Source: Pseudomonadota bacterium | GTDB lineage: Bacteria > Pseudomonadota > Alphaproteobacteria > Dongiales > Dongiaceae | Assembly (NCBI GenBank): GCA_016183985.1 | Contig: JACPDN010000006.1 | Location: forward strand, 1,178,001 to 1,242,000 | Length of the DNA: 64,000 nt | Reading direction: 5' to 3' | Shown: positions 1 through 64,000 of the stretch, piece by piece | Layout of the letters: the number at the start of each line of letters is the position of its first letter | Position numbering within the stretch: the stretch's first letter is position 1 | Position numbers and translations under genes: made by a program | The notes under the pieces: generated by a model | The model's database searches: none | The model's input: the letters and a program-made list of their open reading frames with translations, nothing else | Told to the model about the DNA's origin: nothing

Positions 1-85
1 GAGGCGGCAAGCCGGATGTCTGCGCGAAGGCCGTTCCGACCGCAATGAACGCCAGGCCGGCCAGCAAAAGGAAACGGAAAGCCAC
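1..85 (-). CDS. Secreted protein, N-terminal fragment (runs off the left edge)
   Basis: This gene is too short for the ORF track. A GTG codon opens a frame reading MAFRFLLLAGLAFIAVGTAFAQTSG and continuing off the window. It looks like a signal peptide: a short basic start, a hydrophobic core and an AFA cleavage site before Q. The start lies 9 bases after the stop of the preceding membrane protein on the same strand, so the two are probably co-transcribed. Only 28 residues are visible, so the mature protein cannot be identified. The GTG start is inferred from the signal peptide and the short gap, not from a strong ribosome-binding site. Confidence 0.55.
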   Translation of the reverse strand, partial: MAFRFLLLAGLAFIAVGTAFAQTSGLPP

Positions 86-94
86 GAGCTCGAC

Positions 95-448
95 TTACGG
101 CGCCAGTACCGCATTGTGGAACAGGAGGGCGATGAACGCCGCCAGCGTGAAGGCCGCCAATCCTAACCCGAAGACGACGATCTGGCTCAGGCGGTCGGCC
201 GGACGCAGCTGCCGGTCGAGATGCCGGCGGGCGTTCGAGCGTTTCTCCTTGCCGAGCAGGAAGACCAGATAGGCCCGTTCGCCGAAGGGCAGCGGCAGGG
301 ACATGCGGAAATCGACCGGATGCCGGCGCTGGATCGTGCCTTGCGCCACACGGCCGATCGCCTCGGTCTGCGCCGGTGTCAGGCTGTCGCGGATGTTCTG
401 CGGCAGCTTACGCAGAAAGGCTTCGCCGCGGACCTCGTCCATCAGCAT
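95..448 (-). CDS. Hypothetical single-pass membrane protein
   Basis: The 117-residue protein has a soluble N-terminal part of about 75 residues (MLMDEVRGEAFLRKLPQNIRDSL) rich in Arg and acidic residues. A Lys/Arg-rich stretch follows, then one C-terminal hydrophobic segment (about residues 86-112, VVFGLGLAAFTLAAFIALLF). That arrangement suggests an inner-membrane protein with a cytoplasmic N-terminus. I do not recognise a family. The start at 448 has an AGGAG seven bases upstream; a second ATG two codons in is possible. It is followed at 9 bases by a secreted-protein gene on the same strand and is transcribed away from the glutamate dehydrogenase gene. Confidence 0.7.
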   Translation of the reverse strand: MLMDEVRGEAFLRKLPQNIRDSLTPAQTEAIGRVAQGTIQRRHPVDFRMSLPLPFGERAYLVFLLGKEKRSNARRHLDRQLRPADRLSQIVVFGLGLAAFTLAAFIALLFHNAVLAP

Positions 449-748
449 GGGTCATCTCCTAGCATTTACCATCGGAGACAGCGCTGGCATCCTGGACGGA
501 CACCGTCCCAGCCGTCCCCCGACTTCTCTTTTCAGGAGAATGACGCCCGATGGTTTAAATTTTCTTTACCAAAACAGGACTAGAAGCGTGAAAACGGGTC
601 CAAAGACCCACGAAACAATCGATTGGGCGGCTTTTTGCAGGGCCCGGCCGGCCTTGTGCCGGATTGGCTCTTTTGTGGCGCTTGGGCTAGAATCGCAAAT
701 AATTACAACAACTAATCACCAATCACTGTCATCGGGGATATTGCTATC
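449..748. other. Divergent intergenic region, 300 bp
   Basis: This gap separates the membrane-protein operon (minus) from the glutamate dehydrogenase gene (plus). It carries no convincing gene. It becomes AT-rich towards the dehydrogenase (AATAATTACAACAACTAATC around 700-720), as expected for a promoter region. A small hairpin, GGGTCCAAAGACCC, lies near 596-609. Confidence 0.5.
664..693 (+). promoter_or_regulatory. Candidate sigma70-type promoter of glutamate dehydrogenase
   Basis: TTGGCT and TAGAAT are separated by 18 bases, about 55 bases upstream of the glutamate dehydrogenase ATG. The -10 box is close to consensus and AT-rich DNA follows it. This is a motif match only. Confidence 0.4.
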
Positions 749-3700
749 ATGCGAGCGGAAAAGCTGAAAACCCAGCTGATCGACGAAGTCGTGCGCTATG
801 TCGGCGAACGAATTGAGCGCAAGCGCGCCACACTCATCGAAAACTTCATCCGCCAATTCTACGCCTATGTCCCGCAATCGGACATTGCCGGTGACAGCGC
901 CGAGGATCTCTTCAGCGCGGCACTCTCGCTTGCCAATTTCGCGCAAACGCGCGGTCCCGGCCAGGCGAAGGTCCGCGTCTTCAATCCGCGTATCGATGAG
1001 CATGGCTGGCGCTCGCCCCATACCGTGGTCGAAGTCGTCAATGACGACATGCCGTTCCTGGTCGATTCACTGACGGCCGAGCTCAATCGCCAGGATCTCG
1101 GCGTCCATCTCGTGATCCATCCGATCATGAAGATGAGCCGCGATGCCAAAGGCCAACTCACCGCCATCGGTGCCCCCGATGGTCAATCTGCGGACGGCAA
1201 ACCTGAATCCGTCATGCAGCTCCGCGTCAACCAGGTGGCGACGCAGGAACAGCTCGATGCCGTGAAGGCGCGAATTGAAATCGTCCTGCGCGACGTCCGC
1301 CTTGCCGTCACCGACTGGCAGAAGATGCGCGCCAAGCTCGCCGCCGTCATCGCCGATGCGACCAAGCGCAAGTTGCCGCTGCCCAAGGAGGAAGTGACCG
1401 AGGTCTCGGACTTCCTCAATTGGATCAATGACGACCATTTCACCTTCCTCGGTTACCGCGAATACACCTTTGCCGGCGATGGTGATGCCGTCACCTATCA
1501 CATCAAGAAGGAAGCCGGCCTCGGCGTCCTCGCCGATCCCGAGACGCGCGTCTTCGAGGGCATGCGCAATCTCGACGCCCTGCCGCCCGATGTCAGGAGC
1601 TTCCTCACCCAGCCCAAGATGATCCTGGTCACCAAGGCCAATCTACGCTCGACAGTGCACCGCAACGTGCATCTCGACACGATCGGCATCAAGATCTTCA
1701 ACGACAAGGGCGAGGTCGTTGGCGAGCATCTCTTTGCCGGCCTCTTCACCTCGGTCGCCTACAATCGCTCGCCCTGGGAAATCCCGCTGCTGCGCCACAA
1801 GGTCGAAACCGTCAGTAAGCGCGCCGGCTTCAACCCGCAGAGCCACGACGGCAAGGCGCTGGCTCATATCCTCGAAATCTATCCGCGCGACGAACTATTC
1901 CAGATCGACATTGACGAATTGCTGGAAACCTCGCTCGGCATCCTCAATCTGCAGGACCGCCAGCGCGTCGCCCTCTTCGTGCGCCGCGATCCTTATGAGC
2001 GCTTCGTCTCCTGCTTCGTCTATCTGCCGCGCGACTGGCAGACGACGGAACTGCGCCAGCGCATCCAGAACATTCTCTGCAAGGCCTTCAACGGCCGCGT
2101 CTCCAATTACTTCGTGCATCTCACGGAAAGCCCGCTGGCGCGCGTTCATCTCATCATCGCCACCAAGCCCGGCGAGATCCCACCCTATGACGTCAAGGAA
2201 CTGGAACAGCTGGTGGCCGACGCCTGCCGCTCCTGGGCCGATCATTTGAAGGAAGCGTTGATCGAGACCAAGGGCGAGGCCGAGGGGCTCAACCTGCTGC
2301 GCCTTTACGGCGACGCCTTCCCGCTGGGCTTCGAGGAATATTTCAACGCCCATGCCGCCGTCTCCGATATCGACCGCATCGAAGAGGCGCTGAAATACAA
2401 CAAGACGGCGATCAACCTCTATCGCCCGATCGAGGCGGCGGAGAACGAGCTGCATTTGAAGCTCTATAAATCCGGCGACAAGATTGCGCTCTCGACCGTG
2501 CTACCCTCGCTCGAGAATTTCGGCCTCAAGGTCATCAGCGAGAACCCGTTCGAAATCCGGCCCGCCGGCCAGGAACAGCCGATCTGGATCCACGCCTTCA
2601 CCATGGTGACGGCGGATGGGCGCGAAGTCGACATCGCCGCCATCCGCGACAAGTTCCATGAGGCTTACGCCAAGATCTGGGAAGGCCAGATGGAGGATGA
2701 CGGCTTCAACCGCCTCGTCATCACCGCGGGGCTCGGTTGGCGCGACATCACTTTGGTGCGCGCCTATTGCAAATACCTGCGCCAGGCGGCAATCGCCTTC
2801 AGCCAGGCCTATATGGAGACGACGCTCAACGCCAATCCCGGCATCACGCGCAACATCGTGCAGCTCTTCCATGTGCGCAACGATCCGGCCTTTGCCGGCA
2901 ATCGCGACGAGAAGTCGCTGCAGATCGCCGAAAAGATCGGCCAAAAACTCGATGCCGTTGTCAATCTCGACGAGGACCGCATCCTCCGCCGCTATTTGAA
3001 TGCCGTGCAGTGCACGCTGCGCACCAATTTCTACCAGCCGGCGGCGGAAGGGGGCCCGAAGGAATACGTCTCCTTCAAGCTCGACTCCCACAAGATCGAG
3101 GAATTGCCGCTGCCACGGCCGGTGGTCGAAGTCTTCGTCTACTCACCCCGCGCCGAGGCCATTCACTTGCGCGGTGGCAAGGTGGCGCGTGGCGGCATCC
3201 GCTGGTCAGACCGGCGCGAGGATTTCCGCACCGAGGTTCTGGGCTTGATGAAGGCGCAGATGGTGAAGAATGCCGTCATCGTGCCGGTGGGCTCCAAGGG
3301 CGGCTTCGTCGTGAAGCGCCCGGTCCAGGGCGACCGCGACGCCGTGATGGCCGAGGTTGTGCATTGCTATAAGACCCTGATGCGCGGCCTTCTCGACATC
3401 ACCGACAATCTCGCCGGCGGTTCGGTGAAGCCGCCGGTAAAGGTCGTTCGCCATGACGGCGACGACCCCTACCTCGTCGTCGCCGCCGATAAGGGCACGG
3501 CGACTTTCTCCGACATCGCCAACTCAGTGTCGCGCGATTACGGCTTCTGGCTGGATGACGCTTTTGCCTCAGGCGGTTCGGCCGGCTACGACCACAAGAA
3601 AATGGGCATCACGGCGCGGGGTGCCTGGGAATGCGTGAAACGCCATTTCCGCGAACTCGACCACGACATCCAGAATGTCGATTTCTCCTGTGTCGGCGTC

Positions 3701-5575
3701 GGTGACATGTCGGGCGACGTGTTCGGCAATGGGATGCTGCTGTCGCAGCACACCAAGCTCATTGCCGCCTTCAACCACATGCACATCTTCCTCGACCCCA
3801 GCCCGGACGTGAAGAAGAGCTTTGCCGAGCGCCAGCGCCTCTTCAACCTGCCGCGTTCGGCCTGGAGCGATTACGATGCCAAGCTGATTTCCCCCGGCGG
3901 CGGCATCTTCGAGCGCAAGGCGAAATCGATCAAGCTGAGCGCGGAAGTGAAGCAGCGTTTCGGCTTCACCCAGGATCAGGTGACGCCAAACGAGCTCATC
4001 CAGCTGCTCCTGAAAGCCGAGGTCGATCTGCTGTTCTTCGGCGGCATCGGCACCTATGTGAAGTCGAGCGACGAGACCCATGCCGATGTCGGCGACCGCG
4101 CCAATGATGCCGTGCGCATCAATGCCGAGGACGTCCGCGCTCGCGTCATCGGCGAAGGCGCCAATCTGGGCTGCACCCAGCGCGGCCGCATCGAGGCGGC
4201 ACTCACGGGCAAGCGCCTCAATACCGACGCCGTCGACAATTCTGCCGGCGTCGACACCTCCGATCACGAAGTCAACATCAAGATCCTCATCAACGAGGCC
4301 GTGGCGGCGGGCGATCTGACGTTGAAGCAGCGTGACAAGCTGCTGGCCGAAATGACCGACGAGGTGGGTGGGCTGGTCCTGCGCGACAATTACCTGCAAT
4401 CCCAGGCGCTTTCTGTGGCCGAGGCGCAAGGCTATACGCTCCTCGACCAGCAGGGCCGCTTCATGCGGGCGCTGGAGCGCACCGGCCAGCTCAACCGCGA
4501 GGTCGAATACCTGCCTGACGACGAGACGCTGCGCCATCGCCTGACGCAGCGCATCGGCCTCACCCGTTCCGAAAGCGCCGTCCTGCTCGCTTATTCCAAG
4601 ATGGCGCTTTATGACGAGCTGCTGCCCTCGGATCTCCCCGACGATCCGCAGCTCGCCGATGATCTCATCACCTATTTCCCCAAGAAACTGCAGGAGGGCT
4701 ATCAGCCGCTCATCGCCAAGCACCGCCTGCGGCGCGAGATCATCTCGACCGTCGTCACCAACTCCCTCGTCAATCGCATGGGGGCTACTTTCATCCATGT
4801 GACCAAGGAAAAAACCGGGCAAAGCGCTTCGGCGATCACCCGCGCCTATGCCATCACCCGCGGCGCCTTCAAGCTCCGCGACATGTGGACGTCGATCCAG
4901 GGGCTCGACAACAAGGTTTCGGCCAGCGTCCAGACCTCGATGCTGACCGAGATCAACCGTTTGGCCGAACAGGCGACCTTGTGGTTCCTCCGCAATTGCG
5001 AGCACCCGCTCGACATCGCCGCCAACATCGCGGGCACGGCGCCGGGCATCGCCGCCATTGAAGCGGCGCTGCCGAAGATCATCTCCGCGGCGGACAGCCA
5101 GGCCAACCAGAAGCGCCAGGGCGCCCTGCAATCGGCGGGTGTCCCTGAAGCACTCGCCCGGCGCATCTCGCAACTTGGATCGCTCGCCATGATCCTCGAC
5201 GTGGTGAAGATCGCGGCGCAGACCAAGATCAAGGTCGAGGATGTGGCGGCGACCTATTTCGCCATCGGCGACCAGTTCAACATCGACTGGCTGCGGAGCG
5301 GTGCCAAGGGCCTCATCGGCGACAGCCATTGGCAGCGCCTGGCGGTGTTCGCGATCATCGACGATCTCAATACCCACCAGCGCGATCTCACGGCCGCGGT
5401 CCTCGCCAACGATCTGGCCTTGACCGGCGAAAAGGCGATCGAAGGTTGGAAATCCGGCCGCAACGCTGCCTTGCCCCGTGCCGAAGCTCTGTTCGCCGAT
5501 CTGCGGCAAGTGGGCAAACTGGAACTCGCCATGCTGGCGGTGGCCAACCGCGCGCTCAGGAGCTTGTTGGATTAA
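749..5575 (+). CDS. gdhZ: NAD-dependent glutamate dehydrogenase, large (180-kDa class)
   Basis: The enzyme oxidatively deaminates L-glutamate to 2-oxoglutarate and ammonium with NAD, feeding glutamate-family amino acids into the TCA cycle. The 1608 residues match the large bacterial class (GdhZ in Caulobacter, GdhB in Pseudomonas), which has long N-terminal ACT-like regulatory regions, a central catalytic domain and a helical C-terminal extension. The catalytic part shows GSKGGFVVKRP near residue 847 (substrate-binding lysine loop), GVGDMSGDVFGNGM near 984 and GEGANLG in the nucleotide-binding half. The start has GGGGAT about 9 bases upstream. It is a single-gene unit closed by a repeat-type hairpin shared with the convergent LysE gene. 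A 646-residue antisense ORF inside it is a codon shadow. Confidence 0.96.
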   Translation: MRAEKLKTQLIDEVVRYVGERIERKRATLIENFIRQFYAYVPQSDIAGDSAEDLFSAALSLANFAQTRGPGQAKVRVFNPRIDEHGWRSPHTVVEVVNDDMPFLVDSLTAELNRQDLGVHLVIHPIMKMSRDAKGQLTAIGAPDGQSADGKPESVMQLRVNQVATQEQLDAVKARIEIVLRDVRLAVTDWQKMRAKLAAVIADATKRKLPLPKEEVTEVSDFLNWINDDHFTFLGYREYTFAGDGDAVTYHIKKEAGLGVLADPETRVFEGMRNLDALPPDVRSFLTQPKMILVTKANLRSTVHRNVHLDTIGIKIFNDKGEVVGEHLFAGLFTSVAYNRSPWEIPLLRHKVETVSKRAGFNPQSHDGKALAHILEIYPRDELFQIDIDELLETSLGILNLQDRQRVALFVRRDPYERFVSCFVYLPRDWQTTELRQRIQNILCKAFNGRVSNYFVHLTESPLARVHLIIATKPGEIPPYDVKELEQLVADACRSWADHLKEALIETKGEAEGLNLLRLYGDAFPLGFEEYFNAHAAVSDIDRIEEALKYNKTAINLYRPIEAAENELHLKLYKSGDKIALSTVLPSLENFGLKVISENPFEIRPAGQEQPIWIHAFTMVTADGREVDIAAIRDKFHEAYAKIWEGQMEDDGFNRLVITAGLGWRDITLVRAYCKYLRQAAIAFSQAYMETTLNANPGITRNIVQLFHVRNDPAFAGNRDEKSLQIAEKIGQKLDAVVNLDEDRILRRYLNAVQCTLRTNFYQPAAEGGPKEYVSFKLDSHKIEELPLPRPVVEVFVYSPRAEAIHLRGGKVARGGIRWSDRREDFRTEVLGLMKAQMVKNAVIVPVGSKGGFVVKRPVQGDRDAVMAEVVHCYKTLMRGLLDITDNLAGGSVKPPVKVVRHDGDDPYLVVAADKGTATFSDIANSVSRDYGFWLDDAFASGGSAGYDHKKMGITARGAWECVKRHFRELDHDIQNVDFSCVGVGDMSGDVFGNGMLLSQHTKLIAAFNHMHIFLDPSPDVKKSFAERQRLFNLPRSAWSDYDAKLISPGGGIFERKAKSIKLSAEVKQRFGFTQDQVTPNELIQLLLKAEVDLLFFGGIGTYVKSSDETHADVGDRANDAVRINAEDVRARVIGEGANLGCTQRGRIEAALTGKRLNTDAVDNSAGVDTSDHEVNIKILINEAVAAGDLTLKQRDKLLAEMTDEVGGLVLRDNYLQSQALSVAEAQGYTLLDQQGRFMRALERTGQLNREVEYLPDDETLRHRLTQRIGLTRSESAVLLAYSKMALYDELLPSDLPDDPQLADDLITYFPKKLQEGYQPLIAKHRLRREIISTVVTNSLVNRMGATFIHVTKEKTGQSASAITRAYAITRGAFKLRDMWTSIQGLDNKVSASVQTSMLTEINRLAEQATLWFLRNCEHPLDIAANIAGTAPGIAAIEAALPKIISAADSQANQKRQGALQSAGVPEALARRISQLGSLAMILDVVKIAAQTKIKVEDVAATYFAIGDQFNIDWLRSGAKGLIGDSHWQRLAVFAIIDDLNTHQRDLTAAVLANDLALTGEKAIEGWKSGRNAALPRAEALFADLRQVGKLELAMLAVANRALRSLLD

Positions 5576-5580
5576 GTAAC

Positions 5581-5631
5581 CCCCTAACCCCGACCCTCTC
5601 CCCGCAAGCGGGGCGAGGGTCGGGGTGAGGG
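5581..5631. terminator. Family A palindromic repeat acting as a two-way terminator
   Basis: CCCCGACCCTCTCCCCGC and GCGGGGCGAGGGTCGGGG form a long hairpin with an outer CCCCT/AGGGG pair. It is followed by CTCTTTCTTT on the plus strand. It lies exactly between the convergent dehydrogenase and LysE stops. The same core recurs near 15.46, 38.35 and 52.53 kb. Confidence 0.7.
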
Positions 5632-5640
5632 GCTCTTTCT

Positions 5641-6270
5641 TTAAATCTTGCCGCCACCGAAAATAAGCCGCAACCCCAGCGCCGCCATCACGGCGCCGGC
5701 GGTGCGGTCGATCCAGGCCTTGAAGCTCAAGTAAACGGCACGCGGCCGCGCGGTCGAGAAGGCGAGTGCCACGGCGCTGTACCAGCCGCCCTCAATGAGA
5801 AACAGGATGAAGGGCAGGATCATGATGACGGCAAGCGAAGGCCGCGCCGGCAGCAAGGCTGCAAACACGCTCGAATAGAAGATCACCGTCTTCGGATTGC
5901 TGAGCTGCGTGCCCAGTGCCAGCAGGAAGGTGCGGAACAATCCACCGCGCATCTGCGTCATGTTACCGGCGGTGAGGGGTTCCCTCGCCCCGCGCCACAG
6001 GCGAACCCCAAGATAGACGAGATAGGCACCACCGCCGAGCTTGAAGCCCATATAGAGCCATTCGACCTGCATGAAGATCGCCTGCAGGCCGACGACCGCG
6101 AGTGTGGCGAGGAACATCCCGCCGACGCCCATGCCCAACGCCGAAGCGAGGCCATGCCCGCGCGACTGGGAGAGCGATATCCGCGCCACCAGCAGAAAAC
6201 TCGGCCCCGGGCTGATGGCACCGACCAGGATGGCGGCCATGATGGCCAGGACGGACATGAACTCGGTCAT
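5641..6270 (-). CDS. LysE/RhtB-family amino acid exporter
   Basis: This 209-residue inner-membrane protein has the LysE-family layout. The N-terminal helix carries GAISPGPSFLLVARISLSQSRGHGLASALGMGVG, the family signature of a helix-breaking PGP followed by a G-rich second helix. Further hydrophobic helices follow, along with the conserved LSNPKTVIFYSS segment near residues 120-135. Members export amino acids such as homoserine, threonine or lysine; the substrate here cannot be read. The start has AAGGAG seven bases upstream. It stands where metX-metW would be expected in related genomes, just downstream of a metX-like fragment on the same strand. Confidence 0.92.
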   Translation of the reverse strand: MTEFMSVLAIMAAILVGAISPGPSFLLVARISLSQSRGHGLASALGMGVGGMFLATLAVVGLQAIFMQVEWLYMGFKLGGGAYLVYLGVRLWRGAREPLTAGNMTQMRGGLFRTFLLALGTQLSNPKTVIFYSSVFAALLPARPSLAVIMILPFILFLIEGGWYSAVALAFSTARPRAVYLSFKAWIDRTAGAVMAALGLRLIFGGGKI

Positions 6271-6308
6271 GAATGAGCTCCTTTGGTTGCAGTGCCAAAC
6301 TCAAATTG

Positions 6309-6506
6309 TCATGACCCGCCATATTTGTCGGCTGCGGCGGGGCCATCCACGCGCGAGCCGGCGACATGAGGGGCTTGATAGCCAATGGTAAACGGGGCGA
6401 GAACAGCCCTGGAATCGAGCAGCAAGGGCGCCTCGGCACCAAATGTCAGGCGCTCGCCCGGGAAATCCGGCCGTCTGCCGGAAAATTGGCTGATCTCGGA
6501 CGACAT
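6309..6506 (-). pseudogene. metX: Truncated metX (homoserine O-acetyltransferase) N-terminal remnant
   Basis: This 65-codon frame reads RLTFGAEAPLLLDSRAVLAPFTIGYQ. That closely follows the N-terminal strand region of MetX (typically RFGAD.PL.LDSG..L.PFTIAYQTYGTLNA). After GYQ the similarity stops; TYGTLNADRSNA is replaced by APHVAGSRVDGPAAADKYGGS and a stop. None of the alpha/beta-hydrolase core remains. In many alphaproteobacteria metX-metW lie next to, and are transcribed away from, a chorismate mutase-hisC-tyrA cluster, and this fragment sits in that place and orientation. The reading is a decayed gene whose body was deleted, leaving the LysE gene downstream. A short unrelated ORF is the alternative. 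Confidence 0.6.
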
Positions 6507-6720
6507 ATCGGGGTCGCTGGCTCACGCGCTCGAATAGGCTGGCAGGAAACCTGTCAGATGCCGGCCTGTCAATGGCAAGTTTCAAGGTTTTCTTTGCTTT
6601 TCCGCCTCTTGGCGGCTATCACTGGCCCCGGTCGGCCGTCCGCCGGCAGGGCCCGGGATGGGGCTCCATGCGCGGCGATTTCGAGGCGGCTTTCGGAACA
6701 GGCATTGGACGGTCGGGGAT

Positions 6721-7674
6721 ATGCAGGGGCCAGACGGCACTGGGGATGGCACTGGGGGCAGCACAGGGGTCTCCAATGGCGGGGACGATCTGAGCCAGCT
6801 CAGGCAGAAGATCGATGCGATCGACAGCCAGCTTCATGATCTGCTGATGCAGCGGACGGAGCTTGCGGTGGCCGTCGGCGCTGCCAAGGCGGCAAAGCAG
6901 CCGCTCACCGGGGAATCGCCCGCCGAGGGCGCCAAGTTTATCCGCCCCGCGCGCGAGGCAAAGATCCTGCGCCGTCTCGCCGCCCGTCATATGGGCAAGC
7001 TGCCCAAGGCCGTGGTCGTGCGCATGTGGCGCGAGATGATCTCCGCCCTCCTGCAGGTCGAAGGCCCCTTTGCCGTCGCGGTCTATGCCCCGGCCACGCA
7101 GCCGGGCTTCTGGGATGTGGCGCGCGACCATTATGGCAGCCGTGTCAAGATCCTGACCTTCAGCCGCGTCGACCGCGCGCTCTCGGCCGTCATGGACGGC
7201 TCGGCCACCGTCGCCGTGCTCCCTTTCCCGCGTGAGGACGATACCGGGCCCTGGTGGCGCCGCCTGGTCGGCTCGGCCCAGCTGCCGCACGTCATCGCGC
7301 GCCTGCCCTTCGGCGATCCCGGCAACCAGCGCAATCCGGATCTCCAGGCTCTCGTCGTCGGCCGGACGCCCACCGAACCCACGGACCGCGACCATTCGCT
7401 GCTGGTCCTCGAGACCGCCGAGCCGGTGAGCCGCTCGACCTTCCGCCAGGCCCTGGCCGGCGTCGGCCTCAGCACCAGCTTCATCCATGGCGGTCGCGAC
7501 CAGCAGGAAGCCGATCTCAACCTCGCCGAGGTTGCCGGCTATATCGATGGCAGCGACCCGCGCCTCGGCCTCGTCGCCAGCGCGCTGGGCAAGGGCGCCC
7601 GGCTGCACAGCATCGGCTCCTATGCCGAACCCCTCACCAAAGAAGAACTGGCCGACGACAAATCGGGCCATTGA
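6721..7674 (+). CDS. Chorismate mutase (AroQ) with C-terminal prephenate dehydratase-like domain
   Basis: After a Gly-rich N-terminus (MQGPDGTGDGTGGSTG) the protein has an all-helical AroQ domain at about residues 22-115: DLSQLRQKIDAIDSQLHDLLMQRTELAVAVGAAK, then RPAREAKILRRLAARHMGKL and VVRMWREMISALLQVEGP. These supply the Arg and Glu residues AroQ uses to turn chorismate into prephenate. The remaining 200 residues resemble a degenerate periplasmic-binding/prephenate dehydratase fold without the Thr-Arg-Phe motif, so probably regulatory or non-catalytic. The start at 6721 is chosen because longer forms lack a plausible leader. It heads the aromatic operon: the hisC start is 42 bases after its stop. 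Confidence 0.85.
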   Translation: MQGPDGTGDGTGGSTGVSNGGDDLSQLRQKIDAIDSQLHDLLMQRTELAVAVGAAKAAKQPLTGESPAEGAKFIRPAREAKILRRLAARHMGKLPKAVVVRMWREMISALLQVEGPFAVAVYAPATQPGFWDVARDHYGSRVKILTFSRVDRALSAVMDGSATVAVLPFPREDDTGPWWRRLVGSAQLPHVIARLPFGDPGNQRNPDLQALVVGRTPTEPTDRDHSLLVLETAEPVSRSTFRQALAGVGLSTSFIHGGRDQQEADLNLAEVAGYIDGSDPRLGLVASALGKGARLHSIGSYAEPLTKEELADDKSGH

Positions 7675-7716
7675 CACGAAAGCGGGCGCATAGCCTCGCG
7701 CCCTGGAGCTGACATC

Positions 7717-8817
7717 ATGACACTGCAAGTTCGCCCCGGAATTCTCGACATCGCCGCCTATGTACCGGGCGAGCATGATCTGCCCGGCTCCGGCCCCATC
7801 TACAAGATGTCGTCGAATGAAAGCGCGCTCGGCGCCAGCCAGCTCGCCATGGACGCCTACGCCGAAGGCGCCGCCGAGCTCCACCGCTATCCCGACGGCG
7901 CCAGTCATATGCTGCGTTCCGCCCTTGCGCGCGAAGTCGGCGGCAAGGAAGACGAGATCATCTGCGGCACGGGCTCCGACGATATCCTCGTCCTCATCAC
8001 CCGCGCCTATGCCGGCCCCGGCGACGAGGTGCTCTATTCACGCCATGGTTTCCTGATCTATCCGATTGCCGCGCAATCGGTCGGTGCCACACCCGTGACG
8101 GCACCGGAAAAGAACCTCACCACCGATGTCGACGCGCTGCTCGCGGCCGTGACACCTCAGACCAGGATCTGCTTCGTCGCCAATCCCAACAATCCGACCG
8201 GCAGCTATATCCCGGCCGCGGAAATGCGGCGCTTGCGTGAAGGCCTGCCGGCCAATGTCTTGCTCGTGATCGACGCCGCCTATGCCGAATATGTGAACGC
8301 GCCCGATTACACCGATGGCGCCGAGCTGGTGAAGGCATACGACAACGTCATCATGTCGCGCACCTTCTCCAAGATCTACGGCCTCGCTGCCGTGCGCCTG
8401 GGCTGGGCCTATGGCCATAAATCGATCATCGACGTGCTGCACCGCATCCGTGGCGTCTTCAACGTGGCGGCCCCGGCGCAGCTCGCCGGTGTCGCGGGCC
8501 TTGCCGACAAGAACCATGTGAAGCGTTCCAAGGCGCATAACGATTACTGGTTGCCCTGGTTCGTGAACGAGGTGAAGCGCATCGGCCTTCATCCCTATCC
8601 ATCCGTCGGCAATTTCCTGCTGGTGCGTTTCCCGACGGATCCGAAGCTCAACGCCGATGCCGCCGAGAAGTTCTTGAAGTCGCGCCGCGTGCTGGTCAGG
8701 AAAATGGGCGCCTATGGCCTGCCCGATTGCCTGCGCATCACCATCGCCGAAGAAGCCGCCGTGAAGGCCTGTGCGCAAGCCCTGGCCGATTTCGTGGCAG
8801 AAGCGGCAACGCAATGA
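7717..8817 (+). CDS. hisC: Histidinol-phosphate/aromatic aminotransferase
   Basis: This is a 366-residue fold-type I PLP enzyme of the HisC subfamily. Visible features are SSNESALGAS (substrate loop), CGTGSDDILVL (phosphate-binding turn), VANPNNPTGSYI (Asn contacting PLP), IDAAYAEYV (Asp/Tyr pair) and SRTFSKIYGLAAVRLGW, in which Lys219 is the Schiff-base lysine. HisC converts imidazole-acetol phosphate to histidinol phosphate. Placed between chorismate mutase and tyrA, it probably also, or mainly, transaminates aromatic keto acids such as prephenate or hydroxyphenylpyruvate; that is inference from context. Its stop overlaps the tyrA start as ATGA, indicating translational coupling. Confidence 0.93.
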   Translation: MTLQVRPGILDIAAYVPGEHDLPGSGPIYKMSSNESALGASQLAMDAYAEGAAELHRYPDGASHMLRSALAREVGGKEDEIICGTGSDDILVLITRAYAGPGDEVLYSRHGFLIYPIAAQSVGATPVTAPEKNLTTDVDALLAAVTPQTRICFVANPNNPTGSYIPAAEMRRLREGLPANVLLVIDAAYAEYVNAPDYTDGAELVKAYDNVIMSRTFSKIYGLAAVRLGWAYGHKSIIDVLHRIRGVFNVAAPAQLAGVAGLADKNHVKRSKAHNDYWLPWFVNEVKRIGLHPYPSVGNFLLVRFPTDPKLNADAAEKFLKSRRVLVRKMGAYGLPDCLRITIAEEAAVKACAQALADFVAEAATQ

Positions 8818-9695
8818 CCGATCCGCTCTTTGGCCGCATCGCCTTTATCGGCATCGGCCTCATCGGCTCGTCGCTCGCCCGTGCGGTGGCCGAACAGAAA
8901 CTTGCCGCCGAGATCGTCATCTTCGACGCCAGCGCCGATGCCCGTGCCGCCGCCGCCGAGCTGAAACTGGGCCATGTGGTCGATAGCGCCGCCGCCGCGG
9001 TTGCCGGTTCCGACCTCGTTATCCTCGCGACGCCGATTGGTGCCTATGCCGATCTTGGCCCCGTCATCGCGCCGCATCTCAAGAAGGGCGCCATCCTCAC
9101 CGATGTGGGCTCCGTGAAGCAGGCGGTCATCCGCGACCTCGGCCCCCATGTGCCGGAAGGGGTGCATTTCATTCCCGGCCACCCGATTGCGGGCACCGAG
9201 CATTCCGGCCCCCGCGCCGGCTTTGCCGAGTTATTCAAGGGCCGCTGGGCGATCATCACGCCCGTCACCGGCACCGACCCGGCCGCGACCGCCAAGCTGC
9301 AACAGCTCTGGTCCGCCGTCGGCTCGATGGTCGAGGTGATGGAGCCCGGCCATCACGACCAGGTGCTGGCCATCACCTCGCATCTGCCGCACTTGATCGC
9401 TTACACCATCGTTGATACGGCGACACAATTGGAGACCTCGACGCAATCCGAGGTGATCAAATTCTCGGCTTCGGGCTTCCGCGACTTCACACGCATTGCT
9501 GCGTCGGACCCCACCATGTGGCGCGATATCTTTTTGAACAACCGCGAGGCAGTCCTCGAAATCCTCGGCCGCTTCACCGAGGATCTCACGGCCTTGCAGC
9601 GCGCGATCCGCTGGGGCGAGGGTGACAAACTCTTCGACACCTTCACCCGCACCCGTGCCGTGCGCCGCGGCATCATCGACGCGAAACAGGCATGA
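8814..9695 (+). CDS. tyrA: Prephenate/arogenate dehydrogenase
   Basis: This NAD(P)-dependent enzyme of tyrosine synthesis has 293 residues from the ATG that overlaps the hisC stop. The N-terminal Rossmann fold starts IAFIGIGLIGSSLARAV, followed by SDLVILATPIGAY and LTDVGSVKQAV. The catalytic region FIPGHPIAGTEHSGPRAGFAELFKGRWAIITP contains the His and the GTEHSG loop typical of TyrA. The helical dimerisation domain contains HHDQVLAITSHLPHLIAYTIV and SGFRDFTRIAASDPTMWRDIFLNN. The longer ORF start at 8727 lies inside hisC and is rejected. Its own stop overlaps the next start, again as ATGA. Confidence 0.95.
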   Translation: MTDPLFGRIAFIGIGLIGSSLARAVAEQKLAAEIVIFDASADARAAAAELKLGHVVDSAAAAVAGSDLVILATPIGAYADLGPVIAPHLKKGAILTDVGSVKQAVIRDLGPHVPEGVHFIPGHPIAGTEHSGPRAGFAELFKGRWAIITPVTGTDPAATAKLQQLWSAVGSMVEVMEPGHHDQVLAITSHLPHLIAYTIVDTATQLETSTQSEVIKFSASGFRDFTRIAASDPTMWRDIFLNNREAVLEILGRFTEDLTALQRAIRWGEGDKLFDTFTRTRAVRRGIIDAKQA

Positions 9696-10006
9696 CGATG
9701 ACCACACGCCGCAAGACCTGCCGCGACATGGACGAGGTGCGCGCCGAGATCGATGCGCTTGACCGCGACATTGTGGCGTTGCTCGCTGACCGGCTGCATT
9801 TCATCGGCGAGGCGGCGCGCATCAAGGCCGACCGCGACGCCGTCCGCGACGAACCGCGCATCGAAGACGTGGTTAAGAAAGTCCGCGCGGAAGCCGCCAA
9901 GGCCGGCATCGACCCCGACTTCGTCGAGCCGCTCTACCGCGACCTCATCGAGCGCTCCATCGCCCACGAATTCGCCCTATTCGACCGCTTGCGCAAGTCT
10001 TCCTGA
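9692..10006 (+). CDS. Second small AroQ-type chorismate mutase
   Basis: The 104-residue all-helical protein has RDMDEVRAEIDALDRDIVALLADRLHFIGEAARIKAD, the first helix of an AroQ domain. DVVKKVRAEAAKAGIDPDFVEPLYRDLIERSIAHEF supplies the remaining helices. It matches the compact PchB/AroQ type that rearranges chorismate to prephenate. An isochorismate-pyruvate lyase cannot be excluded from sequence alone, but the position at the end of a tyrosine/phenylalanine operon favours chorismate mutase. The start overlaps the tyrA stop by ATGA; a second ATG two codons in is possible. Two AroQ proteins in one operon is notable. Confidence 0.88.
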   Translation: MTMTTRRKTCRDMDEVRAEIDALDRDIVALLADRLHFIGEAARIKADRDAVRDEPRIEDVVKKVRAEAAKAGIDPDFVEPLYRDLIERSIAHEFALFDRLRKSS

Positions 10007-10322
10007 CAGCGCGTGCATTCCCCCAAGAAATGCCGTCATCCCCGGGCGAAGTCCCGGGGATCCAGTGGTGGCGCTTGATGGACTGGATGCCCGGGTCGAG
10101 CCCGGGCATGCCGGTCAGAAAGGGGCGCAGCAAAACCACACACCGCACCCTGTAAAATTCACTTGCGATCCCCCCCGATTTTCCGTAACTCCCGAAGTTC
10201 GGGGCTATTCGGTCGACAATCCCGCGCTTGCCGCGCTACCCGGGATACCTATGGGGGCAACGCCGGCTGCGCTATCTGACGCAGCAACACCGACCGTCGT
10301 TTTTTCGAACATGAGGTAGATG
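10007..10322. other. Intergenic region with family B repeats and homospermidine synthase leader
   Basis: About 315 bases without a gene. The first part holds two CCCGGG-type palindromes. The rest, up to GAGGTAG before the hss ATG, is a non-coding leader with no strongly recognisable promoter. ORFs crossing it are shadow extensions. Confidence 0.5.
10035..10109. repeat. Family B palindromic repeat pair
   Basis: GTCATCCCCGGGCGAAGTCCCGGGGATCC (10035-10063) is followed by ATGCCCGGGTCGAGCCCGGGCAT (10087-10109). Both are near-perfect dyads joined by CAGTGGTGGCGCTTGATGGACTGG. Related units occur at 11.76, 17.82, 32.55, 36.2 and 39.3 kb. Confidence 0.8.
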
Positions 10323-11744
10323 ATGGCAAAATTCCCTTATAAGGGCCGCATTGTAATGATTGGCTATGGCTCGGTCGGCCGGTGCACGATGCCGCTGATC
10401 GAGCGTCACTTTGACATGCCTTTGAGCCGCGTCACGGTGGTCGACGGTCACGACCATTCCGAAGATGCCGCGCGCTTCATCGAGAAGGGTGTCAATTACA
10501 TCGTCGAGCCCCTGCACGAGGGCAATTATATCAAGGTGCTGTCGAAGCAGCTCTCGAAGGGTGATCTGTTGATCAACCTCTCGGTCGAGGTCGATTCGCT
10601 GGCGCTCATCGCCTGGTGCCAGAAGTCCGGGGTGCTCTATATCGACACCTGCATCGAACCCTGGGCCAATTATTACGACAACACCGCCATTCCGGAAGAG
10701 CAGCGCACGAACTATTTCCTGCGCCATCGCGCCCTGGAAGCGGCGAAGAAGTTTCCCAAGAACGGCCCCTCGGCGCTGCTCACGCATGGCGCCAATCCGG
10801 GCCTCATCACCCATTTCATCAAGCAGGGCCTGCTCGACGTCGCGCGCATGCGCGGCCTCAAATTCTCGAAGCCGAAGAGCCGCGAGGATTGGGCCAAGCT
10901 GATGCGCGATGCCGGCGTCAAAACCATTCACGTCGCCGAGCACGATCTGCAGGTGACCGACGTGCCGAAGCTTCCCGGCGAGTTCGTCAATACCTGGTCG
11001 ATCCCGGGTTTCGTCGGCGAAGGCTGCCAGCCGGCCGAGCTTGGCTGGGGCACGCATGAGAAGAAGATTCCGGAGAATGCCGGCCAGCATAAGGTGGGCT
11101 CGAAGGCCGCGATTTACCTGCGCCAGCCGGGCTGCACCACCGAGGTGCGCTCCTGGACACCGCATGGCGGCCCGATGATCGCCTATCTCATCACCCATGG
11201 CGAATCGATCACCACCGCCGATTACTTCTCCGTCACTGAGAAGGGCAAGGTGACCTATCGCCCGACAGTGCATTACGCCTATCACCCCTGCGACGATGCC
11301 GTTCTGTCGGTGCGTGAGTTCCAGGAAAAGAACTTCACCATGCAGAAGGATGTGCGCCTGCTGGGTGAGGAGATCGTCGACGGCATCGACGAGCTCGGCG
11401 CTTTGCTGATGGGCGATTTCGGCGCCTATTGGTACGGCTCGCAGCTCTCGATCCACGAGGCGCGCCGCATCATGGGTGTGGAATACAACGCGACCTCGCC
11501 GCAGATCGCCTCGCCGGTTCTCGCCGGTGCCATGTGGCTCATCGAGAATCCCAATCGCGGCGTCGTGGAACCGGAAGAGATCGACCACGACTACATCCTC
11601 GACATCTGCCGGCCCTATCTGGGTCCGGTGGTCGGCTGCTACAGCGATTGGACACCGTTGAAGGACCGCAATGTCCTCTTCAAGGAAGAAAATCTCGATT
11701 TGACCGACCCGTGGCAGTTCGAGAACTTCCGCGTTCGGCGGTAA
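10323..11744 (+). CDS. hss: Homospermidine synthase
   Basis: This enzyme makes homospermidine from putrescine and an aminobutyl donor in an NAD-dependent reaction, giving the polyamine typical of many alphaproteobacteria. The protein starts MAKFPYKGRIVMIGYGSVGRCTMPLIERHF, with an N-terminal Rossmann motif GYGSVG. VVDGHDHS, YIDTCIEPWANYYDN and LLTHGANPGLITHFIKQGL follow, all characteristic of the family. Length (473) is normal. Of two adjacent ATGs, the second at 10323 is chosen because GAGG is then six bases upstream rather than three. It is a single gene ending in a hairpin shared with the convergent DUF2125 gene. Confidence 0.95.
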   Translation: MAKFPYKGRIVMIGYGSVGRCTMPLIERHFDMPLSRVTVVDGHDHSEDAARFIEKGVNYIVEPLHEGNYIKVLSKQLSKGDLLINLSVEVDSLALIAWCQKSGVLYIDTCIEPWANYYDNTAIPEEQRTNYFLRHRALEAAKKFPKNGPSALLTHGANPGLITHFIKQGLLDVARMRGLKFSKPKSREDWAKLMRDAGVKTIHVAEHDLQVTDVPKLPGEFVNTWSIPGFVGEGCQPAELGWGTHEKKIPENAGQHKVGSKAAIYLRQPGCTTEVRSWTPHGGPMIAYLITHGESITTADYFSVTEKGKVTYRPTVHYAYHPCDDAVLSVREFQEKNFTMQKDVRLLGEEIVDGIDELGALLMGDFGAYWYGSQLSIHEARRIMGVEYNATSPQIASPVLAGAMWLIENPNRGVVEPEEIDHDYILDICRPYLGPVVGCYSDWTPLKDRNVLFKEENLDLTDPWQFENFRVRR

Positions 11745-11761
11745 GCATTGGCCAAAAGTGG

Positions 11762-11787
11762 GTGCCCGGGGCTTAACCCGGGGATCC
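11762..11787. repeat. Family B palindromic repeat
   Basis: GTGCCCGGGGCTTAACCCGGGGATCCA is a half-conserved copy of the CCCGGG dyad seen at 10.04-10.11 kb, here just after the homospermidine synthase stop. Confidence 0.65.
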
Positions 11788-11807
11788 ACTGCCGGAGAGA
11801 ATTGAGA

Positions 11808-11840
11808 AAGGCCCGCTCTTTTCGAGCGGGCCTTTTCTTT
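11808..11840. terminator. Bidirectional intrinsic terminator
   Basis: AAGGCCCGCTC-TTTTC-GAGCGGGCCTT is a perfect 11-bp hairpin followed by TTCTTTT on the plus strand and preceded by A-rich sequence for the minus strand. It sits between the convergent hss and DUF2125 genes. Confidence 0.9.
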
Positions 11841-12736
11841 TAGAAATTGAAACTCGGCAGCTTTGCGAGCTTCACCGGCCCCAGCCACAAATGCCCCTGT
11901 TGCAGGCTGAGGCTCAGATCGACATATGCTTTGCCCGTATCGTCCGGTTTGGCGAGACCCTGCACCATGATCCGCGCCGTCTTGGCGCTGCGCTCATCGA
12001 GCAGGCCATCGCGATCGAGCATATCCACCGTCTCGGCGACACCATGCGCCCGCAAGGTGATTGCGCCCAAGGGCTGCAAGGCTTCATCGAGCGCCAGCGT
12101 CCCCTCGCCCGCCGCATCGAGCGGCTTCTGCGCGAAAGAGAACGCCTTCACTTCGAGCACGCCGCCCGCCTGTGCCCAACCACGCAAGGCCGTGCCGAGA
12201 TCCGGCGCCATCGGCACCGGCCCCATCACGGCGCCGCGTGCGGCCACGAGCTCGATCGGCCCGGCGGTCACGGCGCGCTGACCCTCGGGCAATTGCACGT
12301 TCGCAGCCGCCAGATCGAAACCAAGGAAGGGCTGGTGATAATCGGCGGGCGGCACTTTCGGAATATCGACACTGCCATCGAGTGCGCCCGCCTTATAGAC
12401 GCCCGGCGAACCGCTGAAACTGACATCGCGAGCCGTCACGATGACGGTGTTGAGGTTCCAGGGCTTGATCTCGGCAATGACGGAAGCCGCCACGATTTGC
12501 GCCGGGGCGGCACCTTGCAGCAGCATCTCCGCAGCGCCGAAATCGCGCCGGAAGGTCAGCGGAAAGCCGCCGATCGATCCGTCGGCAAGGCGCACGTCGT
12601 TGCCACCCGCGCGCTGCTCGGCGACCCAGACCTCGATCCCCGCCTGCAGCTTTGCCGCCACGAAGAACCAATAGCCGGTATAGGCAGCACCCAGGACGAG
12701 AATCAGCCCGAGGCCGAGAAGCGTCGGCAACTTCAC
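11840..12736 (-). CDS. DUF2125 domain-containing envelope protein
   Basis: The 298-residue protein starts MKLPTLLGLGLILVLGAAYTGYWFFVAAKLQ, a signal anchor ending near residue 27. The rest is a beta-rich extracytoplasmic domain with the DUF2125 opening GGFPLTFRRDF, where a membrane-anchored beta repeat begins. DUF2125 occurs mainly in alphaproteobacteria; its function is unknown. The C-terminus (HLWLGPVKLAKLPSFNF) is also typical. It is transcribed on the minus strand after the ABC permease gene, 10 bases away, and ends at the shared terminator. Confidence 0.85.
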   Translation of the reverse strand: MKLPTLLGLGLILVLGAAYTGYWFFVAAKLQAGIEVWVAEQRAGGNDVRLADGSIGGFPLTFRRDFGAAEMLLQGAAPAQIVAASVIAEIKPWNLNTVIVTARDVSFSGSPGVYKAGALDGSVDIPKVPPADYHQPFLGFDLAAANVQLPEGQRAVTAGPIELVAARGAVMGPVPMAPDLGTALRGWAQAGGVLEVKAFSFAQKPLDAAGEGTLALDEALQPLGAITLRAHGVAETVDMLDRDGLLDERSAKTARIMVQGLAKPDDTGKAYVDLSLSLQQGHLWLGPVKLAKLPSFNF

Positions 12737-12746
12737 GCTTTCACGA

Positions 12747-13475
12747 TCATGCTTGCGCCTGGGCCGGCTTATCCGAGGTCGGAATGGCCAGGCGGTCCTT
12801 GTTGAGCTTGCGCTCCACCCAGTTGAGGCCGCGCGTCAACACGAAGACGGTGACGAAATAGACGATGCCGGCGCCGATCAGCGTGTCGTAGACGCGATAG
12901 GTGTCGACACGGATTGAAGTCGCCGTGCCCATCACCTCATATACCGTGACCAGCGAAGCGACTGATGTCACCTTGAGCAGCAGGATCGTCTCCGAGCTCA
13001 TGGTCGGCAGGCAGATGCGCACGGCGCGCGGCAATGTGATCCGCCAGAAGACCTGGGCCCGGCTCATGCCGAAGGCGCGCGCCGCCTCGATCTCGCCATG
13101 CGGCACGGCGAGGATGGCACCGCGCAGGATTTCGCCGGTATAGCCCGCCGTATTGAGCGAGAGCGCGAAGATCGCGTAGTAGAGCCCGTTCTTCAGAAAC
13201 GGATAACCGCGCATCATCCAGCCCGGAATCAGTTCGCCCAGGCCGTAATAGATAAAGAAGAGCTGAATGAGGAAAGGCGTACCGCGCATCGTAAAGATGA
13301 AAGCGCGCGCCGGGATCCAGAGAAGCGGATTGGGATTGAGACGGGCCAGTGCCACTGGCACGGCGAGAGAGTTCCCAATGACACTGGAAGTAATGGTGAG
13401 TAGCAAGGTGAGTGGCAGGACAGCAATAAGCTGCGGCAGCACCACGGTGATCATATAGATCGGATCGAATTTCAT
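12747..13475 (-). CDS. Polar amino acid ABC transporter permease (HisM-like)
   Basis: This is an inner-membrane subunit of a polar amino acid importer. It has about five hydrophobic segments and the permease loop GEIEAARAFGMSRAQVFWRITLPRAVRICLP (EAA motif), which docks on the ATPase. SLNTAGYTGEILRGAI is the typical helix before the loop. The ORF track begins at 13544, but MKFDPIYMITVV at 13475 is preferred: it has AAGGAG about 12 bases upstream and avoids a 53-base overlap with the upstream permease. It forms a set with the HisQ-like and binding-protein genes; no ATPase gene is present in the window. Confidence 0.92.
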   Translation of the reverse strand: MKFDPIYMITVVLPQLIAVLPLTLLLTITSSVIGNSLAVPVALARLNPNPLLWIPARAFIFTMRGTPFLIQLFFIYYGLGELIPGWMMRGYPFLKNGLYYAIFALSLNTAGYTGEILRGAILAVPHGEIEAARAFGMSRAQVFWRITLPRAVRICLPTMSSETILLLKVTSVASLVTVYEVMGTATSIRVDTYRVYDTLIGAGIVYFVTVFVLTRGLNWVERKLNKDRLAIPTSDKPAQAQA

Positions 13476-13491
13476 CCCTGTGCCCCGCTCC

Positions 13492-14220
13492 TTAAGCGCG
13501 CCTGACGCCGCGATTGGCGCGCTTTTCGAGACGGCCGGTGACATACATGGAAACGCCCGACACGATCATGAACACAATGGCGGTCGCCCCGTAATAGAAG
13601 ATGAAATGCTTGGTCTGTGTGGCGGCGCCGCGACCGACCGACATGATGTCGCCAACCGCCGCCACCACGCTCACAAAGGCGCTGTCCTTGGTGATGTTGA
13701 GCCACTGGTTGCCAAGCCCCGTGATCGAATAGCGGATCATCTGCGGCAGGATGATGCGCACGAAACGCCGTGGCCCATGCATGCCGAAGGCCTTCGCCGC
13801 TTCGATCTGCCCCTTCGGCACCGCCTGGATGCCGCCGCGCAGGACGTCGGTGAGATAGGCACCATAGATGATGCCGAGTGCCGCGATGACGGCGCCAAAC
13901 GGGTTGATCTCCACTCCACGCTCGGCGAGGCCCAGCCCCACCAGCACGCTGGAGAGGGTCGAGGTGCCGGCATAGAAAATGAGGATGATGAGCAGCAGCT
14001 CCGGCACCGACCTCACGACCGTGGTATAGACCTCACCGGCGCGGTTGAGCGCCCGCACATGGCACAGCTTCGACCAAGCACCCAGCATGCCAATGCCAAA
14101 GGCAATGATATAGGCGCATGCCGAGATGAAGAGCGTGATGTAGATGCCCTTGAAGAATTCGTCGCCATAGCCCGTCTCACCCCAGGCTAGCGTCGCCCAT
14201 AAGGATTGTGCAGCCGCCAA
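13492..14220 (-). CDS. Polar amino acid ABC transporter permease (HisQ-like)
   Basis: The 242-residue inner-membrane protein is the partner of the HisM-like permease downstream. It shows FFKGIYITLFISACAYIIAFGIGMLGAW (first helices), VVRSVPELLLIILIFY and the EAA loop GQIEAAKAFGMHGPRRFVRIILPQMIRYSI. The only in-frame start that keeps the whole first helix is TTG at 14220, with GGGGG six bases upstream; no ATG or GTG lies between it and the first membrane segment. The start is therefore tentative. A hairpin between this gene and the binding-protein gene suggests reduced read-through. Confidence 0.88.
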   Translation of the reverse strand: MAAAQSLWATLAWGETGYGDEFFKGIYITLFISACAYIIAFGIGMLGAWSKLCHVRALNRAGEVYTTVVRSVPELLLIILIFYAGTSTLSSVLVGLGLAERGVEINPFGAVIAALGIIYGAYLTDVLRGGIQAVPKGQIEAAKAFGMHGPRRFVRIILPQMIRYSITGLGNQWLNITKDSAFVSVVAAVGDIMSVGRGAATQTKHFIFYYGATAIVFMIVSGVSMYVTGRLEKRANRGVRRA

Positions 14221-14364
14221 AGCTGGCCCCCATCGTAAAACCTGTTCCCTGCATCGGCCGGTTTGCCCGGCTCGTAGCTATGCAGGATCGTACCCCCCGC
14301 CCCCCGCCGGCAGCAATACCGCATTGCGGCGCCAATAGACAAAAGCGGGGCGTATGAAAGCAAA

Positions 14365-14390
14365 ACCGCCCGGCCAGGGGGCCGGGCGGT
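14365..14390 (-). terminator. Attenuating hairpin between binding-protein and permease genes
   Basis: ACCGCCCGGCC-AGGG-GGCCGGGCGGT has 11-bp arms and is followed on the minus strand by TTTTGCTTTC. Such a hairpin after the binding-protein gene commonly keeps that protein in excess over the permeases. Confidence 0.75.
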
Positions 14391-14412
14391 TCCGATTGCA
14401 GCATCAATCCGC

Positions 14413-15225
14413 TTAGTTGGTCGCCGTGAAGCTCGGCTTAATCAGCATGCCGGTCAGTTCCGGATACTTCGCCGTGATCTCGTCATACTTGCCGCTGACG
14501 ACCACGTCCTTGATCGCCGCGTTGAGCAGGTCGAGCGTCGCCTGGTCATCCTTGCGGACGGCGGCACCGACGCCTTCACCCATGATCGGATCCTGCGGCA
14601 CGACGGCCTTTTCTTCGTAATCCTTGCCAGCGTCCGAAGCGAGGAACGGGGCCAGGGTCGAACGGCCTTCCTGGACGTAGTCGACGCGGCCGGCGGCGAG
14701 ATCGGCCAGCGCCGTGTCGAGACCGTCATAGGTCTTGATTTCGGCGGCGGAGCCGAAGCGCTTCTGCAGGAACTTCGAGTGGATCGTGGCGTTCTGCGCG
14801 CCCATGATCTTGCCCTTCATCGATTCCGCGTTGTCGAAATCGATCTTCGTCGCATCCGACTTCGGCCCGATGATGATCGTGGTCGAGTCATAATAGAAAT
14901 GCGTGAAGTTGACCTGCTGCTTGCGGTCTTCGTTGATCGTCATCGAGGCGAAGATAAAATCGATCTTGCCTTCCTGCAGTGCCGGGATGATTCCATCCCA
15001 GGCCGTCGGGAAAAGCTCGCACTTGATCTTCGCCGCGTCGCACACCGCCATGGCGAGATCGACTTCCCAGCCGGTCCACTTGCCGCTGGTGTCCTTGGTG
15101 GCAAAGGGCGGATAGTCGGTCTGGTCCATACCGACCTTGTAAACCTTATCCTCGGCATGCGCGCTGACGGCCATGACGGCGAGGACGGCACCGGCGACGA
15201 TGCTCCCAAACAAGCTCTTTTTCAT
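14413..15225 (-). CDS. Periplasmic polar amino acid-binding protein (HisJ-like)
   Basis: The solute-binding protein captures an amino acid in the periplasm for the HisQ/HisM-like permeases. MKKSLFGSIVAGAVLAVMAVSAHAEDKVYKVG is a signal peptide with a SAHA/ED cleavage site. The family core is FATKDTSGKWTGWEVDLAMAVCDAAKIKCELFPTAWDGIIPALQEGKIDFIFASMTINEDRKQQVNFTHFYY, with ligand-binding Asp/Arg positions in the usual places. Length is 270 from the ATG at 15225, which has AGGGA seven bases upstream; the ORF track's longer start lacks these signals. The ligand cannot be read. It is the first gene of the minus-strand set. Confidence 0.94.
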   Translation of the reverse strand: MKKSLFGSIVAGAVLAVMAVSAHAEDKVYKVGMDQTDYPPFATKDTSGKWTGWEVDLAMAVCDAAKIKCELFPTAWDGIIPALQEGKIDFIFASMTINEDRKQQVNFTHFYYDSTTIIIGPKSDATKIDFDNAESMKGKIMGAQNATIHSKFLQKRFGSAAEIKTYDGLDTALADLAAGRVDYVQEGRSTLAPFLASDAGKDYEEKAVVPQDPIMGEGVGAAVRKDDQATLDLLNAAIKDVVVSGKYDEITAKYPELTGMLIKPSFTATN

Positions 15226-15570
15226 GATCATTCCCTGGTCAAAGTTGCCCTGTTTAAACCTCTGATACCGATCCTCTTGCTGCCGTCCCGCTGACCGCTC
15301 TGATGTCGGCCTTGAGGCGGGGGTAAAGGGTCGGCTCAGGCAAAAGACTAGCACAAGGAAATCCGGCTTGGGTAGCAGCCATACGGGTGTCAAACAGACA
15401 AATCCGCGTGAGAAAGCCCTGTGATTGGACGGTGTTAACCCTCAAATCGCCGGAAGCAGCCCCTCGCCCCAACCCTCTCCCCGCAAGCGGGGCGAGGGAG
15501 TCTCCAGCGAGTCACGGCAGCTAGCCCCTCGCCCCACGAAGTGGGGAGTGGGGCCTTTTCTGAAGCGCGC
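15226..15570. other. Intergenic region with family A repeats
   Basis: About 345 bases without a gene, upstream of the binding-protein gene and downstream of the aminotransferase (both minus). Its right third holds two family A palindromes. The left part should contain the promoter of the amino acid transporter set, but no clear -35/-10 pair stands out. Confidence 0.5.
15460..15560. repeat. Two family A palindromic repeats
   Basis: CCCCTCGCCCCAACCCTCTCCCCGCAAGCGGGGCGAGGGAG (15460-15501) is followed by GCCCCTCGCCCCACGAAGTGGGGAGTGGGGC (15524-15554). The first is nearly identical to the copies at 5.59 and 38.35 kb. Confidence 0.8.
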
Positions 15571-16761
15571 TCACGCCTTCCCCAGGAACGCCTCGAACCG
15601 GTCCATGGCTTCCGACAGCCGCTCGTTGGACTGGGCGTAGCAGAGGCGCAAATAGCCCTCGCCGCCGGCACCGAAAGCCGTTCCCGGGGCAAGCCCCACG
15701 CGCCCCTCGACCACCAGACGCTTGCAGAAATTGAGCGCGGCATCGGGCGCATCGCCAAGCTCGGCCACCTGCAGCATCAGGTAGAACGAGGCGTCGGCGG
15801 GGATGACGCGGACACGATTCATGCGCCCCAAGCGCTCAAGCACCAGGTCGCGCCCGCTCTTGCAGCGCGCCACCATCCATTTCACCCAATCCTCGCCATC
15901 GCGGATCGCCTTCACGCAGGCCGCCTGCAGGAAGGGCTGTCCGCCCGAGGTATTGAATTCCAGCAATCGCTCGAAGGCGGTCGTGGCTGCCCGCGGCATC
16001 ACCATCCAGCCCACGCGCCAGCCGGTCATCGCCCAGGTCTTCGAGAAGGAATTGACCACGAAGACCGGATCGTCGGGCGTCGCGATCTCCAGGAACGAGG
16101 GCGCCACCGGGCGGTTATAGACCAGGCGGTTGTAGACCTCGTCGGCGATGAGCGCGATGCCGCGTGTCCGGCAGAAATCGAGCAGCGCCTTGCGCTGTTC
16201 CTCCGGCATGATCCAACCGGTGGGATTGCCGGGCGAGGCCACATAGATGGCGCGCGTGCGTGCGTCGCAGGCGGCAAAGAGCTTTCCAAGATCGAGATGC
16301 CAACCGTCATCCTCGCCTTTGAGCGGCACCTGTCGCGCCTCGCCACCCATGATCGTGACGGCACGATAGATGTTCGGCCAGACCGGGCTGACGCAGACCA
16401 TATTGTCGCCGGCACCAATCAGCGATTGCACGATCAGCATCATCGCGTTCATGCCCGATGACGTCACCGCGATGCGATCCTCGGTGAGTTCGATGCCATA
16501 GAGGCGGCGGTGATAATCGATGAGCGCGTCGCGCAGCTCCGGAATGCCGCGCTTATAGGTATAGAAGGTCTTGCCTTCTTTAAGCGCCTCGGCCGCCGCG
16601 TCGCAGACGAATTTGGTGGTCGGCAGATCGCCTTCGCCCACCCACAGGCCAATGACGTCCGGCACGTGAAAGCCCATCTTCCACACATCGACGATCTGCG
16701 AATCCTCGAGGGAGGCGATGGCGGGGCGAAGATTGAGGCCTGCTGTGGTGGGGGCGGTCAT
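15571..16761 (-). CDS. Class I/II PLP-dependent aminotransferase
   Basis: The 396-residue fold-type I aminotransferase shows SSGMNAMMLIVQSLI (PLP phosphate region), YVASPGNPTGWIM, ALIADEVYNRLVY (Asp/Tyr contacting PLP) and NSFSKTWAMTGWRVGW, which holds the PLP lysine. It belongs to the aspartate/branched-chain-like group; the amino acid substrate cannot be assigned. The gene begins 15 bases after the stop of the EamA exporter on the same strand, so the two are likely co-transcribed. No strong ribosome-binding site precedes the ATG, but the next possible start would remove conserved residues. Confidence 0.93.
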   Translation of the reverse strand: MTAPTTAGLNLRPAIASLEDSQIVDVWKMGFHVPDVIGLWVGEGDLPTTKFVCDAAAEALKEGKTFYTYKRGIPELRDALIDYHRRLYGIELTEDRIAVTSSGMNAMMLIVQSLIGAGDNMVCVSPVWPNIYRAVTIMGGEARQVPLKGEDDGWHLDLGKLFAACDARTRAIYVASPGNPTGWIMPEEQRKALLDFCRTRGIALIADEVYNRLVYNRPVAPSFLEIATPDDPVFVVNSFSKTWAMTGWRVGWMVMPRAATTAFERLLEFNTSGGQPFLQAACVKAIRDGEDWVKWMVARCKSGRDLVLERLGRMNRVRVIPADASFYLMLQVAELGDAPDAALNFCKRLVVEGRVGLAPGTAFGAGGEGYLRLCYAQSNERLSEAMDRFEAFLGKA

Positions 16762-16776
16762 GGCGGGAAGATCTCG

Positions 16777-17694
16777 TCAAGGTGAACGGGGTTGCGCGAT
16801 CGCCGCGGCAGCCGGCTTTTTCTCACGCGGGCGCCACAGCACTAGAAGGTTGCCGGACATTACCAAAGCAAAGCCCAGTCCCGCCAGGGGCGACCAGCTA
16901 TAGCCTTCCAGGAAAGTGGAAAGGGTGAGGGCCACGATCGGGAACATGACGCTGGAATAGGCGGCCCGCGCCGCACCGATGCGCTGCACCAGATGCAGAT
17001 AGCAGCCGAAGCCGATCACGGTGGCAAAGAGCGCCAGGCCAATGAGCGAGATCGTATAAGCGGGCCGCGGATCGTAATTGAAGCTCGCCCCGGCAGCGAG
17101 GGCGAAGCCCAGGCAGAACAGCGCCCCGAAGCTCATGCCGATGGTGTTGGATTGGATGACCGGGATCTCCAGCGCCTTCAATCGCACGCTCACCATATTG
17201 CCGAGCGATGCAAGATAAGTGGCAAGCAGTGAGAGACCGAGGCCCAAAGCCGGCGCCGAGCCGAGCCCATTGCTGGCAAGCTCCGGATAGAAGACGAGGC
17301 AAAGCCCGGTCAACCCGATGAGGGCCACCACGAAGGCGCGACCGTCGATCTTCTGCCGGAAGAACAGTGCCAGGTTGATGATGTTCATCATCGACATGGT
17401 GGAGAAGCAGACCGCGAGCAACCCGCTCACCAGATGGCTTCCTGCAAAATAGAACAGGATGTAATTGCCGCAGAAGAGACACATCCCCTGCACCGCCATC
17501 AAGAGAACGACGCGGGCCGGAAAGCGCAGCGAGCGCCGGGTGACGGCACAGAAGCCGATGAGAATCACGGCGGAGAGCAGGAAGCGATAGCTAAGCGACA
17601 CCTGCGGCGCCACGACGCCCAATTGCTGCTCGATCCCGTACCAGGACGACCCCCAGATCAGCACGACCAGTGTGTAAAGCGCCCAGACGGGCAT
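16777..17694 (-). CDS. EamA/DMT-family metabolite exporter
   Basis: The inner-membrane protein has ten predicted hydrophobic helices in two EamA repeats. The first opens ALYTLVVLIWGSSWYGIEQQL, and the second is around LGLGLSLLATYLASLGNMVSVR. It ends with a basic, Ala/Pro-rich cytoplasmic tail (RPREKKPAAAAIAQPRSP). Family members export amino acids and other small metabolites. The start is set at 17694 (MPVWALY) because GAGGGGAG lies eight bases upstream; the ORF track's start six codons earlier has none. It is followed by the aminotransferase gene. Confidence 0.9.
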   Translation of the reverse strand: MPVWALYTLVVLIWGSSWYGIEQQLGVVAPQVSLSYRFLLSAVILIGFCAVTRRSLRFPARVVLLMAVQGMCLFCGNYILFYFAGSHLVSGLLAVCFSTMSMMNIINLALFFRQKIDGRAFVVALIGLTGLCLVFYPELASNGLGSAPALGLGLSLLATYLASLGNMVSVRLKALEIPVIQSNTIGMSFGALFCLGFALAAGASFNYDPRPAYTISLIGLALFATVIGFGCYLHLVQRIGAARAAYSSVMFPIVALTLSTFLEGYSWSPLAGLGFALVMSGNLLVLWRPREKKPAAAAIAQPRSP

Positions 17695-17818
17695 GCAGAT
17701 CACTCCCCTCAACGAGAAGTGCCGACGCTAGTGGCCCAGCACTATTCGCACAATTTCCGATACGGCATGCGTGTCATGCGACGGGCAATGTGTGGAGACA
17801 ATGGTACCATTGAATTGC

Positions 17819-17842
17819 CATCCCCCGCGAAGACGGGGGATG
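17819..17842. repeat. Family B palindromic repeat
   Basis: CATCCCCCGCGAAGACGGGGGATG is a perfect-arm dyad with the GCGAAG loop typical of this family. It lies between the TPR-methyltransferase gene and the EamA exporter gene. Confidence 0.7.
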
Positions 17843-17862
17843 ACAACAGGGTTCGGGAATTC

Positions 17863-19503
17863 TCACGCCACCAGATTGAAGAATATCCGCGTGTTGTCGT
17901 AGCCGGCGGCGATGGTCAGGCGATCGCCGGGGCTCACGGCGATGGGTTCCTTGAAGAAATGCGCCGCCTGCTTCCAGTGATTGGTGCGGTTATGGCTGTC
18001 GGAGCGGTAGACGACGTCCTCGAACATGTGAAGGTCGAACCAGAAGGCGACACCGTGGCAGAGGCCCGCTTCCGTCACCGGCACGACCAGCCGGTGGCTG
18101 TCCATCTCCTTCATGTCGACGCGGAAGTCGAAATCGAGTGCCGCGAAGCGGTCGGAGAGGCGCCGGTGTGGGTCGCTTGCGAAATCGATCACCGCGTAAC
18201 CTGGCGAGCGGAAGCGATCCATCACCGACATGTCGAAACCGGCGATCTCGCCTACCGGATTGATCCGCGCCAGATGATCGCATTCCAGCAACACGCCATA
18301 GACGGTTGAGGCTTCGGGGATGATGCGCCCCTCGGGCTTCACCAGATTCTCCCGCGCGTGGCGGATGATGGACAGCATATTGGGCGCCAGCATGCCGACA
18401 TTGATGAGTTCCGACACAAAGAGATCTGCCTTTTCCGGCAGGTCTTCGCCCAATCGCAATTGCGTTGATTTCTTGGTGATGACGGTGATCCTGTCGGCAT
18501 AGCCATTGGCCGCGATGATGTCGCGCGCGGCATCGGCGATGGTCGGCAGCACCTCGCAAGTAACGACTTGGCCGGCACCGGCGCGCGCCGCCATCATCGA
18601 AACAATGCCGGAACCGGTGCCGATCTCGAACACCAGATCGCCGGGCCGCACCGCGCGCTGCAATGCGCTGTCATAGGCCTCGTTGCGCTCCTCGTCATTG
18701 ATCATCGGGATATGCCAGGCCGGCACCATCGACGACAATTGCAGGCGCAGGGCGAAATTGAGATCCTCATCTTCCGGCAGTTCGGCAAGCCCGGCGCGGA
18801 TCACATCCATCGCGCCGTCGGGCTGCTGCTGATCATGCAGCGCTTGTGCCAGCGACGCATAAGCCGGCGCGCATTTGGGGTCGAGCCGCAGCGCTTCGCG
18901 GAAGCAGTTCTCCGCCTCCGGCATGTGGTCGAGCTGGTAGAGAATCTCGCCGGCGTTGAAATGCGCATCGACAAAAGCGGGGTCGTGGCGGATCGCCTCG
19001 TTGAAGCAGATCAGCGCCTTGTCGAACTGGCCGCGCCGCTTGAGGGCCATACCCAGATTGTTGATCGCCGCCACCTGCACCGGCGGCCGCGCCAGTGCCT
19101 GGCGAAAAGCACCCTCCGCCTCCTCGACCCGGTCGAGGCGCAAGAGGGCGTTCCCCAGATTGTTCCAGGCCATGCTGTCTTCGGGGCGCAACATGGTGGC
19201 GCGCCGGAAGCTCACTTCCGCATCGCCATTGCGTCCGAGCGCATAGAGCAGTGCTCCACGGCTGTTATGAAACTGTCCCCAGGTCGGGTCGAGGGTGATC
19301 GCGCGTTCAATGAGGTCGAGGGCCTGGGCCGAATCCGCACCACCCTGAAAGCCGATCACGCCGAGAAGATGGACCGCATCGGCATTGTCCGGCTCGCGCG
19401 CCACGATATCGGCACAGATCGCACTAGCCTCGCCGAGCTGCCCGTTTTCGATGGCAACCATCACCGGCTCGATGGATTGGGCCCGTTCTTCAGCAGTTTT
19501 CAT
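17863..19503 (-). CDS. TPR protein fused to a PRMT-like arginine methyltransferase
   Basis: The N-terminal 260 residues are tandem tetratricopeptide repeats (for example AWNNLGNALLRLDRVEEAEGAFRQALARPP). The C-terminal part is a SAM-dependent methyltransferase of PRMT type. WHIPMINDEERNEAYDSAL near 262 matches the PRMT entry motif, and DLVFEIGTGSGIVSMMAARAG near 290-308 is motif I. TCEVLPTIADAARDIIAANG is post-I, and DLFVSELINVGML near 362 takes the place of the double-E loop. NRTNHWKQAAHFF near 508 is the THW loop that marks arginine methyltransferases. The order resembles eukaryotic PRMT9. The first loop Glu is present, but the second is not obvious. It shares a strand with two motility-like small genes upstream, so a motility protein may be a substrate (inference). 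Confidence 0.82.
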   Translation of the reverse strand: MKTAEERAQSIEPVMVAIENGQLGEASAICADIVAREPDNADAVHLLGVIGFQGGADSAQALDLIERAITLDPTWGQFHNSRGALLYALGRNGDAEVSFRRATMLRPEDSMAWNNLGNALLRLDRVEEAEGAFRQALARPPVQVAAINNLGMALKRRGQFDKALICFNEAIRHDPAFVDAHFNAGEILYQLDHMPEAENCFREALRLDPKCAPAYASLAQALHDQQQPDGAMDVIRAGLAELPEDEDLNFALRLQLSSMVPAWHIPMINDEERNEAYDSALQRAVRPGDLVFEIGTGSGIVSMMAARAGAGQVVTCEVLPTIADAARDIIAANGYADRITVITKKSTQLRLGEDLPEKADLFVSELINVGMLAPNMLSIIRHARENLVKPEGRIIPEASTVYGVLLECDHLARINPVGEIAGFDMSVMDRFRSPGYAVIDFASDPHRRLSDRFAALDFDFRVDMKEMDSHRLVVPVTEAGLCHGVAFWFDLHMFEDVVYRSDSHNRTNHWKQAAHFFKEPIAVSPGDRLTIAAGYDNTRIFFNLVA

Positions 19504-19603
19504 GACTTAAGGCCTTCCGCTCCGCAATTTCGCGGGCAGTCTAGCGCGCAGAATCGGCCGAACGCCAGTTTAGGCGTCGGTCTAGCGGCTTAAGGCCTGG
19601 ATT

Positions 19604-19891
19604 TTAAGCGAGGATATTGACCAGCGACCCGCGGCCGCCGGCCGGGGTGTTGCCGGAAGCGGTCGGCGTGGCACTGCCATTGCCGCTGTCGAGTTGCGGG
19701 GCCGATGGCGCCTGTGGGGCGCTGGGTGCGGCCCCCGCCACCTGCTTGGCGGCACTCACCGCCTGGCTCAGCAGATTGGCAACGTTCTGATCCTGGTTCT
19801 GCTGGCCCTTGATGCCGGCAAAGGCAAGCTGCTGCCCGCGCTGGGCGCTAGCGATCTGGGAGGCGGCAAAACCGGCGGCGGCGACGTCCAT
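19604..19891 (-). CDS. YjfB-like putative motility protein
   Basis: The 95-residue protein starts MDVAAAGFAASQIASAQRGQQLAFAGIKGQQNQDQNVANLLSQAV. That is the pattern of the YjfB family (MDVAALSMA.SQA...Q....V.K.A...), small helical proteins found near flagellar genes and of unknown mechanism. The second half is a low-complexity Ala/Pro/Gly tail (APSAPQAPSAPQLDSGNGS). The ATG has AGGATC about ten bases upstream, and the gene lies 19 bases after the stop of the other small flagellum-like gene. Function is inferred from family resemblance only. Confidence 0.7.
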   Translation of the reverse strand: MDVAAAGFAASQIASAQRGQQLAFAGIKGQQNQDQNVANLLSQAVSAAKQVAGAAPSAPQAPSAPQLDSGNGSATPTASGNTPAGGRGSLVNILA

Positions 19892-19910
19892 GAAATCGGA
19901 TCCTGATCTC

Positions 19911-20129
19911 TTAGGCGGTGATGTCGAGGAGGGCTTGGGTATTCTCGGCGTCGGCGCGGATGACCGCCGTATTGGCCTTGAAACTGGTGGCAGCCAAGCT
20001 CAGCGAGACGATGTCTTCCGGATCGAGCGAGCCCGCCGCGATGTTCTGGGCGCTCTTTTCGATATCGCTCTGGGCCTTCTTCAGCCCTTCGATGGCCGTG
20101 CTGACAGCTGGGGTCGATGAAATTTCCAT
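19911..20129 (-). CDS. Small flagellar rod/hook-like protein
   Basis: This 72-residue protein reads like the joined termini of a flagellar axial protein. The first half (AVSTAIEGLKKAQSDIEKSAQNIAAG) matches the N-terminal coil of rod proteins. The second half (VSLSLAATSFKANTAVIRADAENTQALLDITA) matches the C-terminal coil, where rod and hook proteins carry an xxYxANxxVIxT.DE..Q..L pattern. No middle domain is present. GGAGGTG lies just upstream of the ATG at 20129; the ORF track's longer start has no support. It is transcribed with the YjfB-like gene. It could be a stand-alone partner of the flagellum, but no canonical flagellar gene is in the window. Confidence 0.65.
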   Translation of the reverse strand: MEISSTPAVSTAIEGLKKAQSDIEKSAQNIAAGSLDPEDIVSLSLAATSFKANTAVIRADAENTQALLDITA

Positions 20130-20356
20130 GGTCACCTCCCTGGCCGCTTGAAACCGCGACCGCTTGTTGGCTCCGGTCTGGAACATAGCCCAGCCCCGTT
20201 AAAATTTCGTTTCTTTTCCGCCCTCGAAGCCGAAGCGGATAAATAATGGTTAACAAATTTCCGGCTTTTCGGCAACGCCGCCCCTGACTAAGGTCGCAGC
20301 CTCCTTGCATTTTTACCACTTGATCGAGTTTCCGCAGGCTTGTTAGCATCTGCAGC

Positions 20357-21274
20357 ATGACTAATTCGGAAGCCTCACCAGCCATGACCATTCGACCGCG
20401 CCGCTCGGTCCTCTATCTCCCGGCCAGCAATGCCCGCGCGCTTGAGAAGGCGCGCTCGCTCCCCGTCGACGCGCTCATCCTCGACCTTGAGGACGCCGTG
20501 GCGCCGGAGGCCAAGGAAGCCGCGCGCGCCCAGCTCGCGGCCGCCCTCACGGAAGGCGGCTTTGCCAAGCGCGAGGTCGTCGTGCGCGTCAATGCGCTGG
20601 ACACGCCCTGGGGTGCCGATGATGTGGCGGCTGTCGCCAAGCTCGGCGCCGATGCGATCCTCTTCCCCAAGATCAACACGCCGGACGATGTGCTGAAAGC
20701 GATTGCGGCCCTCGACGAGGCCGGCGCACCGGCGGATCTGCCGATCTGGATCATGGCGGAGACGCCCCGCTGCATCATGGGCATGGATGCGATCGCGGGT
20801 GCGAGCAAGCGCCTGACCTGCCTCGTTGCCGGAACCTCGGATTTGAGTCGCGATCTCAGAGCACGTCCCGCACCGGGGCGCATCGGTGTCATCTCGGCGC
20901 TCTCGATCATCGTCATCGCCGCCCGCGCCCATGGGCTCGATGCGCTCGACGGTGTGCATCTCGATATGAATGACGATGCCGGTTACTTGGCCGCCTGCGA
21001 ACAGGGGCGCGATCTCGGCTTCGACGGCAAGACGCTCATCCATCCCAAGCAGATCCCCGGCGCCAACGAAGCCTTCGCGCCGAGTGTCGCCGAGATCGAG
21101 CAGGCCAAGGCCATCGTTGCCGCCTGGACCGAGGCACGCGCCGCCGGCAAGGGTATCGTCGTCCTCAATGGCAAGCTGATCGAAAAGCTGCATGTCGAGG
21201 ATGCCGAGCGCCTCCTCGCCCTCCATGCCGCGATCCTGGAACGGGGCGTAGGGACCAGTTCGGCCGCCGCTTAA
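20357..21274 (+). CDS. CoA ester lyase (HpcH/HpaI, CitE-like)
   Basis: The 305-residue TIM-barrel lyase has RPRRSVLYLPASNARALEKARSLPVDALILDLEDAVAPEAKEAAR, the diagnostic N-terminus of the malyl-CoA/citrate-lyase beta family. The Asp and Glu binding Mg are in LDLEDAV, and IMAETPRCIM is the next metal-binding strand (E). HLDMNDDAGYLAAC and GFDGKTLIHPKQI carry the CoA-binding region. Members cleave or form malyl-CoA, citramalyl-CoA or methylmalyl-CoA; the exact substrate is not readable. Two candidate ATGs exist, at 20357 and nine codons later, neither with a good ribosome-binding site. Its stop codon overlaps that of the convergent lipoprotein gene. Confidence 0.9.
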   Translation: MTNSEASPAMTIRPRRSVLYLPASNARALEKARSLPVDALILDLEDAVAPEAKEAARAQLAAALTEGGFAKREVVVRVNALDTPWGADDVAAVAKLGADAILFPKINTPDDVLKAIAALDEAGAPADLPIWIMAETPRCIMGMDAIAGASKRLTCLVAGTSDLSRDLRARPAPGRIGVISALSIIVIAARAHGLDALDGVHLDMNDDAGYLAACEQGRDLGFDGKTLIHPKQIPGANEAFAPSVAEIEQAKAIVAAWTEARAAGKGIVVLNGKLIEKLHVEDAERLLALHAAILERGVGTSSAAA

Positions 21275-21435
21275 TCCTTGCCGCCGATACGGTCGACGCA
21301 GCCCATCTGGACCAGGCGATCCACCTGATTGTAGGCGCCGAGATTGGGAGCGCCGCCGGCAGCACAGGCCGAGAGGCCGCCGCCAAGCAGCGCCACAATC
21401 GTCAGCGACTTGATATATTTGGCAAAAATCGACAT
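21271..21435 (-). CDS. Small lipoprotein
   Basis: The 54-residue protein is MSIFAKYIKSLTIVALLGGGLSACAAGGAPNLGAYNQVDRLVQMGCVDRIGGKD. It has a signal peptide with lipobox LSAC, then a 31-residue mature part with a second Cys. Signal peptidase II would cut before the lipobox Cys, giving a tiny anchored lipoprotein of unknown role. The ATG at 21435 is preceded by AAGGGTTGG. The gene ends in a TTAA shared with the stop of the CoA lyase, so the two genes overlap by four bases tail to tail. Confidence 0.7.
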   Translation of the reverse strand: MSIFAKYIKSLTIVALLGGGLSACAAGGAPNLGAYNQVDRLVQMGCVDRIGGKD

Positions 21436-21556
21436 TTTCCAACCCTTCCTTAAGAACCGGCACCGCGCTCCGACAATCGGCTTTGCGACCGGCGATGCCC
21501 TTAACCTGGGCAATCCTTTCGGTTAGGTTGTGAACCTCTTCACATGACCCGCAGCT

Positions 21557-22336
21557 TTGCACGACCCTTTGGGGGAGGCCTTCATCAGCACCGACGCTCA
21601 TAGTTCCCCGACCGCGGGTGGCAATCTCGCCATCCTGGCCGTGCGCGCGCAGTTGCTGGCGAAGAGTTTCCTGTTCCGTGGATTGGAACAGAGTCTGCTC
21701 GAACGCGTGGCGCGGCTCTGTCAGCCGCGGCGCCTCAATGTCGGCGAGACCTTGTTCTGGGAGGATGAGCCGGCGGATGCGCTTTACGGTGTCGCCAAGG
21801 GCCTCATCCGCATCTGGGTGCATGGTCCGGACGGGCGCGAGTTGACGCTGAACCTGATGGAGAGCGGCGACTTCTTCGGCGAGATCGCCCTCCTCGACGG
21901 GTTGCCGCGCACAGCCAGTGCCAGTGCATTGGCCGATACCGAGATGCTGAATGTGCCGCGCGCGGCGTTCCTCGATCTCATGAAGGCGGAGCCAAAACTG
22001 GCGCTCCATATCATCGAACTGCTGTGCGAGCGTCTGCGCCACAACACCGACCGCATCCGCGACGCCGCTTTCCTCGATCTCGGCACGCGGCTCGCGAAAA
22101 CCCTCGAAGCCCTGGCCATGGGCCATGGCGAGGAGAGCGACGAGGGCACCGTCATCACCGCCAAGCTCAATCAAAGCGAACTCGCCCAGCTTCTGGGTGT
22201 GACGCGCGAGGCGGTCAACAAGCAGTTGAAGCAATTTGCCCAAGACGGCCTCATCGCCACCAAAGGCAGCCGCATCGTGGTGCGCGACAGCGTGCGCCTA
22301 TCCGCCCGCGGCAAAATGAAGGAAGAGAGCGCCTAA
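21557..22336 (+). CDS. Crp/Fnr-family transcriptional regulator
   Basis: The N-terminal cyclic-nucleotide-binding fold spans about residues 30-145 (LFRGLEQSLLERVARLCQPRRLNVGETLFWEDEPADALYGVAKGLIRIW, then GDFFGEIALLDGLPRTASASALADTEML). The C-terminal winged helix contains LNQSELAQLLGVTREAVNKQLKQFAQDGLI. There is no FNR cysteine cluster. The GEIALLDGLPRTASA loop resembles the CRP phosphate-binding cassette, but the ligand is unknown. The frame opens with TTG at 21557 and has no ATG before the domain; a GTG at 21641 is the alternative. Neither has a clear ribosome-binding site, so the start is unsure. The CNNM transporter starts six bases after its stop. Confidence 0.9.
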   Translation: MHDPLGEAFISTDAHSSPTAGGNLAILAVRAQLLAKSFLFRGLEQSLLERVARLCQPRRLNVGETLFWEDEPADALYGVAKGLIRIWVHGPDGRELTLNLMESGDFFGEIALLDGLPRTASASALADTEMLNVPRAAFLDLMKAEPKLALHIIELLCERLRHNTDRIRDAAFLDLGTRLAKTLEALAMGHGEESDEGTVITAKLNQSELAQLLGVTREAVNKQLKQFAQDGLIATKGSRIVVRDSVRLSARGKMKEESA

Positions 22337-22342
22337 CCCCCA

Positions 22343-23665
22343 ATGACCGACGTCCCTATCGAAGACACGTCCCTCTGGTTCGAAATCGTCATCGTCCTCC
22401 TGCTGATCCTGCTCAACGGCTTCTTCGCCATGTCGGAGCTCGCCATCGTCTCGGCGCGCCGCGCGCGGCTGAAACCGATTGCCGATGCCGGCCATCGCGG
22501 CGCCAAGAAGGCGCTGGAACTGGCGGATGATCCCACCCAGTTTCTGTCCACCGTGCAGATCGGCATCACGCTGGTTGGCATCGTCGCCGGTGCCTATTCG
22601 GGTGCCACACTCTCGGCACCCCTTGCCGCCGTCCTCGACGATTGGGCGCTGATTTCGGCCTATGCCTATCCGATCGCGGTGACGCTGGTCGTGGCCAGCA
22701 TCACCTATCTCTCACTCATTGTCGGCGAGTTGGTGCCGAAGCGCATCGCCATGAACCATGCGGAATCGATCGCGATGCGCGTGAGCCTCCCCATGGCGTT
22801 TATCGCCAAGGTCGGCGCACCTCTGGTCTTCATCCTGCGCGTCTCGACCAATGCGCTCCTTACCCTCATCGGCCTCAGTGCCGACCGCGACACGGCGGTG
22901 ACGGAAGAGGAAGTGAAGACGATGGTGGCCGAAGGCACCGAAAGCGGCGTCTTCGAGGAGGAAGAGCGGCATCTCATCGACCGCGTGCTGCATTTGGCGG
23001 ATTACACCATCCGCTCGATCATGACGCCGCGCCCCGATATCGACTGGATCGATCTCAACGATCCGATCGAGAGCATGATGGCGCAGATCCGCGAGAGCAA
23101 GCACACGCGTCTCCTTCTCTGCCAGGGTAGCGTCGACGAGGTGGTGGGCGTTGTCCATACCAAGGATCTGCTGCACCAGCTGACTGCCGGCGAGACACTC
23201 GACCTTGCCGCCGTGGCGAAACCGGCGCTGACGCTGCATGAGACGACGACCATTCTCAGGCTCCTCGAGCTCTTCCGCAAATCGCCCAGCCACATGGCGG
23301 TGGTGCTCGACGAATATGGCAGCGTCGAGGGTATCGCCACGCAATCCGACATCTTCACCGTCATCGCCGGCGAGATGACCGAGGGCGAGACGGAAGACGA
23401 ATCCATCGCCCAGCGCGCCGATGGCTCGTGGCTGATCGACGGTCGCACCCGCCTCATCGATGTCGAGCGCCGCATCGGCGCCACCGGCTTCGTCCATGCC
23501 GATTACGCCACCATCGCCGGCCTGGTGCTGCACCGCCTGGGCCGCGTGCCGAAGGTAGGTGAAAGTGTCACCTATCACGGCTTCCGCATCGAGGTCGTCG
23601 ATCTCGACGGCCGCCGCATCGACAGGGTGATGGTCGACCGCGTCGAGGCACCGGAAGAGGATTGA
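22343..23665 (+). CDS. CNNM/CorC-type transporter (hemolysin family, DUF21-CBS-CorC_HlyC)
   Basis: The 440-residue membrane protein has a DUF21 transmembrane region at about residues 10-200 (EIVIVLLLILLNGFFAMSELAIVSARRARLK, including the MSE signature). A CBS pair follows (IMTPRPDIDWIDLNDPIESMMAQIRESKHTRLLLC and ALTLHETTTILRLLELFRKSPSHMAVVLDEYGSVEGIAT). The C-terminal transporter-associated domain contains ADGSWLIDGRTRLIDVERRIG. Family members are linked to Mg/Co efflux or homeostasis (MpfA/YhdP, CorC/CorB group). The ATG follows the Crp-type regulator's stop by six bases, so the two are probably co-transcribed. Confidence 0.93.
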   Translation: MTDVPIEDTSLWFEIVIVLLLILLNGFFAMSELAIVSARRARLKPIADAGHRGAKKALELADDPTQFLSTVQIGITLVGIVAGAYSGATLSAPLAAVLDDWALISAYAYPIAVTLVVASITYLSLIVGELVPKRIAMNHAESIAMRVSLPMAFIAKVGAPLVFILRVSTNALLTLIGLSADRDTAVTEEEVKTMVAEGTESGVFEEEERHLIDRVLHLADYTIRSIMTPRPDIDWIDLNDPIESMMAQIRESKHTRLLLCQGSVDEVVGVVHTKDLLHQLTAGETLDLAAVAKPALTLHETTTILRLLELFRKSPSHMAVVLDEYGSVEGIATQSDIFTVIAGEMTEGETEDESIAQRADGSWLIDGRTRLIDVERRIGATGFVHADYATIAGLVLHRLGRVPKVGESVTYHGFRIEVVDLDGRRIDRVMVDRVEAPEED

Positions 23666-23717
23666 GCGTCGCAACGCCGACCCCTCACCTCAACCCCTCA
23701 ATCTCAGCCATCCTTCT

Positions 23718-24099
23718 CAACGGTCATCTGCAATCACTCGGGCAGTCGGGGCGGCGTTTTGCGGCGGCTGCCCTTGCGCCGGGACACGGGGGGTAACCTC
23801 GCCGGCCCGAGGGGATCGCCTCACCCATGGCGATCCGGGGGAGCCCTGTGTCCACCAGGCTCGGGGGGATGCCGGTTCCCGATCGGCATCGCGGGGCCTC
23901 GGCATACCCTGAGCCGAGGCAACGGGGGCCGCTATCACCGCCGACAGGCCAGGCGGAGGTCCATCACCCCGGAATCCCAAGGGAGCCGGTTTATAGCCAC
24001 CGGCAAAAGGCCGCCAACCTGCGCCCGCCGCCGCAGGGGTTTGATCCTGCAGAGACAGCTTGCGTCGGCAAACAACCGAGTGATTGCAGATGGCCGCTG
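23718..24099. other. Structured 382-bp element closed by 24-nt inverted repeats; candidate ncRNA
   Basis: No gene is supported between 23666 and 24230. The core is bounded by CAACGGTCATCTGCAATCACTCGG (23718-23741) and its near-perfect complement CCGAGTGATTGCAGATGGCCGCTG (24076-24099); 22 of 24 positions match. Inside are at least six hairpins with arms of 6-8 bp: 23740-23773, 23813-23836, 23868-23890, 23896-23920, 23985-24004 and 24018-24037. A strong promoter-like pair lies just outside the right end, pointing into the element. I looked for RNase P, tmRNA, SRP and 6S signatures and saw none. It could be an unrecognised structured RNA, with the repeats as the closing stem, or a MITE-like insertion. 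The ORFs crossing it are low-complexity Pro/Arg/Gly frames. Confidence 0.55.
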
Positions 24100-24132
24100 T
24101 CTGGCCGAAACGAGATATGCGCGCGTTCTTTT

Positions 24133-24176
24133 TTAGTACAGCATTCCTAGTGTTTTGTCAAGAACATTTTAGGAAC
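24133..24176 (-). promoter_or_regulatory. Consensus-like promoter with LexA-type box, reading into the 382-bp element
   Basis: On the minus strand, TTGACA (24161-24156), a 17-base spacer and TACTAA (24138-24133) form a near-consensus sigma70 promoter. Directly upstream, touching the -35, is GTTC-CTAAAAT-GTTC (24176-24162), the GTTC-N7-GTTC form of the alphaproteobacterial LexA box. Chance would give roughly two such boxes in a window this size, so placement is the argument, not the motif alone. Confidence 0.5.
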
Positions 24177-24230
24177 ATATCGCCGCGAACCGGTGTATCC
24201 TGCGCGCCTACCGGATGTGGAGATGATGCG

Positions 24231-24659
24231 ATGCCTGACGCCGCCGATCTGCGCCGCCTGTTCGACCGCTGGGAGCAGGTCTGGCATGAGGGGAGATTCG
24301 ATCTGGTCCCAAGCTGTGTAGCACCGCTTTACATCCGACATGACGAAGCCGGCAGCCGCGTGGTGACGCGCGACGCCTATGCCGCCGAGCTTACCAAGCT
24401 GAAGGCAGACCGGCCGGACGTGCGCATCCTGGTCTATGACCACGCCTTGCACGGCAACGCCGCCTGGTATCGCTTCACCATGCGATGGACCGACCGGGTG
24501 AGCGGAGAGACGCGTTGCCGCGCCGGCATGCAGAGCTACCGCATCGCGGACGGACTCCTCGCCGAGACATGGGTCATGCTGCAACCGCCGGGATCCGCCT
24601 GGAGCGATCCTGTCGCGCAGGAAAGCTGGACGAGCGCGCCGCCGAAGCAAGCGACATAG
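24231..24659 (+). CDS. SnoaL/NTF2-like protein
   Basis: The 142-residue protein has the cone-shaped NTF2-like pattern. It has an N-terminal helix (LRRLFDRWEQVWHEGRFDLVPSCVAPLYIRHD), then strands around HALHGNAAWYRFTMRWTDRVSGETRCRAGMQSYRIADGLLAETWVML. Such folds include SnoaL-type cyclases, isomerases and many proteins of unknown role, so no reaction is proposed. The ATG at 24231 has GGAG nine bases upstream; the longer frame in the ORF track runs into the structured element. It is followed by the ArsR operator region of the arsenic operon and may be unrelated to it. Confidence 0.8.
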   Translation: MPDAADLRRLFDRWEQVWHEGRFDLVPSCVAPLYIRHDEAGSRVVTRDAYAAELTKLKADRPDVRILVYDHALHGNAAWYRFTMRWTDRVSGETRCRAGMQSYRIADGLLAETWVMLQPPGSAWSDPVAQESWTSAPPKQAT

Positions 24660-24664
24660 CGATG

Positions 24665-24736
24665 ATATTTCGATAATCATCAAAATATTCTTGACCGCAT
24701 CGACCGCCACCTGTTATTTCGACAAACATCGAAATA
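24665..24736 (+). promoter_or_regulatory. arsR promoter with two ArsR-type operator dyads
   Basis: TTGACC (24691-24696) and TTATTT (24714-24719), 17 bases apart, form the promoter. Dyad 1, ATATTTCGAT-AATC-ATCAAAATAT (24665-24688), lies just upstream of the -35. Dyad 2, TATTTCGA-CAAACA-TCGAAATA (24715-24736), has perfect 8-bp arms and covers the -10. Both share ATTTCGA half-sites, as expected for metalloregulator repression of the ars operon. Confidence 0.85.
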
Positions 24737-24748
24737 TTGGAGGGCGCC

Positions 24749-25117
24749 GTGGCGCAGGGTTCAGAAGCGATTGTCACAAGCCTGGGTGCCCTGGCGCATG
24801 AGCACCGGCTGGCGGTCTATCGGCTGCTGGTCGCACGCGGGCCGGAAGGACTGCCCGCCGGGAACCTGGCCGAGACGATGGCGATGCCACCCTCCTCGCT
24901 CACCTTCCACCTGCAGCAATTGCTGCAGGCGGGTCTCGTCACCCAGCGGCGGCTGGGGCGGCAGATCATCTATGCCGCCGACTTCGCCAACATGAACAGC
25001 CTTGTCGCCTATCTCACCGAGAATTGCTGCGGCGGTGGCCAATGCGCCCCCGTCTGCGATCCGACACCCAAGGGAGACGCCCAAGATGAAACGCCTGCAC
25101 GTCAACGTTGCCGTTGA
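24749..25117 (+). CDS. arsR: ArsR-family metalloregulator
   Basis: The 122-residue winged-helix repressor carries SLGALAHEHRLAVYRLLVARGPEGLPAGNLAETMAMPPSSLTFHLQQLLQAGLVTQRRLGRQIIYAADF, the standard ArsR/SmtB DNA-binding core with a SSLTFHLQQL recognition helix. A C-terminal TENCCGGGQCAPVCD holds two vicinal Cys and two more, and likely binds As(III). This is not the classic ELCVCDL site in the DNA-binding helix, so inducer sensing is C-terminal. GTG at 24749 is preferred to the ORF track's TTG because GGAGG is five bases upstream. It overlaps arsI by 32 bases and should repress the operon through the two dyads upstream. Confidence 0.92.
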   Translation: MAQGSEAIVTSLGALAHEHRLAVYRLLVARGPEGLPAGNLAETMAMPPSSLTFHLQQLLQAGLVTQRRLGRQIIYAADFANMNSLVAYLTENCCGGGQCAPVCDPTPKGDAQDETPARQRCR

Positions 25118-25565
25118 GAATCTCGAGGAAGCGATCCGCTTCTATTCGACGCTGTTCGCGGCCAAGCCCAGCGTCGAGAAGGCCGATTACGCCAAATGGA
25201 TGCTGGACGATCCGCGCGTCAACTTCGCCATCACGGCGCGCGGCCGCGAAAGCGGGCTGGATCATCTGGGCATCCAGGTGGAGAACGAGGCCGAGCTTGG
25301 CGAGGTCTATGCGCGGCTGAAACAGGCCGAGCGGCCGGTTGTCGACCAGGGCAATGTCACCTGCTGCTATGCCAAATCGACCAAGAGCTGGATCACCGAT
25401 CCCGCCGGCATTTCCTGGGAGACGTTCCTCACCCATGGTGCCAGCACGGTCTATGGCGGCGACGGCGAGACAGCGCCCGTTGAAACCGCTGCCAGTGCCT
25501 GTTGCGGCGACGATCCCTGCGGCACGAAAGCGGCGGCACCCACCGAGTCAGCCTGTTGCGCGTGA
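25086..25565 (+). CDS. arsI: ArsI/CadI-family organoarsenical C-As lyase
   Basis: The 159-residue VOC (glyoxalase-fold) protein starts MKRLHVNVAVENLEEAIRFYSTLFAAKPSVEKADYAKWMLDDPRVNFAITARG. It has the metal ligands of the ArsI/CadI family and the vicinal pair Cys93-Cys94 in GNVTCCYAKSTKSWITDPAGISWETFLTHG. ArsI cleaves the carbon-arsenic bond of trivalent methyl- or arylarsenicals using Fe(II) and O2. A Cys-rich tail (ASACCGDDPCGTKAAAPTESACCA) adds likely metal-binding capacity. Cadmium-induced CadI paralogs are the alternative, but the arsenic operon favours ArsI. The ATG follows GGGAGACGCCCAAG and overlaps the end of arsR. Confidence 0.88.
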   Translation: MKRLHVNVAVENLEEAIRFYSTLFAAKPSVEKADYAKWMLDDPRVNFAITARGRESGLDHLGIQVENEAELGEVYARLKQAERPVVDQGNVTCCYAKSTKSWITDPAGISWETFLTHGASTVYGGDGETAPVETAASACCGDDPCGTKAAAPTESACCA

Positions 25566-25573
25566 GGGGAAAG

Positions 25574-26101
25574 ATGACAAAGAAGACATACAACGTGCTT
25601 TTCCTGTGCACCGGTAATTCGGCGCGCTCGATTCTGGCTGAGAGCATCTTGCGCAAAGACGGCACCAAGCATTTCCATGCTTTCTCGGCCGGCAGCCTGC
25701 CCAAGGGCCAGGTGCATCCGATGGCGCTCAAAGTGCTCAGCGATGCCGGCTATCCGATCGACGGTTTCCGCTCGAAAAGCTGGGACGAATTCGCCAGCCA
25801 TGACGCGCCGCAGATGGATTTCGTCTTTACCGTCTGCGACAACGCCGCCGGCGAGGTCTGCCCCGTCTGGCCGGGACAGCCGATCTCGGCGCATTGGGGC
25901 ATAGAAGACCCGGCCGCTGTCATGGGCTCGCCGCTGGAGCAGGAGGCGGCTTTCGTCACGGCGCTGCGCTATATGAAGAATCGCATCGCGGCCTTTACCA
26001 GCCTGCCGCTTGCCAGCCTCGACCGCATGACTCTGGGTGCCAAGCTCGCCGAGATCGGCACGCGCGATGGTGCCACGCAGCAACGACCGAATGTGGCTTG
26101 A
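25574..26101 (+). CDS. arsC: Thioredoxin-coupled arsenate reductase
   Basis: The 175-residue protein belongs to the low-molecular-weight phosphatase-like arsenate reductases. The P-loop VLFLCTGNSARSILAE places the nucleophile at Cys12. FVFTVCDNAAGEVCPVWPG supplies Cys88 and Cys96, the three-cysteine relay that thioredoxin reduces. ISAHWGIEDPAAV is the family's Asp-containing segment. It reduces arsenate to arsenite for export by the Acr3 pump downstream. The ATG at 25574 has GAGGGG upstream; the ORF track's longer frame starts inside arsI. The spacing to arsI is 8 bases. Confidence 0.95.
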   Translation: MTKKTYNVLFLCTGNSARSILAESILRKDGTKHFHAFSAGSLPKGQVHPMALKVLSDAGYPIDGFRSKSWDEFASHDAPQMDFVFTVCDNAAGEVCPVWPGQPISAHWGIEDPAAVMGSPLEQEAAFVTALRYMKNRIAAFTSLPLASLDRMTLGAKLAEIGTRDGATQQRPNVA

Positions 26102-26104
26102 GCC

Positions 26105-27142
26105 ATGGGATTGTTCGAGCGTTATCTCACCCTGTGGGTGGCCCTCTGCATCGCCGTCGGCATCGGGCTCGGCTTCTTGATGCCCGGTGTCTTTGCCGCC
26201 ATCGCCGGCGCGGAAATCGCCAAGGTCAATCTGCCGGTCGCCCTCCTTATCTGGGCGATGATCGTGCCGATGCTCTTGAAGATCGATTTCGGGGCGCTGG
26301 CCGGCGTCCGGGAGCATTGGCGCGGCGTCGCCGTGACCTTGCTGGTCAATTGGGCGGTGAAGCCCTTTTCCATGGCGCTGCTCGGCACCTTCTTCCTCGG
26401 CGGCTTGTTTGCGCCGCTGCTGGTTTCGGAACAGATACCGGCCTATATCGCCGGCCTCATTCTGCTGGCCGCCGCACCCTGCACGGCGATGGTTTTCGTC
26501 TGGTCCAATCTGGTCGATGGCGAACCGCATTTCACGCTGAGCCAGGTGGCGCTCAACGACCTCATCATGATTTTCGCCTTCGCACCTATCGTGGCGCTGC
26601 TGCTCGGCGTCGCCTCGATCAGCATTCCGTGGGAAACGCTGCTGCTCTCCGTGCTGCTCTACATCGTCATTCCCGTGGTCGCCGCGCAGGCCGCGCGCCG
26701 CCTGCTGGTGCGCAGCGGGCAGTTGGAACCTTGCCTCGCAATGTTGCGGCCCTATAGCCTTGCAGCCTTGCTGGTGACGCTTGTCTTGCTGTTCGCCTTC
26801 CAGGGCGAGGCCATCGTGGCACAGCCGATCACCATTGCGCTCATCGCCGTGCCCATTCTGATCCAGGTCTATTTCAATGCGGGTCTTGCCTATGTCTTGA
26901 GCCGGCGATTGGGCGTGGCCTGGTGCGTTGCCGGGCCAGCAGCACTCATCGGCGCCAGCAACTTCTTCGAGCTTGCGGTGGCCGCTGCCATCAGCCTCTT
27001 CGGCTTGAATTCGGGGGCTGCCCTTGCCACGGTCGTCGGTGTTCTGGTGGAGGTGCCGGTGATGCTGTCGGTCGTGCGGATCGTCCGCGCCAGCCGCGGC
27101 TGGTATGAGGGAAAGCATGCTGTCGCTCGCTCCGCAGAGTAA
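26105..27142 (+). CDS. acr3: Acr3-family arsenite efflux pump
   Basis: The 345-residue inner-membrane carrier has ten hydrophobic segments. It carries the family signatures LAAAPCTAMVFVWSNLVDGEPHFTLSQVALNDL, with the catalytic Cys at about residue 126, and IGASNFFELAVAAAISLFGLNSGAALATVVGVLVEVPVMLS, with the conserved Glu of the ninth helix. It expels arsenite using the proton motive force. It lies 4 bases after arsC and ends inside arsN2 with a 26-base overlap, so all five ars genes form one tight operon. Confidence 0.95.
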   Translation: MGLFERYLTLWVALCIAVGIGLGFLMPGVFAAIAGAEIAKVNLPVALLIWAMIVPMLLKIDFGALAGVREHWRGVAVTLLVNWAVKPFSMALLGTFFLGGLFAPLLVSEQIPAYIAGLILLAAAPCTAMVFVWSNLVDGEPHFTLSQVALNDLIMIFAFAPIVALLLGVASISIPWETLLLSVLLYIVIPVVAAQAARRLLVRSGQLEPCLAMLRPYSLAALLVTLVLLFAFQGEAIVAQPITIALIAVPILIQVYFNAGLAYVLSRRLGVAWCVAGPAALIGASNFFELAVAAAISLFGLNSGAALATVVGVLVEVPVMLSVVRIVRASRGWYEGKHAVARSAE

Positions 27143-27545
27143 TGCCGGCGAACTGGCGGCCGCATTGATCGCAGCCAAACTGCCGGCCGACGACATCTCG
27201 GAAGGCGGAAGGCGGTTCTGGCGTGCCATTGATGAGACTGGCGCCGTCATCGGTTACGGCGGGCTCGAAGGGAGCGGCGCGGACCTGCTGCTGCGTTCCG
27301 TCGTCATCCTGCCCGCGCGGCGTGGTTCGGGGTTGGGACGCGCATTGATCGACGCCCTGCTACGAGAGGCAAAGCATGCCGGTGGCAGGCGTGTCTGGCT
27401 GCTGACCACGGGTGCAGCGGATTTCTTCGATCGCCTCGGTTTTGAGCGAAAAGAACGCGCCGACGCGCCAGCGGTCGTCACGCAGTCGCGGCAGTTCACG
27501 GCACTGTGCCCGGCGAGCGCGATGGTTCTCGTGAAGTCCGTCTGA
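27117..27545 (+). CDS. arsN2: ArsN2-family N-acetyltransferase
   Basis: The 142-residue GNAT protein shows ETGAVIGYGGLEGSGADLLLRSVVILPARRGSGLGRALIDALLREAKHAGGRRVWLLTTGAADFFDRLGFERKERADAPAVV and the C-terminus FTALCPASAMVLVKS. This pattern marks ArsN2, an acetyltransferase of arsenic operons that can detoxify amino-group-containing arsenicals. The acetyl-CoA-binding RRGSGLGRALI is intact. The ATG at 27117 has GAGG six bases upstream and is preferred to the ORF track's 27105. It overlaps acr3 by 26 bases. The substrate in this organism is not known. Confidence 0.87.
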   Translation: MLSLAPQSNAGELAAALIAAKLPADDISEGGRRFWRAIDETGAVIGYGGLEGSGADLLLRSVVILPARRGSGLGRALIDALLREAKHAGGRRVWLLTTGAADFFDRLGFERKERADAPAVVTQSRQFTALCPASAMVLVKSV

Positions 27546-27559
27546 ACGCCTGAGCCGGC

Positions 27560-28204
27560 CTATTTCTCCCAACCGGCATCAAACGGATATCGCCGAGCCC
27601 AGAAAGCGGTGAGGCGGGGATCGGCATCGACGCGACGGACGATCTCGGCCATTTTGGGGGCGCTGCGGTAGAAGCGATTGCGGCCCGGGTTGAAGCGCGA
27701 GATGACGGCGACATAGAGATCGAGCGCCGAGAGGTCGTCGCCGAGGATGTAGCGGCCGGGCGCGATCTGTTCATCCATCATACGCCAGCAATCGGCGCGG
27801 CGGTCGAGCAGCGGCGCGATCACGGATTGCGCCTGCGTCTTCTCGGCGACGATGCGGGTCGGATCGTCGACGATCCAGACCAGCGCATAGATCGCTGCCG
27901 ACACATAGGTCATCCAGCGCAGGAATTGCGCACGCTTCGGGTCATTGATGCCGGGTGCGAGCTTTGCCTGCGGGTGGAGATCGGCGAGGTAGATCATGAT
28001 CGCCGCACTTTCGGTCATGATCTCGCCGGTGGGAAGAACCAGTGCTGGCACCTGGCGCAGGGGATTGACCGTCTCGACCAGCTGGCGCGCGGTTTCGCTG
28101 TCCCAGGTGACGGCTTCGACCACCTCATAGGGGATTTGAAGCAGCGTCAGCATGGCTTCGATCGGCACCGAGCCGGATCCGGCAGCTCCGAAAATTTTCA
28201 GCAT
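27560..28204 (-). CDS. Glutathione S-transferase
   Basis: The 214-residue protein has an N-terminal thioredoxin-like domain (MLKIFGAAGSGSVPIEAMLTLLQIPYEVVEA, then NPLRQVPALVLPTGEIMTESAAIMIYLADLHP), with the cis-Pro and ES glutathione-binding elements. A helical C-terminal domain follows (RYILGDDLSALDLYVAVISRF). The active-site Ser sits at GSGSVP. Substrate is unknown. The start at 28204 has AGGAGGTT upstream; the ORF track's 329-residue version has an N-terminal extension that overlaps a broken fosA and is rejected. It is convergent with the arsenic operon. Confidence 0.9.
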   Translation of the reverse strand: MLKIFGAAGSGSVPIEAMLTLLQIPYEVVEAVTWDSETARQLVETVNPLRQVPALVLPTGEIMTESAAIMIYLADLHPQAKLAPGINDPKRAQFLRWMTYVSAAIYALVWIVDDPTRIVAEKTQAQSVIAPLLDRRADCWRMMDEQIAPGRYILGDDLSALDLYVAVISRFNPGRNRFYRSAPKMAEIVRRVDADPRLTAFWARRYPFDAGWEK

Positions 28205-28283
28205 GCGGCAACCTCCTGGACTGTTGTCCTCGCCATGCGCCGTCTCCTCGTTCTTCATATAGATGCCGCAACAGCAACGGCAG

Positions 28284-28660
28284 TCAGACCGAATCATCGA
28301 GAACCGTGAAACCAGGCCAGGGGTTTCTCCTCGCCGCAAGCATCCTGGCAGCGAGATCCGAGACATGGATTTCCAGCTTGTGACCATCAGGGTCAAGGAA
28401 ATAATGCGACGCACCTTCGCTTGTATTCTCCTGCCTTGCCACGGCGCCGGATGCTTCGATACGCCGGCGCATCGTCTCGAAATCCGTCGGGGCCAGCGTG
28501 AAGGCAAGATGCGTGTATTCGGGTAGTGGCCCTTCACGCGCGCGGACATCGAGCGTCAAGGCGCGCCACCGGTTTCAGCCCCCAGGATGTCAGCATAGAA
28601 GTCAAACGGCCGCTCGAGATCACGTACGGCGAGCGTGATGTGGTTGAGGCCGGTGATCAT
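28284..28660 (-). pseudogene. fosA: fosA-like VOC gene broken by an internal deletion/frameshift
   Basis: Two frames read as one FosA. The first is MITGLNHITLAVRDLERPFDFYADILGAETGGAP (with the His7 ligand). The second continues [82 protein letters not shown]. FosA, the glutathione-dependent fosfomycin transferase, shows the same [23 protein letters not shown] string. Between the halves about 20 residues of the usual fold are missing (the WDSGAYLSCGDLWLCLS region), and the first frame ends in TGA at the join. All three metal ligands survive. The start has GGGAGG upstream. It is therefore a recent pseudogene unless the gap is an assembly error. Confidence 0.75.
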
Positions 28661-28691
28661 GTCTTGCCTCCCTTGGTGTTGACCTGAACCG

Positions 28692-29021
28692 CTACCTGCC
28701 AAATTCCAGCGGCAGCACAAACTGATGGAAGAGCACAACAAGCGCCAGAAGAACAAGCATCAACGGCAAAAGATCATAGCGTCGCTGAAATTTCGCTTTG
28801 ATCCCAATCCAAAGCAGCGGTATCCAGATCGCAAAGACCAAGGCATTCTTAACAAAGGCCCAAGCACGAACCGCGCCGTCGCTCCACCAATGCCATGCGC
28901 TCAGACCGGAGAGCGCAACAACGAGCGCGATATAGATCCAGATCCAAACACGGCTTGTCTTGGCACCAGTCGAATGGTCGTCAAAGACATGCGTGATGGC
29001 GACTGCAAAGAGGCGAAGCAT
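28692..29021 (-). CDS. Small membrane protein, three predicted helices
   Basis: The 109-residue protein begins MLRLFAVAITHVFDDHSTGAK. It then has hydrophobic helices at about residues 25-44 (VWIWIYIALVVALSGLSAW), 54-74 (AWAFVKNALVFAIWIPLLWIGI) and 83-103 (LLPLMLVLLALVVLFHQFVL). Family unknown. ATG at 29021 shares its A with the TGA stop of the FAD-linked oxidase (TGATG), an arrangement that couples their translation. The ORF track's TTG one codon upstream is less likely. Confidence 0.65.
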   Translation of the reverse strand: MLRLFAVAITHVFDDHSTGAKTSRVWIWIYIALVVALSGLSAWHWWSDGAVRAWAFVKNALVFAIWIPLLWIGIKAKFQRRYDLLPLMLVLLALVVLFHQFVLPLEFGR

Positions 29022-30427
29022 CAAGCCCTGAAAATCTTGCCCGGGTTCATGCGGTTGTCGGGATCGAGCGTCGCTTTCAGTTGCCGCATGACGGCGACCG
29101 CCGACCCATGCTCGGCTTCGAGGAACGGGATCTTGCCATAGCCGATGCCGTGTTCGCCGGTGCAGGTGCCGCCCATGGCGATGGCGCGGTGCGCGAGACG
29201 ATCGGTCAATGCCTTGGCGCGGGCGGCTTCTTCCGCATCATTGGGATCGAGGATGATGCAGAGATGGAAATTGCCGTCGCCGACATGGCCGACGAGCGGC
29301 GTCAGCAGGCCGGATTTCGCGACGTCTTCCTTCGTTTCGAGAATACAATCGGCAAGGCGCGAGATCGGCACGCAGACGTCGGTCGGCCAGCCCTTGGCGC
29401 CGGGACGAAGGGCGAGGCCGGCATAGAAGGCATCATGGCGTGCCTGCCACATTTTGTTGCGGTCCTCGGCCTTCGAGGTCCAGCTGAAATCGCTCATGCC
29501 GAATTCGGCGCCGATCTCACCCACCAGGGCCGATTGTTCGGCGACACCCGTCTCTGTGCCGTGGAATTCGAAGAACAAGGTCGGACGCACCGCGAAAGAG
29601 AGCTTCGAATATTTGTTGATGGCGTCGATCTGTACTTCATCGAGGAGCTCGATGCGCGCCACCGGCACGCCAGCCTGGATGGTGCGGATGACGGTGTTCA
29701 CCGCCGAACCGATATCGGGGAAGTTCGCGACCGCCGCCGCCATCGCTTCGGGCACGCCATAGAGGCGCAGGCGGATTTCGGTGATGATGCCGAGCGTGCC
29801 TTCGGAGCCGACGAAAAGGCGCGTGAGGTCGTAGCCGGCCGCCGATTTACGCGAGCGCCCGCCGGTCTGGATGATGCGGCCATCGGCCAGTACCACGGTG
29901 AGGCCCAGCACGTTTTCGCGCATGGTGCCGTAGCGCACGGCATTGGTGCCGGATGCGCGCGTCGCCGTCATGCCACCGATCGTGGCATCGGCACCGGGAT
30001 CGATCGGGAAAAAGAGGCCCTGATCCTTGATATAGGCGTTGAGCGCCTTGCGGGTCACACCGGCCTCAACCTTCACGTCGAGATCGTCGGCATTGACCTC
30101 GATCACCTTGTTCATGCGGCCCATGTCGATGCTGATGCCGCCATCGAGCGCCGCCACATGGCCTTCAAGTGACGTGCCGACGCCGAAGGGAATGACGGGC
30201 GCGCCGAACTCGGCCGCAACCTTCGCAATAGCCGACACCTCTTCCGTCGATTCCGGGAACACCACGACATCGGGCGCGTGGGCTTCGTGATAAGATTCAT
30301 CATGCCCGTGGCGATCGCGGATACCCGCATTGGTCGACACCTGATCGGCTTTCAGGATCTTCTGCAATGCCTCGACGAGGCCGGGGACATTGAGATTGCG
30401 TTGCGGGCGGGCAGATGCGGCGGTCAT
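29021..30427 (-). CDS. FAD-linked oxidase (GlcD/D-lactate dehydrogenase family)
   Basis: The 468-residue flavoprotein has the PCMH-type FAD domain. VVFPESTEEVSAIAKVAAEFGAPVIPFGVGTSLEGHVAALDGGISIDMGRMNKVIEV is the FAD-binding region, and DPGADATIGGMTATRASGTNAVRYGTMRENVLGLTVVLADG completes it. The C-terminal FAD-oxidase domain has GHVGDGNFHLCI and GGTCTGEHGIGYGKIPFLEAEHGSAV, with the HGIG histidine typical of Dld and GlcD. It oxidises a 2-hydroxy acid such as D-lactate or glycolate; which one is not readable. It is followed by the small membrane protein with overlapping stop and start, which may anchor or couple it to the membrane. Confidence 0.9.
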   Translation of the reverse strand: MTAASARPQRNLNVPGLVEALQKILKADQVSTNAGIRDRHGHDESYHEAHAPDVVVFPESTEEVSAIAKVAAEFGAPVIPFGVGTSLEGHVAALDGGISIDMGRMNKVIEVNADDLDVKVEAGVTRKALNAYIKDQGLFFPIDPGADATIGGMTATRASGTNAVRYGTMRENVLGLTVVLADGRIIQTGGRSRKSAAGYDLTRLFVGSEGTLGIITEIRLRLYGVPEAMAAAVANFPDIGSAVNTVIRTIQAGVPVARIELLDEVQIDAINKYSKLSFAVRPTLFFEFHGTETGVAEQSALVGEIGAEFGMSDFSWTSKAEDRNKMWQARHDAFYAGLALRPGAKGWPTDVCVPISRLADCILETKEDVAKSGLLTPLVGHVGDGNFHLCIILDPNDAEEAARAKALTDRLAHRAIAMGGTCTGEHGIGYGKIPFLEAEHGSAVAVMRQLKATLDPDNRMNPGKIFRA

Positions 30428-30485
30428 GGCATAATCCTCGTCTGGTTCCGGCCCATCTCGTGGGCCGGACTTGTCTGACGAAAGC

Positions 30486-31349
30486 CTAGCACAAGGCCCG
30501 TTGCCGCTGTCCCAGAATATGCGCGAGCACCGCCCCGAAAACGATCAGGCCGCCGGCCAGGGTCGCGGCATCCGGCCGGATGCCGAAGGCGAGCCAGACC
30601 CAGATCGGGGCCAAAGGCGCATCGAGCGCGCCGATGAGGGCGGTCTCGATCGGCGGCAGCAACCGCGCGCCCAAGGTGAAGAGCGCCAGGCCCAGGGCGG
30701 AATTCACCAGGCCGAACAGGATCAGGGCGATCCAGGTGGTCTGGGTATAGGCCGCGGCCTCACCAGTAAACGGCAGAGCACCGAGCGCGCTCAACGCGGC
30801 GGAGAGTGTGGCGGCGGCGAGCGTCGGGATGCCGGGGCAACGCTTGGCGATGGTCATGAGCAGCGCCAGGGAGAGCGTCATGCCGAGAGCTAGAAGATCG
30901 CCGGCAAGGCTCGCCTGAACCTCGAGGCCCGGCAGGACCATGACCAGGACGCCAAGCAAGGCCAACGCGGCGGCGATCAAGGCGTGCCGCGTCGGTACCG
31001 CACGCAGCAGGAGCCAGCCCGCGCCGGCGGCGATGAAAGGCGCCGTGCCGTAAATAACCGCGACATGGGCGACGCTGGTCAAGGTCAGCGACGTGATGAA
31101 GCAGAGCATGCCGATAGCGGAGATGATGGCATAGAGCCAACCCGCGGTTCCCAGATGATGGAAATCGGTGAACGTCCGGTGCCCGCGCGTGAGGCCCATG
31201 AAAGCCAGCAGCCCCAGCGCACCGATGAGCCCGCGCCAAAGCAGCAGTGACCAATTGTCGAGGCCGATCAGCGTCGTGAAATAGCCCGCCGTGCTCCAGG
31301 CGATGGCCGAGAGCGCGGTGAGGAGCAGCCCGAGGCGGTAGGGGTTCAT
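30486..31349 (-). CDS. EamA/DMT-family transporter
   Basis: The 287-residue inner-membrane protein has ten hydrophobic helices in two EamA halves (PYRLGLLLTALSAIAWSTAGYFTTLIGLDNWSLLLWRGLIGALGL and LLALGMTLSLALLMTIAKRCPG). PPIETALIGALDAPLAPIWVWLAFG is the usual conserved stretch. Substrate unknown. The start at 31349 (MNPYRLG) overlaps the preceding gene's stop as ATGA; the longer ORF start has no support. With that gene it forms a two-gene unit transcribed away from the YafY-type regulator. Confidence 0.9.
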   Translation of the reverse strand: MNPYRLGLLLTALSAIAWSTAGYFTTLIGLDNWSLLLWRGLIGALGLLAFMGLTRGHRTFTDFHHLGTAGWLYAIISAIGMLCFITSLTLTSVAHVAVIYGTAPFIAAGAGWLLLRAVPTRHALIAAALALLGVLVMVLPGLEVQASLAGDLLALGMTLSLALLMTIAKRCPGIPTLAAATLSAALSALGALPFTGEAAAYTQTTWIALILFGLVNSALGLALFTLGARLLPPIETALIGALDAPLAPIWVWLAFGIRPDAATLAGGLIVFGAVLAHILGQRQRALC

Positions 31350-31783
31350 GCCTCTGCCTTCTTCCAGTCGCCTGTCGTGTTCCACCAGCGATGGGGATTG
31401 TCGCGGTCGTCGAGACCCTTGGAGCGGCTGGCCAATGCCTCGCGTATCAGGATGGTGGGTTCTTGATAGGAATGGATCTGAAAGATTGTTTCGGCGAGGC
31501 GCGCGAGCAAAGCCTGGTCAGCATCGATCTGGAAGGTAATGGCGGCGACACCGGGGCGTTGCCGGGTACCTGCCTCCACCCCGGCCACGGCGCCTTCGCG
31601 CGGGCGATAACGCTCGATGCCCGGGGCCGATTGGAAGGCGTTGTTGTCATAGGCGCCGATGCGCAAGGGCGTTACCGCTGCCACGGCTTCCATGATGCGC
31701 TCGACATCCTCCAGCGGCATCTGGATTTCGACGAGGTAACAGGGGACGAGATGGAGCGATTGGGTCTCGGCGGGTGATAGCAT
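31346..31783 (-). CDS. Hypothetical protein, NIF3-insert/CutA-like alpha-beta fold
   Basis: The 145-residue protein reads HLVPCYLVEIQMPLEDVERIMEAVAAVTPLRIGAYDNNAFQSAPGIERYRPREGAVAGVEAGTRQRPGVAAITFQIDADQALLARLAETIFQIHSYQEPTILIREALASR. The pattern of a YLVEIQMP strand, a helix, then a FQI-D and HSYQEPTI strand resembles the PII/CutA-like domain inserted in NIF3 proteins. No catalytic residues are evident, so a small-molecule or metal-sensing role is possible but unproven. It is the first gene of the operon controlled by the palindrome at 31824-31855 and overlaps the EamA transporter start. Confidence 0.6.
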   Translation of the reverse strand: MLSPAETQSLHLVPCYLVEIQMPLEDVERIMEAVAAVTPLRIGAYDNNAFQSAPGIERYRPREGAVAGVEAGTRQRPGVAAITFQIDADQALLARLAETIFQIHSYQEPTILIREALASRSKGLDDRDNPHRWWNTTGDWKKAEA

Positions 31784-31823
31784 GATGGGGCTCCTTGGGG
31801 GCTGGATCCCGTGGTCTTAACCG

Positions 31824-31855
31824 ATCACTCCTGACAGCCTTTTGTCAGGAGTGAT
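31824..31855. promoter_or_regulatory. Perfect 13-bp-arm operator between divergent genes, YafY/WYL type
   Basis: ATCACTCCTGACA-GCCTTT-TGTCAGGAGTGAT has 13-bp perfectly complementary arms. It lies 14 bases upstream of the regulator ATG and 41 bases upstream of the divergent 145-residue protein. The CTGACA-GCCTTT-TGTCAG core matches the palindromes seen beside YafY-type regulators. It is the probable autoregulatory and target operator. Confidence 0.85.
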
Positions 31856-31868
31856 GGTAGGATGCCCC

Positions 31869-32543
31869 ATGTCCCGCTCCGACCGCCTGTTCGACATCAT
31901 CCAGCGCCTGCGAGGCGCCAAGAAACCCTTGCGCGCCATTGATCTGGCGCAGGCACTGGAGGTGACCGAGCGCACCATCTATCGCGACATGGCAGCGCTC
32001 CAATCGATGCGGGTGCCTGTCGAGGGGGCGGCCGGGATCGGCTATGTGATGCGCGCCGGCTTCGACCTGCCGCCGGTCAATTTCGATACGGAAGAGGTGG
32101 AGGCGATCCTGGTCGGGCTCTCGCTGCTGGCCCGGACCGGCGATAAGGGATTGCTCAAAGCGGCGGCACGGGTCGGCGCCAAGATCGGCACCATCCTGCC
32201 GGCCGAGCGGGCGCGGATGCTGGAAGGCAATCATCTCAAAGTCTCGCGCTGGGGTGTCGCGACCGAGATCAAGGTGGATATCGCGGAACTGCGCCGCGCC
32301 ATCCGCGAGGAGCGAAAGCTCAAGATCGCTTACGTCGACGATAAGGGCGCGCGCAGCACGCGAAAGCTCCGGCCCATCGGCATCATTTATTGGATCGAGG
32401 TCGTGGTACTGGTGGCCTGGTGCGAGAAGCGCCGCGCCATCCGTCATTTCCGCCTCGACCGCATCACCTCGGCCCGCACGCTGAAGGAAGATTTCCGCGG
32501 TCAGGGCGATAGCTTGCGGGTGAAATGGCAGGCGGAGATTTAG
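31869..32543 (+). CDS. YafY-family HTH-WYL transcriptional regulator
   Basis: The 224-residue protein has an N-terminal HTH of DeoR type (SRSDRLFDIIQRLRGAKKPLRAIDLAQALEVTERTIYRDMAALQSMRVPVEGAAGIGYVMRAGFDLPPV). The C-terminal WYL-like ligand domain contains IREERKLKIAYVDDKGARSTRKLRPIGIIYWIEVVVLVAWCEKRRAIRHFRLDRI. WYL regulators sense nucleotides or small ligands. The ATG at 31869 follows AGGATG and a near-adjacent operator palindrome, implying autoregulation. Likely targets are the 145-residue protein and EamA transporter transcribed divergently. The ORF track start nine codons earlier is not favoured. Confidence 0.9.
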   Translation: MSRSDRLFDIIQRLRGAKKPLRAIDLAQALEVTERTIYRDMAALQSMRVPVEGAAGIGYVMRAGFDLPPVNFDTEEVEAILVGLSLLARTGDKGLLKAAARVGAKIGTILPAERARMLEGNHLKVSRWGVATEIKVDIAELRRAIREERKLKIAYVDDKGARSTRKLRPIGIIYWIEVVVLVAWCEKRRAIRHFRLDRITSARTLKEDFRGQGDSLRVKWQAEI

Positions 32544-32547
32544 TAAT

Positions 32548-32579
32548 TTGTCATCCTCCGCGAAGGCGGACCATGACAA
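32548..32579. repeat. Family B palindromic repeat
   Basis: TTGTCATCCTCCGCGAAGGCGGACCATGACAA lies between the convergent YafY-type gene and 5-oxoprolinase gene. It is almost the same as the two copies near 36.2 kb. Confidence 0.8.
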
Positions 32580-32584
32580 CGGGG

Positions 32585-35500
32585 TTAAGCCAGCCCATAC
32601 CCGCCGCCACCCGGGGTTTCGATCAGGAAGACGTCGCCCGGCTGCATGTCGGCGCCGTCGGTGCCTTTGAGGATCTCGACGCGGCCATCGGTGCGGATGA
32701 CGCTGTTCTTGCCGAGCGCACCCTCGCCGCCGCCATTCAATCCGTAAGGGGCAACGCGGCGGTGGCCGGAAAGGATGCCGGCGGTCATGGCTTCCAGGAA
32801 GCGGACGCGGCGCACGACGCCGTCGCCGCCCTTGTGCCGGCCTTTGCCGCCACTGCCACGGCGGATGTGGAAATCCTCCAGCAACACGGGAAAGCGGAAT
32901 TCGAGCACTTCCGGATCCGTGAGGCGCGAATTGGTCATATGCGTCTGCACGGCGTCCGTGCCGTCGAAATCGGCGCCCGCACCGGAGCCGCCGGCGATGG
33001 TCTCGTAATATTGATGGCGCTGATTGCCGAAGGTGAAGTTGTTCATCGTGCCCTGCGCCGCCGCCATAGCATTCATGGCGCCATAGAGCGCGTCGGTAAT
33101 GCATTGCGAGGTTTCGACATTGCCCGCCACCACCGCCGCCGGATAGCGGGGGCGCAGCATCGACCCTTCCGGGATGACGATGTCGAGCGGGTCGAGACAA
33201 CCCTGGTTCATCGGGATCTCGTCATCGATCAGTGTCCTGAAGACATAGAGCACGGCGGCCTTCGCAACAGCCGAGGGGGCGTTGAAATTGGTGCCGAGCT
33301 GGGCCGAGGTGCCGGTGAAATCGACCTTGGCACGGCGCGCCTGACGATCGACCGTGACAGCGACCTTGATCACCGCACCATCGTCCATCTCATAGGCGAA
33401 GCTGCCGTCCTTCAGCCGGTCGAGCACGCGGCGCACCTGTTCCGCGGCATTGGCCTTCACATGGTTCATATAGGCGTCAACCACAGCGAGGCCGAACTGG
33501 CCGACCATGCGGCGCAGCTCCTGGACGCCCTTTTCATTGGCGGCTACTTGCGCGCCGAGATCGGCGATGTTCTGGTCCGGGTTGCGCGCCGGGTATTTGC
33601 CGGAAGCGAGCAGCGCCCGCATGTCCTTTTCCAGCATCACGCCCCTATCGACCAGCTTCACATTGTCGATGAGAACGCCCTCCTCCTCGACCGTGCGGCT
33701 ATAGGGCGGCATGGAGCCGGGGGTGAGGCCGCCGATATCGGCATGATGGCCGCGGCTGGCGACATAGAAGAGGATCCGGGCGCCTTTGTCATCGAAGACC
33801 GGCGTCACCACGGTGATGTCGGGAAGATGCGTGCCGCCGTTATAGGGGGCGTTCAGCACATAGACATCACCCGGCAGCATGTCGGTGCCGCCATCCGCGG
33901 TGGCATGGGCGCGGATGACGCTTTCCACGCTCTCGCCCATCGACCCCAGATGCACCGGCATGTGCGGGGCATTGGCGATGAGATGGCCCTTTGCATCGAA
34001 GAGCGCGCAGGAGAAGTCGAGCCGTTCCTTGATGTTGACCGAGTGGCTGGTCTTTTCGAGCGTCGAGCCCATCTGCTCCGCGATCGACATGAAGAGATTG
34101 TTGAAAATCTCCAGCATCACGGGATCGACGTCGGTCCCCACCGCATGTTTGCGGCGGGCGGCGATATAGCGCTCCATCACCAGATGGCCGCGCTCGTTCA
34201 AGACCCCGCGCCAGCCGGGTTCGACGACGTTGGTCGAGATCGGCTCAAGGATGATGGCGGGACCATCGATCTGCTGGCCGGGGCGGAGCGCGGCGCGGTC
34301 GTAGACAGGCGCCGTCAAGGCTTCGCCATGCGCCCAGAACGGAACATGGCTAAGCGGTTGGGCGTCATGCTCCATGGGTGTCAGCAAGGGATCGACGACT
34401 TGCTCGGTCTTGCCAATGGCTTCGACGGAGATGGAATCGACGATGAGCGCCTTGGCCGGCACGATGAAGCCGTAACGCTGGCGGTGTGCCTCCTCGAAGC
34501 CGGCCTGGATCTCGGCCGCCGTGCCGAAATCGGTGATGAGCGGCGCGTCGGTGCCGGCATATTTCACATGCACCTGGCGGCGGATATCGATCTGCCCAGG
34601 CGCGATACCCTGGGTCGCGATCTCGACACTGGCGGCTTCCGCCATGGTATCGAGTTCGATGGCAAGGCCGGTGGCGAGATGCTGGTCGAGCGCGCCTTCC
34701 ACCGTCTTGTGCCGGATGGCGCGAATATCGGCGAGGCCCATGCCATAGGCCGACAGCACGCCGGCCAGCGGATGCAGGAAGATCCTGGTCATGCCCAGCG
34801 CATCGGCGACACGGCAGGCATGCTGGCCGCCCGCACCGCCGAAGCAAGCGAGCGCGTAACGGCTGACATCATAGCCGCGCTGGATCGAGATTTCCTTGAT
34901 CGCATTGGCCATGTTGGCGACGGCAATATCGAGGAAGCCCTCGGCCACATCCTCGGGCTTCGGCGTCTTGCCGGTTGCCTTGGCTATGTCGGCGGCGAGC
35001 GCCTTGAACTTCGCTATCACCACGTCACGGTCGAGGGGCTGGTCGCCAATGCGGCCGAAGACTTTCGGGAAATGGTCGGGATGAAGGCGGCCCATCATGA
35101 CATTGCAATCGGTGACGGCGAGCGGGCCGCCGCGGCGATAGGAGGCGGGGCCCGGATTGGCACCGGCGGAATCCGGGCCGACACGATAACGGCTGCCATC
35201 GAAATGCAGGATCGAGCCGCCGCCTGCTGCCACGGTGTGGATCAGCATCATGGGCGCGCGCATGCGAACACCCGCCACTTGCGCCTCGTAGGAGCGTTCG
35301 AACTCGCCGTTGAAATGGGAGACATCGGTCGAGGTGCCGCCCATGTCGAAGCCGATGATCTCGTTGAAACCGGCTTGTTTTGCCGTCTCGACCGCGCCGA
35401 CGATGCCGCCGGCGGGGCCGGAAAGGATGCTGTCCTTGCCCTGGAATTTCGCGGCGTCAGTGAGGCCGCCATTCGACTGCATGAACATGAGGCGTGTCGT

Positions 35501-36190
35501 CTTGTTCCCGATCTCACCTGCCACCTGATCGACATAGCGCCGCAGGATCGGCGAGAGATAGGCGTCAACCACGGTGGTGTCGCCGCGACTCACCAGCTTC
35601 ATCAGCGGCGAGACCTCGTGGCTGACCGAGATCTGGGTGAAGCCGGTATCTTCGGCAAGTTTCTTGAGCACCTGTTCATGTGCCTGATAGCGGAACCCAT
35701 GCATCAACAGGATGGCGATGGCACGGTAGCCCTTGGCATAAGCCGCCTTGAAACCGGCGCTGGCCTTCTCGAGATCAAGGGGCGTCAGGATCTTGCCAGC
35801 CGTGTCGACGCGCTCGTCGATTTCGATCACGTCGCGATGGAGGAGTTCGGGAAGATCGATGCGGCGGGCGAAGATCTTGGGGCGGTTCTGATAGGCGATG
35901 CGGAGCGCGTCCTTGAAGCCCTTGGTCACGGCGAGCACGACCGCCTCGCCCTTCCTTTCGAGGAGCGCATTGGTGGCGACGGTGGTACCCATCTTGATGG
36001 CGGCGATTTCGGCGGGCAGGGCTGCGTCTGGCTCGAGGCTCAGGATGGCACGGATGCCCGCCATCGCCGCATCCTTATAGCGTTCCGGATTTTCGGAGAG
36101 CAGCTTATGCGTGATGAGGCGCCCATCCGGTGCCTTCGCCACGATGTCGGTAAACGTCCCACCACGATCGATCCAGAACTGCCAGGTCAC
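32585..36190 (-). CDS. 5-Oxoprolinase/hydantoinase HyuA-HyuB fusion
   Basis: About 1201 residues combine an ATP-dependent hydantoinase-A half with a hydantoinase-B half. The A half starts [45 protein letters not shown] and carries [17 protein letters not shown] and [16 protein letters not shown], the ATP-binding motifs. The B half begins near [38 protein letters not shown] and contains [24 protein letters not shown] and [17 protein letters not shown]. Fused forms are typical of 5-oxoprolinase (OPLAH), which opens 5-oxoproline to glutamate with ATP; hydantoin or another lactam is the alternative. The start is GTG 36190, with GAGAGG nine bases upstream; the ORF track's longer forms start inside or beyond the family B repeat. 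Confidence 0.9.
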
Positions 36191-36210
36191 GATTTTTCGC
36201 CTCTCGTCCC

Positions 36211-36302
36211 TTGTCATCCTCCGCGAAGGCGGAGGATCCACGAGTTACTTTCTTCAGTCGCCCGCAAACTCGTGGATGGTCCGCCTTCGCGGACCATGAC
36301 AA
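36211..36302. repeat. Compound family B palindromic repeat
   Basis: TTGTCATCCTCCGCGAAGGCGGAGGATCCACGAG (36211-36244) and CTCGTGGATGGTCCGCCTTCGCGGACCATGACAA (36269-36302) face each other, so the whole segment is one large inverted repeat with two smaller dyads inside. It lies between the 5-oxoprolinase and M24 genes. Confidence 0.85.
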
Positions 36303-36317
36303 GTTGGAGCGGTGTCG

Positions 36318-37469
36318 TTACCGCGTCACCAGATCCGTGCCGCGCTTCGATAGTACGCGGCAGCCGGTATCGGTCACAACGACCGTTTGGCCGGAAGTCA
36401 TGGCGAGGTTTCGTTCGCTGTCGAAGATGATCATGTGGATGAAGAAGACCTGGTTGGGCGCCGCGAGCTCCGCATTGCCGTGATAGAACATCGGGTAATC
36501 CATCCAGTTCGGCGCAAAGGTCGTGCCGAGGGAATAGCCGGTGGCGTTCATGCGGTGGGCCTGATAGCCGGCGGCATCGAGCACTTTGGCGTGCGCGTCG
36601 AAGACCTCGCCGATGGGGCGGTCGGGCTTCAGGGCGGCCTTGCAGGCCTCCAGCGCGTCGACCGCGACCTTGTGCATTTCCACCTGGCGCGGCGGCACCT
36701 TGCCCACCGGAATGGTGCGCATGAGGGCCGAATGGTAGTGGCGGAAGACACCGGCGAATTCGAGGGTGAGCTGATCGTCCTGATCGAGGACGCGGCGGCC
36801 GGAATGATAACGGCAGAGCAGTGCCTCGGGCCCGGAGCCGATGATGAATTCGTTGGCCGGATCGTCGCCATCATTGCGGATGATAATGCTCTGCATGGCA
36901 GCGAGAATCTCCGCCTCCGAGACGCCGGGGGCGGTCAGGCGATGTGCCTCATCAAGGGCGAGGTCGGCAAGATGCGCTGCCTTCTCGACATAGGCGATCT
37001 CGGTGGCCGATTTCACCAGGCGCTGCTTGGAGACGATGTCGCTGGCATCGACCAGCGTCGCAAAGCCCTCGAACGCCGCCGCCATGCGCATGCCGTTCTT
37101 GGCGGTGAGGCCATAGGAATCCCATTCGATGCCGAGTTTCTTGCCGGAGAGGCCCCAGGCCTTGAGCATGTCGCGGAGTTCAGTCGACGGATTGGCCTCC
37201 GGGCGATCGACCCAGATTCGGATGTCGGCGATGTCCGAGGTGAGCTGCGCCTGCCTGAGGTCCGGCGCACGGGTGAGGAGGAACTGCCTGCCATCGGCGC
37301 CGAGATAATAACATTGGAAGAAGACATAGCCGAAAGTGTCGTAGCCGGAGAGGTAATACATGCTCTCCTGCCGGAACATGAGCAGGCCGGAAAGGCCGCG
37401 CGCTTCGAGCGTCGCGATGGTGGCCTTGCGGCGGGCGGCGAATTCGTCGCGGGTGAAATGGAGAGGCAT
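36318..37469 (-). CDS. Creatinase/ectoine hydrolase-like M24 protein
   Basis: The 383-residue pita-bread-fold protein has an N-terminal creatinase domain (MPLHFTRDEFAARRKATIATLEARGLSGLLMFRQESMYYLSGYDTFGYVFFQCYYLG) and an M24 C-terminal domain (GSGPEALLCRYHSGRRVLDQDDQLTLEFAGVFRHYHSALMRTIPVGKV). At the usual first metal-ligand motif (D.G...GY..D.TRT) it reads LEFAGVFRHYHSALMRT, so both Asp ligands are absent. That is the creatinase/DoeA (ectoine hydrolase) type rather than a metallopeptidase. The likely role is opening a C-N bond in a small molecule. Beside 5-oxoprolinase it may act in a lactam or compatible-solute route. The ATG at 37469 is chosen at the domain start. Confidence 0.82.
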   Translation of the reverse strand: MPLHFTRDEFAARRKATIATLEARGLSGLLMFRQESMYYLSGYDTFGYVFFQCYYLGADGRQFLLTRAPDLRQAQLTSDIADIRIWVDRPEANPSTELRDMLKAWGLSGKKLGIEWDSYGLTAKNGMRMAAAFEGFATLVDASDIVSKQRLVKSATEIAYVEKAAHLADLALDEAHRLTAPGVSEAEILAAMQSIIIRNDGDDPANEFIIGSGPEALLCRYHSGRRVLDQDDQLTLEFAGVFRHYHSALMRTIPVGKVPPRQVEMHKVAVDALEACKAALKPDRPIGEVFDAHAKVLDAAGYQAHRMNATGYSLGTTFAPNWMDYPMFYHGNAELAAPNQVFFIHMIIFDSERNLAMTSGQTVVVTDTGCRVLSKRGTDLVTR

Positions 37470-37552
37470 GGGGGCGGGACTCCGGCTCTGGTGGCGATGG
37501 GCTTCAAGAAGACCATGGGCGGCACCCGGCCACAAATGCACAAGTGACATTT

Positions 37553-37569
37553 ATTCTACAATGTAGAAT
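37553..37569. promoter_or_regulatory. IclR-type operator palindrome between divergent genes
   Basis: ATTCTAC-AAT-GTAGAAT has perfect 7-bp arms and lies 8 bases upstream of the IclR ATG. Divergent placement with the M24 gene suggests the regulator controls both itself and the oxoprolinase/M24 set. Confidence 0.8.
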
Positions 37570-37577
37570 ATGGAGTC

Positions 37578-38336
37578 ATGAGAGAGATCAGAATCCAGGC
37601 GCTGGCCCGGGCAGACGACATTCTGGAGGCCCTGTCGAAAGGCCCGCCGGAGGGCCTGCGACTGCAGGACGTCGCCACGCGCACCGGATTGAAGACCGTC
37701 ACCACGCTAACCCTGCTGCAAAGCCTCGTCGGGCTGCGTCTTGCCGAACAGCTGGGGAAGCGCGGCCGCTATCGGCTGGGGCCGCGGCTGCTGCAATTGG
37801 GCCGGAAGGTCGAGGCGCGGCTCGATATCATCGCGCTGGCGCGGCCAGCGCTCATCCGGCTCTGCCAGCAATCGGGCGAGATGGTCAATTTGCTCATCCC
37901 TTCCACCACCACCATGGTCGTGGTGGAGAGCCTTAAAGGCGAGGTGTTCCTGAAGGCGACGCCGCTCAAAGGGCGCGATCTGCCGATGCATGGCACGGCG
38001 TCAGGGAAATGTTATCTCGCCTTCTCATCCGACGCGGCGCAGCGGTCGATCCTTGCCACGCTCACCTTCACCAAGACGACACAGAAGACGATCGGCGATG
38101 CCAAGCGCCTGGAAAAGGAGTTCGCGAAGATCCGCAAACAGGGATATGCGACGGAAGAGGACGAATATACCGCCGACACCGTGGCGCTCGCCGTGCCGAT
38201 CATCGATCAAGGGGCCAAGATCCGCGCGACCTTGAGCTTGCATGGGCCCGGCGCAAGGTTTGGCCCGGCGCGGCGGCCGCGGCTGTTGGCCATGTTGCAG
38301 AAGGAAGCGCAAAGGATTGGTCGGGAGTTGTTGTGA
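37578..38336 (+). CDS. IclR-family transcriptional regulator
   Basis: The 252-residue protein has an N-terminal winged helix (REIRIQALARADDILEALSKGPPEGLRLQDVATRTGLKTVTTLTLLQSLVGLRLAEQLGKRGRYRLG). The IclR effector domain follows (MVVVESLKGEVFLKATPLKGRDLPMHGTASGKCYLAF, then GYATEEDEYTADTVALAVPIID). The GKCYLAF and GYATDDEE-type segments are standard for the family and bind small organic effectors, typically catabolic substrates. Its operator-like palindrome is immediately upstream. It probably controls the neighbouring oxoprolinase/M24 genes. A family A repeat closes the convergent gap after it. Confidence 0.93.
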   Translation: MREIRIQALARADDILEALSKGPPEGLRLQDVATRTGLKTVTTLTLLQSLVGLRLAEQLGKRGRYRLGPRLLQLGRKVEARLDIIALARPALIRLCQQSGEMVNLLIPSTTTMVVVESLKGEVFLKATPLKGRDLPMHGTASGKCYLAFSSDAAQRSILATLTFTKTTQKTIGDAKRLEKEFAKIRKQGYATEEDEYTADTVALAVPIIDQGAKIRATLSLHGPGARFGPARRPRLLAMLQKEAQRIGRELL

Positions 38337-38346
38337 GGTCGCAAGG

Positions 38347-38374
38347 CCCCTCTCCCCGCAAACGGGGCGAGGGA
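38347..38374. terminator. Family A palindromic repeat
   Basis: CCCCTCTCCCCGCAAACGGGGCGAGGGA sits between the convergent IclR and beta-hydroxyacid dehydrogenase genes. It probably terminates both. Confidence 0.65.
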
Positions 38375-38379
38375 GTTTC

Positions 38380-39288
38380 CTAGAGCAGCTTCGCCGGAAA
38401 GCCCGGCGCCCGCAGATCCGTTTTCAGCGCGTCTTCAAGGAGCTTCACGATCATCGGCGATTCGGCCTTGCCGCCATAGACGGCCTTGGCTTCGACATAG
38501 GTCTGGTTGGTGATCGAGGCGAGTTCCAGCGGCACGCCGAATTCGCGGCCAAAATTCAAGGCAAAGCCCAGATCCTTCAAGGCGAGGTCCATCGAGAAGC
38601 CGATATCGTAGGAGCCGTTGAGGATGAGCTGACCCTCGGTCTCATGGACGAAGGAGTTGCCTGACGAAGCCGCAATCGCCTGATAGGCCTGACCCAGGTC
38701 AAGGCCGCCGCGCTTGGCGAGCATCAAGGCCTCGCCCACGGCTTTCAAATGGATGAAGGCCAGCATGTTGGTGATGACCTTGATCACTGCTGCCGAACCC
38801 AGCGGCCCCATATGAAAGATCTTGCGGCCCATCTTCGCCAAAGCTGGCTGGTGGATGTCAAAGAGATCCTTGTCGCCGCCGGCCAGCACCGTGACCTCGC
38901 CGGTTGCCGCGAGATGAATGCCGCCGGTGATGGGCGATTCCAGGGTGCGGACGCCATGCTGCTTGGCCATGTCGGCAAAGCGCAGAATCTCGTCACGGCC
39001 GAGCGTGCCCATCTCGATCCAATGGCCGCCGTCGTCAAGGCCGGCAAGGATGCCGTCCTTGTCCGCGAGGACTTCCTGGGTGGCGCCGGGGCTGGGCAAA
39101 CAGGTGATGACGGTATCGACCTGTTCGGCAAGGCTCCGCGGGCAATCGGCCCATTTGGCACCGAGATCCAGCAAGGGCTTCGCCGATTCCTGGCGCAGAT
39201 CGTGGACGATGAGAGGGAAACCACCGCGCTGCAGGCTCGAGGCCAGATGCTGCCCGATATGGCCGAGACCGATGAAGCCGTAACGCAT
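38380..39288 (-). CDS. Beta-hydroxyacid dehydrogenase (3-hydroxyisobutyrate dehydrogenase-like)
   Basis: The 302-residue NAD(P)-dependent enzyme starts MRYGFIGLGHIGQHLASSLQRGGFPLIVHD, a Rossmann motif GLGHIG. TLESPITGGIHLAATGEVTVLAGGD corresponds to the substrate-binding motif (DAPVSGG... in the family). GSAAVIKVITNMLAFIHLKAVGEALMLAKRGGLD carries the catalytic Lys in a KVITN context rather than the usual K..NN. It belongs to the 6-phosphogluconate/3-hydroxyisobutyrate family; its substrate is not readable. The start has GGGGAG upstream. It lies downstream of the dehydratase gene on the same strand. Confidence 0.88.
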   Translation of the reverse strand: MRYGFIGLGHIGQHLASSLQRGGFPLIVHDLRQESAKPLLDLGAKWADCPRSLAEQVDTVITCLPSPGATQEVLADKDGILAGLDDGGHWIEMGTLGRDEILRFADMAKQHGVRTLESPITGGIHLAATGEVTVLAGGDKDLFDIHQPALAKMGRKIFHMGPLGSAAVIKVITNMLAFIHLKAVGEALMLAKRGGLDLGQAYQAIAASSGNSFVHETEGQLILNGSYDIGFSMDLALKDLGFALNFGREFGVPLELASITNQTYVEAKAVYGGKAESPMIVKLLEDALKTDLRAPGFPAKLL

Positions 39289-39314
39289 GTTATTCTCCCC
39301 ATTTCTTCTATTCC

Positions 39315-39342
39315 GTCATGGTCGGCGCAGGCCGACCATGAC
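39315..39342. repeat. Family B palindromic repeat
   Basis: GTCATGGTCGGCGCAGGCCGACCATGAC is a perfect 12-bp-arm dyad between the enolase-superfamily dehydratase and beta-hydroxyacid dehydrogenase genes. Confidence 0.75.
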
Positions 39343-39353
39343 GAGAAGAAGTT

Positions 39354-40547
39354 CTATTGAATCACCCGATTCGTCATTTCCAAATGCAGATTCTTGCCGG
39401 TGTAAGGATGGGCCTTGGCCACATCTTCGTCGAGTTCGATCCCAAGACCCGGTTCGGTTGGTGGAATGACATAACCCTCCTCCCATTGCACCGGCTTCTT
39501 GATGATTTTGCCGAGGAAGCCGCCCCAGGTTTCGATGCTTTCGAGAATAAGGAAGTTGGGGCTCGCGGTCGCGAGATGGACATTGGCCATGCCGATGACC
39601 GGGCCCGCATAAAGATGCGGCGCTATTTGCGCGTAATAGGCCTCGGCCATGCTGGCGATCTTCTTGGCCTCCAGCAATCCCCCGACACGGCCCACCTGCA
39701 TTTGCAGGATGGAGGCGGCACGCTGTTCGAGCACGCGGGCGAATTCGTATTTGGTGACGAGGCGCTCGCCGGTCGCAATCGGAATCTTGGTGCCGCGTGC
39801 GACGAGAGCCATTTCCTCCGGCTTTTCCGGCGGGGTCGGCTCTTCGAACCAGAGCGGCTCGTATTTCTCGATGCGCTGGGCAAAGCGGATGGCGCCCGCC
39901 GTGGTGAACTGGCCATGCGTGCCAAAGAGAAGATCGGCCTTGGAACCGACGGCCTCACGGATGAGCCTGCAGAACTTCTCGCACAGATCCATCGATTCCA
40001 GCGAGGGCTGGCGCGGATCAAACGGCGAGTAAGGGGCGGCGGGATCGAATTTGATACCGGTAAAGCCCATCTTCACATAATGCGCGGCACGCTCGGCCGA
40101 GGCTTCCGGATTCCAATAGATGGAACTGTCCTGGCCCTTGGCGACATCCGGATAGATATAGGTGTAGGAGCGCAGACGCTCATGCACGCGGCCACCAAGG
40201 AGTTCGTAGACCGGCTTCCCCGTCGCCTTGCCCTTGATGTCCCAGAGAGCGATCTCGATGGCGGAGAGCACGCTCATCGCCGTCACATCGGGGCGCAATG
40301 TGTAGCCGGACCCGTAGGCAAGGCGCCACAGCTTCTCGATATGGAAGGGGTCCATCCCTTCGACATAGCGCTGATACATGTCCTCGATCGCCGCTACCAT
40401 CGTCTTCGGGCCGAAGGCGGTGCCGTAGACCTCGCCGAGGCCTTCGATGCCGCTATCGGTCACGAGCTTCACGAAGATGAAATACTGGCCGCCGAAGCAT
40501 GGCGGCGGATTGCCGACGACGAACGTCTTGAGACCGGTGATTTTCAT
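39354..40547 (-). CDS. Mandelate racemase/galactonate dehydratase-like enolase-superfamily enzyme
   Basis: The 397-residue protein has an N-terminal capping domain (MKITGLKTFVVGNPPPCFGGQYFIFVKLVTDSGIEGLGEVYGTAFGPKT) and a TIM barrel. Barrel motifs are SAIEIALWDIKGKATGKPVYELLGG, GFTGIKFDPAAPY, EPLWFEEPTPPEKPEEMALVARGTKIPIATGERL and YAQIAPHLYAGPVIGMANVHLATAS. The two Glu metal ligands (FEEP and TGER) and the barrel-end His are present. The DxHG motif of the galactonate dehydratase group reads FGTHGQ here, so the usual first Asp ligand may be Gly. It probably dehydrates a sugar acid or similar hydroxy acid. The substrate cannot be assigned. Confidence 0.85.
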   Translation of the reverse strand: MKITGLKTFVVGNPPPCFGGQYFIFVKLVTDSGIEGLGEVYGTAFGPKTMVAAIEDMYQRYVEGMDPFHIEKLWRLAYGSGYTLRPDVTAMSVLSAIEIALWDIKGKATGKPVYELLGGRVHERLRSYTYIYPDVAKGQDSSIYWNPEASAERAAHYVKMGFTGIKFDPAAPYSPFDPRQPSLESMDLCEKFCRLIREAVGSKADLLFGTHGQFTTAGAIRFAQRIEKYEPLWFEEPTPPEKPEEMALVARGTKIPIATGERLVTKYEFARVLEQRAASILQMQVGRVGGLLEAKKIASMAEAYYAQIAPHLYAGPVIGMANVHLATASPNFLILESIETWGGFLGKIIKKPVQWEEGYVIPPTEPGLGIELDEDVAKAHPYTGKNLHLEMTNRVIQ

Positions 40548-40627
40548 GGGAGCGGCTGTTTACCCGAGAGATAAGGGCGGTTGCGGGCCGCATAACCGAT
40601 CGGCCCGCAACCGGTCATTCGGGTCGC

Positions 40628-42211
40628 TTAGGCAAACCACCAGCGCTGGGTGATCTTCATGCCGTCGACGTCCCAGTTTGGAGCGACGAGATCGGGATGT
40701 GCAACGGTTTTAGCGCATGCGTTCATGTAATTATAGAACATAAGGACCGCGACGCCGCCGTCTTCTGCGACGATGTCCTGCATTTCACCATAGATCTCGG
40801 CGCGCTTCCCCTGATCGAGCTCACTGCGGCCCGCGGCCAGCAGCTTGTTGAATTGGTCGTTCTTCCAGAAGCTGTCGTTCCAGGCGGCATCCCCCGCATA
40901 GGCCGTCGAGAACATCAGATCCGGGGTCGGCCGGCCAGACCAATAGGACATGCACCAGGGCTTCTTCATCCACACGGCATCCCAATAGGCGTCGCCAGCC
41001 TCCTGGATCACGTTGATGTCGATGCCGCATTTCGAGGCCGATTCCTTCATCAGCTGCGCTGCGTCGACGGCACCGGCAAAGGCCGCATCGGAGGTCGAGA
41101 GATCGACCTTCAACGAGGTAAGACCCGCTTTGTTGAGGTGGAACTTCACCTTTTCCGGATCGAAGGCGTGCTTGACTTTCGGCTCCTTGAAGAAGGGCAC
41201 GCCGGAGGCGATCGGGTTGTCGTTGCCGACGGAGCCGTGGCCGCGCAGCACCTTCTTCACGATCTCTTCGCGGTCGATCGAATATTTCAGCGCCAGGCGC
41301 ACATCGACATTGTCGAAGGGTGCCACGGTGCAATTCATCGGCGCCACGTAGTGGGCGAAACCGGCGACCTCGGAGATGTCGATATTGCCGCCACGGGCCA
41401 TCATGTCGACCGTCTTCAGATCGACGCGGTCGATATAATCCACGTCGCCGCTGGCGAGGGCGTTGCTGCGCGCGACCACATCGGTGATGGCCTTGATCTC
41501 GATCTCATCGAAATAGGTTTCGCGATGATAATTGGCGTAACGCTTGCCTTCGGCACTGACGCCCGGCTGGTAGCGCCCCATGACATAGGGGCCGGTGCCG
41601 TCGCCGGATTGCCAATCCGCCTTGCCGTCTTTCGCCGGCATGATCGGCATGTGGTAGTCGGAAATGACGAAGGGAAAGTCGGCATTCCCTTCGCTCAAGG
41701 TAACGACGACCTTGTTCTTGCCGTCGGCCTTCACATCCGTGACGGCGGTCAGCAGCGATTTCGCCGCCGATTTCGATTCCGGCGCGCGGTGGTGATTGAT
41801 CGAACCGACGACGTCATCGGCATCGACCGATTTGCCGGAATGGAATTGGGTGCCGTTGCGCAAAGTGAAGACCCAGGTCTTGGCGTCCTTCGATGCTTCG
41901 AAGCCCTCGGCGAGATCGGGGACGACTTTGCCCTCCGGCGTCACCTCGGTGAGGCTGGAACGCAGCGACCCCCAACCATAGACACCGTTGAAAGTGTCCG
42001 GGAAGGTCGCGGGATCGAGCGTGTCGGTCGTGGCGCCGCTGCCCAGCGCCATGCGGAAGCGGCCACCCTTCTTCGGTTCGGCGCGGGCGGCCTTGGCGAA
42101 CATGGTTTGCGCGGTGGCGGCGGTGACGCCCGCCGCCATGGCGAGCTGAACGAAATCGCGGCGCGACATCTTCCCCTTCGCCGCCAGGCTGGTCATCGAC
42201 TTGATATCCAT
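40628..42211 (-). CDS. Peptide/nickel-type ABC solute-binding protein, Tat-exported
   Basis: The 527-residue extracytoplasmic protein has a twin-arginine leader (KGKMSRRDFVQLAMAAGVTAATAQTMFAKAARAEP), a normal feature of many solute-binding proteins of this family in alphaproteobacteria. The SBP_bac_5 body contains WVFTLRNGTQFHSGKSVDADDVVGSINHHRAPESKSAAKSLLTAVTDVKADGKNKVVVTLSEGNADFPFVISDYHMPIMP and VRLALKYSIDREEIVKKVLRGHGSVGNDNPI. Ligands range from peptides to oligosaccharides and small amines. No permease or ATPase genes adjoin it, so it either uses a remote transporter or lost its partners. The start at 42211 follows AGGGGAG. Confidence 0.9.
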   Translation of the reverse strand: MDIKSMTSLAAKGKMSRRDFVQLAMAAGVTAATAQTMFAKAARAEPKKGGRFRMALGSGATTDTLDPATFPDTFNGVYGWGSLRSSLTEVTPEGKVVPDLAEGFEASKDAKTWVFTLRNGTQFHSGKSVDADDVVGSINHHRAPESKSAAKSLLTAVTDVKADGKNKVVVTLSEGNADFPFVISDYHMPIMPAKDGKADWQSGDGTGPYVMGRYQPGVSAEGKRYANYHRETYFDEIEIKAITDVVARSNALASGDVDYIDRVDLKTVDMMARGGNIDISEVAGFAHYVAPMNCTVAPFDNVDVRLALKYSIDREEIVKKVLRGHGSVGNDNPIASGVPFFKEPKVKHAFDPEKVKFHLNKAGLTSLKVDLSTSDAAFAGAVDAAQLMKESASKCGIDINVIQEAGDAYWDAVWMKKPWCMSYWSGRPTPDLMFSTAYAGDAAWNDSFWKNDQFNKLLAAGRSELDQGKRAEIYGEMQDIVAEDGGVAVLMFYNYMNACAKTVAHPDLVAPNWDVDGMKITQRWWFA

Positions 42212-42257
42212 GGAGCTTTTCTCCCCTGCATTTGCGGTTTCTGAATTGGCACGCAGC

Positions 42258-42291
42258 CACATCGTCGCCTTATCAAAGAGGCGGCGATGTG
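42258..42291. promoter_or_regulatory. Inverted repeat in the LysR/binding-protein divergent region
   Basis: CACATCGTCGCCT-TATCAAAG-AGGCGGCGATGTG has 13-base arms with one mismatch. It lies between the divergent binding-protein and LysR genes, where a LysR operator or leader hairpin would sit. Confidence 0.55.
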
Positions 42292-42314
42292 GGCGGCTGC
42301 GCGCATTGCAGCGC

Positions 42315-42345
42315 TTGACAGGATCAAAAATCAAACGATGTATTA
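42315..42345 (+). promoter_or_regulatory. Candidate promoter of the LysR gene
   Basis: TTGACA at 42315-42320 is followed by AT-rich DNA with ATGTAT at 17 bases, or TATTAT at 20. It is a good -35 with an uncertain -10. Confidence 0.4.
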
Positions 42346-42385
42346 TGGGCCTAAGACCTCATTTTATTTGTCGCTGATCTGTCCC

Positions 42386-43327
42386 ATGTCTTATCGCCTG
42401 CCCCCACTTCCCTGGTTGCGCGCCTTTGAGGCCTCGGCGCGGCGCGGTTCTTTTGCCGCCGCCGCCGACGAATTGAGCCTGACCCCGGCGGCGGTCAGCC
42501 ACCAGATGCGCTCGCTGGAACAGGAACTGGGCTATCCGCTGTTCGAGCGCCTGGCGCGGGGCTTGCGCCTCACCGATCTCGGCAAGGCCTATCTGGTGCC
42601 GGTCAGGCAGGCCTTCAGCGAATTGTCCATCTCGACCTTGAGCATTTTCGGCCCCGAGGGTGAGACGACGCTGAATGTGCGCGTGCCCGTCTCCTTCGCG
42701 GTGCTGTGGATGACGCCGCGCTTGAAGCGTTTTGCCAAGGCGCATCCCGGCATCCGCCTGCGCCTCTTTTCAGCGATCTGGGCCGATGCGCTGCCGGCCG
42801 ACAAGGCCGATATCGACATCCGCTTCGGCTATGGCAATTGGCCGGGATCGGCGGCGCAGCTGCTGGTCAACGACCCCATCGTGCTGGTGACGGCGCGCGG
42901 CTCGCGCATCAAATCGGTGCGCGATATCGGCGAAGCTGAGATGGTGCAGATCATGGGGGTCGAAAGCGATTGGCTGCATCTCTTCGAGGCGGCAGGCATG
43001 GAACTGCCCAAGGGCGGCGCCGGCATTTCGGTCGATACCAGCCTGGCGGCGCTGGAGATCGTGGCCTCCGGCCATGGTGCGGCGCTGGTTCTGTCGCGCT
43101 TTGCCCAGGCCTTCGAAGCGATGGGCAAGGTCGAGCGGGTCAAGGGCGTCGAACTGCCGCACGACCAATCGCATTACCTGCTCACCACGCAGAGCGCGGA
43201 CGCGCCGCGCGCCGAGGCGCTGCTCTTCATTGATTGGCTGCGTCACGAATTGGCGGCGGAGGCCGCACAACAGATGAAAGGCAAGGCGGCCGCAAGCGGG
43301 CGCCGACGGAGATCCCATGGGAAGTGA
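42386..43327 (+). CDS. LysR-family regulator (GcvA-like)
   Basis: The 313-residue protein has the LysR DNA-binding head (PPLPWLRAFEASARRGSFAAAADELSLTPAAVSHQMRSLEQELGYPLFERLARGLRLTDLGKAYLVPVRQAFSEL), close to the GcvA type. The effector domain starts NVRVPVSFAVLWMTPRLKRFAKAHPGIRLRLFSAIWADALPADKADIDIRFGYG. It is divergent from the peptide-type binding protein and followed without a gap by the GMC oxidoreductase, so those two are its likely targets. The start at 42386 (MSYRLPP) is selected at the domain edge; the ORF track's is 33 codons longer. Confidence 0.92.
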   Translation: MSYRLPPLPWLRAFEASARRGSFAAAADELSLTPAAVSHQMRSLEQELGYPLFERLARGLRLTDLGKAYLVPVRQAFSELSISTLSIFGPEGETTLNVRVPVSFAVLWMTPRLKRFAKAHPGIRLRLFSAIWADALPADKADIDIRFGYGNWPGSAAQLLVNDPIVLVTARGSRIKSVRDIGEAEMVQIMGVESDWLHLFEAAGMELPKGGAGISVDTSLAALEIVASGHGAALVLSRFAQAFEAMGKVERVKGVELPHDQSHYLLTTQSADAPRAEALLFIDWLRHELAAEAAQQMKGKAAASGRRRRSHGK

Positions 43328-43328
43328 T

Positions 43329-44948
43329 ATGAACAACGCCGATTACGTCATTGTGGGCGGCGGCTCGGCCGGTTGCGTGATGGCGGCGCGCCTCAGCGAG
43401 AACGGGCGGCACAAGGTGCTGCTGATCGAGGCCGGCCCCAGCGACCGGCGTTTCGATATCGACGTGCCGGTGGGCTATGCGCGCACCTATTTCGACGCCC
43501 GCGTCAATTGGATGTTCAACAGCGCGCCGGTGCCGGCGCTGGGCGATCGCGTGGTCTATTACCCGCGCGGCAAAGTGCTGGGCGGCTCCGGCTCGATCAA
43601 CGCCATGGTCTTTGCGCGGGGGCAGCCGGAAGATTTCGAGGAATGGGAGAAGGTCGGCAATCAGGGCTGGGGCTGGCGCGACGTGCTGCCTTTCTACAAG
43701 AAGATGGAGACCCATGATTTTGGCGCCGGCGAGTTGCATGGCGGCGACGGGCCGATGCATGTGACGCAGATGGGCCGCGACACGCATCCCATCTGCGAGA
43801 CCTTCTTCAAGGCGGCCGAGGAGCTGGGTTTCAAGCATTTGCAGGATTTGAACGGTGCCGAGACCGAAGGCGTCGGGCATTACCAGGTCAATATAAAAAA
43901 AGGCCAGCGGCATTCATCGGCCAAGGCCTATCTGCGGCCCGCCTTGAAGCGCGGCAATCTCGAGGTGATCACCGGCGCGCAAGTGCTGAAGATCCTCATT
44001 GAGGGGAAGCGCGCTGTGGGTGTGCGCCTGCGTCGCGACGGCGTCGTGCAGGACGTGCGAGCGCAACGCGAGGTGATCCTCTCGGCCGGCGCCATCGGCT
44101 CGCCGCATCTGCTGCTGCTTTCCGGCGTCGGCGCGGCGGTAGACTTGCAGGCGCAAGGTATCGAGGTGATCCATGATTTGCCGATGGTCGGGCAGAATCT
44201 GATGGATCACATATGCTACGACCACTATTTCGAAGCGACGGTGCCGACGCTGAATTCGGAGCTTGGCAACTGGTTCGGCAAGATCAAGGCCGGCGCGCAA
44301 TATGCCTTGCTGCGGCGGGGGCCACTCGCCGGAAGCCTCAACCAGGCGGGTGGTTTCGTGCGCTCCTCACCGACACGCGAGCGGCCGAATATCCAGCTCT
44401 ATTTTTGCCCGCTCGCCTATGAGAAGGCGTCGCCGGAGAGTCGCGAGCTGATCATTGTGCGCTCAACACCGGCATTCTCGCTCAGCGCCTCGCCTTGCCG
44501 GCCGAAGAGTCGCGGATATTTGCGCCTGAAATCGTCCGACGCCAGTGTGGCGCCGGAGATCCAGCCCAATCTGCTGTCGCATCCGGATGACATGACGGAG
44601 ATCGTGGAGGCAGCGCATCTGATGCGGCGCCTCTCCAACACCAAGGCGCTGGGCGGCATCATCCGCCTGGAAACGAAACCGGGATTGCACACGCAATCGG
44701 ACAAGGATTTCGAAGCTTACGTGAAGGAAGCGACCTACTCGATCTTCCATCCCAGCGGCACCTGCCGCATGGGCGCGAGTGCCGCCGATTCCGTGGTGGA
44801 TTCACGCCTGCGCGTGCATGGGCTTCAAGGCTTGCGCGTCATCGATTCCGCGATCTTCCCCAGCATCCCGTCGGCCAACACCAACGCGCCGACCATGATG
44901 GTGGCGGAAAAGGGCGCAGCGTTCATTCTGGGTGAGGATAATAGGTAG
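43329..44948 (+). CDS. GMC-family FAD oxidoreductase (choline dehydrogenase-like)
   Basis: The 539-residue flavoenzyme starts MNNADYVIVGGGSAGCVMAARLSENGRHKVLLIEAG, an ADP-binding GGGSAG motif. PRGKVLGGSGSINAMVFARGQPEDFEEWEKVGN is GMC signature 1, and VILSAGAIGSPHLLLLSGVG is signature 2. The C-terminal FHPSGTCRMG and PSANTNAPTMMVAEKGAAFILGE hold the catalytic His and its Asn partner. It oxidises an alcohol; choline is the commonest substrate of this group, but none is proven. The start at 43329 has GGAAG five bases upstream and lies 1 base after the LysR stop. It is probably co-transcribed with the regulator. Confidence 0.92.
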   Translation: MNNADYVIVGGGSAGCVMAARLSENGRHKVLLIEAGPSDRRFDIDVPVGYARTYFDARVNWMFNSAPVPALGDRVVYYPRGKVLGGSGSINAMVFARGQPEDFEEWEKVGNQGWGWRDVLPFYKKMETHDFGAGELHGGDGPMHVTQMGRDTHPICETFFKAAEELGFKHLQDLNGAETEGVGHYQVNIKKGQRHSSAKAYLRPALKRGNLEVITGAQVLKILIEGKRAVGVRLRRDGVVQDVRAQREVILSAGAIGSPHLLLLSGVGAAVDLQAQGIEVIHDLPMVGQNLMDHICYDHYFEATVPTLNSELGNWFGKIKAGAQYALLRRGPLAGSLNQAGGFVRSSPTRERPNIQLYFCPLAYEKASPESRELIIVRSTPAFSLSASPCRPKSRGYLRLKSSDASVAPEIQPNLLSHPDDMTEIVEAAHLMRRLSNTKALGGIIRLETKPGLHTQSDKDFEAYVKEATYSIFHPSGTCRMGASAADSVVDSRLRVHGLQGLRVIDSAIFPSIPSANTNAPTMMVAEKGAAFILGEDNR

Positions 44949-44976
44949 CTTGGCGAGAGTCATCGCTTACCCCCCA

Positions 44977-45075
44977 CCCTACCCTCCCCCTAAAGGGAGA
45001 GGGTTTAAAGCGAGGAGATGGTGCGAACTCCACATCGTCCTCTCCCCCTTTAGGGGGAGAGTTAGAGAGGGGGGC
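44977..45075. repeat. Family A-related palindromic repeats between convergent genes
   Basis: CCCACCCTACCCTCCCCCTAAAGGGAGAGGGT (44977-45004) and CCTCTCCCCCTTTAGGGGGAGAGTTAGAGAGGGGG (45039-45073) bracket the gap between the GMC oxidase and aminopeptidase P genes. They likely act as terminators in both directions. Confidence 0.7.
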
Positions 45076-45077
45076 TC

Positions 45078-47108
45078 TCAGATCGCCTTCGTCGCCTCAT
45101 TGAGCCAGGCGAGGTCGCTGCCGGTGAGCTGCGGCGCCAGGGCCGCGCGGACTCTGGCGTGATAGGCGTTGAGCCAGGCGATTTCTTCCGCCGTCATGAG
45201 CTTCTTCTCGATCGCGTTGAGGTCGATCGGCGCCAGGGTCAGGGTTTCGAATTCCAGCCAGTCGGCATTGTCCTTCACTTCCCGCACGACAACGAGATTC
45301 TCGATGCGGATGCCGAATTCGCCTTCCTTGTAATAGCCGGGCTCGTTCGAGACGATCATGCCGGGCTCGAGCGCCACGCGGTTCGGCACCTTCGATATGC
45401 GCTGCGGGCCTTCATGCACGGAGAGATATGAGCCGACACCGTGGCCGGTGCCGTGATCGTAATCGAGCCCCACATCCCAAAGCGGTTTCCTGGCCAGGGC
45501 ATCGAGTGCCGAGCCGGTGGTGCCTTTGGGGAAGCGTGCGGTGCCCAGCGCGATATGGCCTTTCAGCACACGGGTGAAACACTCCTTCATCTCCTGCGTC
45601 ACCGTACCCACGGCGATGGTGCGGGTGATGTCGGTGGTGCCGTCGAGATATTGCCCACCGGAATCGATCAGGTAGAGCGAGTTCACGGGGATCTCGCGCT
45701 GCGTTTCCGGCATCGCCTTGTAATGGCAGATGGCGCCGTTGGGGCCGGCCGCCGAGATGCTGTCGAAAGAGAGATTGCGGAAGTAGTCGTTGCCGTGACG
45801 GAAGGCTGCCAGCTGGTCCGAGGCCTCGATCTCCTTGAGGCCGCCTTTCGGCGCACGCTCGGCAATCCAGGCGAGATAGCGGGCGACCGAAGCGCCGTCG
45901 CGGGTATGGGCGTTGCGCGAGCCCTGCACCTCGATCTCGTTCTTCGCGGCCTTGGGGAGCGCGCAGACACATTCGCCGACGCTCACCCGCGCGCCGGATT
46001 TCGCGAGATTGTCGTAGACCCATTCCGAGGTGGTCGCGGCATCGATGGCGACGACCGATTTCGCTTCACCCAGTGCCTTCAAACCGGCTTCGAAAGCGTC
46101 GGGCGCCGCCACCGCGACCTCGTTGCCCAGATGCGTGAGCGCCTGGGGCGTCAGCTTGCGGCGGTCCATATAAAGATCGACGCGGGCGTCGTCATGAAGC
46201 ACGGCGAAGCCGAGCGCGAACGGTGTGCGCGGCACGTCGGCGCCGCGGATGTTGAGCAGCCAGCAGAGGGAATCCGGGCCGGAGATGATCGCAGCCGCCT
46301 TCCCTTCCGCCTTCAGCCTGGCAGCGAGGGCGCGCCGTTTCTCGGCAGAACCCTCGCCGGCAAACTTCATGTCATGCGGCAGGACGGGTGAAATGGGATC
46401 GGCGGGTCGGCCGGCCCAGATCTCGTCGACCGGGTTCCTTGCGACCGCCACCAGCTCCGCCCCGGCGCGCTTGGCGGCCGCACGGAAGCGGCCCGCCTGG
46501 TCCGGCGTGAAGAGCTTGGGATCGAAGCCGATCTTCTGCCCCGGCTTCATCTCGGCAGCGATATAGAGGTCGGCCGGCTCAGTCACCAGATGACGATATA
46601 TATAGAGCGACGGGTCGACCTGATCCTTCACCTGGATGGTGTAGCGGCCGTCGACAAAGATCGCGGCCTTGTCTTTAAGGACCACCGCCATGCCGGCCGA
46701 GCCGGTGAAGTTGGAGATATAGGCGAGGCGCTCGGCATTCTTGGGAACATATTCCCCTTGATGATCGTCGGCGCGGCCGATGATGAAGCCGTCGAGGCCT
46801 TGGCGCTTCAATGCCTCACGCAAGAGGGTGAGGCGGGCGGCGATGGGCTGACCTTGCGTCTGGGCGGAGCGAGATTCCTTTTCCCGCCGGAAGGCCTGCA
46901 GCTGGGCGACCAAGGCCGGGCTCGGGTTATCCGCCACCAGATCCATCCAGGCATCCGGCCGCTCGCCCGCCGGCGCCGCCGCGATCCCCGGCAAAAGTTC
47001 AGTAAGGGCGTTAATACTTAAGTGCGCCTGGTGCTTTTTGAGCAGCCCGCTAAGCGCGTCATCCCCTTGATAGGTCTCGCGGCAAGCTGAATCCGGGGAA
47101 GTTACCAT
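45078..47108 (-). CDS. Xaa-Pro aminopeptidase (PepP family) with N-terminal extension
   Basis: This is a pita-bread M24 peptidase with two creatinase N-domains and the catalytic domain. Metal ligands are in LIDSGGQYLDGTTDITRT (both Asp), HGTGHGVGSYLSVHEGP (His), VSNEPGYYKEGEFGIRIEN (two Glu) and the intervening His. Cytoplasmic members release N-terminal residues before Pro. About 75 extra residues precede the usual start (typically near RLTLLREALKRQGLDGFIIGRADDHQGEYVP) and form a helical-looking segment (ALSGLLKKHQAHLSINALTELLPGIAAAPAGERPDAWMDL). ATG 47108 has GGAG six bases upstream; the ORF track's 47129 has none. Confidence 0.93.
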   Translation of the reverse strand: MVTSPDSACRETYQGDDALSGLLKKHQAHLSINALTELLPGIAAAPAGERPDAWMDLVADNPSPALVAQLQAFRREKESRSAQTQGQPIAARLTLLREALKRQGLDGFIIGRADDHQGEYVPKNAERLAYISNFTGSAGMAVVLKDKAAIFVDGRYTIQVKDQVDPSLYIYRHLVTEPADLYIAAEMKPGQKIGFDPKLFTPDQAGRFRAAAKRAGAELVAVARNPVDEIWAGRPADPISPVLPHDMKFAGEGSAEKRRALAARLKAEGKAAAIISGPDSLCWLLNIRGADVPRTPFALGFAVLHDDARVDLYMDRRKLTPQALTHLGNEVAVAAPDAFEAGLKALGEAKSVVAIDAATTSEWVYDNLAKSGARVSVGECVCALPKAAKNEIEVQGSRNAHTRDGASVARYLAWIAERAPKGGLKEIEASDQLAAFRHGNDYFRNLSFDSISAAGPNGAICHYKAMPETQREIPVNSLYLIDSGGQYLDGTTDITRTIAVGTVTQEMKECFTRVLKGHIALGTARFPKGTTGSALDALARKPLWDVGLDYDHGTGHGVGSYLSVHEGPQRISKVPNRVALEPGMIVSNEPGYYKEGEFGIRIENLVVVREVKDNADWLEFETLTLAPIDLNAIEKKLMTAEEIAWLNAYHARVRAALAPQLTGSDLAWLNEATKAI

Positions 47109-47174
47109 CTTGATCTCCAAATTAACCATAAATGCTGTGACAGCTAAGTCACTATACCGTCTTAATTAGTTCTT

Positions 47175-47190
47175 AGTGATATGCATCACA
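47175..47190. promoter_or_regulatory. CRP/FNR-type site upstream of the DUF1127 gene
   Basis: AGTGA-TATGCA-TCACA matches the TGTGA-N6-TCACA consensus at nine of ten positions. A second, looser dyad, GTGAC-AGCTAA-GTCAC, lies at 47137-47152 towards the aminopeptidase gene. A Crp/Fnr regulator is encoded at 21.6 kb, but the link is speculative. Confidence 0.5.
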
Positions 47191-47348
47191 CTGCCATCTT
47201 GGCCGTTTTGCATGCGTCAGATGCATTGCTGCGATGCGGCGAAACCACTACTAAACGGGTCGGGTAAAGCCTATGTTCAATCTGTCCGCACAACAGAAGT
47301 GATGGCAACGGTGCCATCTGAACTTAAGAGCCGGATTGGAAGGTTACT

Positions 47349-48005
47349 ATGAATCGGATCGTGATCAATCAGAACGTGGCGTCGAACGTGGCCCTCGCGC
47401 CTGCCGCCACCAAGGAAATCGGCCTCGCTGCTTTCGCGCGCTTTGGCCGTGCCATCTCCAGCGCCGTGCGCCGCACCTATGCGCGCATCCAGCTGGAAAA
47501 CGAACTCTACGCCCTCGACGATCGTTCGCTGAACGACATCGGCGTGGGCCGTGGCTCCATCCCGGCGCTGGCGCGCGAAGCCCTGCCGGCCGGTGACGAG
47601 AGCCTCTTCGCGGAATTCAGCCGCCTCGTCGTCAACGGTGTCCTCCGTCCGGCGATCGACTGGAACCGTCGCCGCAAGGCCCGTGCGACCCTCGAGGCGC
47701 TCGATGACCGGTTGCTGGCCGATATCGGCCTCGCCCGTTTCGAGATCGAGGCTCACGTGGCCCGTCTCTCCGGCGCCATCAACGGCCCGCTCCCCGCGGC
47801 CGTCCAGGCGATGGAAGAAGACGTGACCGCGCCGCTCAAGGCCTGGTCTGCGGCCCGTGCCACCGCGAAGGAATTGTCGCGCCTGACCGATCGCCAGTTG
47901 ATGGATATCGGCGTCATCCGCGGCGACATCGACGAGTTGGCCGGCAACCTCGCCGAGCGTGGCCTTGCTGCCAACAGCAACGCCCTCGCCCCGAAGGCCG
48001 CCTAA
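47349..48005 (+). CDS. Three-unit DUF1127-like protein
   Basis: The 218-residue protein contains three DUF1127-like units: ENELYALDDRSLNDIGVGRGSIPALAREA near residues 50-78, ARATLEALDDRLLADIGLARFEIEAHVARL near 115-144 and AKELSRLTDRQLMDIGVIRGDIDELAGNL near 176-204. Each keeps the L..L.DR.L.DIG..R..I core. DUF1127 proteins are usually single domains of 50-70 residues with roles in phosphate/carbon metabolism and RNA turnover in rhizobia. A tandem triplet is unusual. GGAAGG is upstream of the ATG, and the gene ends at a strong terminator. The Arg-rich linkers suggest nucleic acid or RNase contact (inference). Confidence 0.78.
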   Translation: MNRIVINQNVASNVALAPAATKEIGLAAFARFGRAISSAVRRTYARIQLENELYALDDRSLNDIGVGRGSIPALAREALPAGDESLFAEFSRLVVNGVLRPAIDWNRRRKARATLEALDDRLLADIGLARFEIEAHVARLSGAINGPLPAAVQAMEEDVTAPLKAWSAARATAKELSRLTDRQLMDIGVIRGDIDELAGNLAERGLAANSNALAPKAA

Positions 48006-48041
48006 AAGTACGACTACTGAGTTTCCCCTAAGTAGTGCGCC

Positions 48042-48084
48042 GAAACGGCGGTCCGGGTTCGCCCGGGCCGCCGTTTCAGTTTTT
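48042..48084 (+). terminator. Strong intrinsic terminator of the DUF1127 gene
   Basis: GAAACGGCGGTCCGGG-TTCG-CCCGGGCCGCCGTTTC is an almost perfect hairpin with a UUCG-type loop, followed by AGTTTTT. It overlaps the last codons of the convergent prmA, so prmA reads into it too. Confidence 0.92.
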
Positions 48085-48963
48085 GCGGCCCTTGCGCTTC
48101 AGCACCAGCACCGACCAATCGTTCTGGCGGATGCGGAAATCGAGTTCGAGGCCCACGGCCTGATGGGCCGCCAGCACGTCCTTCTCCTGGGTCTTCAACA
48201 AGCCGGAGAGAATGGCGCGGCCGTTGCGCCCCAGGCTCTTGGCAAGATCCGGCGCCAGTGAAATGAGCGGATTGGCAAGGATGTTCGCCGTGATGAGGTC
48301 ATAGGGACCGTTGTCGCGAATGGCCTTTGCCCGGTAGCCGTCCGAAGCGAGAATGCGAATCTCCTTCTTGAGACCGTTGATCGCCGCGTTCTCGCGCGCC
48401 ACCCGCACCGCGTCCTTATCGTTGTCGCCGGCCATCACTTTGACGCCAAAGAGATGATGTGCCGCGAAGGCCAGGATGCCGGTACCGGTACCGATATCGA
48501 GCACCTTCTTCACCTTCATCGTCTTCGAAAGCTTCAGCAGGGCCTTGACGCAGCCGCTGGTCGTTTCATGCCGGCCGGTGCCAAACGCCATGCCGGCGTC
48601 GATCTCGAGCGGGATGACATTCCTGGGCGCCTTGCCGCGGTCGTGTTCGCCATGGATGAAGAACGGCCCCATCTTGATCGGTGCCAGGCCCTTGCGGCTT
48701 TCGGCCAGCCAATCCTTGTCCGGGACCGGGCCGATGACGGCCTTGAGATTCCCGAACGGCTTCAATACGGCCTTCACGGCAGCGGCCGACGGCTTGTCCT
48801 CGCCGATTACTTCCATGTGCCAGCCCTTGCCGCCATCGGTCTCGAAACTGACCAAGGCGGCACCGAAGGGCTCCAGCGCTTCCTCGAGCGCCAGGCGCCA
48901 GGCGGTTTCCGGCTTGAAGTCGAAATCGACCGTCACCGCGTAGAGTTTCACTTTTGCCGTCAT
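48076..48963 (-). CDS. prmA: Ribosomal protein L11 methyltransferase
   Basis: The 295-residue SAM-dependent enzyme trimethylates lysines of ribosomal protein L11. The N-terminal alpha/beta lobe (VKLYAVTVDFDFKPETAWRLALEEALEPFGAALVSFETDGGKGWHMEVIGED) binds L11. The catalytic lobe has IDAGMAFGTGRHETTSGCVKALLKL, VLDIGTGTGILAFAAHHLFGVKVMAGDND and DLITANILANPLISLAPDLAKSL, with the NILANPL active-site loop. The start at 48963 follows GGGG and lies 4 bases after the stop of the UvrD-type helicase gene, so the pair is probably one transcript. The stop sits within the convergent terminator hairpin. Confidence 0.93.
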   Translation of the reverse strand: MTAKVKLYAVTVDFDFKPETAWRLALEEALEPFGAALVSFETDGGKGWHMEVIGEDKPSAAAVKAVLKPFGNLKAVIGPVPDKDWLAESRKGLAPIKMGPFFIHGEHDRGKAPRNVIPLEIDAGMAFGTGRHETTSGCVKALLKLSKTMKVKKVLDIGTGTGILAFAAHHLFGVKVMAGDNDKDAVRVARENAAINGLKKEIRILASDGYRAKAIRDNGPYDLITANILANPLISLAPDLAKSLGRNGRAILSGLLKTQEKDVLAAHQAVGLELDFRIRQNDWSVLVLKRKGRKN

Positions 48964-48967
48964 CCCC

Positions 48968-51214
48968 TTACCCCGCCTTTTCCGCCGGCAGCACGAAGCC
49001 GGCCATGACCTTTTTGACACCCGCCTTGTCGAAGGCGATTTCGAGCTTATCGCCATCGGCGGTCAAGACCTTGCCGTAGCCGAACTTCTGATGGAAGACC
49101 CGCGTGCCGGACGGATAGACGCCGGAGGAACTGGGCAGCACCTCTACTTCGACATCGATCGTCGGCGGCTTCCGCTGGGCAAACGACCGGCCATTGCCGG
49201 CCCAGGGATGCGCATTGCCGCCCCAGGTCTGGGCGCCGAAGCCCGATGGCTTAGGTGCTGCAAATCCCACGTGATCCTGGCGGTCGATGTTTTCCTTCGG
49301 GAGCTCGGCCAAGAAGCGCGAGGGCAGCGAGTTCTGCCACTGGTTATGAATGCGACGCGAGCCGGCATGGCCGATGATGGCAAGCTTCTTGGCGCGCGTG
49401 ATGCCGACATAGGCCAGGCGCCGTTCTTCTTCGAGCCCCTTGATGCCGTTCTCGTCGAGCGCCCGCGGATGGGGAAACAGCCCCTCCTCCCAGCCGGGCA
49501 AAAAGACGATATCGAATTCGAGCCCCTTGGCGCCGTGAAGCGTCATGATCGAAACCTGGTCGCGCGGGCCAGCTTCGGCATTTTCCATCACCAAGGAGAC
49601 GTGATCGAGGAAGCTTTCGAGGCTGTCGAAATCCTCGAGCGCACGCACGAGTTCCTTCAAGTTTTCGAGCCTTCCCGGCGCCTCGATCGACTTGTCCTGC
49701 TGCCACATCGCGGTATAGCCGCTTTCATCGAGGACAATCTGCGCCAGTTCGGCGTGATGCGTATTCGCAGCCGTCTGTCGCCAGCGCGCGACGTCGTTCA
49801 TGAAGGAGCCCAGCGCGCGGCGGGCGGCCGGTTTCAGCTCATCGGTCGAGACGATCTGGCGCGCCACCTCCGGGATCGAGAGCGATTGGGCGCGCGCGAT
49901 CTCATTCAGCTGCTTCAGCGTCGTCTCACCGAGGCCCCGGCGCGGCGTGTTGACGATGCGCTCGAAGGCCAGGCCATCATCGGGTTGATGAATGAGGCGC
50001 AAGTAAGCCAGCGCATCGCGGATTTCCTGGCGTTCATAGAAGCGTGGGCCGCCGATGACGCGATAGGGGATGCCCAGTGTGATGAAGCGTTCTTCGAATT
50101 CGCGCGTCTGGAAACCGGCGCGGACCAGGATGGCAATGTCCTTGAGCTCGGTGCCGCGCCGCTGCAGCGTTTCGATCTCATCGCCGATCTGGCGCGCCTC
50201 TTCCGTGCCGTCCCAGGCGCCGATGATGCGCACCTTCTCGCCTTCAGCGACATCGGTCCAGAGCGTCTTCCCCAAGCGCCCCTCGTTATGGGCGATGAGG
50301 CCGGAGGCGGCAGCAAGGATATGCGGGGTCGAGCGGTAATTCTGTTCCAGGCGGATGACTTTGGCGCCGGGGAAGTCCTTTTCGAATTTCAGGATGTTCT
50401 CGACCTCGGCACCGCGCCAGCCATAAACCGACTGGTCGTCATCGCCGACGCAGCAGATGTTCTTGTGACCCTGGGCAAGCGCCCGCAGCCAAAGATATTG
50501 GGCGACGTTGGTGTCCTGGTATTCGTCGACCAGGATGTAGCGGAATTGGCTCTGGTAGCGTTCGAGCTGGTCGGGGGCCGTTCGGAAAATGGTGAGGTTG
50601 TGCAGCAGCAGGTCGCCGAAGTCGCAGGCGTTCAAGGTCAGCAAACGCTGCTGGTAAGCGTGATAGAGGTCGAGGATACGGCCCGACGCCACCTCGGCCA
50701 GCTCCGCGCGGCTGACCTTATCTGGAGTGAGGCCGCGATCCTTCCAGCGCTCGATGATCCCCAGCACCACGCGCGATGGCCAGCGCTGTGAATCGAGACC
50801 TTCCGCCTCGATCAGCTGCTTCACCAGGCGCAGCTGATCGTCGGTGGAGACGATGGTGAAATTAGGCTTGAGGCCGACGAGTTCCGCCTGGCTGCGCAGG
50901 ATGCGAGCGGCCAGCGCGTGGAAAGTGCCGAGCCACCAGCCTTCGACCGGACGGCCGATGAGACGGCCGATGCGTTCCTTCATCTCGTTGGCGGCCTTGT
51001 TGGTGAAGGTCACCGCGAGAATCTGCGACGGCCAGGCAAGGCCCGAGGTCAGGATATGCGCCAACCTTGTGGTGAGGACGCGTGTCTTGCCCGTGCCGGC
51101 GCCGGCCAGCACCAGAACGGGGCCATCCAACGCCAACACGGCCTCGCGCTGGCGGTCATTGAGCCCGCCGAGATAGGGGGCGTTAAGAGCGGAGATATCG
51201 GTCGAATCGGTCAT
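48968..51214 (-). CDS. UvrD/PcrA-type ATP-dependent DNA helicase
   Basis: The 748-residue superfamily 1 helicase has Q-motif GLNDRQREAVLALDGPVLVLAGAGTGKTRVLTTR (Walker A), Ia and Ib regions such as AVTFTNKAANEMKERI, motif II ILVDEYQDTNVAQYLWLRALA (DEYQD), motif III VGDDDQSVYGWRGAEV, motif IV RLEQNYRST, motif V IMTLHGAKGLEFDIVFLPGWEEG and motif VI EERRLAYVGITRAKK. It acts in nucleotide excision and mismatch repair. The C-terminal tail shows a Tudor-like segment (SGTRVFHQKFGYGKVLTADGDKLEIAFDKAGVKKVMAGFVLP), as in PcrA. Confidence 0.95.
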   Translation of the reverse strand: MTDSTDISALNAPYLGGLNDRQREAVLALDGPVLVLAGAGTGKTRVLTTRLAHILTSGLAWPSQILAVTFTNKAANEMKERIGRLIGRPVEGWWLGTFHALAARILRSQAELVGLKPNFTIVSTDDQLRLVKQLIEAEGLDSQRWPSRVVLGIIERWKDRGLTPDKVSRAELAEVASGRILDLYHAYQQRLLTLNACDFGDLLLHNLTIFRTAPDQLERYQSQFRYILVDEYQDTNVAQYLWLRALAQGHKNICCVGDDDQSVYGWRGAEVENILKFEKDFPGAKVIRLEQNYRSTPHILAAASGLIAHNEGRLGKTLWTDVAEGEKVRIIGAWDGTEEARQIGDEIETLQRRGTELKDIAILVRAGFQTREFEERFITLGIPYRVIGGPRFYERQEIRDALAYLRLIHQPDDGLAFERIVNTPRRGLGETTLKQLNEIARAQSLSIPEVARQIVSTDELKPAARRALGSFMNDVARWRQTAANTHHAELAQIVLDESGYTAMWQQDKSIEAPGRLENLKELVRALEDFDSLESFLDHVSLVMENAEAGPRDQVSIMTLHGAKGLEFDIVFLPGWEEGLFPHPRALDENGIKGLEEERRLAYVGITRAKKLAIIGHAGSRRIHNQWQNSLPSRFLAELPKENIDRQDHVGFAAPKPSGFGAQTWGGNAHPWAGNGRSFAQRKPPTIDVEVEVLPSSSGVYPSGTRVFHQKFGYGKVLTADGDKLEIAFDKAGVKKVMAGFVLPAEKAG

Positions 51215-51371
51215 GGGTTCTTATAGCACCGGGATGGCGATTTCGCGCGCGGCGCGCACAAGAATTCCCACATCCTTGACAGGCGCTATTCGGACCTGCC
51301 CAATGCCGCCGAAATTTGTGAAGAGGCCGTAGAATTTCGGCTATGCCACATCATTTGGAGAAAAATTCACC

Positions 51372-52517
51372 ATGACCAAGACGATCGAGCGGATTTCGCT
51401 GGGCTCGATGAGCCCCGGCACCGAGCGCTTCCTGGCTGTGCATCGCTATGGCACCAAGGGGGCGAGGCCCAAGGCCTATGTTCAGGCCTCGCTGCATTCG
51501 GATGAAATCCCCGGCATGCTGGCGGCGCATCACCTGTTGCGCCTGCTTGATGCCGCCGACAAGAAGGGCGAGATCAAGGGCGAAATCGTCGTGGTGCCGG
51601 TCGCCAACCCGATCGGCCTCGGCCAGATCGTCAATGGCAGCCATAGCGGTCGCTATGAACTGCGCGGCGGCGGCAATTTCAATCGGCAATGGCCCGACCT
51701 TTTCGACGGCCTGGTCGATGCCGTGCGTGCAAAGCTGGGGCCGGACGAAGCGGACAATGTGGCCGTCGTGCGCGCCGCCATCGGCACCAAGATCAACCAG
51801 ATGACGCCCGACACCGAACTGTCGCGGCTCAAGGTCGAGCTGGCGCGCCTTGCGCATGATTCCGACATGGTGCTGGACCTGCATTGCGACGACGAAGCCT
51901 TGATGCATGTCTACATGCAGCCGATGCATTGGAAGGATTTCGGCGATCTCGCCGCCGAGCTCGGTGCGCGGGCAAGCCTGCTTTGCGTCGATTCAAAGGC
52001 GCAGAGCTTCGACGAAACCTTCTCGCTGCCCTGGAGCAAAATGCAGGACGCGGTGGGCGACAAATTCCCCATCCCCAATGCCTGCTTTGCCACCACGGTC
52101 GAATTCCGCGGCCAAGCCGATGTGTTCGATGAGGTGGCCAGCGAAGACGCAGCCGGCCTCTTCCGCTTCCTGCAGCGCCATGGAGTACTTGCCGGCAATC
52201 CGGGCAAGGCACCGGAGCTGCAATGCGAAGGCACGGATCTCGAGGCCACCGATATCGTGCGCGCGCCGAAAGCCGGCGTGCTCGCCTATAAGGCGGCCCT
52301 TGGTGCCCATGTGAAGAAGGGCGACCTCATCGCCGAGCTGGTCGACCCGCTGGCCGACGACCCCAACAAGGCCCGCCACCCGGTCCGCGCCCTCACCGAT
52401 GGCCTCGTGCTATCGCGCTGCCTCAAGAAGCTGGTCTCGCCCGGCGACGGCATTGCCATGATCGTCGGCACCGACAAGCTTGCCCATCGCAAGGGCGGGG
52501 CTTTGCTGAGCGATTGA
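51372..52517 (+). CDS. Succinylglutamate desuccinylase/aspartoacylase-family protein
   Basis: The 381-residue zinc enzyme of the AstE/AspA family has YVQASLHSDEIPGMLAAHHLLRLLD, where HSDE supplies the H..E pair. NPIGLGQIVNGSHSGRYELRGGGNFNRQWPDLF supplies the Arg-binding loop. DSDMVLDLHCDDEALMHVYM holds the third ligand His. The C-terminal part (APKAGVLAYKAALGAHVKKGDLIAELVDPL) resembles a lipoyl-like barrel, as in larger family members. Likely activity is removal of an acyl group from an amino acid or amide. Substrate unknown. It is a single gene convergent with ispE, with a family A repeat between. Confidence 0.85.
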   Translation: MTKTIERISLGSMSPGTERFLAVHRYGTKGARPKAYVQASLHSDEIPGMLAAHHLLRLLDAADKKGEIKGEIVVVPVANPIGLGQIVNGSHSGRYELRGGGNFNRQWPDLFDGLVDAVRAKLGPDEADNVAVVRAAIGTKINQMTPDTELSRLKVELARLAHDSDMVLDLHCDDEALMHVYMQPMHWKDFGDLAAELGARASLLCVDSKAQSFDETFSLPWSKMQDAVGDKFPIPNACFATTVEFRGQADVFDEVASEDAAGLFRFLQRHGVLAGNPGKAPELQCEGTDLEATDIVRAPKAGVLAYKAALGAHVKKGDLIAELVDPLADDPNKARHPVRALTDGLVLSRCLKKLVSPGDGIAMIVGTDKLAHRKGGALLSD

Positions 52518-52526
52518 GTCCTTAAA

Positions 52527-52581
52527 ACCCCTCACCCCGAGCCTCGCCCCGCTTGCGGGGAGAGGGGTTGAGGTGAGGGGT
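52527..52581. terminator. Family A palindromic repeat between convergent genes
   Basis: ACCCCTCACCCCGAGCCTCGCCCCGCTTGCGGGGAGAGGGGTTGAGGTGAGGGGT forms a long stem. It separates the AstE-like and ispE stop codons by exactly the repeat's length. Confidence 0.75.
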
Positions 52582-53427
52582 CTAAGACGCGATCCGGGCC
52601 GTCGCTGACCACCACCCTGGGTGCCTCGCGGTGATGGCTGCGCGGGCCGCATCGGCGGCGGCGGCGCTTTCATAGAGGCCGAAACAGGTGGCGCCGCTGC
52701 CCGACAAGCGCGAGAGCAGACAGGCCGGTGTTGCAGCGATTGCGCCGAGCACATCCGCCACAACCGGCGCCACGACGATCGCGGGATCGGTGAGGTCGTT
52801 CTTGCGGCCCTTGAGATAGGCTGCAAGATCGGCCGCCGTCGCCGGTACTTGGTGCCAGCGGGCGCTTTCCGAGAAACCGCCGCGGCGCGCCTTGAAGACA
52901 GCGGGCGTCGGCGTTTCCACCAGCGGATTGACCAGCAGGATATGGGTTTCCGGCAAGGTTCCCGCCGCTTCGATATCCTCGCCCACCCCACCCACGAAAG
53001 CAGGCCTGCCGTCGAGACAGACCGGCACATCGGCACCGAGCTTTTCGGCAAGCTTGTAGAGTGCAACACGCTCCGGCTTCACCTGCCAGAGGTCGATCAG
53101 CGCTGACAAGGCTGTCGCCGCATCCGCCGAGCCGCCGCCGATGCCGGAAGCAAGCGGCAGATTCTTGGTGAGATGGATCGCTGCACCCTGTGCGGTACCG
53201 GCGAGGTCACGCAAGGCAAGGGCCGCCCGCATCACCAGATTGCCGGCGCCAGTATCGAGGCCGTTGCCGAACGGCCCATCGATGGTGAGCGTCAGATCAT
53301 CGGCAGGGGACACGCGGATATCGTCGCCGGTTTCGGCAAAGACGATGAGCGAGTCGAGGAGATGGTAGCCATCGGCGCGCTTGCCGACGACATGCAGATA
53401 GAGATTGACCTTCGCGCGGGCGAGCAT
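52582..53427 (-). CDS. ispE: 4-Diphosphocytidyl-2-C-methyl-D-erythritol kinase
   Basis: The 281-residue GHMP kinase of the MEP isoprenoid route phosphorylates CDP-methylerythritol. It has the family opening ARAKVNLYLHVVGKRADGYHLLDSLIVFAE, and LTKNLPLASGIGGGSADAATALSALIDLW is the ATP-binding GGGSADAA loop. LGADVPVCLDGRPAFVGGVGE and LSRLSGSGATCFGLYES complete the fold. The gene starts 28 bases after the stop of the TPR lipoprotein on the same strand. The TPR-ispE order is common in related alphaproteobacteria. Confidence 0.95.
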   Translation of the reverse strand: MLARAKVNLYLHVVGKRADGYHLLDSLIVFAETGDDIRVSPADDLTLTIDGPFGNGLDTGAGNLVMRAALALRDLAGTAQGAAIHLTKNLPLASGIGGGSADAATALSALIDLWQVKPERVALYKLAEKLGADVPVCLDGRPAFVGGVGEDIEAAGTLPETHILLVNPLVETPTPAVFKARRGGFSESARWHQVPATAADLAAYLKGRKNDLTDPAIVVAPVVADVLGAIAATPACLLSRLSGSGATCFGLYESAAAADAARAAITARHPGWWSATARIAS

Positions 53428-53455
53428 GGCGTGATCTTCAGGAAATCTGACGGGA

Positions 53456-55240
53456 TCAGCCGCCCGAAGGGGCCGCGGCTTCCGGCTTTGTCGCGCCCAA
53501 GCCGCTCTTCAGCTTTTCCTGGATGAGGCCGATCTGGTCCTCTTCCGGCTTGAAGGAGAGCGAGCGGTGCCATTGGAAACGCGCCTCGTTCTTGCGGCCC
53601 ACCCGCCAATAGGCGTCGCCCAGATGATCGTTCAAGACCGGATCCGTCGGCTGCAACTCGACCGCGCGTTCGAGATAGGTGACGGCCTTCTCGAAATCGC
53701 CGAGTTGGAAATAGGCCCAGCCCAGGCTGTCGACGATGAAGCCTTCCTCCGGCCGCTGCTCGACGGCGTTGTTGAGCATCTTCAGCGCTTCGTCGAGATT
53801 CTCGCGCCGCTCGACCCAGGTATAAGCGAGGTAATTGAGGGCGTAGGGCTGGTCCGGCGAGAGTTCCAGCGCCTTCTTGAAATCGGGCTCGGCCTTGTCC
53901 CATTCCTTGTTGCGTTCATGCGCCACGCCGCGCGAGTAGAACAGCGACCAGTCATCGGCCTTGGGATCCTTGATCGTGGCGATAACGGTGTCGTAGGCCT
54001 TCACCGCATCGGCAAAGCGCTTTTCGCGGCGATAGAGATCGCCGAGTTCGACGACGGCCTCGGTGCGGCCGGGCCGCGCCTTCACCAATCCTTCCAGCGT
54101 CGCGATGGCGCCGTTGATGTCTTCGAGTTTCTGTTGGCAATCGGCAATGGAAATCTCAGCCGACCAGCGGAAGATCGAGCTTTCCGGAATGGTGCGGTAC
54201 ATCTCGATCGCGTCAGCGCAGCGCTCACGCTGCTGCATGATGTTGCCGAGCAGCATGCGGGCGATATCGAGCTTGGGGTCAAGCTCCAGCGCCATGCGCG
54301 CGAATACCTTGGCCTGGTCGCCGGCATTCTCGGATTGCAGGATGGAGCCGAGATCGAAGAACGCCTCGGCCAAGCCTTGCGCCGGGGTCTTAACGATCGG
54401 CCCCTTCTCGACTGGTTGCGCGAGGCGCTCGGCGAGCGGGTCGGCGATAGCGCCGGCAATACCGGCATTGGCCGAGCGGAAGAGGCCGAGGAAAGCTTCC
54501 GCGTCGCCCTTGTCGCCGGACCGGCGCAGAAATTCGATATAGAGCTCGATGAAGCGGGCACTGGCGGCGCCGGCATCGGCCGCACCTTTCATGCGCTCAA
54601 GCGCCTGCTGCGTGCGGCCCAGATGATCCTCCATCAAGGCGGTGTGCTGCGCCACGACCGAACCGAGCCCATTGAAATCGGACAGCGGCCCGAGCGCTGC
54701 CACCGCCGGGTCGAGCTTGCCACTTGAGCCCAGTTCGACCCAGGCTGCGAGGAATGGCTTGGCGATGCGCCCGACACCGTCGTCGGAGATGGTATCGAGC
54801 GAAGCCTTGGCACCTTTCCAATCGGCGGCCTTGGCACGGTCCACCACTTCGACATAGCCGATGAGCGGCGTCTTGGCGCCTTGCGCCTTGATCTCGGCCG
54901 CGAGTTTCACCGCCTCGGCGAAATCGCCGCTGCTGACCAGGGCCGAAAGGGTGCTGGTGGCAAGGATCTGGTCACCGGGCGCTGCTGCACGGGCGATGCC
55001 AAGGAGCCGGGCCGCGGTGGCGTCATCGCCTTCATTGAAGGCCAAACGACCAGCGAGCAGGGCGCCGGAGAGCGACCATTGCGGCTCGACCGGGGCTGTC
55101 GCAGTGGCATTGCCGGTATTGGAATCCGCCCGGGCGGTACCGTTGCCGTCTTCCTTCCCGGCGCAGGCGATCATCGCCGGCAGCAGGGCCAGAGCCAACA
55201 TCGCCGGCTTGAGGCGCGGCACGGAAAGACGGATTTTCAT
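53456..55240 (-). CDS. TPR lipoprotein
   Basis: The 594-residue protein begins MKIRLSVPRLKPAMLALALLPAMIACAGKEDGNGTARADSNTGN. It has a lipobox AMIAC and a charged low-complexity linker. Many tetratricopeptide repeats follow, clearest in the second half (FYSRGVAHERNKEWDKAEPDFKKALELSPDQPYALNYLAYTWVERRENLDEALKMLNNAVEQRPEEGFIVDSLGWAYFQLGDFEKAVTYLERAVELQPTDPVLNDHLGDAYWRVGRKNEARFQWHRSL). It is likely a periplasmic scaffold or outer-membrane assembly factor; its partner is unknown. It is followed by ispE. ETF-QO lies upstream on the same strand behind a terminator. Confidence 0.88.
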   Translation of the reverse strand: MKIRLSVPRLKPAMLALALLPAMIACAGKEDGNGTARADSNTGNATATAPVEPQWSLSGALLAGRLAFNEGDDATAARLLGIARAAAPGDQILATSTLSALVSSGDFAEAVKLAAEIKAQGAKTPLIGYVEVVDRAKAADWKGAKASLDTISDDGVGRIAKPFLAAWVELGSSGKLDPAVAALGPLSDFNGLGSVVAQHTALMEDHLGRTQQALERMKGAADAGAASARFIELYIEFLRRSGDKGDAEAFLGLFRSANAGIAGAIADPLAERLAQPVEKGPIVKTPAQGLAEAFFDLGSILQSENAGDQAKVFARMALELDPKLDIARMLLGNIMQQRERCADAIEMYRTIPESSIFRWSAEISIADCQQKLEDINGAIATLEGLVKARPGRTEAVVELGDLYRREKRFADAVKAYDTVIATIKDPKADDWSLFYSRGVAHERNKEWDKAEPDFKKALELSPDQPYALNYLAYTWVERRENLDEALKMLNNAVEQRPEEGFIVDSLGWAYFQLGDFEKAVTYLERAVELQPTDPVLNDHLGDAYWRVGRKNEARFQWHRSLSFKPEEDQIGLIQEKLKSGLGATKPEAAAPSGG

Positions 55241-55314
55241 GGGCGAAAACAGCCTTCAACTGATGAATTGTCGAGTTCCAACAGCACTCTTAGCAGGAAG
55301 TACCCAAAGCAGAA

Positions 55315-55346
55315 AGGGGCCGCCATCACAATGCGATGGCGACCCC
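55315..55346 (-). terminator. Intrinsic terminator after ETF-QO
   Basis: On the minus strand, GGGGTCGCCATC-GCATTGT-GATGGCGGCCCC forms a 12-bp stem with one G-U pair and is followed by TTTCTGCTTTG. It lies just after the ETF-ubiquinone oxidoreductase stop. Confidence 0.8.
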
Positions 55347-55372
55347 TTAATGACCTTCGGCCAAATAGATTG

Positions 55373-57025
55373 TCACATATTCGGGTAGTTCGGGCCGCCG
55401 CCGCCTTCCGGGGTGACCCAGTTGATGTTCTGGGTCGGGTCCTTGATGTCGCAGGTTTTGCAATGGACGCAGTTCTGCGCGTTGATCTGCAGGCGCGGAT
55501 TGCTGCCGTCGGCTTCGCGGACGATTTCGTAGACGCCGGCCGGGCAGTAGCGCTGTTCCGGCGCATCGTAGAGCGGCAGGTTCACCTCGATCGGAACCCT
55601 GGGGTCTTTCAGGGTCAAATGGCAGGGCTGGTCTTCCTCGTGATTGGTCGAGGAAAGGAAGACGGATGACAGGCGATCGAAGGAGATCTTGTTGTCCGGT
55701 TTCGGGTACGCGATCGGCTGATAAGCGTCCTTCTTCTTGGTCTTGGCGTTGTCGGGCGTCTTGTTGTGGAGCGTCCAGGGTGCCTTGCCGCCGAAGAGCT
55801 TCTGGTCCATGCCGGCCATGACGGTACCGACGAGGAGGCCTTTGTTCATCCACGGCTTGAAATTGCGCGCCTTGTAGAGCTCGTCATAGAGCCAGGATTT
55901 CTCGAAGGCTTCCGGGTACGCCGTGAGTTCGTCATGCTGGCGATCGGCGCTGACGGCGGCGAAGGCCGCTTCGGCGCCCAGCATGCCGGTCTTGATCGCG
56001 GCGTGGCTGCCCTTGATGCGCGGCACGTTCAGGAAACCGGCATTGTCGCCGATGAGCGCACCGCCCGGGAAAGTGAGTTTGGGGAGCGCCTGCAGGCCGC
56101 CCGTCACGATGGCGCGCGCACCATAGGCGACGCGGCGGCCGCCTTCGAGGAATTGCGCGATCTCGGGATGGTGCTTGTAACGCTGGAATTCCTCGAACGG
56201 GTAGAGATAGGGGTTCTGATAGCCGAGCCCGATGACGAAGCCCACCATCACCTGGTTGTTGTCGCCGTGATAGAGGAATGAGCCGCCATAGGTCGAATTG
56301 TCCATCGGCCAGCCGGCGGTGTGCATGGCAAGGCCCGGCTTGTGCTTGGCCGGATCAATGTCCCAGAGTTCCTTGATGCCGATCGAATAGCTCTGCGCGT
56401 CGCGGCCTTCATCAAGGTTGAAATGCTGGATGAGGCGCTTGCCGAGCGAACCGCGGCAGCCTTCGGCGAAGAGCGTGTACCTGCCCATGAGCGCCATGCC
56501 GGGCTGGAATTCGGCCTTTTCGCTGCCATCCTTGGCGCGGCCCATATCGCCGGTGATGATGCCAAGCACCTTTTTCTTCTCGTCATCGAAGACGAGATCG
56601 GCGGCGGCAAATCCTGGGAAAATTTCGACGCCGAGGCCTTCGGCCTGGGTCGCGAGCCAACGGCAGACATTGCCGAGGCTGACGATATAGTTGCCCTCGT
56701 TATGAAGGCTTTCCGGCAGCAGGCCGTTGGGGAAGCGGACCGAATTGGTGTCGTTGGTCAGGAAGAGGAAGCGGTCCTCGGTCACCGGGCAGGTGAGCGG
56801 CGCGCCCTGTTCCTTCCAATCCGGGATCAGTTCGGTCAGCGCCTTCGGGTCCATGATGGCGCCGGACAGAATATGGGCACCCACTTCAGAGCCCTTTTCG
56901 ATGACGACGACCGAGACTTCCTTGCCGGTTTCGGCGGCAAGCTGCTTGATGCGGATGGCGGCTGAAAGACCGGCGGGGCCGCCGCCGACGATCACCACAT
57001 CATATTCCATCACTTCCCGGTCCAT
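55373..57025 (-). CDS. Electron transfer flavoprotein-ubiquinone oxidoreductase
   Basis: The 550-residue membrane-associated flavoprotein passes electrons from ETF to ubiquinone during fatty acid and amino acid oxidation. FAD-binding is MEYDVVIVGGGPAGLSAAIRIKQL and GAHILSGAIMDPKALTELIPDW. LFAEGCRGSLGKRL and IGDNAGFLNVPRIKGSHAAIKTGMLGAEAAF follow. The C-terminal 4Fe-4S domain has AEQRYCPAGVYE and INAQNCVHCKTCDIKDPTQNINWVTPEGGGGPNYPNM, with four cluster cysteines (CPAG plus C..C..C). The start at 57025 has GGGGAGGGG just upstream. Length is standard. It is divergent from the UDG gene. Confidence 0.97.
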   Translation of the reverse strand: MDREVMEYDVVIVGGGPAGLSAAIRIKQLAAETGKEVSVVVIEKGSEVGAHILSGAIMDPKALTELIPDWKEQGAPLTCPVTEDRFLFLTNDTNSVRFPNGLLPESLHNEGNYIVSLGNVCRWLATQAEGLGVEIFPGFAAADLVFDDEKKKVLGIITGDMGRAKDGSEKAEFQPGMALMGRYTLFAEGCRGSLGKRLIQHFNLDEGRDAQSYSIGIKELWDIDPAKHKPGLAMHTAGWPMDNSTYGGSFLYHGDNNQVMVGFVIGLGYQNPYLYPFEEFQRYKHHPEIAQFLEGGRRVAYGARAIVTGGLQALPKLTFPGGALIGDNAGFLNVPRIKGSHAAIKTGMLGAEAAFAAVSADRQHDELTAYPEAFEKSWLYDELYKARNFKPWMNKGLLVGTVMAGMDQKLFGGKAPWTLHNKTPDNAKTKKKDAYQPIAYPKPDNKISFDRLSSVFLSSTNHEEDQPCHLTLKDPRVPIEVNLPLYDAPEQRYCPAGVYEIVREADGSNPRLQINAQNCVHCKTCDIKDPTQNINWVTPEGGGGPNYPNM

Positions 57026-57188
57026 GGGCCCCTCCCCTTATTACGCGGCATGCCAGGCGCAAAACGTGTGGCCCAGGCGGCGTGGTTGCTTACAACGGCC
57101 GGTGCCCCGCGCGCAACCGGCCGTCCCTTATATATAGTGTGGTCCACTCGGCTGGACCGTCACCAGGGCGCGATGCTAGCCTTGCGGC

Positions 57189-58091
57189 ATGACCCCATCC
57201 GGCCCAGTTTCCGACATTTCCGCGCCCATTTCCGACGCCGCCCAGGCGCTGGCCCTGCTCCGATTCTACCTGGATGCCGGGGCGGACGCGGCCATCGAGG
57301 AGACCCCCATCAGCCGCTTCGGCCTGGCTGGTACCCGGACGGAGCCGGCAGGCCCCAAGGCGCCAGCACCTGTTCGGGTGCCAGCACCAATTCGGGCGAC
57401 GGAACCATCGGCGCCGAAAGCAGCGGCACCACGCGCGAATGTGACCCAGGCCGCCGCCATTCTCGGCGCCAACGACCGGGCCTTGGCCGAATCCGCCCGG
57501 GCGGCGGCGGCCTCCGCGCGCTCCCTTGACGAGCTCAAGGAGATCCTGGGGCGGTTCGAAGGCATCGAAAGCCTGCGGGCGCGTGCCACCAATATGGTCT
57601 TTGCCGACGGCAACCCAGAATCGCGGGTAATGCTGGTGGGCGAGGCGCCGGGTGCCGACGAAGACCGGCTGGGGAAGCCCTTCGTGGGCGTTTCCGGGCA
57701 GTTGCTCGACCGCATGCTGGGCTCGATCGGCCTCGACCGCACCAGTTTCTACATCACCAATATCTGCTTCTGGCGGCCGCCCGGAAACCGCAAGCCCACC
57801 GAGGCGGAACTGGTCGCCCAGGCCCCGTTCGTCCAGCGCCATGTCGAGCTGGTGAATCCCAAGGTGCTGGTTCTGGTCGGTGCCTCGTCGGCCCATGCGC
57901 TGCTCGGCACCAATGACGGCATCACGCGGCTGCGCGGGCGCTGGTTCGAGTACAAATCGGCCGGCCTTCCCGCCCCCATTCCGGCACTGCCGATCTTCCA
58001 CCCCGCCTTCCTGCTGCGCCAGCCAGGGCAGAAGCGCGAGACCTGGGCGGACCTCCTCAAGCTGAAAGCCCGGCTCGCCGAGCTTGGTTAA
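57189..58091 (+). CDS. Uracil-DNA glycosylase, family 4-like, lacking cluster cysteines
   Basis: The 300-residue protein has an Ala/Pro-rich linker (about residues 50-85) and the UDG fold. Motif I is [30 protein letters not shown], followed by [21 protein letters not shown]. Motif II is [21 protein letters not shown]. Family 4 enzymes bind a 4Fe-4S cluster with four cysteines: two in an early CxxC, one before RPP and one in a C-PF helix. Here these positions read [17 protein letters not shown] and [10 protein letters not shown], so none is Cys; one unrelated Cys occurs in NICFW. The enzyme may work without a cluster. It excises uracil from DNA. Confidence 0.88.
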
Positions 58092-58392
58092 TGCCGCCGG
58101 CGAAACGCCGGGATTCGGACGCTTTGCGGCCGTTAATCTTTGCGGCGCTTTTGTGATAAAGCCGCGACCCTTTGCCCGATCACCTAAAATTTTACCGAGC
58201 TAATCAATATATAGTGGTTAATTTAGCCTGCGACACCATATCTGTAGATCTACACAGGCGTTTTTTCTGGACGGGGCTAGTTCGAATCGGTAACGCTGGG
58301 AACCAGAAGAAACTGTAACTCGTTAATTCCGCGCTCGCTGACAGGTCCACTGGGGGATCTCGGGAGCGGTTCGCTCTAAGGGGGGCGAAAGA
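58092..58392. other. Intergenic leader upstream of the lytic transglycosylase
   Basis: About 300 bases between the UDG and transglycosylase genes, both plus strand. It includes an AT-rich stretch (TTTTACCGAGCTAATCAATATATAGTGGTTAATTTAGCC) near 58190-58230, likely a promoter. A GC-rich leader follows, ending in GGGGGGCGAAAGA before the TTG start. No gene or known riboswitch is seen. Confidence 0.45.
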
Positions 58393-59961
58393 TTGCTGAC
58401 TAGGAATGCACAACACGGCTGGCGCCGAGTTTTGGCGTCGACCGCGGCGGCGGTGCTGCTGCCTCCAGCGATCGTGCTGGGCGCAACGCTGGCCAAGGCC
58501 GACGATCTCTCCGGTGCCACGCTTGGCACGGATAGCAGCACGACAGCGTCGCTGCAGACCGGACCGGATGTATTCGGCGCCTCGCTGCCGCAGCCCCTCG
58601 ATGCCGTCAATGCCGACCGCTATCGCCAGATTTTCCGCCTGCAGGCTGCGGGCGACTTCGCGAATTCGGATCGGCTGATCAGCGACCTCACCGACCCTGT
58701 TTTGCTCGGCCATGTGCTGGCTGACCGCTATATGGCGCCCGGTTACAAGAGCAAGCCCAAGGAACTCACCGACTGGCTGAAATCCTATTCGGCGCTGCCT
58801 GAGGCTGAGGCGATTTATACCCTCGCCGCCAAGAAGGGCGCCAAGAAGGCTGCCCTCACCAAGCCGAAATTCGACATCACGCGCGTAGGCTCGCCGGACG
58901 AGAATTCGAACGACAACGATCCGAACTGGCAAGCCGGCCTCAATGCCTGGCGCGCCAAGAATTACGACCAGGCAGCTGCGCAGTTCGAAAAAGCTGCGAT
59001 CCGCACGGCGTCTTCGGGCTGGGATCGTTCGGCCGCTGCCTATTGGGCGAGCCGCGCGCATGTCCGCGCCAAGAACCCGGACAAGGTCAGCCACTGGCTG
59101 AAGGTTGCCTCCGAGTTTCCGTATACCTTCTATGGCCAGCTGGCCACCCGCGCGCTCGGCCTCGAGCCGCAATTCGACTGGCGCGTACCGACGCTGACAG
59201 GTGGTCATGGCGCCCAGCTGATGACCTCGCGCATCGGCAAGCGCGCGCTTGGCCTGCTGCAGGTCGGCCAGGTCGATCTCGCTGAAAAAGAACTACTCAT
59301 CCTGCAGAACGATGCCGGCCCGGAAGTGAGCGACGCGCTCGTTGCCATCAGCCAGGCCTATCGTCTGCCGTCGCTCGCCTTGAAGATCGGTGCGTGGCGC
59401 GCCCTCAAAGGTGGCGCACGCATGGATGCCGCCCTCTATCCGCTGCCCTCGTGGAAGCCGGCCAATGGCTTCGCCGTCGATCAGGCGCTGCTCTTCTCGG
59501 TCATGCGCCAGGAATCGGGCTTCAACCCCAATGCCGTTTCGGGCGCGGGCGCAGTTGGACTGATGCAGCTGATGCCGGGTACGGCCGCAGCGATCGGCGC
59601 GCCGCAGGGCGCACGCCTCAAGGATCCGCTGACGTCGCTTGCCTATGGGCAGAAGTACATTCAGCGCTTGCTGGAAGAGCCGTCGGTGAAGGGCGATCTC
59701 TTCATGATGGCCGCGGCCTATAACGCCGGCCCCGGCAACCTCATCAAGTGGAAGAAGAGCATCCGCGGCTCGGAAGATCCGTTGCTCTTCATCGAAAGCA
59801 TGCCGTCGCGCGAGACGCGCAATTTCGTCGAGCGTGTCATGGCGGGCTATTGGGTCTATCAGGCCCGCCTCGGCCAGCCGGCACGTTCGCTTGAAGCGGT
59901 CGCCAATGGTGCGTGGCCCAGCTACCAGCACAGCGACAACACTTCAGCCGCCTCGAACTAA
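58393..59961 (+). CDS. Soluble lytic murein transglycosylase (SLT family)
   Basis: The 522-residue periplasmic enzyme cuts peptidoglycan to leave a 1,6-anhydro end. A TTG start gives a signal peptide (LTRNAQHGWRRVLASTAAAVLLPPAIVLGATLAKADD), with GGGGGG upstream. The helical ring region includes YWASRAHVRAKNPDKVSHWLKVASEFPYTFYGQLATRALG, typical of Slt70-like proteins. The lysozyme-like domain holds LLFSVMRQESGFNPNAVSGAGAVGLMQLMPGTAAAIGAP, with the catalytic Glu in QESG and the GLMQLMPGTA motif, then AYGQKYIQRLLEE and AAAYNAGPGNLIKWKK. moaB follows after 7 bases. Confidence 0.95.
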   Translation: MLTRNAQHGWRRVLASTAAAVLLPPAIVLGATLAKADDLSGATLGTDSSTTASLQTGPDVFGASLPQPLDAVNADRYRQIFRLQAAGDFANSDRLISDLTDPVLLGHVLADRYMAPGYKSKPKELTDWLKSYSALPEAEAIYTLAAKKGAKKAALTKPKFDITRVGSPDENSNDNDPNWQAGLNAWRAKNYDQAAAQFEKAAIRTASSGWDRSAAAYWASRAHVRAKNPDKVSHWLKVASEFPYTFYGQLATRALGLEPQFDWRVPTLTGGHGAQLMTSRIGKRALGLLQVGQVDLAEKELLILQNDAGPEVSDALVAISQAYRLPSLALKIGAWRALKGGARMDAALYPLPSWKPANGFAVDQALLFSVMRQESGFNPNAVSGAGAVGLMQLMPGTAAAIGAPQGARLKDPLTSLAYGQKYIQRLLEEPSVKGDLFMMAAAYNAGPGNLIKWKKSIRGSEDPLLFIESMPSRETRNFVERVMAGYWVYQARLGQPARSLEAVANGAWPSYQHSDNTSAASN

Positions 59962-59967
59962 ACCCCC

Positions 59968-60507
59968 ATGTCGCGGATCGATGAGACGCGTCCGTTCCTG
60001 CCCGTTGGCATCGCGGTGCTGACGGTCTCGGACACGCGGACGGCCGCCACCGACAAATCCGGCGACACGCTGGTCGAACTCCTGAAGCGTGACGGCCATC
60101 GGCTGGCCGCCCGCGCTATCGTCAAAGACGATGTCGCTGCCATTACAGCGCAGGTGAAGACCTGGATCGATGACCAACACGTCGATGTCGTGATCTCGAC
60201 CGGCGGCACGGGCGTCACCGGCCGTGACGTGACGCCGGAAGCCTTCGAGAGCATCTTCGAAAAGAAGATCGACGGTTTCGGCGAGCTTTTCCGCTGGATC
60301 TCCTACCAGAAGATCAAGACCTCGACGATCCAGTCGCGGGCCACGGGCGGCGTTGCTGGCGGCACCTATCTCTTCGCCCTGCCCGGTTCACCCGGCGCAG
60401 CCCGAGACGGCTGGGAGGAGATCCTGAAATGGCAGCTCGATTACCGGCATCTGCCGTGCAATCTGGTCGAGCTGATGCCGCGTCTCACTGAACATCTTCT
60501 CAAATAA
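59968..60507 (+). CDS. moaB: Molybdenum cofactor biosynthesis protein B
   Basis: The 179-residue MoaB/MogA-family protein acts in molybdopterin synthesis, adenylating molybdopterin or handling its intermediate. It carries PVGIAVLTVSDTRTAATDKSGDTLVELLKRDGH, VDVVISTGGTGVTGRDVTPEAFE (the GGTG phosphate loop) and SRATGGVAGGTYLFALPGSPGAARDGWEEIL. It starts 7 bases after the transglycosylase stop, so the two may be co-transcribed by chance of position. It is followed by the radical SAM gene at 60 bases. Confidence 0.94.
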   Translation: MSRIDETRPFLPVGIAVLTVSDTRTAATDKSGDTLVELLKRDGHRLAARAIVKDDVAAITAQVKTWIDDQHVDVVISTGGTGVTGRDVTPEAFESIFEKKIDGFGELFRWISYQKIKTSTIQSRATGGVAGGTYLFALPGSPGAARDGWEEILKWQLDYRHLPCNLVELMPRLTEHLLK

Positions 60508-60567
60508 CGGCCTTCTCAAACAGGCTTTGTTCTTGAAATGTTCTTGTTGGCGTGGCAGGATTTCGCT

Positions 60568-61803
60568 ATGCGCTATGAACGTGATCCCGTCGACCCCTTC
60601 CAGGACGCCCCCAGGCCCAATCTCGCCCGCAAGGGCCGGGGAGCCGCCAGCAACCGTGCCGGCCGTTTCGAACCCGGTGAGCGGCCGCTGGAGAACGATG
60701 GCTGGGACGAGACCCGCAGCGGCAGTGAAAGCGAGAGCTTTACCGGTCTGACCTTCAAGGGTGTCTCGCTCAATCTCTCACCCAAGCCGATGCCGAAGGG
60801 CGGTGACGACGATGAATTGCCACCGCTCAAAACCCAGGTGGCGCTCGACACGGCGCGCTCGATCATCGCGCATAACAAATCGCCCGACATTCCCTTCGAT
60901 CAGTCGATCAATCCCTATCGTGGCTGCGAGCATGGCTGCATCTATTGCTATGCGCGCCCGACCCACGCCTATCTCGGCCATTCGCCGGGGCTCGATTTCG
61001 AGACCAAGCTCTATATGAAGGCGGATGGCGCGAAGCTTTTGGAGAAGGAGCTGCGCAAGCCCGGTTACAAGCCCAGCGTCATTGCCCTTGGCGCCAATAC
61101 CGATTGCTATCAGCCGATCGAGAAGCGCTATGGCATCACGCGCGAAGTGCTGCATGTGCTGGCGGCCTATAACCACCCGGTCGGCATCACGACCAAATCG
61201 GCCAATGTCTGCCGCGACATCGATATCCTCGCCCCCATGGCGGCGAAAGGCCTCGCCAAGGTTTATATCTCGGTGACCTCGCTCGACCGCGAGCTGGCGC
61301 GTGTCATGGAGCCCAGAGCTTCGACGCCGACGAAACGGCTGGACGCCATCAAGCGCTTGAGCGAGGCGGGCATTCCAGTCGGCGTCTCCGTGGCGCCGAT
61401 CATTCCGGGCCTCACCGACCATGAGATCGAGGCGATCATCGAGGCGGCAGCCGGCATGGGCGCCAGCAGCGTCAACTGGACGATGCTGCGCCTGCCCCTG
61501 GAGATCAAGGATCTGTTCCGCGAATGGCTGGAGGAGCATCACCCCTTGAAAGCCAAGCGCGTGCTGGACCTGATGCGCGAATGCCGCGACGGTGCGCTCT
61601 ACAAGGCCGAGTTCGGCGAGCGCATGAAGGGGAGCGGCCCCTACGCCACCCTCATCCGGCAGCGCGTGCAGGCGATGGCCAAGAAGCTCAGCCTCAACAA
61701 TTACCGCTGGGATGTGGACGGCTCGCAGTTCAAGGCACCGGCCGGGCGCATGACGGGACCGGAGACGGAAGCGGAGAAGGCGCAGCTCAGCCTCTTTGGT
61801 TAA
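60568..61803 (+). CDS. PA0069-family radical SAM protein
   Basis: The 411-residue protein has the cluster motif DQSINPYRGCEHGCIYCYARPTHAYLGHSPGLDFETKLYMK, a C-x3-C-x2-C 4Fe-4S site as in spore photoproduct lyase-like enzymes. A TIM-barrel half contains VIALGANTDCYQPIEKRYGITREVLHVLAAYNHPVGITTKSANVCRDIDIL. GVSVAPIIPGLTDHEIEAIIEAA follows. Function is unknown; DNA or RNA repair has been suggested for relatives. The ATG at 60568 has AGGA eight bases upstream; the ORF track's earlier start is less likely. The N-terminal basic stretch is typical. Confidence 0.9.
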   Translation: MRYERDPVDPFQDAPRPNLARKGRGAASNRAGRFEPGERPLENDGWDETRSGSESESFTGLTFKGVSLNLSPKPMPKGGDDDELPPLKTQVALDTARSIIAHNKSPDIPFDQSINPYRGCEHGCIYCYARPTHAYLGHSPGLDFETKLYMKADGAKLLEKELRKPGYKPSVIALGANTDCYQPIEKRYGITREVLHVLAAYNHPVGITTKSANVCRDIDILAPMAAKGLAKVYISVTSLDRELARVMEPRASTPTKRLDAIKRLSEAGIPVGVSVAPIIPGLTDHEIEAIIEAAAGMGASSVNWTMLRLPLEIKDLFREWLEEHHPLKAKRVLDLMRECRDGALYKAEFGERMKGSGPYATLIRQRVQAMAKKLSLNNYRWDVDGSQFKAPAGRMTGPETEAEKAQLSLFG

Positions 61804-61866
61804 CCGGAACATCCTTGCCGGCTGGCTGTTATGACCGGCAGCTTCCATCAGCTACGAGGTCACGCC

Positions 61867-62199
61867 ATGACCATATTCAGGACGATTGTCATTTCTGCCG
61901 CCCTCATCTCTGCCTTAGGGATCGGCGGGGCGCTGACGCCGGCCGCCGCCGACAACATGACGCCGACGCAGCCGACCGATCTCAATACACAAAGCGGCAA
62001 CAACTGCACCAATGGCGAAAAGATCGACGCCAGCACCGCCGAGCAGGCCTTGGCCAAGTTCAAGGCTGCCGGCTACAGCGACGTCCAGATTTTGCAGAAG
62101 GGCTGCGATAACTACTGGCACGCTACTGGCATCAAGGGCGGGCAGAGCGGCAACATCGTGCTCTCGCCCACCGGCGAGGTGATGCCGGAAGGCTATTAA
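61867..62199 (+). CDS. Small secreted hypothetical protein
   Basis: The 110-residue protein has a signal peptide (MTIFRTIVISAALISALGIGGALTPAAADN). The mature part reads CTNGEKIDASTAEQALAKFKAAGYSDVQILQKGCDNYWHATGIKGGQSGNIVLSPTGEVMPEGY, which loosely resembles a single PepSY-like unit (GYS.VQ.L.K... then a W-containing strand and a V.P.G strand). Two Cys may form a disulphide. The start has GAGGT seven bases upstream. A strong terminator follows. Function unknown. Confidence 0.72.
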   Translation: MTIFRTIVISAALISALGIGGALTPAAADNMTPTQPTDLNTQSGNNCTNGEKIDASTAEQALAKFKAAGYSDVQILQKGCDNYWHATGIKGGQSGNIVLSPTGEVMPEGY

Positions 62200-62225
62200 C
62201 GCCTTCTTGTGATTTCCCCCACCGC

Positions 62226-62260
62226 CCCTCTCCTGCCCGCAGGAGAGGGTTTTTCTTTTT
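62226..62260 (+). terminator. Intrinsic terminator of the secreted protein gene
   Basis: CCCTCTCCTG-CCCG-CAGGAGAGGG is a perfect 10-bp hairpin followed by TTTTTCTTTTT. Confidence 0.95.
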
Positions 62261-62320
62261 GAGCCACCGGGATGGTCCGGGCAGAATGCACCGTCTTCAA
62301 TCAGCGCGTTGTGAGTCGTC

Positions 62321-62942
62321 ATGCCCAATTGGGCCTTTGAAATCGCCGCCGGCATGGATACCGGCATGCTCGTCTGCGGGGTGGATGAGGTGGGGCGTGG
62401 GCCTTTGGCCGGGCCGGTGATGGCTTGCGCGGTGATCCTCGACCCGGCACGGGTTCCGAAGGCGCTGCAGAAGCGCCTCGATGATTCCAAAAAGTTGTCG
62501 GCGGCATTGCGCGACGAGTTCGCCGCCGCCTTGCGTGAGATCGCGGTCTTCTCGATCGCCGAGGCGAGTGTGGCCGAGATCGACGCGATCAACATTCTGC
62601 AGGCAACGCATCTTGCGATGCGCCGCGCCGTGGAGGGCCTGGCGCAAAAACCGGCCCATGCGCTCATCGACGGCAACCGGGCACCGAAACTTTTCTGCCC
62701 CACGACCTGCGTCATCGGCGGGGACGCCAAATCCCTCTCCATCGCCGCCGCCTCGATTCTCGCGAAGGTGGAGCGGGACAAGATCATGAGTCACTTGAGT
62801 CTCACCCATACCGTATATGGGTGGGAGCGCAATGCGGGGTATGGAACGGCCGAGCATCTCAAGGCCATCCGGACCCATGGGATCACCCTTCATCACCGCA
62901 GGTCATTTAGACCGATCTCTGAGAACATTACGATAACCAACT

Positions 62943-62944
<2 letters not shown>
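62321..62944 (+). CDS. rnhB: Ribonuclease HII
   Basis: The 207-residue enzyme removes RNA from RNA-DNA hybrids and misincorporated ribonucleotides. The active-site Asp-Glu pair is in VCGVDEVGRGPLAGPVMACAVIL. LDDSKKLSAALRDEF, ALIDGNRAPKL and GGDAKSLSIAAASILAKVERDKIM hold the other acidic residues and the conserved AAASI.AKV helix. GWERNAGYGTAEHLKAIRTHGITLHHRRSF completes it. Length is standard. It lies upstream of ccrM on the same strand, an order commonly seen in alphaproteobacteria. Confidence 0.96.

Positions 62945-64000
<1,056 letters not shown>

Follow-up and report, generated by a model that had tools for sequence, protein, structure and literature searches.

Proteins of the DUF1127 family (Pfam PF06568) are widespread, and their molecular role is disputed between RNA binding and protein binding. 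They are customarily described as single-domain proteins of about 50-70 residues, a size that is not a formal Pfam criterion. The Rhodobacter protein CcaF1 binds RNA (PMC10253847, PMC12501420), whereas no RNA binding was observed for Salmonella YjiS (PMC11707872). The small DUF1127 proteins of Agrobacterium as well as YjiS bind sensor kinases (PMC12501420, PMC11707872). Agrobacterium and E. coli DUF1127 proteins bind PhoR, and an Agrobacterium mutant regains PhoR control when given DUF1127 proteins of other species (both PMC12501420). YjiS co-purifies with SsrA (PMC11707872, PMC12501420).

In Brucella, DUF1127 genes are controlled by VtlR, with the motif CAATGCAGCCATGCA (PMC12595884), and a VtlR box GCAT-N3-TG-N3-T has been proposed for Brucella and Agrobacterium (PMC7486931). 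LsrB/VtlR has been reported as restricted to Rhizobiales (PMC11975290). A third described system that bears on the present locus is the tmRNA (ssrA) tag. In E. coli, the AANDENY part of the tag binds SspB and the ALAA part binds ClpX, and SspB together with an AANDENY-type motif can deliver substrates even when the ClpX motif is weakened (PMC8512704).

This report describes a DUF1127 gene of a soil/water bacterium of the genus Dongia; the gene lies within a window of 64,000 nucleotides, the whole stretch of DNA that was analyzed. The encoded protein shares with the small DUF1127 proteins (CcaF1, those of Agrobacterium, and YjiS of E. coli and Salmonella) the PF06568 domain, the L..LDDR.L.DIG core and a predicted all-helical nature. 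It differs from these single-unit proteins of about 50-70 residues in its 218 residues and three units; it is also extended at the N-terminus, ends in a tag-like tail and is encoded at a fixed pepP/prmA locus. No description of multi-unit DUF1127 forms, of this locus or of the tail was found in those parts of the open-access DUF1127 literature that were searched or read. An earlier first-pass annotation of the gene did not mention its promoter box, conserved locus or tag-like tail.

The three-unit gene and its locus

The gene and its surroundings comprise the following features.

45078..47129, minus strand: pepP-like aminopeptidase P gene, divergent neighbor with conserved synteny
47349..48005, plus strand: three-unit DUF1127 coding sequence, ATG start, 218 residues, supported by orthologues and dN/dS
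47460..47555, plus strand: DUF1127 unit 1, the weakest unit (22.6 bits alone)
47658..47750, plus strand: DUF1127 unit 2, basic (pI 10.5)
47835..47933, plus strand: DUF1127 unit 3, acidic (pI 4.7)
48042..48084, plus strand: strong intrinsic terminator where the two genes converge
48076..49056, minus strand: prmA-like methyltransferase gene, convergent neighbor with conserved synteny, true start uncertain

The first-pass annotation had read the protein as three DUF1127 units in tandem, and the profile search confirms this: against PF06568 the protein scores 84.9 bits (E 3e-24) in three stretches, which excludes a protein with only one scoring unit; five divergent orthologues and a congener likewise give three stretches. 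Taken singly in a genome-wide DUF1127 profile search, units 1, 2 and 3 reach 22.6, 37.0 and 40.7 bits; with a gathering cut-off of 23.3 bits, unit 1 alone falls short by 0.7 bits and units 2 and 3 pass. The linkers, described earlier as variable, are nearly equal in this protein, with unit spacings of 62 and 61 residues; they do vary among the orthologues (62-65 and 54-62 residues). The strong terminator noted earlier was found again as a 16-bp stem at 48042-48077 followed by a T-tract (-35.1 kcal/mol, z -6.0).

The two neighbors are taken here to be pepP and prmA, as judged from the look of their sequences; a uvrD-like gene is also convergent at the locus, together with the prmA-like gene. 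This pepP/prmA-uvrD arrangement recurs across the Alphaproteobacteria. Among 99 distinct DUF1127 proteins, 47 adjoin pepP and/or prmA-uvrD, and multi-unit forms account for 24 of these 47 versus 2 of the 52 found elsewhere, proportions that are not population estimates because the sample was mostly gathered by likeness to the trimer (trimer-like queries or an order-wide domain search), with family orthologues that are not mutually independent. Of the two multi-unit proteins outside the locus, one has three units and is encoded close to the end of a contig. The Dongia gene is the local form of a DUF1127 gene at a conserved alphaproteobacterial pepP/prmA locus, where three units are not obligatory, since orthologues in the same place have one, two or three. 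Genome G291 carries a further DUF1127 gene between pepP and the trimer; it encodes one unit and has a box-like site of its own.

The nearest named relatives of the protein belong to Dongia mobilis and Dongia metagenome-assembled genomes (76-82% identity). Three detectable units are present in 15 of the 17 genomes of the family, which comprise Dongia and its relatives. In genome G289 the third unit of the orthologue is degenerate, and the search of G300 delivered short matches only and no trimer. A sixteenth three-unit protein was found in another family of the class, and the search returned no plasmid relatives. Within Dongia the gene shows dN/dS values of 0.11-0.29. When one genome per genus is compared, a unit has its positional counterpart as closest relative in another genus in 18 of 21 cases; likeness between units of the same protein is only about 43-46%. 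This conservation by position, together with the low dN/dS, indicates from sequence comparison that the triplication is old and its units specialized. A recent tandem duplication is rejected, the units being closer to same-position units of other genera than to each other.

The variable number of units at the locus, the degenerate third unit of G289 and the lowest score of unit 1 in the Dongia protein would also fit a neutral unit number, in which one unit works and extra units drift. With three units retained by position in most of the family under low dN/dS, such drift is considered improbable.

Upstream elements

Upstream of the gene three elements were recorded.

47175..47190, plus strand: CRP/FNR-type half-palindromes AGTGA-N6-TCACA, conserved in the genus Dongia only
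47211..47237, plus strand: promoter box CATGC-N7-GCATTGCTGCGATGC, fitting the VtlR-type LysR box GCAT-N3-TG-N3-T
47272..47277, plus strand: TATGTT, a putative -10-like element about 35 nt past the box (consensus TATATT)

In an alignment of the upstream regions of 17 orthologues one block is kept throughout, CATGC-N7-GCATTGCTGC[AG]ATGC[AG]GC, with a TATATT-like element about 35 nt beyond it. The box at 47211-47237, within which GCATTGCTGCGAT meets the pattern GCAT-N3-TG-N3-T, is the single match in the window (0.02 expected by chance) and occurs in a single copy in the source genome. It is present at the trimer locus in 16 of the 17 family genomes; the search of these genomes found no box in G300, the genome in which no trimer was detected.

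A search of 289 alphaproteobacterial genomes with the strict form of the box returned 25 matches, and the reversed pattern returned none. Twenty of the 25 precede a DUF1127 open reading frame identified by HMM, and three precede small open reading frames with an LNDHMRQDIGL-like core, judged by eye to be DUF1127-like. The remaining two (L303 and L304) come from two genomes of one family, where the gene behind the box is presumably a DUF1302-type outer-membrane protein gene. Several syntenic tailed DUF1127 proteins outside the family have no recognizable box.

The box is a candidate site of a VtlR/LsrB-like LysR-type regulator. Dongia and the VtlR/LsrB-controlled DUF1127 genes of Brucella have the same type of box upstream of a DUF1127 gene (PMC12595884, PMC7486931); they differ in that Dongia and its relatives carry a long multi-unit gene and in that the Dongia regulator is putative.

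The possible CRP-type site of the first-pass annotation is present at 47175-47190 and matches 9 of 10 positions; it is weak, however, with 0.86 such sites expected by chance in the window, and it is kept in Dongia only. Its target might be the trimer gene or the divergent pepP, but it was rejected as the main control element on these grounds. The better conserved promoter element is the box. The window further contains a perfect CRP-type palindrome, TGTGAACCTCTTCACA, at 21529-21544, and an inverted repeat GTGAC-AGCTAA-GTCAC at 47137-47152 near the pepP start, which has similar counterparts in several Dongia genomes.

The C-terminal tail and phage DUF1127 proteins

The protein ends in a short peptide that resembles the tmRNA tag of its own genome.

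47967..48002, plus strand: C-terminal tail AANSNALAPKAA, resembling the own-genome tmRNA tag A-ANDNVASDLRMAA

The first alanine of a tmRNA tag is carried by the charged tmRNA itself. All 17 aligned orthologues share residues A208, N209, N211 and A218, with varying spacing between them. The trimer ends in KAA, and an AA or VA end is found in all 17. The tail has AANSN and lacks the D and the aromatic residue of the tag; among the orthologues a D at the fourth tag position is rare, and Tyr or Phe does not follow at any fixed place. In other genomes of the class, every readable tmRNA tag starts with ANDN and ends in AA (22 of 22). In the source genome an SspB gene, related to solved SspB proteins, directly follows the tmRNA gene.

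Tail and tmRNA tag are alike in their C-terminal place, in the AAN-x-N start and in the AA end, and both tmRNA and SspB are encoded in the Dongia genome. They differ in that the Dongia tail is gene-encoded and not added by trans-translation, and in that residue 4 and the middle of the DUF1127 tails vary.

In-frame ANxN-gap-AA-stop ends occur four times in the source genome: in the tmRNA, in the trimer, in a TetR-type regulator and in a 16-codon open frame, the latter two not being taken as related to the trimer. Across 57 genomes of the class such ends are mostly tmRNA tags, and DUF1127 accounts for 8 of about 16-20 plausible proteins, from seven families (taking 8 of 16 and assuming a background of 0.3%, p is about 1e-16). 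The ANxN tail is found in 38 of 47 syntenic versus 4 of 52 other DUF1127 proteins (p 4e-14, in a trimer-biased sample). Two single-unit DUF1127 proteins (L043 and L045), with neither pepP nor prmA in their vicinity, end in AANDNEYADAA and AADNDNEYADVA, near the E. coli ssrA tag.

DUF1127 proteins on viral contigs (80 open reading frames, L307-L386) carry a C-terminal NxNLKGWV or close variants in 74 cases, written as NxNL[KRGQT]G[WF]V, and never AA. A G[WF]V end occurs in none of the 2641 other open reading frames of the same viral loci. One of these viral proteins is similar to proteins from Roseobacter and Sinorhizobium phages, and a weak match to the trimer was obtained in an Agrobacterium phage. 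Because the phage proteins have NxN without AA, the NxN element may be unconnected with degradation; alternatively, the phage proteins may be a stable version.

The ANxN tail might accordingly be a DUF1127 docking motif for a partner other than SspB or ClpX, its likeness to the tag being a coincidence of alanine-rich C-termini. The phage ends point that way, as do orthologues in two bacterial families that end in AAD, VS, AK or AG. We regard this as possible although somewhat doubtful, given that genome-wide ANxN...AA ends are mostly tmRNA with half of the plausible proteins being DUF1127, and that the AA or VA end is constant in the aligned orthologues.

Predicted structure and proposed role

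The model of a single unit is a long helix followed by a short helix and a further helix (pLDDT 78), and neither a significant PDB fold match nor a PDB sequence match was found for it. The whole-protein model is poor (pLDDT 64.5, pTM 0.35). The models used shallow alignments built from the window and related-locus sequences only. Structure prediction, as the first-pass annotation had suggested, thus yields helices for the single unit and leaves an arrangement of the units unsupported; none is claimed here, owing to the poor whole-protein model.

That annotation had also proposed multivalent RNA or protein binding. The tandem architecture is borne out, kept in evolution and subject to purifying selection, which makes multivalency a reasonable inference; the equivalence of the units in RNA binding, by contrast, is argued against by their charges. 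Averaged over 15 trimers, units 1 and 2 are basic and rich in arginine; unit 3 is acidic, with a net charge of -1 to -4, in 14 of the 15, which makes three equivalent RNA-binding units unlikely. A multivalent RNA binder in which each unit acts like CcaF1 draws on the RNA binding of that protein (PMC10253847, PMC12501420) and on the basic units, and is rendered quite unlikely by the acidic third unit and by Salmonella YjiS (PMC11707872).

A protein-protein modulator of PhoR-like sensor kinases, its repeats giving avidity for kinase dimers, agrees with the binding and restored control of PhoR (PMC12501420) and with the co-purification of YjiS and SsrA (PMC11707872, PMC12501420). Nothing at the locus points to a kinase, however, and this role is held to be unlikely, less markedly so than a multivalent RNA binder.

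The preferred reading is a LysR-regulated, short-lived, multivalent DUF1127 regulator at the pepP/prmA locus, which in our judgment falls just short of probable. It builds on the observed units and their age, the locus, the box, the conserved tail and its association with DUF1127. The reported restriction of LsrB/VtlR to Rhizobiales (PMC11975290), the tailed proteins outside the family that have no box, the loss of the tag's D and aromatic residue, the ends other than AA in two families and the phage NxN ends count against it. A VtlR/LsrB-like LysR-type regulator would activate the gene from the box at 47211-47237. The three helical units would act together as an adaptor that binds protein, and possibly RNA, in multivalent fashion, as suggested by the single-unit relatives. 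The C-terminal AANxN...AA peptide would imitate the tmRNA tag, with AANxN docking to SspB and AA entering ClpX. Turnover by SspB and ClpX would make the protein short-lived, so that its level would track the inducing signal.

Extended to the pepP/prmA DUF1127 family with one to three units, the proposal is more tentative, possible rather than probable: its members would be LysR-regulated proteins with a gene-encoded mimic of the tmRNA tag, natural SspB/ClpXP substrates and self-limiting pulse regulators, and the phage NxNLKGWV forms without the degron end would possibly escape or block the pathway. The conserved locus, the nearly dedicated promoter box and the candidate C-terminal degron are handles on the regulation and turnover of this DUF1127 subfamily.
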